From: Eremomyces bilateralis CBS 781.70
Lineage: Eukaryota > Ascomycota > Dothideomycetes > Eremomycetales > Eremomycetaceae
Assembly (NCBI RefSeq): GCF_010015585.1
Contig: NW_022985080.1
Location: forward strand, 30,323 to 94,322
Length of the DNA stretch: 64,000 bases
Reading direction: 5' to 3'
Both the position numbers and the translations under genes were made by a program. Under the pieces are notes generated by a model. The model was not told the origin of the DNA, ran no database searches, and worked only from the letters and a program-made list of their open reading frames with translations. Shown here piece after piece: positions 1 through 64,000 of the stretch. Numbering within the stretch: the stretch's first letter is position 1; every line of letters begins with the position of its first letter.

Positions 1-688
1 GGCCCTCCTCCGCGATTCTTAGCTGTGGCTTGACTCCTCCCGCGCCAGTTTTCCAGTGTCCCCTATGCTCTCACGTTCACCCTTTGAACGCGTTCTCTTA
101 TAGCAGTTCTCCCCGATTTAGCAGATGCTATAGCGTGTCACTTGGGCGTACTGCTCTTCCCACACCGCTATGTTTCGAAACCGGTAAGTTTATGGAGTTT
201 GATTTTGTGCATGCTACTGTCTTCATCAAACGAGACAGCCAGCCTCTGGCTGGTGATGACCGAAATACACCAAACAAGGCGCGGCTCGAAGTCCGCAACT
301 CGGCTGACCCGACTTGTTCGCAGGACTGGCTCCCAGAAACCCAACGAGGAGTTGATAGCAAGTTTCAAGTCAAGCTATCCACAACTCGCGACAACCTCTG
401 GCTCCTCTGTCGCTCCTATCCAAGGCCATACGTCGCTAACCGATGCTCTGGATGTCGCTGTACAGTCCCGGTAAGTGAATTGCGTGGATGCACCTTTACA
501 TGGCCCATCATTTCCCTTTTCGACATCACCCTTCAATCTACTCCGCCCTGCCAGTCCCTTTCAAATGCCAGTCAATCACAGAAATAGAACCGTTTGCCCC
601 TTCGCTTTTTAAACCCTCATTACTATCGTTTCGTATCAATAATCAAACCCGATATATACATGTCACTGTCTTTTGGAGTTATACTAAC
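1..688. other. 5' leader/promoter of the CP2 factor gene; no supported coding gene
   Basis: A 185-codon frame at 30-587 is open, but its product has no recognisable domain and low-complexity composition. Two intron-like donors lie here (GTAAGT at about 183 and GTAAGTG at about 471), so the stretch may be a spliced 5' untranslated leader of the downstream gene. The left edge of the window cuts whatever lies further upstream. Confidence 0.4.
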
Positions 689-3194
689 ATGGCGCTCGTT
701 TACCATAATAGTCCCTTCCCAGAGGACCATGATATCAAAGATGAGGATCCTACCCCGAGAGGAAATCCTGAGCAATGGCGGTTTACACCCTCGATAATGG
801 ATCCCAATTCTTTCACCTTTACTTCTTTCGCCAATCAGCCGCCTGGCTACTATACCCCGACGCCTGGTGGCACGAACACCTTCTATCACAGTCAAGCTGG
901 AGATCTTCATACTCCCGGCTTCACTATGGGGCTGGGGACTCCGCTCTCTTTACCACATGTAACCTCAGAAGGTGGACCGGCCACTACAGCCCCGTTGCAC
1001 GGGTTTCAGCCATCCATCGCGCCGCTCCATTTTCAGAACCCGAACCCTTTCGCAATCCCTCATCACCCGGAATCATTTGCTCCACATCAGTTCCAGCAGC
1101 CAGAGTCTTCCTTCCATCCGTTGGAGACCAGCCACGAGGACCCTTCAATAGGCGACATGCATGTCGATGTTGAGATGCACGAAGACCCCCAGGCGCTATC
1201 TTTTCCTGCGACCTTTGAGCAGACGAGTTTGATGCCCCATGCTCCTCAACAAGCTCTTGAGAAGTAAGCGTACCATTTGAAATTTGTTCATGATTTTGAT
1301 TCTTACATGGCCCAGTTTCCGATATCACGTTACTTTGAATGCTCCGACAGCAATGATCAAACACGCAGACGAGATACCAGTCACTTATCTGAACAAAGGA
1401 CAAGCATACTCTATCTCGGTCGTCGATACCAGACCAGAACACATGTCTGGGGTTATACCCCGATACCGAACGTTCGTCAGAATATCATTCGAAGACGAAC
1501 AGCAGCGACAACGACCGACCGCATGCTGGCAACTTTGGAAAGAAGGCCGAGGATCAAATGAGGCTCATCACCGTGGTGGTCGACTGCAGGCCGTCGAATT
1601 CGTTGATCCATCTCAAATCGGTGGCGGCGAGCTGCTCGGACGACCACAGGTCGAAGTGGACTGCGCCTCTTTCGATGGGTTCGCGGTATTCTGGTCCCCC
1701 CCGCCAGGCGGATCAAGCGAATGCTCCATCGCTGTTAGATTCAACTTTCTCTCCACCGATTTCAGCCACTCGAAAGGCGTCAAGGGCATCCCAGTGCGAC
1801 TCTGCACCAAGACCGAGTTGGTGACCTTCGAGGGTCCCCAAGGCTCTCCGGAGCAGATTCCACCGAACCAGACTATTACCACAACACCCGAAACATGTTA
1901 TTGCAAAGTCAAGCTATTCCGTGACCATGGTGCGGAACGCAAGCTCTCGAATGACGTCGCCCACGTCAGGAAATCGATCGAGAAATTGAAAACCCAGATT
2001 TCCAACCTCGAATCTGGCTTGAAAGACTTCGGCAAACGCAAACGTGCAAGCCTGGAATCGAAGACGATTGCTGGGAGCTCACGGCCGGGCAAGGTTCCGA
2101 AGCACAAGCGCACCTGGAGCATGTCGAGTGCAAGCACTGGCGAGCGAGAGGGCAGTGGAAGAGGAGGCGCTGAGGAGGACCTTCATCTCAAGCTGGCTAC
2201 TCTTCAAGACATGTTTACCAGTACTCGACCAGCCAGTGTCCTTTATTTGAAAGGAGAGGAACCAGATGATCCGGACCTCCATCCTGTTCACCTGACCGGT
2301 ACTGAGGCGTTCGATTTGGTAACAAAATTGGATGCTTCTACTGGTCCCCTGGACGCTGGCGTCTGGGAGCGCCAAAGTGGTCACTCGAGCAGCATTGTAA
2401 GCCCTACACCAAGTACGCGCAGTATCCACAGCGGCGGTCGAAGAAGCTCGCAGATTGCGCCATTTAATCCCTCGGGCAGAATTGAGAGCAATGAATGGCG
2501 CAGCATAACCGGTCAGACTGCTACTGGCGACCTTCCTGGACAATCGGTGACCGCGAACATGGCCGGGCAGTTGTCAAGCGTCCCTGAGGGTCCTGTGAAG
2601 GTCCCGAAACAAAGTACTGGCGGTGACGACGGCCACAGCTTATCAGGATGGATAGAGGCGATCGGCGTGGACTATAGTTACCAACCGCCATCCGAACAGG
2701 CGATGAAGCCAAGTGAGTCCCCCCCATTTTTTTATTTTAAAAAAAACCAAAAAACATCTTGTTTGCATTGTCTAACGTGAAGAGCAATAGTTGCAAGTTT
2801 CTATATTCTTCCACGCTTGCGCGGCCAACCCTCTGACGACCCCTATTACCGCGCCATCTACCTCATGACTCGAACCGCGAAAGACTTGACCGATACCATT
2901 TCTGCGAAATGCGGTATCGATCCAACCTTGGTGCAACGTGCTCTGCGCGTCAACGCGAAAGGACTCAGCATCCTCATCGACGACGACGTGGTCCGTGAAA
3001 TGCCGGAAGGCATGGATATGGTCGCCGAGTTCGTTGATCTGAAGCCAGAGCGTGGTATCGACAGTCTGCCCGCGCCTCCTGCACGAACGAAGGGCGAGTG
3101 GGATCCCGATCATACCGATATTCAACTCGACAGTGACATCGGGATTGTTGAAGATAATCGAGTGGACGTGTGGGAACTACGCCTCATTTTCTAA
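689..3194 (+). CDS. CP2/grainyhead-family transcription factor
   Basis: Predicted DNA-binding transcription factor of the CP2 (grainyhead/LSF) family, 791 residues, acting in the nucleus. Exons 689-1263, 1316-2712 and 2791-3194; introns of 52 and 78 bases have GTAAGC and GTGAGT donors and AG acceptors, and the phases join cleanly. Residues 1-190 are Pro/Ser/Thr-rich and probably disordered. The CP2 DNA-binding domain begins at about residue 193 (FRYHVTLNAPTAMIKH) and runs to about 400, with the family signature around CWQLWKEG. A short coiled coil follows (about 405-425). The last exon (658-791) encodes the conserved C-terminal module with LRGQPSDDPYYRAIYLMTRT, which in this family mediates dimerisation. 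In Neurospora and Aspergillus such factors affect cell-wall remodelling and conidial separation (family knowledge). The start at 689 (MALVYHNS) is the in-frame ATG closest to the conserved part; an upstream in-frame extension is not supported. Confidence 0.9.
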
Positions 3195-5100
3195 TCCTTC
3201 TCCATGGAGCTGCCGGCCCAATAATCGCATTCCTTACGACGCATCTTTCTTTGACCAAGACTGGTTCCCAAGCGAACAAATACCTCCCTAGCTAAGGGTT
3301 CCTTAACTCTAATATTTCTTACGGACTTGCATCGGCGAAATAGGTGTTGCTTCAATGCACTCCTTTGACCATTTCGCCAACGATCACGCTAAATTTGGAT
3401 CAACTATTTACTTCAATGATACCCCGAAATCTTTTTGTCCTTATTCCTTTCAACGACCAAGCAATGATAACGGGCAATGATTCCTCCTTCATAAATTCCC
3501 TGCAAAAATTTTATTGCCGAGGGCACGGAATTTCCACTCACTCTCCTTTGTTTCTTGGAGTTAGCTTTGGATTTATCTATCGGGATTAATTCTCTGCCAC
3601 CCTACAGCCGGTCACCATTAGATCTCGCGAACTGTCTTTGCCCATGAAATTCATTTCTAATATATGAGATACCCCGATCCTTCATGATCAACACAATAAT
3701 GTGCTTTCCTACGTCCGCTTTGCCTCCCAAGCGCCATGTAGGAAAGGAGGTGGGCTGTGCGGCACACTTTGGACCACGTACTGTACCCTGGACAGGGAAT
3801 TTTCTCCTTTATTCGCAGTTTCGGAATTCCTTTAACTTGTTGGCGCGGATTGGCTCGTGGCTGGCCACAGCTAGCGCGGTCATCCCCCCTTTGACTTCAG
3901 TCTGTATGTCTCCGAGCAAATATATGGCGAATTATTGGCCCAAGGGACGAGTATTGTTCTCTCATATGTAAAGGTAATCAAAACCTGCCTAAGATAATTT
4001 ACAGCGCGTTTGAAGAGGATGGGGTCTCCTTGGGCGCAATTCACCCCCACCCTTTTGTTTCAGCGGCCGACAGTTCGATCCATTCAGTACCTACGATATA
4101 AGTTGGACGCCTTGCGATCACCTCACTCGACGTGCCAACTTTCTACAAACCATTGGCCATTCCGGTGGACTGGAAAGCTGGTTCCCTGCAGCCTTGGGCC
4201 AGTGAGGATTCTTACCGGGTTCTCGTCGAAATGGCACCCTGAGGTGTGCATTAGGGCTGTCTCTGTCAAGTTCGATTCTGCGAGTTAAATCGCTGATACG
4301 GACTTGATATCTAGGAGTCTGACGGGATACGCTGGGGAACGCTGCCTGGGAGGTGATGGCTCGGCCCTTAGGGTGTTAATACGGGACCATTGGCTACGGC
4401 CCCAGGAGAAAGCGAGGGGGGGCTCGAAGATGCAGGAAGACGTAGCTGAGCATATCGAGTTGACGAAGGTTTATTGATAGTGACAACGGTGATGCATCCA
4501 ACGGCACATGGATCAGACCACGCGCAGGTTATTCGACAGATTCAGGGCCCTGTGGCAGAAGCCGATGCAGGAGAGTCTGCCAGGACCTAGGGGAAACCAT
4601 GTGCATGGAGGAGTGGGATGTTCAGGAGAACGCGTGTCCAACGGACGGTGAGAGGTTGGAGATGTTAGGATCTTCGTGCCTTGTACCACCTTTCTCTACG
4701 AGCGCTGCAAAACCACCATAAAAAGAATGAAACCATGGGATTTGGTCGAGATCGTCCTTACTTTCAGTGTAGGAAGTGATATGCGGACAACCCTCCTTGC
4801 GTGTACATTGCACTGCTCGCTTCCATGCGGAGGCCATTACACGACAACAGAAGGATTTACTGGGACCCTCTTCTATATTTTAATTTTATTGAATATACCG
4901 ACAGTCTGGTACGAGCACCAACAGCATCCAGGTCCATAGTGTAGTGTTGAGGCATACAGTACCCGGCGCATGTAAGGTACATACATAGTATGTATCGATC
5001 ACGATCGTGATCTATCCTGCCACCATACATGTACATCAACGTGGCAGCATGGTATAGGTACATGTCTGGCGACCATGTCAGAGATCACCTTGTTTGACGC
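3195..5100. other. gene-poor intergenic stretch; palindromes near 5 kb
   Basis: No frame here has a recognisable domain, good codon context or splice-supported extension. Near the end are a 7-base inverted repeat with a 3-base loop (TACATAC / GTATGTA, 4978-4994) and a perfect 16-base palindrome (GATCACGATCGTGATC, 4997-5012). Otherwise I see nothing. Confidence 0.5.
4978..5012. repeat. adjacent inverted repeat and 16-bp palindrome
   Basis: TACATAC-ATA-GTATGTA at 4978-4994 is a 7-base stem with a 3-base loop. Two bases later GATCACGATCGTGATC (4997-5012) is a perfect 16-base palindrome. They could form small hairpins or be a dimeric protein site; the function is unknown. Confidence 0.6.
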
Positions 5101-5340
5101 ATGGGGAGTCATTGCTGGTGGTATTTCTCTTTCACGTTACTGTTTTTGGATGTTAGGGCGTACGACGCTCGCCACCACCGACGTTTCTTCGCGATCTGCA
5201 ACTTGAAACGCTCGGAACTAGGGTTGCGCAAGAACATCCCGCTGACCACTGTGCTATTCCCAGGAGCTCCTGCTATCTACGGGTACGATGATTGGATAAC
5301 CCCCTTTTCGATTAAATTGTTTCCAGATGGGCGTGTATGA
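5101..5340 (+). pseudogene. possible degenerate GH13 alpha-amylase fragment
   Basis: A 79-codon open frame contains HHRRFFAICNLK followed by LRKNIPLTTVLFPGAPAIYG. This resembles the end of the GH13 catalytic domain, where fungal alpha-amylases have the region-IV motif NHDNPRF, then a lysine-asparagine pair, then a hydrophobic strand ending GIPIIYxGQE. The catalytic-region Asp of NHD is not conserved here (HHR), the Glu after the IY is Asp, and I cannot follow the match upstream or downstream. If real it is a decayed relic in the gene-poor stretch; chance resemblance is possible. Confidence 0.3.
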
Positions 5341-6182
5341 CTGCGTCATTGAACGGGCGGTGCTCAGCTCGCCTTTGTCGAATATTTATCGAACCAGGAC
5401 ATTGAAAAGGTCTGGAAGGAGGTTGGATCCTAGGTATGCCATGTAGACACAAACTGCGGAAACGAGGGGATGCTGGAAGCCTATCTGCAAGAACCTGTAG
5501 CTGTAGGGCATCCACTGGGGGAGAAGGTTCCGGAACAATCCACTAGTACTAAATACTGCTCCATGCAAGATGCACCGACTGACGAGTGGTGCAGGTAAAA
5601 ATGGTAAGTTCGCATCATGATATCATCTGCCTGACTATGGATTCTATCACGCTGAAGCTAGGGCACACTGCCACGTCGACAACAAGGATCGCCAACGCCA
5701 CGACATTTACTACCTCGTCATCGGACCTATGCCGAGGACTACTACCTTAACAATCAGTGGCGCCGGCAACATTCAAAGGAGGCAATCTTGTATCATGGTC
5801 ATTCATTAGACATGGAGTCATTTCACCAATATCAATACATAACTAGCATTTGCGTAGAGCCCTATGACCGAAACCGAGGCTCGCGAGTATTACATCATCC
5901 TCTTTAAGTAGGTCAGAACTTGTATAATACCATTCTTAGATATATGTAATATAACCTTGGCAACTGTGCAACCGCTCAACTCCAGACAAATTGAATTGAT
6001 ACATCCAAATACATTCCTATACTTCTGAAGCTCTTGCGACTAGAGTGACCTATGTACAGTACATCGACGAAGTGTATGAAAGCCATGTCCCTTGGAACTC
6101 AGTATTGGCGGAAGCGAAGCTTGAACACGTCAGTAAGACACAGTAGCAACGGCTGGTGTAGTATCCACAAACCTCAATGAGA
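5341..6182. other. intergenic stretch downstream of the repeat-peptide gene
   Basis: A 59-codon frame around 5632-5810 on the plus strand (beginning DYGFYHAEARAHCHV) and other short frames are open, but none has a recognisable domain. The sequence is AT-richer from 5930 to 6020. It probably includes the 3' untranslated region of the minus-strand peptide gene that ends at 6183. Confidence 0.4.
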
Positions 6183-6478
6183 TCAGCTATTGAATGGGAC
6201 AACACCGCCCTCTGGCGTCGACTGGACCGGCGCAGTGTCACTTGGGGCGCGGACGACTATATCTTCGACAGCGCGTTTACTGTTGAAGGGAACAACGCCA
6301 CCGTCAACAGTGGACTTCACGGGCTGGGTATCACTCCGTGCCGATACAGCTACCGATATTGTGTTAGCTAATACCAGTTCTGGTGCTTAAGTACATGCGT
6401 CCTCATACCATCGCTGACCGGAGCCGCATAGCCGAAGGCGAGGAGAGTAAAGATGGACATGAGAATGCTAGACCGCAT
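6183..6478 (-). CDS. small secreted repeat-peptide precursor with Kex2 site (KEP/RiPP-like)
   Basis: A 78-residue predicted secreted precursor, found by reading the minus strand. Exon 1 is 6478-6409 and exon 2 is 6349-6183. The 59-base intron 6350-6408 has a GTATGA donor, a GCTAAC branch site and a TAG acceptor. Residues 1-19 (MRSSILMSIFTLLAFGYAA) form a signal peptide with likely cleavage near residues 19-20. The rest holds two 19-residue repeats, SDTQPVKSTVDGGVVPFNS (29-47) and SDTAPVQSTPEGGVVPFNS (60-78). They are joined by KRAVEDIVVRAP, which contains a Lys-Arg Kex2 site at 48-49. Fifteen of 19 residues are identical, and 12 of those 15 use different synonymous codons, so the repeat is maintained as protein. 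The architecture matches Kex2-processed repeat proteins, a class that includes alpha-type pheromone precursors and dikaritin RiPP precursors. No tailoring enzyme (such as a DUF3328 protein) was seen nearby. The function is unknown. Confidence 0.78.
6350..6408 (-). other. intron of the repeat-peptide precursor gene
   Basis: The donor GTATGA, branch site GCTAAC (12 bases before the acceptor) and acceptor GGTAG define a 59-base phase-1 intron. Without its removal translation stops after 37 codons. Splicing joins the signal peptide to the repeat region in frame. Confidence 0.75.
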
Positions 6479-8922
<2,444 letters not shown>

Positions 8923-9482
8923 TAACCTCCATCTTTGGATCATACCCAAAGTTAGAAGCATTCAAGGACACTGAAGTGGGCTACCTTTCTTTTCCTGCTG
9001 AAGGTAATTCCTGAATTACAACCCAAATGATTAGATGACAGATGAACAAAGCTACTCCCCAACCTTGATGACTCTCCTTTCTCAAATGGCTGAGTCGAAG
9101 AGTGATATTTCTTGTTTGGTGTGATGAGAGAGAGAGATTCATACGCCCGTCAGGCCTCTCAGTGAGGCCCATGTGGGTGTTTGGTGTGGTGAGAGAGAGA
9201 TTCATACGCCCGTCAGGCCTCTCAGCGAGGCCCATGTGGGGTGTTTGGTGTGGTTTAATTGATATTTTTATTTTGGAGCCTTGTAATGGAATTTGGTGTG
9301 GTGCTAGGAAGAAGAATATTTTACGTGAGGTAAACAAGGCAACCATCATGTGATATGAATCACATGTGCACAGCATGATGATGATCGCGAATCTCAACCG
9401 CTCAAACTGCGAGAGAGCAAAGTCATAGAACCAAATGGCCAATTTCTAAAATACTACTCCTCTAGAAGAGGATCTGAAACTG
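8923..9482. repeat. intergenic with a 64/65-bp tandem repeat containing a hairpin
   Basis: From 9114 to about 9254 a unit of 64-65 bases beginning GTTTGGTGTG is repeated twice, with the start of a third copy. Each full copy contains GGCCTC-TCAGY-GAGGCC, a 6-base stem with a 5-base loop, next to a run of GA dinucleotides. A further GTTTGGTGTGGT-like piece follows near 9292. The repeat makes a minus-strand frame look protein-like, but only because the DNA repeats. Confidence 0.75.
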
Positions 9483-10415
9483 ATGAGCCCAAATCTCGAT
9501 GTGACAACATCCACCTCTACGGCAGACGCATGCGTCATTTGCCTCGATAACGTATCTGAAAGGGCAGAATCGGTACCGTGTGGGCACTGCTCATTTGACT
9601 TCATATGTCTTGTGAGTTGGTTACAGGAACAGGCTCTATGTCCTCTTTGTATGCTATGCTTGAATTTGTAATGCCAACCATATACTGACATTACTGAAGG
9701 CAAAGCGCCTACTCGCGCAGTCCGATATGACCATTCCCCCACCGACCCTTCAACTTATAAGACGTTCGTGGTACGACCTCCCAATGCTCGCCCCCCAAAT
9801 ATCCAAGGACAGTCTGCCTCTTCGAGCCGGCACCGGAACTTCCGCATCATAACTCGCCCGTCGAGACGACCAAATCGCGCCGTCCGTCCATGGGGGTCAA
9901 GGGCAACACCTCCCCCACCTGATACTGCCCTTTTGCGTCGAAGAGAGGTCTACAGGCATGGCCTTTACTCGCTTCATGTCGGGAGTAACCGCCTTTCTCG
10001 GTACCGGACCATCACGCCGGCCATATTCTCACACGATGCAGATCTGCAGCGACGAGCGAGGGCGTGGATTCGACGTGAGTTGCGAGTCTGGTCCTGGCTG
10101 GACCCGGACGCGAGCGGCGACTCTACCCATTCCGGGCCACAGAGTAGCGCAGCTCCGCCAACTCGGAGGGCAGCCAATGCAGAATTCCTTTTGGAATACA
10201 TCATTTCCATACTGAGAACGGTGGATATCAAAGGCGCATCGGGAACTGCTGAGGAGCTATTGTCAGAGTTCTTAGGCACAGACGATTCACGCCTGTTCTT
10301 GCACGAACTTAGCAGCTGGCTGCGAAGCCCGTTTACGAAGGTTGAAGACTGGGACCGCGCTGCTCGATATCCCGAGGTTGGTTGGGGCGTTCAGCAGGAA
10401 ATAACGGATGACTGA
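9483..10415 (+). CDS. TOPORS-like RING-finger protein (putative E3 ubiquitin ligase)
   Basis: A 293-residue protein, exons 9483-9648 and 9700-10415, with a 51-base intron (GTATGC...AAG). A RING finger occupies residues 17-56: C17 and C20 (CVIC), C33 and H35 (PCGH), D39, C42, and C53 and C56 (CPLC). An Asp at position 39 takes the place of the usual Cys/His ligand, a variant I associate with fungal TOPORS-like RINGs. The codon of the last zinc ligand, C56, is split by the intron. The C-terminal half has the conserved block [19 protein letters not shown] (about 141-159) seen in fungal relatives, and an Arg/Pro-rich segment between. RING proteins recruit E2 enzymes; the substrate is unknown. Confidence 0.85.
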
Positions 10416-10649
10416 AATTGCAACTTTTGCACCCTAGGGACTGAGAAGTTCGGAAAAGCCTATGCGGTTGTTAGGAAAAAGAGTGTCATGTTTCATGGGA
10501 TACAGTGGTGGATGCACGGCGGCTATTAACGTTGAAAATGAAAGTTGTTGACTTGAGAAGAAAAGATTTTATTCGAAATGAACTACTTGAAAAGAACCAA
10601 TCTAGAAGGAATCGATCTGAACGGAAAGGGATTAGAAAGGAAATGGAAC

Positions 10650-12095
10650 TTACTTGAAGAGCCTGTTGAAAGTCTGGTAGATTCCGTCGAGCTCCAATTC
10701 TGTGGCATCCCAACTATCTTCTGTCGGGCCCCAAGCGGGCGTGCTGCGGTAGGAGTTCAGGTTGAGACCGTGCCAATTAGTTTTCGCAAAACCTTTCAGG
10801 AAGCTCTCGTGAAAGTCTCCACCGGCATTGGCGCGGCCGCTGTGACGCGTCTGGGGATAGGCACCGTGGAGCTTCTTCCAGATGACCACCGCCACTGCAG
10901 TTGGGTGTACATCTACCGCATTCCTTCTAGCCACGTACTCAGCCAGAGAGTAGAATAGCGATGACTTACCGATTGTCGGGGTAGACTGTTGCCACCTACG
11001 GTTCATTTTTGAGATGTAGGTGTTGATGACCACTGGCGGGCAGGAAAGATCCAAGACCAGCTCTGCGAACGAGTATTTGGGGTTACGCGATTGTTTGAGG
11101 AGACGCTTTACCTGGTCGAGAGGCGTCCTCAAGGCATATTTGCCGATTGCGCCAACGAACGCAACCCAAGAGATGATCTCGGCCGCATCGAAGGTGCTTC
11201 GATGCTGTCGGAATTCCACCGTATCCTTCGCGTAGCGGCTCTCGCTAAGCTTACGAAGATTCCTGTAGTTGACCGCATAATTCCGAACTTCGCAGTCGAG
11301 AGCACGTTTGAGGCCGTCCCAGGTTTCCACTGATTCGATTTTCGCCGTCCACCAGGCGAGGGGGTCGCTGAGAATTCCCGGCTTGGTGGCATTGTTGTTG
11401 TATCGAAGTGTATTTGGCTTGCTCCAATGGTGGAGGGGGGAAATCCGAGAGGCGGTATGGATCTGATCGATGAACCGCTCGAAGACGGTGGTAATTCCCT
11501 CGATGGTTTTCACTGAACCCTTCGAGAAGCCCCCTTTCTTGGTGCCAATGTGGACGTGGAAGCCCGTATTACCATTGGTCAGGATGTGGAAATACGACCC
11601 GGGCTTGTTGAAGTGTACCTGAACAGCCCTGAGCACTGTTTTGATTTCTGATGACCATTTCTGCTGGTCTGAAAGCTTGTAGATCGGCGAGTTGAGTTCA
11701 ATGCCGAAAGGTGTGTATGAACCGGAGTGCCCGAGGTGGGCAAGAGACCTCTCCAATCGACTGTCCTCGTCGTCCGTCAAGTGAACTGAATTGTCTTCAC
11801 ACACGAGCCACTTCTTGTACATCTCTTTGCTAGTAATCTCGCGACTGTCAACGAGGACGTCGGTTAATGCAGTGTTGCTGTGAATGGCATGACGAACCTC
11901 CATTAATCCCTCGAAGGGTGCCGCGTAGACGACTGAAACTCCGTTGGAGAAAATGTTCGGACGCTTGTATTTCGAGTTGTTCAGGACCAAGAGAACCAAC
12001 TCAATCTCCACGCCAATCGTCAACTCTTCAGGTGAGTCATCAAGATTATGAGGGGCGGCGGCCTTGCAAAGACTAGAGATCGTATTCTTGAGCAT
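10650..12095 (-). CDS. putative amidoligase (COOH-NH2 ligase superfamily, glutamine-synthetase-like)
   Basis: A single-exon 481-residue protein of the putative amidoligase family (PF12224 type). It would use ATP to join a carboxylate to an amine through an acyl-phosphate; the substrates in fungi are unknown. Family landmarks are TIGVEIELVLLV near residue 26, FGIELNSP near 130, GFHVHIGTKKGGFSKG near 179-194 with the metal/ATP-binding His residues, and TVEFRQHRST near 296, whose Glu/Arg are typical of the glutamine synthetase fold. It has no signal peptide. It is transcribed towards the RING gene; the stop is 234 bases from that gene's stop. No peptidase or GATase partner, which bacterial amidoligases often have, is next to it. 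Confidence 0.82.
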   Translation of the reverse strand: MLKNTISSLCKAAAPHNLDDSPEELTIGVEIELVLLVLNNSKYKRPNIFSNGVSVVYAAPFEGLMEVRHAIHSNTALTDVLVDSREITSKEMYKKWLVCEDNSVHLTDDEDSRLERSLAHLGHSGSYTPFGIELNSPIYKLSDQQKWSSEIKTVLRAVQVHFNKPGSYFHILTNGNTGFHVHIGTKKGGFSKGSVKTIEGITTVFERFIDQIHTASRISPLHHWSKPNTLRYNNNATKPGILSDPLAWWTAKIESVETWDGLKRALDCEVRNYAVNYRNLRKLSESRYAKDTVEFRQHRSTFDAAEIISWVAFVGAIGKYALRTPLDQVKRLLKQSRNPKYSFAELVLDLSCPPVVINTYISKMNRRWQQSTPTIGKSSLFYSLAEYVARRNAVDVHPTAVAVVIWKKLHGAYPQTRHSGRANAGGDFHESFLKGFAKTNWHGLNLNSYRSTPAWGPTEDSWDATELELDGIYQTFNRLFK

Positions 12096-12688
12096 ATTGT
12101 GGGAGATTTACTTGTTGCAATAGACCGACAAGCTTGAAATCTCTTAGTAGGGCTGCCCAATCAAGCGACGATGGTTGGTTTCCAGTTCTTCCTCAAACCA
12201 GATGTTGGCCTTGACTTATATATAATTTGCATGTTGTCACTGTTGAGGAATAGAAAAGCATTGTTCGACAATTGTGCCTTAGACAGACTCAGCACAATGG
12301 CATAGAGCTTCAAGGACAAAGCATTTGAAATAATGATCTTGTTGCAACGTGTGTTGAAGTGGAAGTTATTGAACAATGAAGGAACAAAGACTCAACAGAA
12401 ACAAACTCATGATGCGTGTTCTTTCATGTCCTACTTCCCGAATATTGTAAGCTGACTGTGCCAATGGCACCGAGATTAGAGTAATACATATCTAAGTGCG
12501 ATAGTAAGTCTAGGAGAGGAGATCGAACTCTAGACGGTCATCGAAGGGACATTCTAGGAGAGATTGTCTTACTGTATGCGCAGCCATGATAAGCAGCCAA
12601 ACAGGAATACATGACCGGAATTGCATAGATAGCCATTTTTCGCCCGCAACATTCAGATATTGTCTTCATAAACTGAATGAACCTTACA
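12096..12688. other. intergenic: amidoligase promoter and gup1 3' end
   Basis: Both flanking genes are on the minus strand, so this holds the 3' untranslated region of gup1 and the promoter of the amidoligase gene. I see no coding frame or repeat of note. Confidence 0.5.
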
Positions 12689-14773
12689 TCAGCATTTCAT
12701 CTTGATTCTATGTCTTAGCTCCTCTTCCCTGAGCTCGAACATGATCTGAGCCCCAACAAAGAGTGTCCCTGATGCTGCTGCAACGTAGAGAAGGCCCGAC
12801 CAACTGCCAACGATGCCGTGTACAAGACTTTTGATTCCATCCAAGCCAATGGCAAAACCGACGAGGTTCGCCACCATCATCATTATAATGTTCCCGACGG
12901 CCCCGATGCCGCAGATTATTCGGTAGGCATTTGGCCTCGACTGCCATTGATGTTTTGGAAACAGTTTACTGGCAAGAACCTCTGGCATCACGAAGAAGGA
13001 GACGAGCCAACCCCATTGCAGCAACCGGAGTTGGATATCGTGCCAGATGGCAACGAACATGAAGACCATCAAGAAGTTGGCTGCTGCATGGAGTTTTCCC
13101 CACACTCCTGTTGTGAGACTGCCGCCGAGGGGAATGTAGATGTATCTAACAATCCACCGATTGTAGCTGCGATGCCACCCTCTCCAAAAGGCAAGGGCAG
13201 AGTAGTTGTTGCTCATGCAACGGACCATATTCTCGGGTGCATCGATTCCATCCAGCAGGCCCCACAGGCGGAAAAACCGCCAAGGTAGTAACAACTTCAG
13301 CCAGATGTGGTGAAGGTTGAAGAAGCCAAGCATGCTTAACTGGAATGGACTATATACGCTCCAGTCTGGTTTGGCCTTGAATATGGCGACGGCGTATATG
13401 AAATGTATGAAGAGTTCCATGGCCAGAAGTGCAGCAAAGAATCTTATTGCGTAGAGCACGGTTCGTTCTCGCGTTACACTAGCTGCTCGGTAGCGCAGCT
13501 GGGATACATAATCATTGAATGTGAGAATGGGACCGGCGAGGTAAAGGGGAGAGTAGAGAGTATATGCCAGGTAGTTGCGAAAGTTGAAGTCCATGGGCTT
13601 GGCTGGAATGCTCACGCGATCTCGTTCAGAGAGACTAGAGGGGTCGAGCTGTTTCTTCTTTGGCGAATTAGTCCAGTGCTATAGGTCTAGAGACCACGAC
13701 GTACCTCAATCGGACTGCCACCCCGTTGATTAAGGCTCCAATAATAGTCCATATTGAATGAAATGAGACGAAGAACGGTGATCTTGAAAAGAACCTCCCA
13801 TCTAGGTATCAATCCCTGGTATCGGTCGAGCAACACGCCCCAATTTTCCACGGGAACACCTTTATCGACCATTCCTGCGCCCTTATGGGGAAATATGAAG
13901 GCTGCCACGTTGGCGAGAGGATAGCCTCTCCCGAACTCGTTCGCAAACAAAATAACGATGTTAAAAATCCATGTTGCTGCGGGTATGTACTTCCGGGGGA
14001 GATTCTTCCCTAACTCATAATTGATGTACAGAATAATCAAGACCTTGATCGCAGAGACGCCGTGCAATGCAGCTATGAAGGCAATTGCGAAAGCGAAATC
14101 AAATCGAGCGCGGTATGCCAATCGAGTATCAGCAGCCGCCTGTGCGCTCAATCCCTGGGAAAGCTGGGAATGGGAACGATTGACGTTGGGCGGTGGTGCA
14201 GTATAGGAATCCAACCGCCAAAACAATTCATAGACTTTTCTTAGGAGAGGATGAAGAATCGCAACAAGAAATAAGTATGGAAGATTGTCCCTGAAGGAAG
14301 AGAACTGTCCATCGGAGTTGTCCTAGATGGCAGTCAGAGCCAGGAGCATATGGCTACGGCGAACTTTCAAGGAAATAGAGTCACCATACCACTCGACGCC
14401 CGGGAATCCAGCCTTTAGAAAGGAGTGGGGCATATCTTGAGAAACTCGGATGCGATTCTAGTAATTATTAGTCAATTCGTTTTAGATTCGGACAGAGCAT
14501 GGTCATAGCAGTACCTCTTGATACATCGATCACCGACCAAAACATCAACAGTACCGCCGTGGAGACGATAAAATAGTAGAAGTAGAATTCAGTACTCTTC
14601 CATTTTGACGGCTGTGCCTCATCGTGGAATCGCGACTTGGCTTTCTGCCTCGAACCAGACGGTTGAGGCTGGAGGCGAGCATCTGTGTTAGGGGGGTTGG
14701 TGGACGGAACTACGAACCTCGTGTCCAACGTCTCAAGCGTGTACAGGCGGGCGAAAAATGCGAGCAAGCTCAT
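12689..14773 (-). CDS. gup1: Gup1-type MBOAT O-acyltransferase
   Basis: A polytopic ER membrane O-acyltransferase of the MBOAT family, related to yeast Gup1, which remodels the lipid of GPI anchors (adds a long acyl chain to lyso-PI). 636 residues in four exons: 14773-14515, 14457-14390, 14322-13705 and 13654-12689. Introns are 57, 67 and 50 bases. The second exon is only 68 bases and supplies the conserved LLSKGWIPGRRV. Many hydrophobic segments follow. The MBOAT core has FWRGWHRSYNRW and, further on, the near-invariant active-site His at about residue 520 (FVAIWHDI). The C-terminus REEELRHRIKMKC matches the family end. The last acceptor could be 3 bases upstream, adding one Lys. It is divergent from arp4. 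Confidence 0.92.
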
Positions 14774-15252
14774 ATCAAACGCTTATGTGAGTGCATGGAT
14801 CTAGAAAACAACCTGAATACTGATGTATCATGTATTATCAACAGGTTGAGCCTGTTGAGGAAACGCAAATGATGAAAGACAGCCCAGGGGTTTGACGGAC
14901 TGTTTGTCTGAGACTGTAGTAATGGGGTGATGTCAGCAGGGAGACACGTGAATGTCGGTTAAACTCCGGCACCATACATTCCGAATATTCCGAATATTAA
15001 CCGAAACCTTCCCTGCCACTGGGCGTCTATCATTCACTCCCGGTCGCAGACCCGTCGCGTTTATTCAGAGGAGAGGTGAATGTACCGTAATTACAGTCTA
15101 CAGCTAACCTAACCCTGTATGTGAGCTTCGCGATTCTGAAGCTCTACATCCTGGACCCAATGACCAAAGGTTACTAGAAAAAGATCCATTGACTTGCAAT
15201 CCCTCGCACCATTATCCGGGACACCTAGAATTGCCAATCTACCGAAGTCCTG
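14774..15252. promoter_or_regulatory. divergent promoter of gup1 (minus) and arp4 (plus)
   Basis: A 479-base region between two start codons facing apart. It contains a palindromic CACGTG E-box (14945-14950), a possible bHLH site, and a perfect 9-base tandem duplication ATTCCGAAT-ATTCCGAAT (14978-14995). No coding frame is convincing. Confidence 0.5.
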
Positions 15253-16817
15253 ATGTCGGCTCCGTCTCAGTTCACAGGGCCCAATGCGGCCGAATATGGC
15301 GGAGGTGAGTTCGTCTCTGTGCTGGCTCGAACCGCACTGATGTGGAAATAGATGAGGTATCTGCGATCGTCTTGGATCCGGGATACTCCTCCGTACGCGC
15401 CGGGTTTGCAGGCGAAGATGCCCCCAAATCGATCGTGCCAACATACTATGGCGCCGCGGATGGCGGCCAGCGGCTTCTCTTCGGCGAAAACGCCGTCCAC
15501 GGCACCCAATTCCCCCCCGAAATCCGCAATCCCATGTCGACGGACGGGTTGGTGCAAGACTGGGATGCGGCGACGAAGCTCTGGGAATACTCGGTCACAT
15601 CGAGTCTCACGGGCAAGCGGCAGACGCACCCCAGCAAGAACGGACTCAACGACGCCGCGGAAGATGAAGAAGGGGATGTGGACATGGACGGCGTCGAGGA
15701 TTTAGAGAAGCCGTTGTCGGAGAATCCCCTGATCATGACGGAACCGGGCTGGACGCCACCCAAGCAGCGAGAGAAGAGCATCGAAATCGCCATGGAAGAC
15801 TGGGGCGTGCCGGCGTTCTGGCTCGGGCGGACCGGCGTCCTGTCCGCCTTTTCCGCCGGCAAACCCTCCGCCCTAGTCATCGACATCGGCGCGTCGACGA
15901 CGTCCGTCACCCCCGTCCTGGACGGCATGCTCCTAAAGAAGGGGTGCGTCAAGTCCCCCCTCGCCGGAAACTTCGTGTCGCAGCAGTGCCGACTGCTCTT
16001 CGGCCAATCCGAACCGCCCATCAACATCACGCCGCACTTCATGGTAGCGAGCAAGAAGCCCGTCGACGCTGGCGCCAAAGCGCAGGCGATGCTGCGGACG
16101 TTCGAGTCGGAGATCCCGCAGTCCTTCCGGCGGCTGGGGGAGGAGCGGGTCTTGACCGAGTTCAAGGAAATGGTGGTCCAGGTCTGGGAGGGGCCGGGGA
16201 AATTCCCCGGGGTCACGAACCCGGGCAATCTACCGGCCGACCAGATGGATCCTGCGAAGCGGGCTCAGTTGCGGCCGTTTGAGTTCCCCGACGGATTCAA
16301 TCAGGTCTTCAGGATGGAGCGATATCAGCCTGTCGAGGGGCTCTTTGACGCGAAGGCCGCGCTGACGGTACGCCGATGGCCTGATCCAGTTCATTTCAAT
16401 TGCTAACTCCAAGTAGGACAAGGACAACCCGGCGCCGAAGCCCGAGCAGACGATCCCGGGTCTGATCGAGCAAGCGATGAAGACCATCGATGTCGAGGTC
16501 CGCCCGACGTTGCTCAATAATGTGGTCATTGCGGGTGGATCGTCGCTGTTGGTGGGCCTCACGAAGCGGATCGATCATGAAATCACCAACGTGCTACCCG
16601 GACCGAGGACAAGAATCTTCGCCCCGTCTAACACGGTTGAGAGACGGTATGCGAGCTGGGTTGGGGGAAGCATCCTTGCCAGCTTGGGGTCGTTCCACCA
16701 AGTACGTTTACTCTTCTTTTTCACTTTGTGCGTTGGAACTAACATCGTTAGATGTGGATATCGAAGAAGGAATACGAGGAACACGGCGCCAATATCATTG
16801 AGAAGCGGTGCAAATGA
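15253..16817 (+). CDS. arp4: actin-related protein Arp4 (NuA4/SWR1/INO80 subunit)
   Basis: Nuclear actin-related protein shared by the NuA4 acetyltransferase and the SWR1 and INO80 remodelling complexes. 472 residues in four exons: 15253-15304, 15352-16367, 16417-16701 and 16752-16817; introns are 47-50 bases. The short first exon encodes MSAPSQFTGPNAAEYGG, then EVSAIVLDPGYSSVRAGFAG, the actin-fold phosphate-1 loop. An acidic Arp4-specific insert is at about 105-130 (AEDEEGDVDMDGVEDL). The second phosphate loop is ALVIDIGASTTSVTPV and the adenosine motif VVIAGGSSLLVGL. The last exon is 21 codons ending EYEEHGANIIEKRCK, the usual actin-fold C-terminal helix. The exon structure was inferred from splice signals that keep the frame. 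Confidence 0.94.
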
Positions 16818-17108
16818 AGTGGGTCTGCAATGACAAACCAGTAGGTATCTGGCAACATGGAGTTACCCGGTGGTGGATAACGATGGTACGGTCTGTTGTT
16901 TTACACAAAGGCTGGCGTATTTGGGAGTAGGTTAAGCATGGTTGGAAGCATTTCCAAACAAAAGCGATGGGATCAAGATACTCCAGCCAGCGCCGGTCAA
17001 TTATAGAAAGTTCGATTGATGCGCCCAATGACCCGATGGAACTCCGTGTATGTCCGGCCTAACCATTAAATGATGTACAAGCGTGCATTAAATCTACACG
17101 TTGATGGC

Positions 17109-17995
17109 TCATGAATCGACATCCATTTTCTCAGCGGTTCCGGCCGGTTGATCGTCGCCCAGCTCGTGGACCGTCACGTACTTTGAGATGTCGTCTCGCG
17201 TGATCACCTTCTCCTTCAACACCGCGGTCGTGCCCTGAGCAAACTTGTAGTCCCTCTGCTTCTGCGCCCGCTGATTCGGCGTCCGGAAGTTCCGCATCAA
17301 CGTCGTCTTCTCCTCTGTGATCACGCACACATCCACATTACTTCCACTCCCCAAATCATTCCAGATTCCCGCCTCGATCGCGTCCGCACACAGCTTCACC
17401 GCCGCCTCCCGCGTCATCACCTTCTCCCACTTCGTCTCAAACACCGACATGGCCGCCAACGACCCCGACCCCATCGTCACGTACGGCAGCTTGTCTGTGG
17501 AGCCGTGCGCGTGCACGGTGAAGAGGTGCGGCCCCGTGGGGTCGACGCCGGCGACGACGAGATACGCGCCGATGTGGCCCTGGTAGCGGAAGAGGTGCTG
17601 CTTCAGCAGGGTCATGCAGGTGACGACGCGCGGTTTGCGGCCGGTGAAGAGTCCGTGCAGCTCGAGGTTGGAGGAGATGAGCGCGGTGGTGAATTCGGTG
17701 TCGGCGGCGGTGCCGGCGCCGGCGCACCAGATCTGCGGGGAGATGTAGTGGAGCTTTTCGCAGTTCTGGAGGAGGGCTGAGTTAGTGGAGGAGCGAGATG
17801 GAGGGAGGGAGGGAAGCTTGCCTTGTCCGCGACGATGGGACCGCTGGTGGCTCGCGTGTCGGCGGCGATGACGACTCCGCCATCGAAGAGACATCCTACG
17901 ATGGTGGTACCAGTGGAAGTGGCTTTGGGGAGAGGGACGCCTTGGGCGTGCAACGCGGTATTGCGGTTATGGTTGGAGAAATCGAAGCCAGGCAT
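17109..17995 (-). CDS. pup1: 20S proteasome subunit beta-2 (Pup1), trypsin-like active site
   Basis: Catalytic beta-2 subunit of the 20S proteasome, 276 residues, exons 17995-17822 and 17765-17109. A propeptide of 29 residues ends STG; autocleavage exposes Thr30 (mature Thr1) in [11 protein letters not shown]. The mature D17 (IAADTRAT) and K33 (NCEK) of the catalytic triad are present, as is the family block GAGTAADTE. The 56-base intron starts with GCAAGC rather than GT, so it is a GC-AG intron. It has a CACTAAC branch site and CAG acceptor, and splicing restores IVADKNCEKLH exactly. The C-terminal tail that wraps the neighbouring beta-3 subunit is intact. Confidence 0.95.
17766..17821 (-). 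other. GC-AG intron of pup1
   Basis: The only frame-preserving splice that restores the invariant VADKNCEKLH uses the donor AAG|GCAAGC and acceptor TCCAG|AAC. GC donors are a minor, established class and here the rest of the donor fits consensus strongly, which compensates for the U1 mismatch. Confidence 0.85.
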
Positions 17996-18252
17996 GGTGA
18001 CGGGCGAGATGCGAGATGGGTATGTGTAGGGAGCCGGGGAGGAAGCGACGCGGAAAGTCGAAGGGACGAAAGGTAGCCGAAGGCAGAGTTTGTAGAGGTA
18101 TAAGAGTAATGAGTGAGTACGGTAAGAGTTGGTGATGGAGTGTTGGCTATATTGTCTCTTGCTGTTTAGCCAGTTGCTTCAGTTGCAGGAGATGATGAAG
18201 CTCAAGGCCGCCTGGACAAGTTGAGGAAGGAGCTCCAGCTCTGGAGCTCAGG

Positions 18253-18288
18253 CACTCAGGCAGACACTCAGGCAGACACTCAGGCAGA
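18253..18288. repeat. 12-bp perfect tandem repeat x3
   Basis: CACTCAGGCAGA occurs three times head to tail, preceded by a partial copy (CTCAGG). It lies in the pup1/nup159 promoter; probably a minisatellite. Confidence 0.85.
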
Positions 18289-18333
18289 GGAGCCCTGTCG
18301 TGTCGCGGCTAACCTGGCGGGAAATTTGCACGT

Positions 18334-18390
18334 GGCGGCAATTGGACCATTCACCATGGGATAATAGACGCCACCCCGGCATTTGCCGCC
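18334..18390. promoter_or_regulatory. PACE-like (Rpn4-type) motif pair
   Basis: GGCGGCAAT on the plus strand (18334-18342) and GGCGGCAAA on the minus strand (18382-18390) sit 340-400 bases upstream of the proteasome gene pup1. They differ from the yeast element GGTGGCAAA at one or two positions. The role is inferred from similarity only. Confidence 0.35.
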
Positions 18391-18765
18391 GACGCGCCTT
18401 CGTGAACTCAGAAACATGAGAACTTCGACATTCTGATCAGCGTTGTCATGTAGTTGATAGCTGCATCTGCACTACTACTACGGTCCTGTGCTCTTCACCA
18501 GAGTGCTCGCCGTGTACATTCACTCCGCACGATTTTCCAACGAAACTTGCAATTCTTCCGCCCCAGCCCGAACCGGCTGCCCTCTCATTCGTTCCATCGC
18601 TCCTCTGATAGCTTCCACTCCGACTACCATCGCGACGGTCACGCGTCTCCTACTCCGTCGCATTCCAGTTCGAAAGACGAAAATAATTCGGACAGCACCC
18701 AGCAGCGGACTACCCCGTCGAAAGAGCTTGGTCCTGGTTATATCAGGGCAAAACTAGCATTCAGC

Positions 18766-21700
18766 ATGGCGGCAGCAGCTTTGGGTGGAGGCTTGCCTGC
18801 TCCGCAAGCTAATGGAGGACCGGACCTTGATGAAGTGACTACGGATGTACGTTACTCGGTGATGAGTTTGGATTGGAATCATCCACTGACCTCATGATAC
18901 AGAACCTCGGATTCCAGGCCTTAAATGGCGAAACCAAGATCAAACTCCTCCCAACGCCATGGCCCGCCGACAAATTACCTCCACCGACCTCCTCTCTACT
19001 CAGCATATCCGCCGCGAAAGGGCTCCTCGCCGCAGCAAGCCCCGAAGCGCTAATAATATCGTCGACAGAAACTGTCCGAAACGCATTCACGGCAGAAGTA
19101 CAGGGTGTGAAGCAAGTCAAACCGTTCCAGCCACAAGCCACCTTACCTGTCCCGCGTATCTCCCACGTTGCGTTCTCCGCGAACGGCTCATTCCTGGTCA
19201 TATGTGCCGAGGACGGCGGAGGATTAGCCATCTATAACGTCGACTCGCTCTCCGGGGGCAACAAGGAGCCCGCTTTCCAGATCAGCACGAACGGCGTGGC
19301 GGTTCGCGCGCTGCTGCCCAACCCTGCACCGGAACTGGAGAAATATTTCGCGGTCGTGCTTACCGGTGCACAGGTTCTCTTAGCCGATCTCCAGGAAAAG
19401 CAGCTGGTGAATGGGACGGCCGGGAATCAAGTTCTTCATCAGAATGTCAGCTGCGTATCGTGGAGCAACAAGGGCAAGCAATTTGTCGCTGGCCTCGCCG
19501 ACGGCACCGCTGTTCAATTGGACCCTTCCGGCAATCCAAAAGCGCTGATACCGCGCCCTCCACAGCTTGAAAGTGGCCATGCTGGTGAGTCTGCTCATTG
19601 ATACCCTCGTTGCCTATGACTGACGTGACCTAGTCTCCCAGATATCATGGCTTGCGAATGACAGTTTCTTGATGATTTACGCTCCCACACAGTTTGAGGC
19701 CGACCGTGCGCCTGACTCAACAGCCTACCTGGTCACACGACAAAAAGGCACGACGAATTTCGCGTTCCAAAAGTTGAATGAACCATGTGGACCCTTCGGC
19801 CTGAATCGATCCCCCCCACACCACTTCATTTCAAGGCTCCGAGAATGGCCTCCTGCGTTATCAGATTTGATAATCGTTTCATCGACTGCATCGCAAGACG
19901 TGGGGTTGTACACGCAGTCAGCCAAACCCCTAGGGCCGGTCGTGGGCGAGAAGTCGCCAGAGGCTGTGACTAACCAGTACACGTTTACTTCGATGGCGAA
20001 TGACAGTAGACGCGCTCAACTACCGATATCATTCGTAGACGACATGTCGGACACTTCGCCCATTGGCATGTCGCTAGACCTATCGAGTCGAGAGAAAGCA
20101 CATCGGCCGATCCCTGCCGAGGAAGAGATTGAAGAATCTCCTACACCTGTCCCCGCGTTGATGATACTCAATAACGAAGGGTCGCTATCCGCTTGGTGGA
20201 TTATCTACAATGATTCTATCCGAGAATCGACGGCTTATCCCGGTCTCGCTTCCGCAGGAACACTCAAGAGTTCGGTGAGTTCGCAGAAGACAGAGCAACC
20301 AACAAGTCCATTTGGACAAGTAAAGCCTCAAGGCTTGGCATTTGGTGCCTCTACCTTTACAAAACCTGCGGCGCCGGCTTTTGGCTCACCGGGTGGAGGG
20401 GCAGCCTTTGGCGGAGCATCTACTCTCGGCCAGAAGCAATCAGCTTGGGGCACTTCTACTCCAGCCGGATCAGCCTTTGGTGGGCCAGCTGCTTTGGGCC
20501 AGAAACCGTCCGTGTGGGGCGGCGCTGCTGCTGGTGCGCCGCAAACCGGTGGTGTCGCCTTCGGTCAATCATCGTTCGGGTCAACTCCCACCTTCGCAAA
20601 GCCTGCCTTTGGTTCTCCGGCTCCGCTCGGGAGTACGAATACTGCCGGTACCTCTTTCGGTTCGGTCGGAGGCATCGGTGCTCGTTCATCGCCATGGGGA
20701 GCTGCTTCCTCTCAGCCTGCGAAACCCGCCGGTGGTGAGAAACCAGCTCCATTTGGCGCCTTTGCAGCATCCGGGAACAAGGCCACAGCATCACCATTTG
20801 CTACCCTTCCGAAAGATCAAACTCGTGGCTCCGATTTTGGGTCTGGATCGGCCTTGACGGCTACTCCGTCTTCAGCATTTGGTACCCCTCCACTGCAAAG
20901 TTTTGCCTCAACTGTGTCAATTAACTCGACTACAGGTGGATCCACTATAGGCACCTCATCTTTTGGGAACACTACCACCCCTCAAGCGTCGGGAGTCTTC
21001 GGTCAAAAGCAACCCGAAGCCCCTGAAACGAAAGACGCGGACATGGATGAGGATACAATGGATGACTCGGCGCCGCAACCCGCGAAAGAACCCCTTAAAC
21101 CCAGCGGGGCATTTGGGGGGACTGGCTTCTCTCTGGGAAGTACATTCAAGCCTAGCACAGACAAAGAGAAGGAAAGCACCGGTGATGAAAAGACGGACCA
21201 GAAGGCTGGGTCGGCATATAGTTCTTTTGGCAATGCTCTTGGAGATGCTCTTAAGCAACCCAACCTTCCGGTGCCGGAAACTCCACTGAAGAAAGAGTCT
21301 GGATTAGATGGACTCAAACCGACAGATATCTCTACTACATCTGCATCGCCGCCCAAACTGCCTGCCGCGCCCACTTTGTTCCCAAGCATCAACAAGGAAC
21401 CAGCAAAACTGCCTGAAGCCGCTCCAGGTCTGACTACAGGTCAACCAAGCACTTCTCCCTTTGGGAAGGCCCAGCAAACCGAGGTCGTGGAGGCCGCAGC
21501 AAAGCCACTGGATGACAATGATGATGAGGATTTAGAAGAAGAGCCTGAAGTGGCCCCCGAAGACGACGCGCCGCTTCCACCAGATCCTACTACCGTTGCC
21601 AGACCGAGTTGGTTTTCACAGGCTCCGCCTGGAGCAAAACCCACCTCGTCGCAAGATGGTACAGCGGATAAAGAGGGAGACCATCCGAAGTCGAAAATTC

Positions 21701-23274
21701 CGAACATAATACCCTACGAACAACCGCAGCTCCTGCAGCCCACACCAGCCAAATCATTCCTAATGCCAACAGCCCCGAGTCCCCCGCCGCCTGGTGACCA
21801 GCATATATCCTCCACAACACCCGCCGGCCTTCCGAAAGGACCAACATTTTTGCCGCCATATAAAGCGGGTCAACGCTCACCTCGCTCACCGAGCCCTGTC
21901 CGCTCGGCCTCAACTCCGGTATCCCGTCCCATTTCAGTGGGCGTTCGCCAGCCATCTCGGCCTTCCTCCCGGACAGCGCTATCGCAGACGCAGACCGCAG
22001 CGCAGGAACCCCAGGAGATCCCCGATCTTGCTGCAACTGCTCTCCAACGTCGACCCGTCACGCCGCCTATTTCCAGCCTGCAGGATGAAGAAGCAGAAGA
22101 AACCCAGCGGATGCTGGCGGCACCGACGAATCAAAAACTCAAGCTGGAGAAATTCACTGCTCGCAAGGACTACGTCGGAGCGTCGGAAACTCTCGCCTCA
22201 CGTGACGATATTCCCTCGCAGATCGAGCGTCTGTTCCGGGACATCAATTCCATGATCGACACCCTCGGTCTCAACGCCCGCACGCTCAACGAATTCATCC
22301 GTGGCCACGAGGAGCTCCTCGCTGACGATGGCCGCGAAAAAGAGGACCTGCTCGACCGCGACGTGGACGCCGACTTCGACGCCGTCCTCGCGGGCGACAT
22401 CCCCCAAGACGTCTGGGTTCTCAGCGAGGTGGAGGATCTGAACATGCTCCTCAACTCTATGGAGCAGCAACTGGACGAAGGCCGCGTGACCGACCCCAGA
22501 GAGAAGGTGCGCAAGGCTGTGCAGATGAAACGCGACGTCGTCAAGCTGCGCCACGCCGTCACAGGGCTCCGGTCGGTGATCGAGTCGGCGCGCGACCCCG
22601 CAGCGAAGGAAGCGCGGAAATCCGCCCCGCTCGAGCTGCACCAGGCGGCCGCGCAGGCGGACCTGCGGGCGAAGTTCGGCGGGCTCCAGCGGAAGGTCGT
22701 GGAGGCGGAAGATGGCATCGCGGTGCTGCGCGCGCGCATCGCGCAGGCGGAGGCGCGGGCAGGCGGGAAGAGCGTGCCGACGGTGGAAGCGGTGGCGAAG
22801 ACGGTGGAGAAGATGATGCGGTTGTGGGAGGAGCGGGTGGCTGATTTGGATGTGTTGGAGGTGGAGGTCAAGAAACTGCGGCTCCGAGATGGGTCACGGC
22901 TGGATCGGAGTACTGGCGGGCTGGGTGAGAGGGACGGCTATAGCACGCCTGTGCGAGGGAGGGACGAGCCGAGCGAGAGAGGCACGCCGTTCATCACGCC
23001 AAGAAGTCGGATAGACGACGGGGCAATGACGAGCAGTGTGCGGAGCCTACGGAGCATGGGGAGTGTGAGGAGCAGTGTGAGGGGACGGACGTTCAAGTTG
23101 GACTACGGGAGGAGTTATGGGAACGAGTCGCTGGTTCAGGATGTCACGCGAGAAGACGTCAAGCGAGTTGAGGGTCTGATGAGAAAGAGGAGAGTGGTCC
23201 AGGATACACTGAAAGGTTTGATTGCGGCCAATGGGCCAAAGATCACGGAAGTTGGGACGAAGACCTATGGATAG
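18766..23274 (+). CDS. nup159: FG nucleoporin Nup159
   Basis: Cytoplasmic-face nuclear pore protein, 1,467 residues, exons 18766-18846, 18903-19584 and 19634-23274. Its N-terminal part (about 28-430) is the seven-bladed propeller that in yeast binds the DEAD-box helicase Dbp5 for mRNA export. Residues about 470-860 carry FG repeats (many PFG, AFG, SFG) in a Gly/Ser/Ala-rich, charge-poor stretch. An acidic segment follows (NDDEDLEEEPEVAPEDDA). Residues about 1,070-1,345 are helical heptad-rich sequence that docks to Nup82 and Nsp1 in the yeast complex. The two introns (56 and 49 bases) restore VTTDNLGFQ and HAVSQISWL. The start at 18766 is the first ATG in frame. The C-terminus ends in a conserved block with VEGLMRKRRVVQDTLKGL. 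Confidence 0.93.
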
Positions 23275-25887
23275 TATGGGTACTTTACATTGTTTATTAA
23301 GCACCTATAGCGTACACATATCGTAGTTGGGCGTCAAAACACTGGACCATTTTGATACGTCCGTTGCCTATTTCAACATGAAAGAAACCTTCCTTACACC
23401 ACCCCTGAGATATCGTCAAGCTTGATCACCGCGAGCCAATCGACCACCTCGCACTAACAATCGCTCATGACTATCCAATAACACACAATTAACCATTGCT
23501 TGATCCAATACCTACGTACGTACACATTATATTCACTTATTCTCTCAGAATTCAATAATAGGGGGCAGTTGGCTGATGTCCTTCAGCTCCACCTTTCCGA
23601 AGTTTATCCATTGCCGCCTGGCATCTCCGCGGTGGTGAACTGGTGATACGTCGAAATTTAAGGACGTTTCACGACCTTAAGGTTCATGCTGTTCCGAGAC
23701 ACATCACCGACTGACGTCTTCCAAAGGTAATTCCTGTGATGGCTTCTTGAAAACGCATCATTTGGTCTAGCAAAAGTCGACGTGGCTGGCATGGTTGTCA
23801 CCACTGGACGCCAAGAAGCTGATCATGGTGAAAACCGGAGAGCGTCAACAAATGCGGTCGCATATCTGAATGTGTTTCTCCGGAACCGAATTTCTTGCTC
23901 CAACTACCTGCCTGGCTTCCCGATCCCACATAATGACCGGGATGGCGAAGTTCATCGTTCGATGATGGAGAGCTCTATTCTTGTCTCGCACAGTTTGATG
24001 GATGATGCTTGCATTGCATGCCACGATTCCCGCTGGCCGATCCATGGTCTTACCATTGGGGACATGGTCGGGAATGGGGCCGTCTTGCAGTATCATGAAG
24101 CTATCCTTTCCATCTCAGTGCTGTCATCGCTTTAGTCGATCGAGACAACAGTTGTCCATCGTCTAATTAGAAAGACCACGGTTGGCTCCAGCTGGTCACG
24201 ACAGCCACTGACAGGCCCAGGCCGGGTGGGTCCTCACACCTCCCCAAGCTGGGTATTACTTGTCAGAGTCCGATGGACTATGTGTCTTGCCGGCGAAATA
24301 TACCAGATTTCGAACCGGATGAACGCCTGAACCAGCCAAATTGATGGGGCGAGGTTTGCACTTGTAGGTTTGATTTGATGAGTTTGGCTCGGCTGACGGC
24401 GACTGCAATTTGAGGCTCTCTCAGATATATTGCACCCCTAGTCCGTATGCCCTGTCTCCATATATTGCTCTCGAGTTCTTTCTTTAGGCCTTGGCCTACC
24501 TACTATGTATTAGATGGTACTTTATTTAAAGTTCGAATGTATTTTGTACACGTGCTAACTACATGGTCAGGGAGAAAGGAGTCGGTTCTGGTAGGTATGG
24601 TATGCTTGTGGATGAAACATACGGAGTATCGGAGTATCCAAGAACCCAGACGCGTCCACCAGTGGCAAGACATCAGTACGTGTACATGCATGTAGCATTG
24701 CAATATCTCAACTAACCTTTAATTAACAGGATTTAAGAAAGCCTCGTTTAGCCATTGGAGTCTGCCCTATTTCCTATCCGGACAAGAATATGCAATGCAG
24801 GGTTTGTCTCGGGTGCGAGTACCGCATCAACCATCATCCCTACCTGTAATCAACCGATATTCAGGGACAGGCACGAAGACAAGGCGATGTCTGCTAAGGA
24901 TCCACGTCTCGCAAACCTGATACATTATTCCGAGCTGCTGCACCAAGGACAGTCGCGCATGGAGGCGCCGCCACTCGATCAGCCGGACAGGTCGGGTCCT
25001 CCTTGTATGCCGTCCTGCAGTGAGCCTTAACTCCAGTGTTCTGCTCTTACTTGCAAGTTGCGACGTCCTCTTCCTCCGCATCGTCACCACATTCATTCTC
25101 TCGCTTTATCCTGCAGTGAATCTGTCAAGGAGGGCATTTCAGTGGACAATCTTGTGTCTATCAGCCAGTAGCACGCCAAGTTCTACTCTACTGGCTGTTG
25201 ATTCCGAGAAACGGTTGAGAGGTATGAATCAGTGAAGTCCTTCTTATTATCTGCATCCATCCTCGTCCACATTCCATCCTCAATTCTCCAGTCTCCACAA
25301 CAACCCAATGCTCATTTCTCCGCATCCACGCCTTCACTAATTGACATCTGGCATTGCAGATCCGATCGAATTCGTCGTTGACGCCACGGTCTTTATCACC
25401 AGTATGTTTGTATTCCTTCATTGGCCAGTTTCGGTGCTTCTGGTTCTAGAACCTTTGCTGTTATCCTTTACCTCCTCCCCTCTATACACCTTAAATCTTT
25501 ATCATCCAAAGCACTGCTTCAGAGTCTCAATTCAACTGCGAGTCTCCAATATTCTCTATCGCAGAGTATCGAGATTATTAGCTGCCAGTGTGGCATGGAC
25601 ATGTAGACTGGGCTTTCACCTTCCTGTCTTATTGTATCCCCCCCTTTTGTCAACCTCGTGATCTTCTGATCGTCTGGTTGACTTACTACACCGCCGCAGC
25701 ACATAGCAGCGCCTTTCTCCGCTGTGCGCCCAACTAGCCTTCGGCGCCGTCCAGTCACCGTAACCCACTCTCATTTGTGGCCAACACTCTGTTGTAGAAG
25801 CAAACTAACACTGGGGGGCGATAGTCACGGTGTCTACCATATCAGTCATTTAGCTTTTCCTACCGTCACTCGCTAGCAGCTTCTAAG
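23275..25887. other. long intergenic region between nup159 and the GH17 gene
   Basis: No convincing coding gene. Frames at 23782-24135 and 24447-24695 lack domains. From 24.7 to 25.6 kb there are several good splice signals. An acceptor CTAAC...AACAG ends at about 24730, a GTATGA donor is at 25222 paired with a CACTAAT...GCAG acceptor at 25359, and a GTATGT donor is at about 25402. This suggests a spliced non-coding transcript or a leader of the GH17 gene. The open frame there has no ATG. Confidence 0.35.
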
Positions 25888-27164
25888 ATGAAGCCTTCCA
25901 ACCTCCTCGCTGGGGCATCCACACTCATTACAGTGACTTCGGCTCTGGCTATCGGCCAGAATCATCATGGCGGTAAGTTGATATGCCCTTTGCGCATATC
26001 AACCTTTGCTAATGCCAATTAGTCCATAGGAAGATACACGACAAGCGTGACACTGTCACGATATTGGACGTGGTAACTTCAACGGCTGCCGAGAAGGTCA
26101 CTGTTATTCACGATCAATTCGGGAATGTTCTGGCAACCCATTTCCCAGTCGTGCCCGAGATGAACGAGGCCCTCAACCCCGAACTTGCCGATGCTGCTGT
26201 TAATGTTGCACCCGATCCTACGATCACATCAGTGGTCGCAGTCGAGACTGCAGTCAATGTTGCTGTGCCTGTTCCTTCACCGAAACCGGCACCTTCTCCG
26301 GAACCATCTCCTGCGCCTGCGCCAGCTGCCGCTGCCGTTCCTGCTGGGGACGGGCTAATCTCATCTGGTCGTGGCATCAGTTGGAACCCTTGGGTTGGGA
26401 CAGAAGGCGCTGCAACATGCAAGACTCAAGAACAAATCAACGCCGAGGTGGCCGAGCTCCGACATTTCAGCTATATCCGTCTGTACAGCACCGAGTGCCA
26501 GCAAATCGCAAAGATTCTCGAGGCCGGGTGGGATCGCAAGCTCATTCTCGGCGTCTGGAACCTTGACGAGGGATTTAACGAGGACCTTAGGAGGATCACC
26601 AGCACTGTGACGGGGTCGAAGCAAGGATGGAGCCAAATCATGGCGGTCACCATTGGCAATGAAGACCATGTCCGTGGGGACCATGCATCCGCTCCTGGTA
26701 AAGTCATCGATCGCCTGAGTGCTGCCCGAGGCGTGTTACGCGCAGCCGGGTACACTGGACCGGTTGCACATGTTGAGAACGAAGCCGGATTCGCTGTCCC
26801 GGGTGGTATTGACACCTGCCTCCAAAGTGACTTTGTTGCCCTTAATGCGCACGCGTTTTTCGATCCGAATTCGTCGGCGGAGAATGCAGGACAGGCCGTC
26901 CAGAACGCCGTGAACCGAATTAAGAAGCACTGTGGCGGCAAGCAGGTCATTGTGATGGAATCGGGTTGGCCCCATAGCGGCACCGCGAATGGACTGGCTA
27001 TTCCTTCCCCTGAGGAACAAGGCAAAGCCATCCGGTCTCTGAAGAGTACGTTCCAGACGGACATCGTGTTGTTTTCGTCCCACGATGATGCTTGGAAGAG
27101 GGACTTCTCGGGTTCCTACGGTGCAGAGAAGTTCTGGGGTATCTTGGGCATGGGCGAAGCCTAA
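25888..27164 (+). CDS. secreted GH17 beta-1,3-glucanase/glucanosyltransferase (Scw-type cell-wall protein)
   Basis: Predicted cell-wall beta-1,3-glucan-modifying enzyme of family GH17, 408 residues, exons 25888-25972 and 26023-27164, with a 50-base intron. Exon 1 encodes a signal peptide (MKPSNLLAGAS...SALA). A Lys-Arg site (HDKR) about 36 residues in could be a Kex2 cut, as in yeast Scw proteins. A Val/Thr-rich domain is followed by a Pro/Ala/Ser linker (about 108-137), then the (beta/alpha)8 catalytic domain from ISWNPWVG. The acid/base is Glu242 (TIGNED) and the nucleophile Glu341 (VMESGWP). There is no GPI signal, so it is probably soluble or covalently linked in the wall. Exact subfamily and whether it hydrolyses or transfers glucan are not readable from sequence. 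Confidence 0.92.
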
Positions 27165-27642
27165 ATGTGCGGTCCGTTACCCGAGCCCAGATGTTGGGGT
27201 TTCGTGTCTGGAATACACATGAACCACAAACACACGATGATCATGACCTTTTCCCCCCTTCTTATCGCCTTCAGCTGCAATTCATGTACGATATTAAGCG
27301 GCTGGACATCCATAGCGTTGAAATCTTGTCTACTGTTCATATTATCACACAGATGGGAGAGGATCACACACAGAATTCAAAAGCCAAGGTCTTCTGTTCA
27401 CAGCCTTAATCCATTCCTATCTTGTGTGACGCATTCCACATCACAAAGCACCCCTAGCGGTATCGTGTAAGGTCTAGAAAGTTCTGTAAGAAACCGTTGG
27501 AGAAGAGCAGAGTTGGAGGAGTAAAATATTCCAAATCACACTCCTGTATGAAGCGGCTTGTAGGCAAGATATCCGCAATATTAAGCGCAGGAGCGGGTGC
27601 ATATGGTTGGGTATAAATATCATCTAACCGCTTGACATTGTG
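27165..27642. other. convergent intergenic region (GH17 and prp16 3' ends)
   Basis: 478 bases between two stop codons that face each other; it holds the 3' untranslated regions of both genes. I see no gene. Confidence 0.5.
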
Positions 27643-30621
27643 TTAGAAGCCTCTCCCAAACTTTGACCTCACTGGTTTCCTCACTACTCCGCCGGCCTGC
27701 ACACTGACTTTCGTCTCCACAGCCATCGACTTCTTCACGGCCGCTTTGCTTCTATTCATTTCTTCTTGTATCTTCTTCTCCTCCCGTTCCCGGTCTTCCG
27801 CCATCTTTGCCTCCAACTCCGCCTTTCGGTTGAACTCCATCTCCGTCACCCGCTTATCCCGCGCGGAGTACCCTTTCTCTTTGATGGAGTAAAACACGCC
27901 ACCGAGGTCGGCTAGCCAATGCGGATCCACCGCCGTGACGCAGGACATGTACTCCTTCGACGTGAGGATCAGCTCGTGGTAGATGACGTAGTCGGGGAGG
28001 TAGCCGAGACCGTACAGGGCGCTAGTCGGGTGCAGTTGGACGGTGATGCTGGTGCGAAGATTGACATACTCGCCGATGCCTTTGACTTTGGCGGCCTGGT
28101 GGTAGTAGCCTGAGCAAATGCACTTGCGGATGATATCCCAGTCCGTCCCGCAGCTGACGAGTTCCATTTTCTGCAGCTGCATGATGTCTTGGATCTGCTG
28201 GCGGATCTCTTTGGCGCGACGCAGCGCTTTGGGATGTAAGAAGTGCTTGATGCACCATCCGTCCGAATAGCCATTCATTCGCCATTGGCTATAGACGTGC
28301 AAGAGCGTCAGGTGGTCGGATTCCGGGACGAAAAACTTCTCCCGGGCGGCGTCGGATTCTTCCTGGCGCTCTTTCGGGCGGTAGAAGACGCTTGGGACCG
28401 AGAGCATGGAAACGATGGTAAGAACCTCTTCGCTGCAGCCGTACTCCCGAGCAGTGATGATGAGTTTTGCTAGGGACGGGTCCATAGGAAAGGCGGTCAT
28501 TTTTCGGCCAAGCTCAGTTAGCTCTCCGAGGTTGTCGATTGCTCCAAGAGCCCAAAGGTCGAAGAGCGATGTCGTGATCGTATCCTGAGGCGGTGGATCC
28601 ATGAAATCGAACTCCAGGAGATCTTTCACTCCGAGAGATTTCAATAACAGCACGGTATTCGCGAGGTTGGTCCGCTGGATCTCGGGGATGGTTTGTATAT
28701 ACATCTCGTCTCTGAACGCTCGCTCAGTATAAAGATGGAAGCATTTTCCCGGTCCGGTTCGACCAGCACGACCAGAACGCTGCTGTGCATTGGCTTGCGA
28801 TATAGGCGTGATCTGCAGCGTATCCATACCCATCTTTGGGTTGTACACTTTGAGCTTCGAGTACCCACCGTCCACCACGTACATAATGCCGTCCACCGTC
28901 AGACTTGTCTCTGCAATATTGGTCGCGACAATGACTTTTCGGACGCCAGGTGCTGCCCGGTCAAAGATCTTCGCCTGCAAGTCGGCTGGCATCTGGCTGT
29001 AAATAGGGAGAATGCTCAACTTTGACGGGTTATTGAGCAACTTGAGGCGCTCTCCGATCAGTTCACAGGTGATCTCGATGTCCTCCTGGCCAGTCATGAA
29101 GACAAGGATATCGCCTGCGTCCTGGGATACATGGATTGCCAGTACTTGTTTGACAGCGCTGTCCACGTAGTCTTCGCATGGGGATCGAGAATACTGCACG
29201 TCGACAGGGAACGTTCGTCCGGGGATGAAGAACTCGGGGGCGCCTCCGAAAAATCGAGAAAATCGCTCCGCATTCATAGTTGCCGACGTCACGATCAATT
29301 TCAGGTCTCTTCGCCGAGCTAAGACCTTCTTAATAAGCCCCATTAAGACGTCAGTATTCAGCGCACGCTCATGGGCTTCGTCCATGATAATGACCGAATA
29401 CCTATCCAAATCGGCCTCGACTAGCGACTCCCGTAGCAAGACGCCGTCTGTCATGTACTTAATAACTGTGTTCTTGCTCGTACAGTCCTCGAATCGGATA
29501 GCGTAGCCCACTAAACCGCCCAATTTGACATCCATCTCTTCACTCACACGTTTAGCCACGCTCATGGCTGCAACACGCCGTGGTTGGGTGCATCCAATCA
29601 TGCCAAACTTGCCGTATCCGTCTTCGTGGAGAAATTGCGTCAATTGCGTCGTTTTGCCTGAGCCGGTCTGGCCGACCACGATGATAACCTGATTGTCCCG
29701 GACCACTCTCAATAGCTCTTCTCGAACCGCAAAGGCAGGCAGGTACTGCCGCTGTTCTTGGAGCGTCTTACTCCGACTGAACGTGCTCTGTCCTTCGCTT
29801 TGCTTCAAATGCTCGGCAAATTTGCTCCCTCCGTTCTTTTCCGCGTCCTCGCCTGGGACGGCAGCGGCACTGTCGCCTTCGTCGTCTTTGACGCCCATCA
29901 GGTTCCCGAGCGCCGTGCCCTTCACATTGGTCGCCTCTTGGGCCTGCTTCTGCCGTTCTTTTTGTTGCCTCCGCTCTTTGACCACGCGACTACCCTTCCG
30001 ACTGAAGACCGCCATGTCACTCTGCGGGTCTCGGATTGCTGGCACGGGGTCCAGCTGCTTCGTGAACACCGTCCGACCATCGAGAAACGGTGGGCGCAGA
30101 TCATGTACTAGGATGTGTACCCGCGTTCCTTCGTCATCTTCCTCAAAGTCGTGATCGAAATGCCTTCGTTGCGCGACTCCGCTCGTCAACATTCGATTCG
30201 CCTCCCACGCATCGTTGTCCTTGTTCCGCTGCACCTGTCTGGCATTTAGCCGGGTGTTCTGCTTGCGTTCCACCAAAGCAGCCTCGCGCTGCTGCTCCTT
30301 CCATGTGCTGTCGGCTGCTCCAAACGGGTTATGCGTCTCGTCGCCAAGAGCATGGCCGTTCTCTTCACCGCCATACCAGTCGCGGTCGAGCGCGTTGGTT
30401 TCTTCTTCCGCAATGTACGGTTCCGGGCCGTCGAATTCGGACTGGCGAGGAGTTGCGCTACCATGGCGGGAAGGTTGGGGGGTGCGTGAACGGGATGATG
30501 GCCTGCTTTCACGCTTGCGAAACCGTGCTGCGAGAGACGGGCGGAGCTCATCGTCGTCTCGATGTGAAGGGGGAGGGGAATTCAATCTGCGCCGCTTGGG
30601 GCTCTGTCCACGGCTACTCAT
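27643..30621 (-). CDS. prp16: DEAH-box pre-mRNA splicing helicase Prp16
   Basis: Spliceosomal DEAH ATPase that remodels the spliceosome after the first catalytic step and proofreads splicing (yeast Prp16, human DHX38). 992 residues, one exon. The start at 30621 ([13 protein letters not shown]) is chosen because the longer open frame upstream has no domain and begins beyond the transcript-like leader. The N-terminal 270 residues are Arg/Ser/charged. Helicase motifs are [10 protein letters not shown] (about 318-327), [12 protein letters not shown] (about 414), SATMNAERF, and [14 protein letters not shown]. These are followed by the ratchet (HA2) domain and an OB fold containing [16 protein letters not shown]. 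The C-terminus is Lys/Glu-rich. It shares a short promoter with pwp1 on the other strand. Confidence 0.96.
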
Positions 30622-30927
30622 GGTAGAGGATGCAAAGAATTCTGATCGCACGCTATCGTTGTAATGTATGGGATTGTGAATGTGAATTTTGCCTTCAACG
30701 TACAGAATAGAACCTGGAGGTTGGAGGTTGGAGGTTCGTTGTCGCTGATCAGATCTCGAATCTGGTATAAGGTCAGCCACAGCGCCACACCAAATCGTCA
30801 GGGTTCGCCGCACATTTCGAACTGGTCTGTGCACTTCGACTCTGATATCTTTTTATCTTAAAATTTCCTGACCGCGAGAATTTCAGAGAAGAAGTAGAGA
30901 GGTAACAGTCTCTGCAAATCCGAGAAA
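30622..30927. promoter_or_regulatory. short divergent promoter of prp16 and pwp1
   Basis: 306 bases between two start codons facing apart. Two RNA-metabolism housekeeping genes share it, which permits co-regulation. It contains a repeated GGAGGTT(GGAGGTT) stretch near 30716-30735. No coding frame is convincing. Confidence 0.6.
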
Positions 30928-32644
30928 ATGTCTATGATCACTGCGGCGACGTGGGTTCCGCGAGGAAGAGCCGCCCAATTCCCGCAGAAGTTCGAAATCT
31001 CGGAGGAGGAGTACGACCGCATCGGAGAGCTTGCGGATCTCCGTCTGCAGGATGCGCGGGACGATTTAGAGGAGGCCAAAGCTGGGGATGCAAATGAAGA
31101 AGAGGCGGAAGAAGAGGTGGAAAATCAGGAGCCGACGGGTGATGCAGGCACATCGACAAAAGCAAGGTACATTTGCGGCCTGAGATCCGACAGTCTGAAC
31201 AGCCTAACTAATTATCGCACAGTGAAGGGGACGATGACCTCAAGGAGTACAACTTGGAGCATTACGATGACGAACCAGACGGAGCAGGCGATACGATGGC
31301 TATGTTTGGGAACGTCAAAACACTTGCTTTCCACGAGTCGAACGAGGAGGATCCGTACATCACCATCAAAGACGAGGATGACCACGACGATGAGCGGGAG
31401 GAGTTACAGATTCTTCCGAGCGACAATCTCCTGCTAGCGGCACGAATAGAGGATGATATGGCTCATCTCGAGGTGTATATCTACGAAGACGAGGCGGACA
31501 ATCTATACGTCCACCACGACCTCATGCTGCCGGATATCCCCTTGGCGGTCGAATGGATCAACTACAGGCCTGGCGGCCAAACTGAGAACCCGAATGCTGG
31601 ACGAAGCTTTGTGGCAGTGAGTACGATGGGACCGGATATCGAGCTGTGGGACCTCGACGTAGTCGATGCGATGCTCCCGGACGTAGTCCTCGGCAAAGGA
31701 AAAGAAGACGAGACAACAAAACCGTCGAAGAAGAAGAAGAAGCGACCCAAGCTGTCGAACGACGAATACCACGTCGATGCCGTCCTCTCCCTCGCTTCGA
31801 ATCGCAGTCATCCGAATCTACTCGCCTCCGCCTCCGCAGATCAGACCATCAAGCTGTGGGATCTGAACACGAACACGTGCGCCAAGTCGTATTCATACCA
31901 TACCGACAAAGTCTGCTCAGTGGCATGGCATCCGAAAGAGCCGACCGTGCTGCTTTCCGGGAGCTACGATCGGACAGTCGTCGCGGCCGACATGCGCGCC
32001 CCTGAAGCCAAAGCGCCGCGATGGAAGGTGGAAAGCGACGTCGAGAACGTGCGATGGGACCCGCACTCCGACAGCCATTTCTACGTAAGCATCCACTATT
32101 GACCACTCCTGTCCCGTATACTAACACCGACTAGGTCACCACTGAAAACGGCCTGGTGCATTACCACGACATCCGCTCCGCCCCAACCGAAACCACCTCG
32201 CTCTCCCCCTCCGTCTGGAGCCTCCAAGCCCACGACTCCTCCGTCTCCTCCTTCGACATCAACCCCATCATCCCCGGATTCCTCGCCACCGGCTCCACCG
32301 ACAAGCAGGTCAAACTCTGGAACGTCACGTCGGCCGGGCCGAGCATGGTCGTCTCGCGGGATCTCGGCGTGGGCCGCGTGTTCGTCACGAGCTTCGCGCC
32401 CGATCAGGAGGTCGGGTTCCGGTTGGCGGTCGCGGGGAGCAAAGGGTCGGTGCAGGTGTGGGATACGTCGACGAATGCGGCGGTGCGGAGGAATTTTGCG
32501 GGCAGAGTGGCTGGTATGGGAGACGGGAGTGAGGAGGTTAAGGAGAGGATGGTGGGGAGGAATGATGTGGATGAGGAGGACTCCGATGACGAGAGGGATG
32601 ATCCTAACGGCGGATCGGATGGGTACGAGGATATGTCGGAGTGA
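30928..32644 (+). CDS. pwp1: WD-repeat ribosome-biogenesis protein Pwp1
   Basis: Nucleolar WD40 protein needed for 60S subunit maturation (yeast Pwp1), 536 residues, exons 30928-31166, 31223-32084 and 32135-32644. Introns are 56 and 50 bases with GTACAT and GTAAGC donors. The N-terminus MITAATWVPRGRAAQFPQKF is the conserved family opening. An acidic stretch is at about 45-75, a Lys-rich nuclear-localisation-like run (KPSKKKKKRPKLS) at about 240-250. The WD repeats are seen as HPNLLASASADQTIKLWDL, PTVLLSGSYDRTVVAADMR and PGFLATGSTDKQVKLWNV. The C-terminal tail is acidic (DEEDSDDERDD). The in-frame ATG at 30934 is an alternative start two codons in. Confidence 0.95.
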
Positions 32645-35600
32645 ATATTGTAACAACATTTCGGTCTCGCCGGCACCGATGAAGCCATGGACCAGACCAG
32701 AGGCCCAAATCCCGGACCCTCTTGGCTACATTATTCAATGTCGAATTGTCGATGTGTGTCGTCAGGTGCACGGAACCCCCCTCCCCCTCCGGACGTCATA
32801 ATCTTGGCCCTTGGGTTTGTCAAGGTGAATGGGTCACTTCAGGTTAAAATTAGATCGGCATCAATATATCCGTATTGCGCAAGTGGGGGTTGAGCCTCAA
32901 AGATTGGCAATTTGGCAAGCCGGTTTGTTCGTCACTTGATGATAATAATGGAAGCACTTAAATTACCGTCTCTCGATGTCCTGGAAATCAGTGTATGTAT
33001 CACCCTGCCCTTGTGCATGGGAGAGGTGAGCGGAGATTAGGTCATTTCCTGTTTTCAGGTCCTATATGTAAATTGCGAGTTTAGGAGCCTCTCCTCTCCA
33101 AGGGGCGGGATGAGAGTAATTGCTCCTGGGTCCTGGCCTGGTATTGTCGTACGAAAGCAATAGATACTCATTGTCCTGCATTGAGCAGAAAAAGGAAACA
33201 CAACATTGAGGCTGTCACCATGTTGTGTCACCAGAACGCGAACATGTGGAACACTGTTGCTGGCGACTGGGCAGAGTAAGATTGCTATGGACTCGCAAAT
33301 TTGGAAACGAGGAGATTGGAGGATCTGGTTCATGACAAGGACGATAAGAGGATGCCACGTCATAGATTCATCGCGGACATCACGGGGCTAACTGCAGACT
33401 GAAATCACTGAATTGACAATGATGTTTTCAGAAACAAAAAAGGCGAAAAAGAAGTTTCATATGTAGGTCTGGTATATCTCGGTGCCTACCGTATTTAATG
33501 ATACACATCGACCGAAATGAGCCCCGGCGGCACAGCATATGACAGCCAGCCTGCTTCGTCTTGCAAGTTGGGGAAGCATTGAGGTTTGTGAAGTCATGTA
33601 CTACTGCTGCCAAATCAGTTCCTGCAGTGTCTACCACATACATACAGCAAACAATGTGGATTGTGGACACGACAGAGTGACAGGAGGGAGGATGCATGCA
33701 ATCATTGGACAAAGAAAGGCATGTGGATCCCAAGAAGCCTCCCTGTTTCTGAATGCAGTCCAATGCAGGAACCATCTTGAAAATCAAGGACACAGCAAGA
33801 AAAATCGAGGAGGGTGTCATAATATTTATCGTTTATTCAACATGAATTTCAGTTCCATCTACAAAGTTGACACGATATACCAGGACCCTTGACTCCCACC
33901 AACCGCACCAGGAAGGAAGGAAGCTGGAAGGAATCCCCAGGCATCAAGATGAAACGACGTTTCTCCGGCGGCCCGATGGCTCTTGCCGTTTTCTGTCTGG
34001 TGCGGACGGGGACGGCGGTTAACCGGGGTCCCAGGCAGATCCCTGTCTTCATCGTGGCGAATGAAAAGGCATTTTAAGGCTTGTCGATGCGCACGGACGG
34101 AGTCGAGCGGGTCCCAGACCCCAGAGTAAAAGTGTTCCTGGCAGGAGGCGAGGACCGTTCCTAGTGGCTGGGACCTTTCGCGTGGACACCGGCTTGAAAC
34201 CACTGACCCGTCCAGTCTTTGACTTTCTCCCTTAGTTGCGCTCACGAGTCACGGACTCATGGTACAGTATTTCATATTAGCGTTTGCCCCCGCACAAAAC
34301 CCTTGGATACATGGCACACAGCTCACATGTGGTCCATGGTGAATTCACCCATCGCCCCAATCGGATTGTCGGATGTCGGGGCGGGCGATGTCGATTCCGT
34401 CCTGTTACACACTGTAATTACTGCATCGCCTTGAATACAGCCTTCACAGTTCACACTACCTGCCTGGGCTGCAATAATTATGCACGAGACATGTGTCCTG
34501 CCAACGTTGGCCTGGGTCATGCACATGCGCATCATCAGATGGGTGAGGACTGCCGTCCCACAGTCCGACTGTTCCTGAAAGTGCTGATATCGAGGACTTC
34601 AACCATTTATGAAGGTTGAAGGCATGTCCGCTTTGCGTTTACGCTAATATAATCGCTTTGTCGCTCACTCGATTTGCCCGGCAGCTAATCATGAATTATG
34701 GACTCATACATGGCATGTTGGCCGTTGGGGAGCATTTTGGGGGGATTGGCGTGTTGCGTGAAAGCGATCGTCGTTTGTATCAGAGTGTCCGGCATCAGAA
34801 GCCAGGGAAGGGATAGTATCGTGGCGCTATTGGTTGAATCCGTTGCCTCCCAGCAATCCATCCCACCTTTTTCGCGCTGGTTGATCCTCCACGCCTCCGT
34901 AGCCCGTCCTCTCTCCAGTCTCCTGCCTGCTGACCCTCCAGTCTGGTCTGCTCCCCTTCTCCAACGTGAAACTTTCTCTCTTTCTATTCCATACCACTGT
35001 TCATTCTTTGTTGGACTTTCGCGGGCTTCGGCGCATCAGTCGATAAACTTGCCTTTTTTTCCATTATACTTTGCGACCTGGTTGTTCGCTCATTACGACA
35101 GCTGGTCTCCCTTACCCTCCTTTGTTTGACACAAATTAACCCATCGACTTTCCTTCGGTTGACTCGTCAACCCCCGTTCCCTCCGCCTTGCATTTGGTCA
35201 CGGCATAACGTTTGTACTTTGTACTCATCCCCACGACGGATCAACAAAGCAGAGACTCGACTGTCTCGTTTGATAAACATCGCTTTCTTTCGGATTCATA
35301 AACGTGGTCCGATTGATTTGCCCCTCGAAATCCGAAAACCGAAATCGCGAACTGTACTTCCGCATCGCAAAGCGGAAACCCCTGTCATCGTGATCCTCCG
35401 AAGGCAACCGGATAGTGCCCAGCGCAGAGAGCCCCAACAGTCACAACCAATTTGACCTAGGTGTATGTGACTTATTGACCGTCTAAAAGGTCACGAGTGT
35501 CAAACTTGGACTCTAGCCCAAGGCCTCCATATTCACTCCGAAGAGGGCGTGCAATTTATTTGAGTGCTGCTCTTACCGTTGTCCAATTGTATCAAACAAG

Positions 35601-35783
35601 CAATCTACCTCAGATATTGCTTCCTGGTTCAACCCTGGTCCGACCTTGCGATCCCTCGAACCACGAGAACGTCAAGCTTTATCCAGAGCATTGACGTATA
35701 AACCGTCGTCACTTTCATTTCGAGCCCCGGATCTCGGCGTCCGCGTGTTGTCCCTCTTGGTTGATCGCAATCACATCGCCAAC
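32645..35783. other. long gene-poor intergenic stretch and leader of the next gene
   Basis: No frame has a recognisable domain. A 42-codon frame at 33949-34077 begins MKRRFSGGPMALAVFCL and is weakly signal-peptide-like, but there is no further support. From about 34,880 to 35,780 the plus strand is pyrimidine-rich (many CTTTC/CTCC tracts), typical of fungal promoters and long 5' leaders, so this part most likely belongs to the gene starting at 35784. Confidence 0.45.
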
Positions 35784-36701
35784 ATGTCTCTTGCAAGAGC
35801 CTTCACCACACATCGCAAGAAGCCATCCGGCTCTGAACCGCCGCCATCGCCGTCGCGAGCATTCAACATGCGTTCCAAAGGATTCGACCGAAACAAGATC
35901 TCCGCGCCCGTCGCGCTGCTCTCGACAACGAACACGCTTGCTTACAACGCACCCGACATTCAAACCCTCAAGACGCAGACCCGCAACATCTCCAATTCTT
36001 CCTCCGCCTCAACCGCCTCCGTGCAAAGTTCCGATGAGTCGGACAGCCGCTCCACATCCACACGATCCGTCCGCTCAAGAGAAACCCTGACCGACGCCTC
36101 ATCCGTCGGCTCCTCACCCAGTTCTCCGCAACCCAACCACCTCTCCGAGTACTTCAAATCCGCCAGCAATTCGGGACAGGCTGGTCCCCGCCGTTCCGCA
36201 TCATCAAGCAACCTTCGACCCCCGTCTTCGCGCCAGACGCAAGCTTCTCTCCACGCCGACACGCCCTCCGTTCCTGAGCGTGCCGCGTCGCACAGCAAGC
36301 GAGCGCACGAACGCCTCGCCCGACAACGTTCGCTGCAACATGTCCGCGCCCACGGCAGCATCGGCAGCATCAACAGCATCGCGAGCGCTGGCTCGGCGAC
36401 CCCGGCGGTCCCTCAACCTATGGCGCCCCGCGAGCAGCGCTCGAGTTTGGACATGTTCAACCGCGCGGCCGTGGACGCGAGCCACCCGTTCGGAAAAGAG
36501 CTGGAGAAGTTGAGCGAGGTGGCGGAGGAATTCGGGGACGCTATGCGGTCGGCGGAGTGGGATGAGGATCTGGCGGTGATGCGACGGAGGGGGTTGAAGC
36601 GGTTCTGTGCGGAGGAATACCGGTTCGAGATCCGGCCGTTGTTTGTTGCCGCGTTCCCTACCACGCCTCGGCAGGTGGCTGCTGGGGGCGCATGGATCTG
36701 A
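35784..36701 (+). CDS. conserved fungal protein of unknown function, mostly disordered
   Basis: A single-exon 305-residue protein I do not recognise. The start at 35784 is the first in-frame ATG and has a good context (AACATGTC). Residues 1-220 are Ser/Arg/Pro-rich low-complexity sequence with many possible SR/SP phosphosites. The last 75 residues are different in character: HPFGKELEKLSEVAEEFGDAMRS (helical, charged) then DEDLAVMRRRGLKRFCAEEY and FEIRPLFVAAF. That change suggests a small folded or partner-binding C-terminal module. It is probably cytosolic; it has no signal peptide or membrane segment. I infer it is a real gene from the GC-rich third positions and the long pyrimidine-rich leader. 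Confidence 0.72.
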   Translation: MSLARAFTTHRKKPSGSEPPPSPSRAFNMRSKGFDRNKISAPVALLSTTNTLAYNAPDIQTLKTQTRNISNSSSASTASVQSSDESDSRSTSTRSVRSRETLTDASSVGSSPSSPQPNHLSEYFKSASNSGQAGPRRSASSSNLRPPSSRQTQASLHADTPSVPERAASHSKRAHERLARQRSLQHVRAHGSIGSINSIASAGSATPAVPQPMAPREQRSSLDMFNRAAVDASHPFGKELEKLSEVAEEFGDAMRSAEWDEDLAVMRRRGLKRFCAEEYRFEIRPLFVAAFPTTPRQVAAGGAWI

Positions 36702-37998
36702 GTCGGTCAAGGTCTGGTGAGGCCGTTGGATATAGACGGCATGTGAAGGCATGGTTGGATACCATGTCTTGAAAGCAAAAATAATTCCCCGCGAAAGCTG
36801 CGACTTATCGATGGCCCGCTGAGAAATGCGCTCCCACGAGCCATCCTCTCCTCACGGCCGTCCATGACGCTTTCATCCGCTTCATGACTTTCCTTGAGAC
36901 ATATTGGATGACCGGAGTTTTTGTTTACGGAGCGTGAGCGTTGTCTCGCCGCGCATCCTGTCGGGAGGAGACTACATGTTTTGCGGACACGATGATGAGG
37001 GATTGGTTTAAAATGCTTGCAAGGAACAGATACCAGAAGGACGACGGATAGAGGGCGATTATTTGACGTTACATGATATCGTCCTCGACACACTCATTAG
37101 ACACATATAACCACAAGGGGTCGGACCGCGTGAATCAGACGGCTGTGTATACCCGCTCAATTCAGAGAATTAAATTCAAATGTAATGATATGAGCTATCT
37201 CTGGCCCTCATGAATTGTGTAGGCTTCTGGAACTCAAAGGGTGGTGGGGTCTGGTGAATCCCATCTGGTGAATCATGCTAGTACTGGTGAATTGGTTTCA
37301 AAGTGCAAGTAACATATGCAAGTACGGGCAGGCAACTACCGGTGATTACATGTAGCACGCACTGATCTCATGTGGATATTGGATTCTTGAATTTTATGTC
37401 GCAGAGCACATGCGCAGCGGAAAGCCTACGGACTGACGGAGTCCCATCCGTGTGTGGTGGACGATCATCTGTTGCCAGGGTTTTCCAGGGAGGGGTCGTG
37501 GGGTCCCAGGCAACAACGGGCAACAATCAGGCATTAATAAGGCAGCAATTTCGGTGTTGATGATTTTATGGAAAGAGCGAACCTTCACCGCACGCGGCTT
37601 CCAACTTCAAGTCACCGCTATCATTTGACTCATTCCTCCATTCGCAAGAACTGAAGATACCAGATCATCACCGCATGTGAACAGGACGTTTCGTCTATAA
37701 AAACATCTCCGACTCCCCCGTCTCTTTGTTCAATTCTCCCCCTCCATCGCCGACGGTGCACAATTGACTTCCAGAAAACACCCCTCGTTTCTGTAAACAA
37801 ATCCCCACCTCACAGAACTTTAAACCTGCGAACCCATCCTCGAGAACTTTCCACGCCGAAGCTTCACCACCCGCATCCACCGAGCTATCGAAACAAAACA
37901 CTTCGAACTCATCGATCATCGAGATCATTTCCAACCGTCTGGTTCATCCAGCTCTCGTCGATTCTCACATATCGCCGACTCCTTCCCACTCCGTCACC
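36702..37998. other. intergenic; cks1 promoter and leader
   Basis: No supported gene. A direct repetition CATCTGGTGAAT/TGGTGAATC is present near 37250-37275. The final 300 bases (37,690-37,998) are pyrimidine-rich with CTCCCCC and CACC tracts and probably hold the cks1 core promoter and leader. Confidence 0.5.
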
Positions 37999-38489
37999 AT
38001 GACCAACGCTGCCGTAGACCTGGGCATCGACGTCTCGCGCCGCAACCGTCGGCCCCGCCCCCTCTCTGAGCCCGAACGCTCCAAGCTGGAGGAGTTCATC
38101 GACAGCATACACTATTCCGCCCGGTGAGTTCCGCCGTCCCGCCTCGAGTGACTTCCACTGACCGACGGCGTTTCCGTCCCGCGCAGCTACTCCGACGACG
38201 AGAACGAATACCGCCACGTCCAGCTCCCCAAGCAGATGCTGAAGGCCATCCCGAAAGACTACTTCGACCAGCGCGGCACGCTCAAGCTGTTGTGGGAGGA
38301 GGAATGGCGCGCCCTGGGCATCACGCAGAGTTTGGGCTGGGAGCATTACGAGGTGCATGAGCCGGAGCCGCATATCCTACTATTCAAGTGAGACCTCCCC
38401 CAGCATGGACCATATAATCATGATTTGTGCGGTACTGATAATTTCCGGTGATCAGGCGCCCATTAAACTACGTTCCGTCGCAGCATTAA
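37999..38489 (+). CDS. cks1: cyclin-dependent kinase regulatory subunit Cks1
   Basis: Small subunit that binds the Cdk1 (NimX/Cdc28) catalytic subunit and phospho-substrates to drive multisite phosphorylation in the cell cycle. 119 residues, exons 37999-38123, 38187-38387 and 38456-38489. The core [40 protein letters not shown] and HILLFKRPLN matches the family. It carries the anion-binding Arg residues and the HxPEPH hinge, here HEPEPH, that allows strand exchange. An N-terminal extension of about 38 residues is Arg-rich, as in other moulds. The last exon is only 34 bases and adds [10 protein letters not shown]. If intron 2 were retained, translation would stop right after LLFK, losing only this tail. 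Confidence 0.95.
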
Positions 38490-39131
38490 CGACATCTCGC
38501 GAAAATCGATGGCGACACAGCTCATCGATACCACGGGTCGAAAACCGCTTTTGCGAGGATGGGATCGATCTTATGAATTTCACGAGGCATGGAAAACGGA
38601 TGGATCTCCGAAACTGATTTTTGCGCGCCCCCTACTCTCTCCTCTCTGCTCCGTTGCACATCGATGCGTTTCCGCACCTTCGTCTGTGGATTTTTTTTCG
38701 CAACCAAAGCTGGTTTCAGAATGATGGCACGAAAGAGTGCAGGTGTGTCCTCACGGCCGGGTTGGGGTGAGGAGTCGCTCACCCGGACTGACTGACATCG
38801 GACCCTTTGAAAAGCCACCTCAGTTCGCGATATCATATTCAGTCGGCTCGGAATATGGCGGTCCGCCATGTTTTGTTCACTTCCGCCGTTTTGGGGGTTT
38901 TCCGGATCGTTGCTGCATTTGGATCCTCGGTGCGTGACGCAGCGTCCGTCGCAACTTAATCTGGACCCGCTCAGGGGAAATGGGACGCCGACTCGGGTCA
39001 CAAAAGGCGGAGGACAAGGGATGGTTGTAGATATATATTATCAAAGCCCCATTAGAACAATTCGATGGTTCAGTCAAAGTTCGCTCGCTAGAAGGGTGTC
39101 TCGACGGTCGATACACGACCAATTGCGCCGC
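38490..39131. other. convergent intergenic region (cks1 and usb1 3' ends)
   Basis: 642 bases between converging stop codons. Short frames overlap in several phases and none has a domain. I see no gene. Confidence 0.5.
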
Positions 39132-40252
39132 TCATCCAAACAATGTCCCACCCATCTCCGTCCGCGCACCGAGCTTGATCCGATGCACTTCATTCCCGAT
39201 TTTGATTTTCACATCCTCGATCTTCACCCTCGTCTTCCGCAGCGCTGCAAACGCCTCCTTCCCCGCCTCGGAGGCAAAGTCCACCTCCCAACTCTCCGGC
39301 TGCTCCAGCTGCCACGCCAGTGAAATGTGAAAAGACGAATCCCCCGACTCCTTCCATCCCCGTTCCTTGCCCACAGCACCATCAGCGGACATCTCCGGCT
39401 GCTTCTTCCCACCCACGTAAAGTTCTGGCAGCCCCCATTCCTTTGCGACCTCGTTACACGTGTCTAGCAGCGTCTTCAAACCCCCGTGGTTTTCCACCCT
39501 CAGCTTCGAACGTTTAACAGACCCCTTCTCTTCCCCGTCCTTGGCCTCCCCGTTCCCATTTGCGCCTTCAGTAGCCACCCCCGCCGCAAGGAACCACCGC
39601 GAGCCCTCTCGGTTGCCCACCCATCTCAGGTCTACCACGTGGATCCTGAATGCGCGAAGCTGCGCGCGCTGGAGTCGCGCGGTCAGGGCGGCGAGGAAGG
39701 GGGCGCGCTGCGGGGTGCGGAGGGTCAAGGGGGCGGAAAGGGAGATGTGGAGAGGCTCCGGGGCGCCTAAGGGGGTCACATGGAAGGCGTGGAGGGTGGA
39801 CGTTCGGCCGTCCTTTGGATTGGGTTGGGGAGATATAGACGACACGAGGGTGGAGATGGTGGTCGAGATGTCAGGGGCAGGGTGCCCTAGACGCTGTCAA
39901 TCTCGTGAGGGTAAACTGGAGAAGTAGTAGAGCACGCACATTCTAGGTATACATGAGTGTTCCAATTCCCTTCAACATGCGGCGTCTGGCGCTGACGTCC
40001 TCCATGAAGGGAGGGGTCGGAGGTGGGAAAGGTGCGGACCGGTGCGCTGTACAGGTCGTGGAACGCAGCCGGGAGGGCTGGAAGTGTGCCGTTTGGCTGG
40101 TCCCTGCCGTTGAGTGTCCCATCGTCGTTATGATACGAACGTTTTCGCTTCAACTCGTTCGACGTTGGCAAGGACCGACGCTGCTCAGGGATGTTCTGGG
40201 TTGCAGGCGGTTGATCATCATCTTCTGAGTCCGGATAGGCGACGAGACTCAT
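39132..40252 (-). CDS. usb1: U6 snRNA 3'-phosphodiesterase Usb1 (2H family)
   Basis: 2H phosphodiesterase that trims the oligo(U) tail of U6 snRNA and leaves a protected end. 355 residues, exons 40252-39940 and 39886-39132. The 53-base intron (GTGCGT...CTAG) joins THVYLE to WHPAPDIS, restoring the conserved HVYLEWHP. The two catalytic HxS motifs are at His151 (PLHISLS) and His291 (SSFHISLA). A charged insert (about 208-232, with GEAKDGEEKGSVKRSK) separates them. The N-terminus has a DSEDDD patch and a KRKR nuclear-localisation-like run. It is divergent from pal1. Confidence 0.9.
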
Positions 40253-40891
40253 GGCTGCTAGCTAATAGCTATGAGAGCTGCAGGAGTAGAGTCTAGAAGG
40301 TCTATTTTGGATTACTGGCTACTGCAGGGTCCAATGCCATAATCGATGGTCATTGTTAATAAATAGCAAAGATAACAGGGTAGAGTCATCCCGCTACGGG
40401 ATACCCTGCCGATTGCCGATATGGAGACGGATGACGACGATGATCCGATCGGCTTCGGTTGAGTTGACAGTTGAGACGTCAGACGAGAGCTGGACAGGCT
40501 GCGCAAGCCAATGATGTCATCGGCCGTGGTGCTTGGCAGGTACGATGCAGCAGCAGCAGCACCGCCAGCACAAGGACGTATGCGACTCCACTGAATTGGC
40601 TCAACCTGTCATGGCCGCTCCTGCCAGTTCAGTTGCGGTTCGGATTTCCAGTGAGCGATTGATAGCTCCTTCCCATTTACTCTTACACTGTGCTCTATCA
40701 TTTCTTCCTTCCCGCCTATTGTTCTTACCGTTCTTGGAAAGTCACGTATTACTGTACTAGAGGTACCTACTTTACTATACTTACTGTACTATACTGTAGG
40801 ATATCGTTCCTTTTATCGTGTCATCCTGGGACCTTGTATACCATTCGTGGGTTAAGTCCGGTGAATAGAATCTTGATATCAGTGTTCAAAG
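40253..40891. promoter_or_regulatory. divergent promoter of usb1 and pal1
   Basis: 639 bases between divergent start codons. It includes a CAGCAGCAGCAGCACC trinucleotide run near 40548-40563 and a TACT-rich stretch with repeated TACTGTACTATACTG near 40750-40800 in the pal1 leader. I see no gene. Confidence 0.5.
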
Positions 40892-42242
40892 ATGGGAGGC
40901 AGCAACGATTGGGTATGTATTATTCGCTCCGATACACCAATCATTTCTGTCCCGATTCACATGATGGAACCATTTCGCCCGTTCCATTGCAAGCTCTGGT
41001 TGCTGACTATCCCACCACAGGCCCAAAACTACCTTGTCGACCCCCTCACAGCCCCCGAACCCAGCGCCGAGACGGGCCCGGGTACTCGCTTTCGTTCGAC
41101 ATTCCAGGCACCATCCGAGAGCAGCACCGCCTCTCTTCTTCCCCCATCCGCCGTGGCGGCGCTGGAACAGGAGTTCACGGGACCGGACAGCACCAGGCGA
41201 CATCTGCCGTCGACCAATCCATCCCTCCGTTCGCAACCCGGCGGAGGCCCCATTAAGAATAGCATCAAGCCGACGACCGTGAACATGCAAGGCGGAGCGA
41301 ATGGGTATCTCACCCCGCCGACTTCTGCGAGTCCCCGCGTTGCGACGTTCGAAGACCCGCGTACCACACGAACTTCGCCGCGTCCGAACTTGCCGAAAAA
41401 CCGGAGCAGCTCGCACAGTGGCATCGCCCGACCGCTGCCGCCCTACCAGCATTCCTCCCCTCCTGGTCACCGTACACACGGTCGGGGAGATTCGTTGGGC
41501 GGCTGCTTCCCGGGGGATCAATCCTACACGCCGCTGCAGACCATCCGATCCGACAGCAAGCGGGCGAACCGCTCCCCGCATCTGAAGAAGCGCCACCAGC
41601 CCCGTCCGGACACCATTGACAAACTGGACATCACATCGGGCATTCCGTACCACCACGAGGGGCCGTTCGATGCGACGCTCGCGGCGAGAAACGCCAACTT
41701 CGAGAGTAGCCCGTTGGAGGCGGTCAGGGATAGCAACGAGGAGGCGTTGCGGGCCGCCCCACGCGAACGGGTCATCGATTCGGTGCGCGGTCACCGGCCG
41801 TTGGTGGGGGTCGCATCGGTGCCCCCGGGCGAGATGGACCGGTTCGGCAGACAGATGGAGTACCAAGAGGGGGAAAATATGATGACTGAAGGTGACAATG
41901 CGTACAAACGCTGGCCGGGAATGGTAAGGTCATATTCGCTTTCCCTGAAGATTGTGATACTGATGGTCGCAGAAATACCACCCAGACGATCACAAGGGTA
42001 AAGGCGAGCCCAGTTTCTCCGAGGATCGTGCCGCCGAAGAGAAGCGAGTTGCGAGCGCCGAACCAGGTTTCGATGAACGAGGCATCCCAATGCTGACTCG
42101 TAACAAGACTACCGGTATTGACGGGGAACCAGGCCAAGGCAAGGACACAGACGATGTTGGTCTACAAAGGAGCACAAGCCGTCGCGCCATCGGCGATGGA
42201 CTGAAGAGAAGACTTGGGAGTCTGAGGAAGAAGAAAGACTGA
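40892..42242 (+). CDS. pal1: Pal1-family cell-morphology protein
   Basis: Membrane-associated protein that in fission yeast localises to growing tips and septum and maintains cylindrical shape, and in budding yeast is an early endocytic-site component. 397 residues, exons 40892-40912 (7 codons), 41021-41923 and 41973-42242. The Pal1 domain covers NYLVDPLTA, then PDTIDKLDI, PYHHEGPFDATLAARN, RERVIDSVRGHRPLVGVASV and KRWPGMKYHPDDHKGKGEPS. The middle is Pro/Ser-rich. The C-terminus is basic (GLKRRLGSLRKKKD) and could touch membranes. Intron 1 (108 bases) is a multiple of three with no stop, so intron retention would add 36 residues after residue 7; its GTATGT donor, CTGAC branch and CAG acceptor favour splicing. 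Confidence 0.92.
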
Positions 42243-43455
42243 ACGGTTCGAATTCTTAACGAGAAAATATGAAAGAACCCTTGAAATTGGTGCACACAAG
42301 TTGGAGTGAGGTAATTAGTAATTGGTACAGATCGGATAACACGCCGAACTGAATGATTCGGCAATTGGAAATGGAAAAATGGGAACTGCCCTGCTACCTA
42401 GCTGGCTGCTCAGGTTAACATCGATACACCATCCATAGAGTAATAGCATAAAGAAAAGCTGGCGATTTTTCCGTGTAAAACTCTATCAGTACCGCTGTGC
42501 CCTCTCAATGCCGTACTCCAATCCCCTCCGCCGATGCGCCTCCCAATGCAATGTTGTACACTCTATCACGCTTCTAAATATCTCCCCAACATCACACTCC
42601 TCTCACACCTGGAACCCGAATCCCGCCATGCAAATCCGATAGCGGCTCACCAGGTCTTTGCACTCCCGATTCCCCGGATCAGACGATTGGGAGAAAAGCA
42701 TGCATTCGTCGCGGGCGGATTTCTCGTCGGTACAGACGCAGCATGGCTAGATCGAGGTCGTTAGAAGTGCGGTCGCTTGTCGCCGATGGTGTCGATGGCG
42801 TTGATCGAAGGACCAGCCTGGGAGGATCGTACCTTAACTTTTTTCTCCGTGGATTGGGAGGATGTCGGGGCCGGAGCCGGGCAGGCGTTGGTGGCGGATG
42901 CAGCTACGAGGAGTTAGAACAGAATCTGCAACGTCGGTGGGATGCGGAAACGTACTGGCCGACATCTTTTTGGCGATTGGGTTTGGTAGGTTCGTCGAAT
43001 GATCTCTGAACACGTCGCGGTGAGGAAATTGCGAATTGGGGATGATGAGGTGCTTTGAAATCCAGTGACGGGATATTCTGAGTTCTGGCCAACAATCGGG
43101 AGTTGACAGGGTTCAATTGGGAAGAAGAGTGGAGCGGAGCGGCGGAGCGGCGGAGCGGAACGGCGGAGAATCACTACTATGTTCGCTGTTGCTGGAATGC
43201 TAAGGTCTTGCATGTGCCGGTCTTGGCGGGGACTACGTGGCGGGGACTACGTGGAAACGGCTCTAGACCCTGGACGACTACGGCAGCCAATTGCCATGGC
43301 ATCGCCGCCAAAGCACACAAAAACATTCGAAATGCGCCACCCCGCCTATCTTTACATACAACCACTGCTGCCTTGAACCTTCCGCTTTCTCCTGATCGCC
43401 GAGTCTCAACCTTCTTATATTTCTATCCGTTGAACCCTCCGCTCCAAAGTTCAAG
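42243..43455. other. intergenic; RanGAP promoter with short GC-rich repeats
   Basis: No supported gene. A GGAGCGGC-like 8-base unit is repeated about four times at 43131-43168, and a 14-base unit TGGCGGGGACTACG is duplicated head to tail at 43224-43251. Both lie 200-330 bases upstream of the RanGAP start. Confidence 0.55.
43131..43251. repeat. short GC-rich tandem repeats upstream of RanGAP
   Basis: GGAGCGGA/GCGGCGGA units (43131-43168) and TGGCGGGGACTACG twice (43224-43251). Too short to be transposon-derived; likely replication-slippage products. Confidence 0.7.
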
Positions 43456-44769
43456 ATGGCCTCGTCAAAAGTGTTTTCGCTGGAGGGCAAGGGGCTGAAG
43501 TTGGACACTGCCGAAGACATTGCTCCTCATATCGAAGCCTTGAAGAAGAATGACGATGTGGAAGAGATCCGGCTTCTGGGTAATACGCTGGGTGTAGGCG
43601 CTTGTGAGGCCCTCGCCGAAGTCCTGAAAACGAAAAGGAAGCTCCATGTAGGCCCCCAAACTCTACATCCGATAAACCATTACTCAATATGTTTACAGAC
43701 TGCCAACCTGGCCGACATCTTTACATCCCGCCTCCTCTCTGAGATCCCTCCGGCACTCTCATTTCTCCTTGACGCCATCCTCACCCTCCCGAATCTGCAC
43801 ACCATCAACCTCTCCGACAACGCCTTCGGACTCAACACCTCCGCCCCCCTGATCACCTTCCTATCCGCCCACGCCCCTCTCGAGCACCTCTACCTCAACA
43901 ACAATGGCCTCGGCCCCGCTGCCGGCGCCATGATCGGTGACTCCCTCGCCATCCTCGCCGAGAAAAAAATCGCGACCGGCGCGCCCACCCTCAAAACGAT
44001 CGTCTGCGGGCGCAACCGGCTGGAGACGGGCAGCATGGAGGCGTGGGCGAAGATGCTGGAAAGCCACGCCAAGCATGCAGAGGGGAAGGGCGATGGGAAG
44101 GGTATGCAGACGGTACGGATGGTGCAGAACGGGATCCGGAAGGAGGGGATCGATGTCTTGCTGCGGAAGGGCTTGAAGCACTGCCGAGATCTCAAGGTCT
44201 TAGACATGCAGGATAACACCTTCACGGAATTGGGGTCCAGGGCATTGGCGAACGCGGTGGATGGTTGGGCGGCGCTGACGGAGCTTGGATTGAGCGATTG
44301 CTACCTGACGTCAAAAGGGGGGAAGCCGTTCCTTGCGAAGTTGGCCGCGGGGGGCCTTCCGAATCTCGAGGTTTTGAAGATGCAGTACGGGGAGATGGAC
44401 GCGAGGACCCTCGCGCCGCTGGCGGATATCGCCGAGAACAAGCTGGGCAAGTTGAGGAGGGTCGAGCTGAACGGCAACCGGTTCGGCGAGGACGACGACT
44501 TCGTAGAGAAGCTAAGAGGGGTGTTGGAGGATCGTAAGGAGGCTGCTGGGGGGGAGTGGGGCGAGGATGATTGGGGGTTGGACGAACTGGATGAGCTGGA
44601 AGAGGAGAGCGAGGAGGAAGAAGAGGAGGAGGAAGAGGAGGAAGAGGAAGCCGTCAGGGAAACGGAGGTGAAGAGGGCCGAGGAAGCGGAGGAGCAGATG
44701 GTCGCGCAGGAGAAAGACAAGGCTGTGGACGAGCTTGCGGAGAAGCTGGGCAAGACCGGTTTATCATAG
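43456..44769 (+). CDS. rna1: Ran GTPase-activating protein (Rna1/RanGAP)
   Basis: Cytosolic GAP that triggers GTP hydrolysis on Ran and so sets the direction of nuclear transport. 420 residues, exons 43456-43647 and 43699-44769. It is built of leucine-rich repeats, seen as VEEIRLLGNTLG, LHTINLSDNAFG, LEHLYLNNNGLG, LKTIVCGRNRLETGS, MQTVRMVQNGIRKEG, LKVLDMQDNTFTELG and LRRVELNGNRFGEDD. The first repeat region carries the catalytic-type Arg/Asn loop. The Asp/Glu-rich C-terminal tail (about 350-395, with a run of Glu) is typical of Rna1. The 51-base intron is a multiple of three and stop-free; removing it joins KLH to TANLADIFTSRLLSEIP as in relatives. Confidence 0.94.
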   Translation: MASSKVFSLEGKGLKLDTAEDIAPHIEALKKNDDVEEIRLLGNTLGVGACEALAEVLKTKRKLHVGPQTLHPINHYSICLQTANLADIFTSRLLSEIPPALSFLLDAILTLPNLHTINLSDNAFGLNTSAPLITFLSAHAPLEHLYLNNNGLGPAAGAMIGDSLAILAEKKIATGAPTLKTIVCGRNRLETGSMEAWAKMLESHAKHAEGKGDGKGMQTVRMVQNGIRKEGIDVLLRKGLKHCRDLKVLDMQDNTFTELGSRALANAVDGWAALTELGLSDCYLTSKGGKPFLAKLAAGGLPNLEVLKMQYGEMDARTLAPLADIAENKLGKLRRVELNGNRFGEDDDFVEKLRGVLEDRKEAAGGEWGEDDWGLDELDELEEESEEEEEEEEEEEEEAVRETEVKRAEEAEEQMVAQEKDKAVDELAEKLGKTGLS

Positions 44770-45364
44770 AATATGGTGTCCGTCGACTTGGGTTGGAGCA
44801 GATCCAGCGTGGAGATGATACCCTGGAAGAAGCATACTAGAATAGCGAGTAATTTTATCTGCCTTTGCTATAATATTAGAACAATGAAGAACCTGTGTCT
44901 AACGCTATGCTAAATTTCCTAGACTGGCTATAGGTAAATATCGGAAAGATTCCAGTGTCCTATTTCTGCTCATTTGAATGTACGTAGTGATGGTAGGCTA
45001 GGATGTGTTGCCACTTCAAATATACCGCAAATCGTTGCCTTCAAAGTAAATCCAACTTCCTTGAACATCCAGCTTCAATAGTCAACGCCGAACCAAAAAG
45101 TTGCATTAAAGGCGCAACTGGTTCTTTGGATTTCAGCTGTACGCCAAACTTGTCATCAAGAGCAATACCCGGAATTCTGTTGCTAGGGAATGAGTATGTA
45201 TTGCTGAACGAAGCCTTGGTGACTGGTGTACAATTTGGAATCGCGGCACATTACTTTGAGTCTTCATTATTTGGTCTTATGCACACACGTTCAACTTACT
45301 GAAATTTGGATTTCATCTCTAGTCAAATCTTTTTTGCCCGTAACTCGTCGCCCACCTGCCGGCC
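44770..45364. other. intergenic between RanGAP and the Wss1-type gene
   Basis: AT-richer sequence with one 99-codon frame (45003-45302) that has no recognisable domain and unusual composition. I see no supported gene; the promoter of the next gene must lie here. Confidence 0.5.
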
Positions 45365-46729
45365 ATGCCTTTAGGCTGGGAGAGAATCAATGAAAAGACC
45401 CAGCGCCCAAATGCACTTATCAACTTCATCCGGCCTCTCCCCGGGGCCTCAGAAAAGCTGTCCCAAGACTTCCTGGAACGCGTGGCGGCCATCGTCTACC
45501 CCATCATGAAGCGCAACCACATCGTCGTCAACGCCCTGGAAGAGTTCCCCTGGAACCGCGAATTCGTCGGCCGCAACTTCAATGCCGGGGAAGCCGTTCA
45601 GCTGGTACTCCGGGCAAAGAACGGGGCGTGGATGCCGTTCCGGCACGTGCAGATGGTGATGATCCATGAGTTGGCGCACTGCAAGGAGATGAATCACGGG
45701 AAAAATTTCTGGAAGGTGCGTGATGGGTACGCGGATGAGCTTCGGGCATTGTGGACGCGGAATTACACGGGAGAGGGATTCTGGGGTCGAGGGCAGACGT
45801 TGCTGAGCGGACAGTACACTACGGAGGTCATGCCGGATACGTCGATGGCCCCCGAGCATATCTGTGGCGGCACGTACCGCAGCGCGAGGAGAAAGAGAAA
45901 GAGAGGGCAAGGCGGGACGTCCGAGAAGCCGAAGCTGAGCTACGCAGAGCGACAGCAGCGGAGAATCTTGAAGAAGTTTGGGAGCGGGGGGGTTGCGTTG
46001 GGGGACGACGAAACGAAGCGAGTGGAGCTCGAGGGAGGGAAGAAGGTACAGGGCAAGCCTCGGGTGGCTGGGAGTGCGAGAGGAAGGGAGCTGAGAGCCG
46101 CAGCGGCGTTGGCTAGGTTTGACAACGTAAAGAAGGAGAAAGATCGGAGTGAGGCGCCGTCCGATGGCGAGTCGGATACAGAGTCGGAATACGAAGAGGA
46201 AACTGAAAGCGACCTGATCGCTGTTGATGAACATGGCAAGCGACTCACTGATTCGAAAGGTCGGGGCTTTGTGAAGATCTGCGAGACCGAGGATAACAAC
46301 GATGTTGACTCCAAGCGAGAAATGGACGAGCTTCAGCGGATCGATCGATACTTCACGAAACGTCCGCAGAGGCCGGGAAGTTCATTCATAGATAACGCTG
46401 ACGACGGTAGTGAGACGGAGGATGAAGAGCTACCCATTGAGGTAAAGAGGGGGGAGTCAAATTCAATACCACGGAACAGTGGGATAACATCCGGCGAAGC
46501 CGGGCAGCGGCCTGCCGAAGAGACCGAACAGATCTCCTGCAACGTCTGCTCGTACCTCAATCCTTCGACCGCCCTGATATGCGAGATCTGCTCGAACGTG
46601 TTGAAGCCTTCCAAACTCCTCAGCACTTGGAGATGCCAGAGCTCGTCGTGCAAAGAGAACAATTATATCAATCCTGGAGACGCTGGGGTTTGTGGGGCAT
46701 GTGGAGCGAGCAAGAACCGGGCTGCGTAG
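45365..46729 (+). CDS. wss1: Wss1/SPRTN-type DNA-protein crosslink metalloprotease (WLM domain)
   Basis: Zinc protease that cleaves proteins covalently crosslinked to DNA (yeast Wss1, related to SPRTN). 454 residues, single exon, start at 45365. The WLM domain occupies the first 180 residues with active-site HELAHCKEMNHG (His101, Glu102, His105, His111). The middle is basic and Ala/Lys/Glu-rich. The C-terminus has two RanBP2-type zinc ribbons: ISCNVCSYLNPSTALICEIC (about 391-410) and WRCQSSSC with GVCGACG (about 423-448). These in other proteins bind ubiquitin or single-stranded nucleic acid. An acidic segment with IDNADDGSETEDEELPI resembles a SUMO-interacting region. It converges with the cutinase gene. 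Confidence 0.92.
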   Translation: MPLGWERINEKTQRPNALINFIRPLPGASEKLSQDFLERVAAIVYPIMKRNHIVVNALEEFPWNREFVGRNFNAGEAVQLVLRAKNGAWMPFRHVQMVMIHELAHCKEMNHGKNFWKVRDGYADELRALWTRNYTGEGFWGRGQTLLSGQYTTEVMPDTSMAPEHICGGTYRSARRKRKRGQGGTSEKPKLSYAERQQRRILKKFGSGGVALGDDETKRVELEGGKKVQGKPRVAGSARGRELRAAAALARFDNVKKEKDRSEAPSDGESDTESEYEEETESDLIAVDEHGKRLTDSKGRGFVKICETEDNNDVDSKREMDELQRIDRYFTKRPQRPGSSFIDNADDGSETEDEELPIEVKRGESNSIPRNSGITSGEAGQRPAEETEQISCNVCSYLNPSTALICEICSNVLKPSKLLSTWRCQSSSCKENNYINPGDAGVCGACGASKNRAA

Positions 46730-46840
46730 AATGAAGATGTGGAAAAGAGCATGATACCCTCCGTCGCTACGGATCTTGTTCCTCGAAACTCCATATCACG
46801 ATATGTACATGAAGAGCAGGGATAACGACCAACTATGGAC

Positions 46841-47574
46841 TCAAGACGAGCCACCCAGTTTCTGATACTGTTGAGCCACGAATTTGGCGCTGTCCGAGAT
46901 ATACGACCCCGAGTTATATCGCAAATGAGCCAGCGTCGAAGACCCTCCCGGCGTGCACGTCTAGGCCTCGTCAGTCGCGTTCGTTCCTTCATCCACTCAG
47001 CACCTACCAGATCCCCCTGAACACAGTTAAACTTATATTTCCCCTCCATCTGCTCGGGCCACTTCGGAATCGGCCCCACCGGACTATCATAAATTGGATT
47101 CGCCGCCGTTGCCTGCTGCCCCCCATCTCCAAACGTCACCGCCGCCACCACGCGCTCGAAGATCTCCGGCGTGAAATCCACCGCCGCACGATGCAGCACT
47201 ACGGCGCCCTGCGAGTACCCCGAGAGCGCGAACTTCTGGTCCGGGCACGCGGTGACCTGCGTCTGAAGGTGCTGGAGCAGGGTTTGGACGCCCAGCTCCG
47301 GGCTGCGGTCGCTGAAGTCGGCGGGGTAGGGGACGGAGTAGCCAGTTGCGCTAGGGACGAGTTGGAGGACTTGGCGGACGAGCGTGTTGCCGACTATGAT
47401 GCCGTATTGGCCGCTCTCTCCGGTGGCTTTGGCTGTGGATGGCTGGGTTAGCGTCGGTGGCGCGGAGGGAGAGGAGAGGGTACCGTAGATCATCTCCAGT
47501 GGGGAGCATGGTGCTGCTTGTCCAACGACAGTCGCAGCGGCCGATAACGTGAGCACAAGGAACTTCAAAGACAT
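46841..47574 (-). CDS. secreted cutinase-family serine esterase
   Basis: Secreted alpha/beta-hydrolase of the cutinase/acetylxylan esterase family (CE5), which cuts esters of plant cutin or acetylated xylan. 211 residues, three exons: 47574-47484, 47432-47008 and 46960-46841. Residues 1-20 are a signal peptide (MSLKFLVLTLSAAATVVGQA). Intron 1 (51 bases) joins MIY to AKATGESGQYG, and intron 2 (47 bases) joins NCVQGDL to TCTPGGSSTLAHLRY. The triad is Ser104 (GYSQG), Asp171 (QGD) and His184 (LAHLRY), with Cys167/Cys174 as the usual disulphide around Asp. A single-frame reading misses the true C-terminus and loses the His. Substrate preference cannot be read from the sequence. Confidence 0.9.
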
Positions 47575-48338
47575 GGTTTTAACTTAACCTTCTCGGTGAT
47601 TCTCTGTCGAACACAAGAATGGGACGACATCGAGAGAGACGTTTATCCTAAATATTGTTCGGGGGACATATTTTCAATCATGCTGCAATTAGACAGTTGC
47701 GGACCAGATATTGGCCATGATGAAGCCACTGATTCGGTTTTAATATATTTTCCGAGAACTCGTTCATGGCGAATTGAGCGAACTATAGGGTAAATCCACG
47801 TTTGGGGTTTATATTCCATGTGGAGACCTTCTCCACACTCTACATGCGCGATAAGACATGGGCTTGCCTACAACATTGCATTAGACTACTGTTGATTGAC
47901 CATAAGCCTTGGGTATCACTTGTTAGTAATCGATTAATCGCATGTGCTCATTTGACCGGAAGCACAGCGAGCGCTTTTAGGTTTAGGACATCAGCCGGGA
48001 AATGCTTGAAAAGGTGAATGGGCAGTGAAGGAGATAGGATTGGTCAGTCAAATCTGGATTGCTAATTTTCGTCGAGCATAATGCCCTGAACATCATACCA
48101 TAAAGGTTTTATAGCGGTCGTGTTGATGATGTAGGAATAGACGCCTGTCGCTAGGGTGCGTCGGCTGCTGCATAATTGGAATAGTGATATCTCAAAGAAT
48201 CCGCTGGCTCGAAACCATAGCTGGACCAGACCCGTCATTCCGTCGTTTCAAGAACTTGTTCATATCATGGCGTAGCCGTATGCTGGACTGTAGATGCATC
48301 GAAAGACCAACCGACCCCACATCCGCCGGCGGTATCCG
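47575..48338. other. intergenic: cutinase promoter and msn5 3' end
   Basis: Both neighbours are on the minus strand. Stretches are AT-rich (47,640-47,770). No frame is convincing. Confidence 0.5.
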
Positions 48339-51300
48339 TCAGTTCTCCCCGAACATGCTCGCCACGCCCGCGAGGTTCGCCTCTCCACCTCGGACAATTC
48401 CCTGATTCTCTACCCCGCTCATATACATCTCCGCCAGCTTGCTCCGCGGCTTCTTCTGTGACTCGAACGCCGGCCGCTCCACCTTGCCCATCTCGTGGAT
48501 GCTGACGCCGCGGACGCCCTCGAGCAACGTCAACACGCAGGCCCGCGCTTTCCGATCCATGCCCTGCCCGGACGCCGCGCGGATATTGGCCACCGCGTCG
48601 TCCACCCGGCTCCGCGCGTGCGGATCCGACAAGCCCGGCAAGGACAGGAGGACTTGTCGAGAGATCTGCTGCTCCGGCTGGCCGTCCGAGTCGATCTGGA
48701 TGATCTGCGCGATTAGCATGGCGAGGTCCTTCTGCACGTCGACGAAGTAGGGCTCGTTGAAGGAAGTGATGGCCGCCTTGAGGACTTCATCGGCGAGGAA
48801 GACATGGACGGGGTCGGAGGCGGGGGTGCGGAAGCGGGGCGCGACGTTGCGGAGGGCGCGGATGGCGAGGTTGCAGGAGCGGGTGTCGCGGACGCGGAGG
48901 GTGTGGGTGATGAAGAGGAGAAGGGGTTCGAGAATTTGGGGGGAGCTGAGAACGAAGGTGGCGAGGTTGGTGGATTCAGCGGACTCTCCTTGCCCGGATT
49001 CGCGCTGCTTGGGGGAAAAGTGGTCTTCGCAAGAAGGGTTTAGTGTGCGTGTTCTGCGGATGGGACGTTTCGAGGAGTCCTTACCGTTGCGTTGAGGGTC
49101 AAGTAAACTGGCCGCGAGGGAGATGGCATTGAAGGTTAGCTGACGCAGAATGCTCTCATCCTTCATCTCGTCGGCTAGGTTATCGTCCGCGCGTTGCTCG
49201 CTGACCCTCTTGGTGACCTGCTCCCATTCCGAACCGATTTTCCTGTCCAAGACTGCGAAGAGCGAAGAGACGACTTTGGGTAGGAAATGGGGCCGGAGAT
49301 GGACAGGGCAATACTCTATAAGCTGCATCGACATATTTAGCAGGACGGAAACGTGATGGCTTGACAATGCGTGTGCGTTGCTGAAGAGCGCATCGCTTAA
49401 AGGACCTGGCAGCTCCGGAATCCCATAGAACAAGTCCTTGAGTCGGATGAAGCCGTATATTATCCAGTAGCATGACTCCCGAATCTGTCTCACGGTGCCG
49501 CGTATCGTCGAAGCGAAACCTTCGTACGTGGTCTTCGAGCTGCTGACCTTGGCGAAAAACGTTTCCCTACTTTCGGTCGAGATCCCGGATTGCCAAAACC
49601 GGTCGGTCAGGACTCGTTTTATGACGGCCTGCATCTCTTCCGGAAGTTGAGACCAGTTCGTGAGATCGTTGAATGCTTGCGATTGGCCGACAAGCTTAAG
49701 AAGGTTAGGGAGAATCACGGGAATGGCCCGGGACCAGATGAGACATGTCATCTCATGTTCTGGCGAGCCGTCCTCGATCTTCTCGGTGGAGGCTGTTAAG
49801 AAGGATTTAGTGGATCGCAAAGGAAGCCCTTGAAACCGGCTGTTGATATTTTGCTGAATAGCCTTGCCTTCCTCGTCGAGCTCTTTAGCCGACCAGTCCT
49901 CCACCTGCCGAAATCCCCGGCTTTGAAAGTAGTCCGGAAGACTCCCGAAGGCCAGCATCTCACAGAAGGAGCCAAAGGACGACAAACCTTCAGTCAGCGT
50001 TGGATTGGTCCAGGCTGCTTTGACTGGCTCTATGATGCTTTCGAGCTTCTGTTGCTTAGTGTTTTCGTCCAGAGTCTTCGCTCGATGTATGAGCATGAAG
50101 AGGAGCGTCCTGAACGCTTGCATCCGCCTGTCGCTTAGCTGTTGATTCGCCATGATATGGTTTGCTTTCCTCTCCAAGTCATCATATAGGGTGAAGAAGT
50201 GGTCGGAGAATACGAAAGCTAAGCGTTGCATCTCGGTCGCACTACTGCTTTCCAGGCTCTGCATTGCTTCGGAGTACTGGTGAGGCGCACTGATATCGCG
50301 CGTCTCGAGATTGAACAGATGATCCAAAACTGCGACCGCAAGCCCAGGTCTGGTAGGAAGCGCTTTGGTCGAAATTGTGACACAGAGCGTGTTCAATCTC
50401 TTTGTGATCTCGGGATCTTGGAACTTGAGTGTCAACAAGGTACGACACCATTCTTCATAGAGATCCTGCATCCCATTGCGATCATTCTCATTTTCCACGG
50501 GATCGGCCCCCTTGCCGTTCCGCCACTTGATGAACCCTTTCATAGCAGCATCAACAACCGATATCTGAGCTTCAATCCGAAGATTGTCGGGGGAATTCTT
50601 TGAGAAGGTGTTAGGGTCGAATTTGGCCTGCTCGGCTTGGATCGATGTGAAGAGACTTGCGGCCTGTGACAGGATGTGGCGAGAGGCATCCAGGGGCGTC
50701 GACCGGACTATTTGCTCGATGACATCTGTGCAGTAACGTCGGTAATTTCCCAGGAAAGCATGCTGCTCCGGAAGCGTATCCATGTCTTCCTTGAGGAACA
50801 GGACCGTCAGATTGTCCGTGTTTTCCGGCAAGAACTCGTATCGAACGAGCCGTTCGCTACAGATCTCCAGGATGTTCCCGATCATTCCTCGGACCTCATT
50901 CGAGTCTCGGAACGACGGCGATTTCAAGATCTTGGACCAAAGGTGGAGGACAGGGATGGAGACCATCAGACTGGGATTCTGTAGCACGTCGAAAATGAGG
51001 CTCAGAAACTCTGCGATGGCGGCGTTCGGACCGAGACGACTGAATGATCGTTCGAGACAGGTTCCCAGATATGAAAGGAGTTCGGTGATTTTCTTGCACA
51101 AGGCGTACTTCTGCTCGTCCAGATCGCTCATCTGCTCCGTCGTCCACACATAGACTTTTCTGAGCAGGTCGGCTCGGGGCCCAGTGAGCATCGGGCCGAT
51201 GATTTCCTCGGCGAACTCGTCCGACTCGATATGGCTCCGCGCGAAGATGGCTTGGAGCGCCTCGACCGTGGAGATTTGGAGCTCAATCACGCCGGAGGAC

Positions 51301-52163
51301 AAGGAGGTGCAGAGGTAGCCCACGCAGCCGGTCATCGCGATGGCTCGGGGAATGACCCAACTCAACGTCGAGCGCATCGTGTTCACCGCCTTCACAGCGC
51401 AGGCCAGGATTTGCTCGTCCTTGATCCGATCTTGCTCGAAGAACGTGGGGAGGAGGTCACATATCCTCTTCAACCACCCGTCCTCGCCGAATCGCAGTTG
51501 GTTCCCAACAGCTCTGGTCGGGTATTGCCTCGCCAGCGCCTCTGCCGGGGTTATGATCTCCACGCACGCATGACTGAGCTCGCCTCCTCGCATCTCCACC
51601 GCTGTGTCGTCTTTCGAAAAGACATCCTCGCACAGCGTCTCCAAGATGCTCAGCACCACGCCCTGATGAATGACGCTCTTCCCCCATAGCCTGACAAGCA
51701 ACTCGTCCATATCCATCCACGTATCTCCCCACGCGCGTTTCGCCACCTCCACCCACAACTGCGCCGCCTTGTTTCGAAAGAACGACGGGTCCTCCGCCGA
51801 CACGCCCTCGGCCAACTGCACCGCACACTGCTGCAGTGCTCGCGTCCCGTTCTCATCCTCGTAGTGCCACCGATACTTGATGGAGTGCTCGAGCATCGTC
51901 AGGCCGAAGTACCGGAGCGCCGGCGGCTGGCTGCGGTCTTGCGCGAGGGCGAAGCCGTGGGCTGGGGCGTCAGGGTCGCGTTTGGCGGTCTCGAGCCATT
52001 CGGACGCACTGCGGCGTGTTTCGTTGGTGGATCGCGGGTCGTAGATGGCGGAGAGGGCTTGGAGGATCAGCGAGAACGTGTTGGAAGGGTCGCCCGGTGC
52101 GGCGGTTCCGGAATTGCCATTGCTGGTGGACGTTGGAGGGGCGGCGGGAGGGAACGCGGACAT
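48339..52163 (-). CDS. msn5: Msn5/exportin-5-type karyopherin-beta
   Basis: Nuclear export receptor of the karyopherin-beta family. Yeast Msn5 (1,224 residues) exports phosphorylated regulators such as Pho4 and Mig1, and animal exportin-5 carries pre-miRNA. 1,254 residues, exons 52163-49085 and 49024-48339. The N-terminal repeat region has LRYFGLTMLEHSIKYRW and FFRNKAAQLWVEVAKRAWGDTW, the Ran-binding importin-N motif. HEAT-like helices fill the rest. The 60-base intron (GTAAGG...GCGAAG) is a multiple of three and stop-free; I infer it because removing it drops a basic non-conserved segment (KDSSKRPIRRTRTLNPS) and leaves LLDPQRN joined to DHFSPKQRE. If it is not spliced the protein is 20 residues longer. 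Confidence 0.9.
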   Translation of the reverse strand: MSAFPPAAPPTSTSNGNSGTAAPGDPSNTFSLILQALSAIYDPRSTNETRRSASEWLETAKRDPDAPAHGFALAQDRSQPPALRYFGLTMLEHSIKYRWHYEDENGTRALQQCAVQLAEGVSAEDPSFFRNKAAQLWVEVAKRAWGDTWMDMDELLVRLWGKSVIHQGVVLSILETLCEDVFSKDDTAVEMRGGELSHACVEIITPAEALARQYPTRAVGNQLRFGEDGWLKRICDLLPTFFEQDRIKDEQILACAVKAVNTMRSTLSWVIPRAIAMTGCVGYLCTSLSSGVIELQISTVEALQAIFARSHIESDEFAEEIIGPMLTGPRADLLRKVYVWTTEQMSDLDEQKYALCKKITELLSYLGTCLERSFSRLGPNAAIAEFLSLIFDVLQNPSLMVSIPVLHLWSKILKSPSFRDSNEVRGMIGNILEICSERLVRYEFLPENTDNLTVLFLKEDMDTLPEQHAFLGNYRRYCTDVIEQIVRSTPLDASRHILSQAASLFTSIQAEQAKFDPNTFSKNSPDNLRIEAQISVVDAAMKGFIKWRNGKGADPVENENDRNGMQDLYEEWCRTLLTLKFQDPEITKRLNTLCVTISTKALPTRPGLAVAVLDHLFNLETRDISAPHQYSEAMQSLESSSATEMQRLAFVFSDHFFTLYDDLERKANHIMANQQLSDRRMQAFRTLLFMLIHRAKTLDENTKQQKLESIIEPVKAAWTNPTLTEGLSSFGSFCEMLAFGSLPDYFQSRGFRQVEDWSAKELDEEGKAIQQNINSRFQGLPLRSTKSFLTASTEKIEDGSPEHEMTCLIWSRAIPVILPNLLKLVGQSQAFNDLTNWSQLPEEMQAVIKRVLTDRFWQSGISTESRETFFAKVSSSKTTYEGFASTIRGTVRQIRESCYWIIYGFIRLKDLFYGIPELPGPLSDALFSNAHALSSHHVSVLLNMSMQLIEYCPVHLRPHFLPKVVSSLFAVLDRKIGSEWEQVTKRVSEQRADDNLADEMKDESILRQLTFNAISLAASLLDPQRNGKDSSKRPIRRTRTLNPSCEDHFSPKQRESGQGESAESTNLATFVLSSPQILEPLLLFITHTLRVRDTRSCNLAIRALRNVAPRFRTPASDPVHVFLADEVLKAAITSFNEPYFVDVQKDLAMLIAQIIQIDSDGQPEQQISRQVLLSLPGLSDPHARSRVDDAVANIRAASGQGMDRKARACVLTLLEGVRGVSIHEMGKVERPAFESQKKPRSKLAEMYMSGVENQGIVRGGEANLAGVASMFGEN

Positions 52164-52971
52164 GGCGTATGGTTGGATGTGTTGCAGCGTGAGCGCTGGA
52201 GGCTCAGCTGGGCAAATGGATGAAACAGCGGCCGAGTCGTTGGGATGTACCTCGCTGCTGGGTTTGACAAAGTCAGGAGAGGCTACTCGTTAATGACCTG
52301 GAAGTTCTAGCTGTCTGTCTCTCTGCCTGTTTTGTGGAACAGACTGGCGCGAAGGTGGGATGGGCAGCGATGCTTCCTGTAAAACGATGACAATTACCAC
52401 ATCGCGTTCGAGTAGAGAGGACGAGGAAGCCCTTCAACGTGATTTAATGCCGCGACAATGGTTCACTGGATCAGCCGGAGGGGTTTGAAGGAAGTTAGGT
52501 CTATCAATCACTAGGTGAATCTGGTATCGCCGTATTGGCCACTCGTGCTTGGTAGTGGAACTGTTACATAAAAGCTTCACAGCGGAGGGTCGGTGGTGAT
52601 GGCACGCGACTCCAACGCGGTATCACAGGATCGGAAGAAAACCGCCATTGCCTTGGGCCTACACAAATGGGATGTCTTTGAATATACTATGAGATGATAC
52701 CCATTATTATGGGATTATGCATGACTCCGTGTTTTGTCCCTCACCGCCGGCCACGGACGAATTTGATCAATGGATGCCTTCTCCTAATCTTCCTCTCTGA
52801 GCGCAATATGTATGAGTCATGTTTAAGCCCATATCAGCCATAATCCCAGTCACTGCCCAACTCCACTATCTCCACATGAATAATGAGTAATGCTTCAAAA
52901 GTGCGAATTGCTCCTGAACGCCATGGTGCACTCAATACTCTCAGTTGACATGAATACCCATCTGTCAACTG
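52164..52971. other. intergenic: msn5 promoter and glucosidase 3' end
   Basis: No supported gene. Short overlapping frames only. Confidence 0.5.
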
Positions 52972-55406
52972 TCACATCACCACGCAATTCTTTCCTTGAT
53001 CGCTACACTGCCCCAAATACCCTTCTTCCTCATCGTCCGCCGCGAGGTATGTGCCCGCTTTGCGTTTGATCCCCTTGATCGTCACCGTCTGCTCTCCCTC
53101 CGCATGCCACCACTTCAACCGCTGAACCACCACACCGTTCTCGTCATCCAGACTGACCGTCCATTTTCCACCCGATGCCTCGATCTGTGTGACGCTGGAT
53201 GGGAAATGGAACTCTGGAAGGAACAGCTCGGTGGGGAGATCATCGCTTGTCGCGGACGGTGCATCGAGCGTGAGCGAGAAGGTGCAGGATTTCAGATCAA
53301 AGCCGTAGGAAACAATCTGGCTGTGAGTCACAATAGGGTAGGGGCGTACAAAGGCCTCGGCGGCACGGTAACCGACATTGTCGAGCGGCTTTTGCGACAT
53401 CTGTGACTGCCCAGGATCCGTATTGGCCGATAACGTCTGCTTGAGGTTCCTAGGTGTGACGCCAGAGCTTTCGGATGATGCAAGGCTCTCGGAATATGAC
53501 AACGAGTTGCGGTTGAGGGAAACCTGGGAAAGGTTGCTCATAGCCCTTTCTGGCAAGATTTTGTCCTCGGTTGACAAGATCGAGAGATCTTCCCCATTCC
53601 ACTGGTCGCCCCATTTATGGTCGTTCTGCGAGACTTTGTTAGTTTGAAGTCTTGACCGGACAGAGCGTGGCTAATCCTCACCTGCACCGCGTATACCCAA
53701 TATGCAAATCCAGCAGCGCCGCAACCCTCAACAGCAAACATATTCGCATCGAGAGCGGAGATCTGACTGGAGAAGTCACCGGTCTTATACGCGTGCTTAT
53801 CGTCCATATCATATGGGATTCCAATCTCGGTGAACACACACGGACGCTCGCCCATGTTGTCCATGCCTTCTTGGCGAATGGCAGACAATTGGTCCCGGAA
53901 GCAGTTTCGTATCGCGGTCTCCCCAATCTTAATACCCAGCGCTGGGTGCAGGTACTTGCCTCTCAATATGCCGAATACATCCACGTTCCAAACTCGATTC
54001 CTACTGAAGGTCAGTCACAAGTTAGGGATGCAAAGGGGTCCCTTACCATTTCTTGGTCATCAGAGTAATGCCGTCGTAGAAATGCGGGGCAAACACCATG
54101 TTAGGATCGTCGTCTGAAGTCCCCTTGATGGAGGGAGGAATCTCCAGCACAGGAGGCTGGCAAAACATGATTGTTTCAGGGAAAAGTTTCCGGACCATAT
54201 CGCGGTACCTTCGGTAGTGGGCCATGAAGTAGCGGTTGGTGAAGTATTCGTAATCGATCGTTTCCCCGGTCTCCGGATCTTTCGCAAAGTAATCTTTGTT
54301 CAGGAGTGCATCCGTCGACGGGTCCCAGACGCCGCACTGGGCCCAGATACACTCCCCCATCTTCCAACCTGGGTCTCGCTTCCACCCATACTGGGTATCA
54401 TCGTAATCGTCGGATAGCCACGCGATCTCGCCCTTGGGATCCACCAGGGTTGACCCGGATTTGTACGGGCCTAATCCACCCATATCCCAGATATCGATTT
54501 CGCATGCACGGCCCGATCCAAGAAGCATCGCTTGCCAAGCGGTTGGCGACGTCCCCTTCTGTAGCTTTTGCTCGGTTGGGATGACAGTGAGGTCTTGCCA
54601 GCCGATGATACCACGATTCGGTTCGTTCCAGCTTTCCCAACCGATAACGTGGTCCAAGCCACCTGCTTCCTTCATTCGCTTGGCGAGTTGCTGACAGGCA
54701 TTCACGAAGTGGTCTTGCAGATAGTCCTGGATATTCTTGCCATCGATGATGGCGAGAGGGGTGAAGGTCTTACCGGCGAAGAACATCGTGAACATGGTCT
54801 GGCATGCAAGCCGGTGATAGTTGGTGGACCAGACCATCTTCGGAAAGTTCTCGGGGTCGGGATGGGTATTGTGAACGATTGCGGCTTCGGTGGCCGCGAA
54901 CTTTTGCGGATCCAGGCCGCACGCATATATTGTCCACATTGGCGATCCTGATCCGCCCGAAAACCGTGACCACTACATAAAGATGTCAGACGGAACTAGA
55001 TCCATTGCAACGCAAAACATACCACATCCTGGTGCGGATCCATGAAGACGTAGAACCCATATTCCTTCGCCAGCCTCAGAACTTCGATGGTGTACGCAAT
55101 GTACTCTTCGTCATATCTCCCCGGGCCTGCATGCTCCAGCGCCTCCCAGGTAAAAAGGTACCGGATCGTATTGTACCCGAACCGCTTTAGTCTTGCGAAA
55201 TGGGTATGGGCGTCCGAGAGAGAGAACGGCCGTCCAACAAAAGAGACATTGTCGCCGTCGAAAAAATGCTCCAACTGATGCGACGGGACGTACGGCGTGG
55301 TTGGGAGCTTGCAGTCACCGGAGACATTGATTCCATGAAGGATTACTTCGCGACCGTTGGAGTCACAGAAACGAGTGCCATCGATCTGAAGTTTGAATGA
55401 AGCCAT
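52972..55406 (-). CDS. GH5_12 sterol/lipid beta-glucosidase with C-terminal CaaX box
   Basis: Related to fungal EGCrP2/Sgl1 steryl-glucosidase and endoglycoceramidase-related proteins of family GH5, which remove glucose from ergosteryl glucoside or glucosylceramide. 760 residues, exons 55406-55023, 54972-54047, 54000-53682 and 53625-52972; introns are 50, 46 and 56 bases. I start at 55406 (MASFKLQ) because the six codons upstream begin with TTG. The acid/base is Glu245 (WESWNEPN) and the nucleophile Glu495 (VFTEIGIP). The domain ends with a beta-sandwich of about 130 residues. The last four residues are CVVM, a CaaX prenylation box preceded by basic/polar sequence (DQGKN), so the enzyme may be tethered to membranes. 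It has no signal peptide, fitting a cytosolic enzyme acting on membrane lipids. Confidence 0.88.
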
Positions 55407-56163
55407 ACCGACAACGACTTCCAAGCGTAATCCAAGCAGGCAATGCGACTTTTTGACGGACTGGATCAGACTATGATAGGTTCATATACGTCGATGATCT
55501 AAATCAAGACTAAAGGAAATCACATTGGATCCGGAGGCGGTAGATACTTATTAAATGAGTAAAACGACCATCGCAGCAAAGACCACTGCAGCTGATGCGG
55601 AAGGTGGGCTTAGGTAGTAGTTCCCGCCTTACGCTGACAGAATTGAGGCATGTAGGTTGCGGAGAAGATGAATTGGAATCACACACGGAATCGCACACGG
55701 CCGAACGAGCGTCATGCCACAGGGAGCTAAATCGTGCCCTCGCAAGCTCCCCTAAATGGAGTAACGCCGGGTGAATACCGGTGTAAGCTGGGGTCTGTAT
55801 TACCTGGCACGTGACATTCAATGTATTTTCAGCCTGTTAGCCTTACAGCCTGACAAGTTTTCCCCTCCTCCCTTGTCCCCTGAATGTCACGTGCCTTAAT
55901 CAGCTCGATGTCCGTTCTTGGCGTGATCATCATTATGCCTGAGGCATCAACCCCAGATCGTTCGAGATCCATTTCGTCAATGTTGCCAAATGTCCAGTTG
56001 GCCTTTTCTACGATTTGGAAATATATAATTCTATGAATTCCACTCCTATATCTCCCACCCCTCGGCTTTGGATATTATTCACAATCCAACCCCTCTATGC
56101 CTTCACATCGGCTTCGAATTCCGCATCACCCTCAAGAATAGCTGCCGCCAGCCGCCCGTCATC
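55407..56163. promoter_or_regulatory. divergent promoter of the GH5 glucosidase and the P58IPK-like gene
   Basis: 757 bases between start codons facing apart. CACGTG-containing TGTCACGTGCC/GGCACGTGACA copies are found twice in opposite orientation (near 55806-55816 and 55886-55896), about 80 bases apart. I see no coding gene. Confidence 0.55.
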
Positions 56164-57790
56164 ATGCGGCTCCCGCTCGGGACCATCGCCTTCATCGCAT
56201 TCCTGGGCCCCGCGTCCCAAGTGATCGCGATATCACCCGCCGATATTCCCTCCGATACCCCAGTCTCGAAGCTGTTGGAATCGGCTAAGGCTAGTTTCGC
56301 TGCGGGAGAAGTGCAAGACTCCCTCATATACTACGATGTGGCCATTCAACGGGATCCGAAAGACTACGTTGCGCTGTTCAGCCGGGCCACCACATACCTT
56401 TCCCTCGGTCGACACTCGCAGGCGCTGAACGATTTCGATAAAATCCTCGCGATCAAACCCGACTTCGAAAGCGTCTTGGTCCAACGCGCAAAAATACGAG
56501 CCCGGGAAGGGCATTGGGAGTCGGCGCGGAAAGACTACGAGACGCTGGGGAGCAAGGCAACGCAGGAGCTCGCCGAATTGAACGAGGCGGAGAGAGCGGC
56601 TAAAGAAGCCGGCATCGCGGCGAAAAAGCAGGACTGGGAAACCTGTGTGAACAGCGCCGGAATCGCGATACAAGTTGCTGGAGGGGTTTCGGAGCTGCGG
56701 AGAATCCGCGCGCAATGTCGCTTCGAGCGAGGGGAGACCATGGAGGCGATTGGAGACCTACAGCACATGCTCCAAGGCGGTTCCGAGTCGATTGAGCCGC
56801 ACCTACAAATATCCGCGACCCTATTCTATGGTCTGGGAGAGACCGACAAAGGCGTGGCACAGGTCGTGAAGTGCTTGCAATCGGACCCCGACTCGAAACC
56901 ATGCATGCAGATGCGAAGGAAAGAGAAAGCGATCGTCAAACAACTCAAGAAAGTCAACGACTTTGTCGAAAAGGGCCGACTTTCACAGGCTACTGCCCTT
57001 CTGGTTGGGTCGCAGAGTGAGGATGGCTTGATAAAGCAAGCAGAGGAGGAGATGGCGGAGTACCGGAGCTCCGGGATAATTCCTGCGAAAACCAATCAAG
57101 GCCTTCGGACCACGCTCGTCGAGATGACATGCGAGGCCTACGTTAATGTGAGTGGTGCCTGTAATGACCTACGAAATGCTCAAGCTGACCGGCCGTTAGA
57201 TGAACAACATGAAGAAAGGCGCGAAGTATTGTGACGAAGTGTTGGCATTCAATCCCACCCATCTCGAGGCGTTGGTCGCCAAGGCGCAGAAGCAGATGGA
57301 CGAAGAGCTCTGGGAGCCAGCGATCCATACGTTGAACGAAGCCAAACAACATCATTCACAGAACCACCGCGTCCTAGAGATGCTGCAAAAGGCACAGAAG
57401 GCGCATAAGAAGTCACAACAAATAGACTATTACAAGATCCTCGGAGTGTCCCAGGATGCAAACGACAGAGAGATAAAAAAGGCCTACCGAGGGCTCACCA
57501 AACAGTTCCACCCTGACAAGGCGTCCGCTCAAGGCATGTCGAAGGAAGCTGCTGAGAAGAGGATGGCCGAGATCAACGGCGCCTACGAAATCCTGAGCGA
57601 TCCGGAACTACGAGCGCGTTTCGACAATGGCGATGATCCAAACAACCCACAGCAACAACAAGGTGCTCCGTTCCAAGGATCGCCGTTCGGAGGACCGGGA
57701 GGCCAGCAGTTCTTCTTCAGGCAAGGAGGAGGAGGGGGAGGGTTCAGGTTCCCGGGTGGGGGCCAGTTCAAGTTCGAAGGTGGCTTTTGA
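56164..57790 (+). CDS. ER TPR-DnaJ co-chaperone, P58IPK/DNAJC3-like
   Basis: Luminal co-chaperone of BiP/Kar2 in ER protein folding (relative of animal P58IPK). 524 residues, exons 56164-57147 and 57200-57790, with a 52-base intron. The start at 56164 gives a signal peptide MRLPLGTIAFIAFLGPASQV; the upstream in-frame ATG at 56068 would hide it. TPR repeats fill residues 40-380 (for example LIYYDVAIQRDPKDYVALF and ALNDFDKILAIKPDF). The J domain is at about 400-470 with DYYKILGVSQDANDREIKKA and the HPD motif at about residue 432 that stimulates the Hsp70 ATPase. The C-terminus is Gly/Phe/Gln-rich and ends KFEGGF; there is no HDEL-type retention signal. Confidence 0.93.
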
Positions 57791-58260
57791 ACGTCCACTA
57801 CATAGATTTCGATGTATTATTATCTTTGTTTTCAGCATTGCGATGGGAGTCGGGGCGAAAGGGATTTTTTTGGACTGCCGATGTCCTTACAGACATCATG
57901 GCAAGGGGTTGCAGGATACACCATAAATTCCATGGCTTCCTTATTCGATTCCATATTCCAAGGGAAATCGAAAACACTCAACAATTATTTGCAACATTTG
58001 CGACATTTGATATATTTCTCGACGGCTTTGTGAAAGGGTCGCACCCATGGGACACTAATACTTAATTATAGCACATATAATGAAGTCACGCTGATCGGGC
58101 ATCATCGATCGGTAGACCGTCACAGCCCACTTCGCTGCTTCATCCCCTTTTATCCATATCCCCCGCAGCCCTTCTGACGGGCCTCTCAATCGCCCAAATG
58201 CCTCCTCCGCTCCATTATCCCCGATCATGACTATGACTCTTCTCGCTGTCGGATTCGAAG
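57791..58260. other. intergenic between the DnaJ gene and ldb17
   Basis: No supported gene. Contains the DnaJ gene's 3' region and the ldb17 promoter. Confidence 0.5.
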
Positions 58261-59982
58261 ATGGAAATCGAGGTTTCGTACAACCTCGAGAGTGAACAGC
58301 AATTCTGGGCTGGTAATGTACCCCGCAACGAATTCGGTTCACGCACGATACGAGATAGCATCGCATGTGTGTGCGGTGCGAGATCCTGTGCGGACCAAAT
58401 GGCTAAACTGGTGGACATCAATAGAACTCGACGATATTGTTTCGAAACACTGCAATGAGCCCGAGTTAATCGATGATGCTTTGCGGTCATACCTCCACTT
58501 CACCACCCACTTCAAAGGTATGGGCAACATGTCTCTCGGATACCGAACGCAAAGACAATCCAGCGCTGACTCGAAGGTACTGGACAGACGATTATCTTCA
58601 ATCCGACCAAGACATCGCGCAATGTATCTTCAAATTCCTGAACTCGTCCTTGTTCCAGCCGCACAAGGACTACGTTCGACGACAGCTCGTCTACAGCCTT
58701 CTCCAGGTACGTGACCGATCGGGCAAAACAGGCGTCCACGGCGGCGACTAATGAGCAACCGGGTTGTAGGAAGATGACGCTCCTTCATTGCACGTCATCG
58801 CGGCGATCCTCCTCTACGACGGGCGAATGCACGACGAGACGTTCATGATGTTCCAACAGGAGGGCGGGTTTCCTCGGGTGGTGGAGCTTATTCATGCGCC
58901 CGTCGCGCAAAATAATGTGGCGCTGCACCGGATGCTCCTGGAGTTGATGTATGAAATGTCGAGGATACAGAGACTTGATTGGGAAGACTTAAGTACGTCG
59001 AGCGGGTTTCAAAAGCGATAGGATACTGACAGTCCTACAGTAGCGGTTGGCGACAGCTTTATAAAGTATCTTTTCGATATCGTAGAGGGGCTATGGTATG
59101 ATGCCAGTGATCCCTATCATTACTCCGTCATCCGAGTTCTGGTGAGTCCTCCATGTCCATCCCCATTTGGGCGTCTCTAACCGACCGAAGCTGGTTCTCA
59201 ATGAACAATATCTTGTCAACAGCACCTCCGCGACCGTCCCAGGACCGGCCCCCCTCACCAACCGCATCATTAAATTCATCAGCACCTACCCACAGCATAA
59301 AACCTTCGGCGAAAACCTAATCCTCCTCCTCAACCGCGAGTCCGAGACCTCCCTCCAGCTCCTCATCCTCAAACTCCTCTACCTCATCTTCTCCTCCCTC
59401 TCCACCGCCGAGTATTTCTACACCAACGACTTGCACGTCCTCCTCGACGTTACTGTCCGCAATCTCCTCGACCTCCCCATCGACGACAACGCCGCCCAAG
59501 CTCTCCGCCACACCTACCTGCGCGTCCTTCATCCCATGCTCGCGAACAGCCAACTCCACCGACCAGGGATGCACTACAAGCGCGAGGAAATCCGGAAGAT
59601 GTTGCGGATACTTGTCGGCGGGTTGCCGCCGGATGTGGATGACGTGGACAGCCCGACCGACTCGCCCGTTCAGGACCTCGGCGCCGGCATGAACGGCGCG
59701 GGGCCCCTTTATGGGTTCCATTTCGCGCCGGTGGACCCGACGACGCGGCGGCTGGTGAAGCGGTGCGCGACCGTTCCGTGGCTGCGCGATGCGGACGAAC
59801 CGTTGCGATCGGAGACGCCGGTGCAGGAGGCGCAGAAAGACCTGGCCCGGCGGATGTTGGGGATGAGCGTTATGGATGGGGGGAGCAGTGTGAGCATGAT
59901 GGAAGTAGCGAAGCATACGGAGAAGCCGGGCGTGATGACGCCGAGTAAAGTGAAACATGAGGAGGATATACAGGTTGCGTGA
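58261..59982 (+). CDS. ldb17: Ldb17/Dip1-type actin-patch regulator (SPIN90-like)
   Basis: Protein of the fungal Ldb17/Dip1 family, related to animal SPIN90/WISH. Fission yeast Dip1 activates Arp2/3 without pre-existing filaments to seed actin at endocytic sites. 459 residues in six exons: 58261-58312, 58425-58517, 58588-58706, 58770-58992, 59041-59141 and 59191-59982. Five introns (48-112 bases) all keep frame. They restore QFWAELDDIVSKHC, HFKDDYLQSDQDI, LLQEDDAPSLHVIAAIL, WEDLIAVGDSF and VIRVLLVLNEQYL. The conserved armadillo-like body includes LHRMLLELMYEMSRIQRL and LQLLILKLLYLIFSSLSTAEYF. The C-terminal 100 residues are variable and probably disordered. It has the most introns of any gene in the window. 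Confidence 0.92.
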
Positions 59983-60412
59983 GCGTTGTCCAGCGTTTGT
60001 TTGGCGGAGTCGCTTTTCCTGGTGCGTTGGGTAGCCCACCGGAGCACAGCGAGGCGTTGACGGTGGGGACGGTTCGGCTTTCATTGCTTCCAGTTCAGTT
60101 TGGCCTTTTGACCGGATTATCATTCTACCAAGATGTTTACAGGTGGTTCTGGAATACATGTACACACGCAGGACTTACTACTACAGCTCTCTATGCTAGT
60201 AGGGTCTATAGGATTCACATTTCTTCCTAGAGTCCGCGAATTAATCCAAATATCATTTAGAGACTAGCATGCGCTATATTTCATGCAGTACGGGACCAGA
60301 TGGCCTCCGGACTCTCGCAATGTACCCCTAATCCAATAAGTATACCGGGTATTCTGCACGTATATAAAATCGCCAACACAAAAAACAATGGGGCTTCTTA
60401 GCGCTTCTAGGG
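59983..60412. other. convergent intergenic region (ldb17 and GH47 3' ends)
   Basis: 430 bases between converging stop codons; it holds both 3' untranslated regions. I see no gene. Confidence 0.5.
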
Positions 60413-63355
60413 TTACTTTGGTGGAGACGTCGGCATCTTAAAGGGATGCGCCTCCGTGTTGAACACCCAATCATCCAAACTCACCACATCCTCCTTCGCG
60501 AACAGCAGATAGAAATACTTCAACGTCTCCGCCGTCCAGAAGCTTTCCATCTCGTCCCGATGCAGTGGGTTCCCTTTGGTGACATCGTCGATGGCCGACG
60601 CGGCGATGGTCGTGCGCGTGCGCCGGTCGACGTTCTCGAACATCTTCCACCCGGCCTCCCGGTACTTCGGATCGCCAGTGATGCGATAAAGGTAGAAGAC
60701 CGATTCAATGGCTTCGGGTCTGCCGTTGAGCATTGTTAGTAGACGTCCAGATGGGCGATCGGCCCTCGGAAAGAGTCGGATGGCGACTTACCGTAGCAAA
60801 TACCGTTTATCCATGATGGCGGCATACCCCTTCGGGATCCGCTCCTCCCTTACTCGAGTCTGGACGTACTCCTCGTGGCTCAACGGGGGGCTCGGCGGGC
60901 TAGGGCGCAGAATCAACGGCCGGCCTTTCATTGGCTTATTCGCGCTCGCCGGATCTTCTCCGCCAACGTCCTCCATTTGCGGCACTAGAAGCTGCGAGTC
61001 GGGGTCTCGCTTCATGACCGTCCCGGTGCTCGGCCGCTCGTCATCATCATTGTCCTGCTGCCCGCGGTAGGGGAGATTGGTCGGGTTCGACGCCACGACT
61101 GCCAACGGCTCGGCAGGTCCTTCGTCGTCATCGAATCCTTTCATCGCCGACTGGTATGTCTCGAGCTGCTGCAGGTAGCTCCCCTGTCGCTCCCGCGCGA
61201 ACGGATCCAGGATCTCCATCCAGCGGGTTTCGTTCCACTTGCACTGCGCCGTGCTTTTGCAGGGGATGGTGGTGAACGTCTCGGGCATGATGCCGCTGGT
61301 GGTGCTGAGATAATTCCAAATACATGCGTCGGTCAACTTGGCGCCGATCTCGGTATCCTCCTTGCGATTGAAGATCTTGCCGCCCAGGGCGAACATGCCG
61401 CCGACGAAACAGTTGAGATGGCTCCCAACCGGGTAGAGCTTCCCCGTGCGTTTGGGGGGCAAGTCTTCGCCCTGCATCTGGCTGCTGACGTAGTAAGTGC
61501 CGGAAATGAGGACGTCGTCCTCGTCCGGGAGCATGGGGCGGAAAATGAGCTTATCTTTGGCCGCTTCGGTCGCTTTGATATACATCTTATTGTACTGGTC
61601 CGACAGGCCGCCTAGGAGAAGGTGCATCTTGGGCAGGTATTCGTATGCGCTGTCCGCCATAGATGCGAGGGTATACTCTTCCGTTGCGAACTGAGAGGTG
61701 GAAGCGAGCCCCTGTGGAGTGCATTCAGGAGTCGCCGGTTGCTCTTCGCCTCCTCTTGCTCTTACCGGGATCGTGTTACCCGATTGCGGGACCGTCTCAA
61801 TCTTCTTTGAAAGCTGGCGTTTTGATAGTCCTTCGGATGACTTGGAGGTGTCGTCTGCCGTATTTTCTTCCGCAGATGCTGCTCGGGCAGCGGGATTTTT
61901 GTTCTTCCCTAAGCTCGGCTTGAAAATGATTGGCATTGGCTTCTTGAGAGGAACTTCGCCATTCTCATCCGTATCTTCTGGTTTTGTAGTGCCTTGCATA
62001 CTATTGCTATGCGCCAACCGAACCGACTCATCCGCATCGACTTCTTCATCGAGCGTAGATGCACGCTGAACAGTAACCGTCCTGGTTGAGCCGTAGGAAC
62101 TCTGACGCTGGCAACCGGATGCGTCTATTCTCGTCGGCCATAAGCCAGGTACTCGCGTTCGGTCTTGGTACTCATCCAGCGCGTCGGTAATCCGCGCAAT
62201 CGCATCATAATACTTCGACTCTTTGGTCAACTGAGCAAGACGCGTGAATTCCACAGCCAACGATCCGAGTTCGGCCAGCACGATGCTAGTAGTCGATCGG
62301 TGTGGTTGAGATGCGAACGCGCTGCGACGTAATTAGCCATGGAACGCGATCCAAGGGGTTCTGCAAACTTACGGCTTCCATTGATAATACGGCACCGGCA
62401 TGCGATTCGGCGTGTCAAACACGCCCATTAGAATCTCCGCCAACTCCACCGCCTTCTCCAACAAAATCGGATACTTCCCATCGCTCAAATCATATGCGCC
62501 AATCAGCCCCCCGAGATATCGAATGGTGGTCTCAAATACCGGGATATCGTGCCTTTCCGACGTCTTGAAATTGACCTTCTCTACGTGTTTCAACCCCTCC
62601 TCGAACTCCTCGACCATGCCCATGATCCATAGCGTATCCAACGAATCGATCAACGTCGCTCCCCACCCATTGAACGGATCTTTTTTCTTCCCCGATACGG
62701 GCCTGATCTCATCGTGACCCCATCCTGTGGCTTTGTACCCGCGCCACGCATGCGCCATCGAGTCCTGGATCATCGCAAGCCGTTCCTCTCGCCGGGTCTT
62801 CGCTTTGGCCGACTCCTCCTTGAATTCGAATTGGATCTTTGGGATCGCTTTCGGCGTGCCAGAAGGCAGCGGGATCGTCGACTGGACGGGGAAGTGCTCC
62901 GGTTGCCGGGCCCAGAAGATGGGCGACGGAATGGAAAGTGGCTCGACGTCGAAGCGGCCGGCGCTATGCTCGAGCAGGACATCTTCGATGGGCGGTAACG
63001 CACCTCCGACGTAGGGATTGTTGTCGCTTGCTGCGGAAGGGGAGGTCTTTGTTTTGGATGGGGCGGTCTTCGAGGGTGAGGGTTTCTGGGCGGGCTTCTC
63101 AACTTCTTCCGCGGGAGGGATTCGTCGGATGGACTCGTCATTGTGTACTCCATCATCCAATCCTGCGCCATCTCCACCGTTTGTATCCGCTGCCGGCCAC
63201 TGCTTGTCTGGATCGGATTTGCTCAAGTGACCGCTTCCTGACTCGGCGACGTGTGTGACCGATTTCCAGGATGACTTCGCGCTGAGGTTATACAGGAGGA
63301 AAACCACGATACCCGCAAGGACGAGGACGGCTCGATATCGTCGATACCGAATCAT
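60413..63355 (-). CDS. type II membrane GH47 alpha-1,2-mannosidase with large insert
   Basis: Class I alpha-1,2-mannosidase of family GH47, which trims N-glycans in the ER/Golgi. 939 residues, exons 63355-62373, 62321-60792 and 60719-60413; introns are 51 and 72 bases, the second with a perfect CTACTAACA branch. Residues about 8-23 ([16 protein letters not shown]) are a signal anchor, followed by a charged stalk to about residue 200. The catalytic domain shows [35 protein letters not shown] and [20 protein letters not shown]. It continues with [30 protein letters not shown] and the final NTEAHPF, whose Thr binds the catalytic calcium. Two low-complexity inserts (about 378-480 and 710-810) interrupt it, making it far longer than the 500-600 residues usual for Golgi types. 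It may be a distinct paralogue. Confidence 0.9.
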
Positions 63356-64000
63356 GTTGGCGGCTGTCCAAAAAGGACCCGATCGGGGTCGAGGACGGTG
63401 ACCACGGTAGGTTTAGACGGGGTGCATCCTCTTCCACCGGTGTGAACGTTCCAACTCTGGTAGTTGGTACAGGTCCACAGGCACGAGGACTTCGATATCA
63501 CATCAGCGGCGGTTCCCTCGAGTAGACGGGGCAATGATTAAAAGTGTTCCAAAAGAGAGATCCGAATGGACTAGATACGACAGTATATCGCGCTTGGGTT
63601 CGGATCATAAGTAGTAGTGCTTAGTAGTAGTAGGGGCTGTCTCGGTCTCTCGGAGCACCACTTTGAATATTCAACAGTCTCGTGCATCGACGACCGGGAG
63701 GCGGGAGCTTGTGAGAGCCTGAGAGGGCTAGGTCTGGGTGGAGACTGGGGAAAGGAGCTTACTGCCCGAGTGCCCGTGTTGGTACTAACCACAGATAGTA
63801 AGGTAGGTAAGATTGTTGGTGAGATTGTTGGCCAAGGCCTTCAAGCCTCAAGGGTTAGCATCTCCGATGGAGGGGGCGAAAAGGGTCTAACGTTCGTCCG
63901 GACTCTAAGTTCGAACCCCTGCCTGTTGGCCAACCACCTACTTGGCCAGTATCACCATCTTCACCACCATCACCAAACGCGTAATATCTCAACCACCATA
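63356..64000. other. promoter region of the GH47 gene; right window edge
   Basis: No supported coding gene. Contains a TAGTAGTAGT-type trinucleotide run near 63605-63635 and CATCACCATCTTCACCACCATCACC near the right edge. The TTCGAAC at 63911-63917 looks like a tRNA T-loop, but the flanks do not pair. Confidence 0.5.

Follow-up and report, generated by a model that had tools for sequence, protein, structure and literature searches.

A predicted Kex2-type secreted peptide precursor with two repeat copies in the dothideomycete Eremomyces bilateralis

The stretch of DNA analysed here (the window, 64,000 nucleotides) comes from the genome of the dothideomycete Eremomyces bilateralis CBS 781.70 (order Eremomycetales). 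On its minus strand lies a short two-exon gene (Table 1), whose product reads, from the N- to the C-terminus, MRSSILMSIFTLLAFGYA-APVSDAVSAR-SDTQPVKSTVDGGVVPFNS-KR-AVEDIVVRAP-SDTAPVQSTPEGGVVPFNS, the division by dashes being ours. The N-terminal segment satisfies the crude rules of hydropathy and small residues for a signal peptide, with a best 10-residue hydropathy of 2.54. It is followed by two copies of a repeat, SDTQPVKSTVDGGVVPFNS and SDTAPVQSTPEGGVVPFNS, the first with a Lys-Arg pair immediately behind it. This pair is the only dibasic site of the precursor; at its outer ends the repeat array borders on the signal-peptide part and on the stop codon, not on further dibasic sites. Neither repeat contains Tyr, Trp or Cys. 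The preliminary description of this locus had given 78 residues, a 59-base intron, two 19-residue repeats and a Lys-Arg linker, all of which we recovered exactly on the minus strand.

Table 1. Coordinates of the precursor gene, its parts and the opposite-strand open stretch, in positions of the window
Feature	Position	Strand	Remarks
Whole two-exon gene, 78-residue precursor	6183..6478	-	Public hypothetical protein P152DRAFT_474783
Exon 1, 70 nt	6409..6478	-	Same protein in the public record
Intron, 59-base, phase-1	6350..6408	-	GTATGA donor, GCTAAC branch site, TAG acceptor
Exon 2, 167 nt	6183..6349	-	TGA stop included
Signal peptide (predicted), residues 1-18	6425..6478	-	Probable cleavage after GYA; hydropathy
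Repeat 1, residues 29-47	6279..6335	-	
Lys-Arg, Kex2-type site (predicted), residues 48-49	6273..6278	-	
Spacer AVEDIVVRAP, residues 50-59	6243..6272	-	Precedes repeat 2
Repeat 2, residues 60-78	6186..6242	-	Stop codon immediately after
Opposite-strand open stretch, 69 residues without Met	6181..6387	+	Shares its wobble positions with the minus frame; taken as non-coding

A protein search with the precursor returned 9 candidates, of which one reached E 1 or better, namely the hypothetical protein P152DRAFT_474783 of the same strain, which is identical over 78/78 residues. Because this identity spans the splice junction, the annotation pipeline must have built the same two-exon model. The interval on the minus strand is very probably a real gene that has been correctly read. 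The gene had previously been described as unlisted and as beyond ordinary gene callers because of its shortness and split structure; the public record contradicts both statements. The description of it as lying alone in a 4.7-kb gene-poor stretch agrees with the list of open reading frames, none of which, at 100 residues or more, overlaps 3195-7897. Across this stretch its neighbour at 1284-3194 on the plus strand is a CP2/grainyhead-like transcription factor, with PF04516 matched over 1284-2780 and GRHL1_C over 2817-3194. The reading frames of the window recognised by Pfam include, besides this factor, AMMECR1, amidoligase, MBOAT, actin, proteasome, Nup159, helicase, exportin, cutinase and glycosyl hydrolase family 47 proteins; to our knowledge, none of these families is a known RiPP enzyme. 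Directly downstream of the AMMECR1-type frames, at 9113-9254, a 63-base unit is repeated in 2.2 tandem copies with 93% matches and gives rise to self-similar frames on both strands. The amidoligase is a 481-residue frame at 10650-12095 on the minus strand that matches Amidoligase_2 (PF12224, putative amidoligase enzyme) with an E value of 3.4e-15.

Searches for relatives were carried out at several levels. With a lengthened query, 1 of 8000 scored candidates reached E 10 or better, at E 2.1; this 169-residue protein shares pieces resembling VVRAPSDT, has no GGVVPFNS, and was judged a chance match and set aside as a relative. The precursor has no domain in Pfam and no solved relative among PDB sequences. 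A protein search of the genome for paralogues recovered only the gene's own two exons, and the genome pattern for GVVPFN followed by WS as the start of the next codon matched at the two copies only. At gathering scores Rfam matched nothing in the window, and the string VVPFNS was absent from the main texts of the literature searched. As far as these searches reach, the precursor thus appears to be an orphan in sequence, although the broad kind to which it would belong, that of Kex2-type secreted peptide precursors, is already known and common in fungi.

The two copies of the repeat are identical at 15/19 residues, and 12 of these 15 use different codons, exactly as counted in the preliminary description. 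As DNA they differ at 19/57 bases (67% identity), with 14/19 of the differences at third codon positions. When 19 random substitutions were placed in a neutral simulation, 15 or more residues were kept in only 1/200000 trials. The dN between the copies is about 0.15-0.16, whereas dS is saturated (NG86) or 2.08 (ML); the other two of the four methods used, LWL85 and YN00, returned no value. Since the copies are so diverged as DNA, nucleotide repeat finders are silent on them: find_repeats gave 0 families in 5800-7000 and Tandem Repeats Finder did not list the pair. The repeat region is under codon constraint in the register whose wobble positions are shared by the minus and plus strands. As no convincing relative is found in other species, the case for this constraint comes from the two copies inside a single gene. 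We also considered whether the repeat extends into the spacers preceding the two copies; their likeness is not significant (752/5000 shuffles are equally good), and the extension was rejected.

The earlier argument from silent sites to purifying selection holds for constraint on the repeat, but does not by itself choose the strand. In the plus register at 6181-6387 the copies are likewise identical at 15/19 residues and the changes mostly synonymous, so silent-site divergence alone cannot pick the strand when the two frames are aligned wobble to wobble. The choice rests on other features. The copy-to-copy identity at a lag of 93 drops, in copy 2, at the minus-strand stop codon and, in copy 1, at the Lys-Arg pair, as would be expected if the shared C-terminus is what matters. 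The minus strand also offers a start, a predicted signal peptide, an intron and a stop. Codon scores for the repeat region, a weak measure, give +5.9 bits to the minus frame against -3.7 for the wobble-aligned plus frame, while another plus frame reaches +6.1. The plus peptide has no relative in Pfam or in the protein search (0 of 5 candidates at E 10 or better, with candidates restricted to about 38-121 residues), and its 4 weak rows against PDB sequences (best E 0.069) were taken as chance. The public annotation, too, carries the minus model. On these grounds the minus strand is strongly favoured as the coding one. The converse arrangement would place 6181-6387 within an exon of a plus-strand gene carrying two GTTPPSxVDxTGxVSL repeats, with the minus frame as its shadow. 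It can claim the shared identity, the third-position changes and the codon score of that other plus frame; given the stretch devoid of Met, the negative score of its own frame, and repeat boundaries coinciding with a stop codon and a dibasic site of the other strand, we consider it extremely improbable.

To place the repeat-plus-dibasic arrangement in context, we scanned the six frames of the window for 19-residue self-matches of at least 12 identities, and used for comparison 230 kb of the same genome (200 kb of contig C1 and 30 kb of contig C14). The window gave 5 rows, namely the minus-strand repeat, its antisense image, the tandem repeat at 9113-9254 on both strands, and a stretch of the Nup159-type frame; of these, the minus-strand repeat alone has its copies separated by a dibasic site. 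In the comparison sequence 31 open segments had a row, and among the 26 listed of these, 18 were runs of masked letters, 5 fell in C1:210001-220000, and 3 were Ser-/Pro-rich. As a dibasic site also separates the copies in 3/5 of the segments in C1:210001-220000, the combination is uncommon but not unique. The C1 interval carries VSAVSFSPDGKTLASASYD-type repeats that are 18/19 identical at a lag of 42 in a 397-residue open segment, with masked letters also present, and these resemble a high-identity WD40 repeat gene. A crude model of a signal peptide followed by an intron fits 1/456 open segments in the window, this being the precursor gene itself, and 2/1383 in the 230 kb elsewhere; its range had been widened after a narrower one missed the real gene (0/456 in the window, 2/1383 elsewhere).

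In our view the gene product is probably a secreted two-copy peptide precursor that Kex2 processes into linear peptides with a putative signalling role. Signal peptidase would remove residues 1-18 (cutting at GYA/APV), leaving a propeptide of 29 residues, the Lys-Arg pair and another 29 residues. Kex2 would then cut behind Lys48-Arg49, and a Kex1-type carboxypeptidase would trim the exposed pair. The first unit would therefore be started by signal peptidase and ended at the dibasic site, and the second started by Kex2 and ended at the stop codon, which would set the same C-terminus (GGVVPFNS) as in the first. A single Kex2 cut with Kex1-type trimming could thus yield two equivalent products, namely 29-residue acidic linear peptides with the common C-terminal SDTxPVxSTxxGGVVPFNS; their equal lengths may be a coincidence, since the spacers are not significantly alike. 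Further trimming to the 19-residue cores is conceivable, as Arg directly precedes the first and Arg-Ala-Pro the second. The 29-mers have calculated average masses of about 2888 and 2939 Da, the 19-mers of about 1934 and 1889 Da. The calculated charges of both forms range from -1.2 to -3.2, and such acidity disfavours a cationic antimicrobial peptide. A partner probably recognises the unchanged GGVVPFNS end, and the simplest candidate is a receptor involved in signalling between cells or during development. Secretion, cutting and a linear product are the most likely course of events, whereas the signalling role, argued from the absence of alternatives, is the part of this reading that we hold least firmly. 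The secreted Kex2-type repeat precursor originally proposed is supported by both the anatomy and a single genomic match to P_proprotein (the P domain of Kex2-type proteases, on contig C6), with expression, secretion and cutting standing as predictions.

The precursor resembles the fungal KEPs in its signal-peptide-like start and in its near-identical motifs, which lie within the 8-100 residues described for that class, with a dibasic Kex2-type site between them (PMC6339444, PMC7329392). It departs from the surveyed KEPs in having two copies where the rule given in both surveys demands at least three (PMC6339444, PMC7329392), and under that rule it would be listed in neither. Orphan sequences are usual among KEPs, 2560 of which are reported to stand alone (PMC7329392). 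By analogy, the precursor would work like a KEP, but it is filed only under the broader Kex2-type secreted peptide precursors. The yeast alpha-factor precursor MF(ALPHA)2, as described in PMC6339444, has a comparable secreted layout with two near-identical copies and a Lys-Arg site; unlike it, the Eremomyces protein has AV rather than EA or DA after this site and lacks Trp in the repeat, and the database searches, as distinct from a pairwise comparison, reported no similarity between the two.

Three other fates of the minus-strand product deserve consideration. It might be a small secreted protein acting uncut, its repeats an internal duplication and its Lys-Arg pair incidental, as a single dibasic site and only two copies would allow. 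A cut precursor better explains why the shared ends of the copies fall at the dibasic site and at the stop codon, and the sequence searches returned neither a domain nor a solved relative; we regard an uncut product as unlikely. The product might instead serve the Eremomycetales as an alpha-type mating pheromone of novel sequence, or as some other dedicated signalling peptide, with the GGVVPFNS end replacing both motifs known from Dothideomycetes. The secreted Kex2-type layout would suit such a role, as would the two copies, which yeast MF(ALPHA)2 likewise has, and the dothideomycete pheromones are described as diverse (PMC6339444). They are reported to carry either a pair of Cys residues or a PYGxPxG core (PMC6339444), and neither motif occurs in our peptide, whose repeats moreover lack Trp and Tyr. 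A canonical alpha-pheromone was accordingly rejected for this precursor, and the sexual pheromone of the preliminary description finds no backing in either published motif. The genome likewise yielded no convincing canonical precursor to exact patterns searched exon by exon, with the leading Trp required in WCxxxGQxC. That pattern occurs at 3 sites, each in single copy, against 0 for its reversed control, as judged by frame context only: one lies in a 69-residue open stretch without Lys-Arg beside the motif, one in a long reading frame with Arg-Arg after the motif, and one in a 22-residue open stretch. The tandem canonical pattern matched 2 sites, each interrupted by an in-frame stop within the match (7 matches for its reversed control), and PYG[LM]P[IV]G had 0 matches in the genome. 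That this search gave no canonical precursor slightly favours a novel pheromone, but it carries little weight because an exact scan by single exons is incomplete. A mating pheromone is, in our estimate, very unlikely.

The remaining possibility is that the cores, once released by Kex2, are cyclised by UstYa-type enzymes as in the ustiloxin-like (dikaritin) pathway. A signal peptide and Kex2-separated repeats are indeed the layout of ustiloxin-type precursors (PMC7329392), and the genome encodes UstYa homologues, with at least 11 frame matches to UstYa (DUF3328, PF11807). With the genome total being a lower bound, 0/11 of these lie on contig C14 (638805 bases), the contig that carries the precursor gene, whereas in the survey of Umemura 22% of KEPs have UstYa/DUF3328 genes nearby, at a mean distance of 3.09 genes (PMC7329392). 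The nearest recognisable neighbours of our gene are instead the CP2/grainyhead factor, AMMECR1, amidoligase and MBOAT, followed by the actin and proteasome frames, and Pfam saw no RiPP-type enzyme in the 29 scanned of the 139 listed reading frames of the window. Ether cyclisation would call on a core Tyr, which neither repeat possesses; according to the same survey, Tyr is frequent but not universal in dikaritin-type cores, and occurs in 65.6% of the repeats of KEPs with cyclase-gene neighbours versus 38.2% without (PMC7329392). The precursor also differs from the ustiloxin type in having two copies only. Given the lack of both a UstYa match on this contig and a Tyr in the repeats, a cyclic RiPP is highly improbable, although an enzyme encoded elsewhere in the genome could in principle act on the cores. 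A cyclic RiPP cluster was rejected as the most likely reading, and the earlier suggestion of a ribosomal cyclic peptide, for which repeats without Trp and Cys also offer little, is left unsupported.

Already catalogued as a hypothetical protein, the gene product is here read as a probable secreted two-copy peptide precursor. Silent divergence between copies within one gene can provide evidence of selection in orphan genes, provided the opposite strand is checked: the antisense wobble register is a general trap wherever such divergence between repeats serves as coding evidence. The Eremomyces precursor is a clean, testable case, in which a single gene with a single intron would give peptides of two predicted masses through one protease. 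Short two-copy prohormones of this sort are probably undercounted, because they fall below the cut-off of at least three repeats used, as described, in both KEP surveys.
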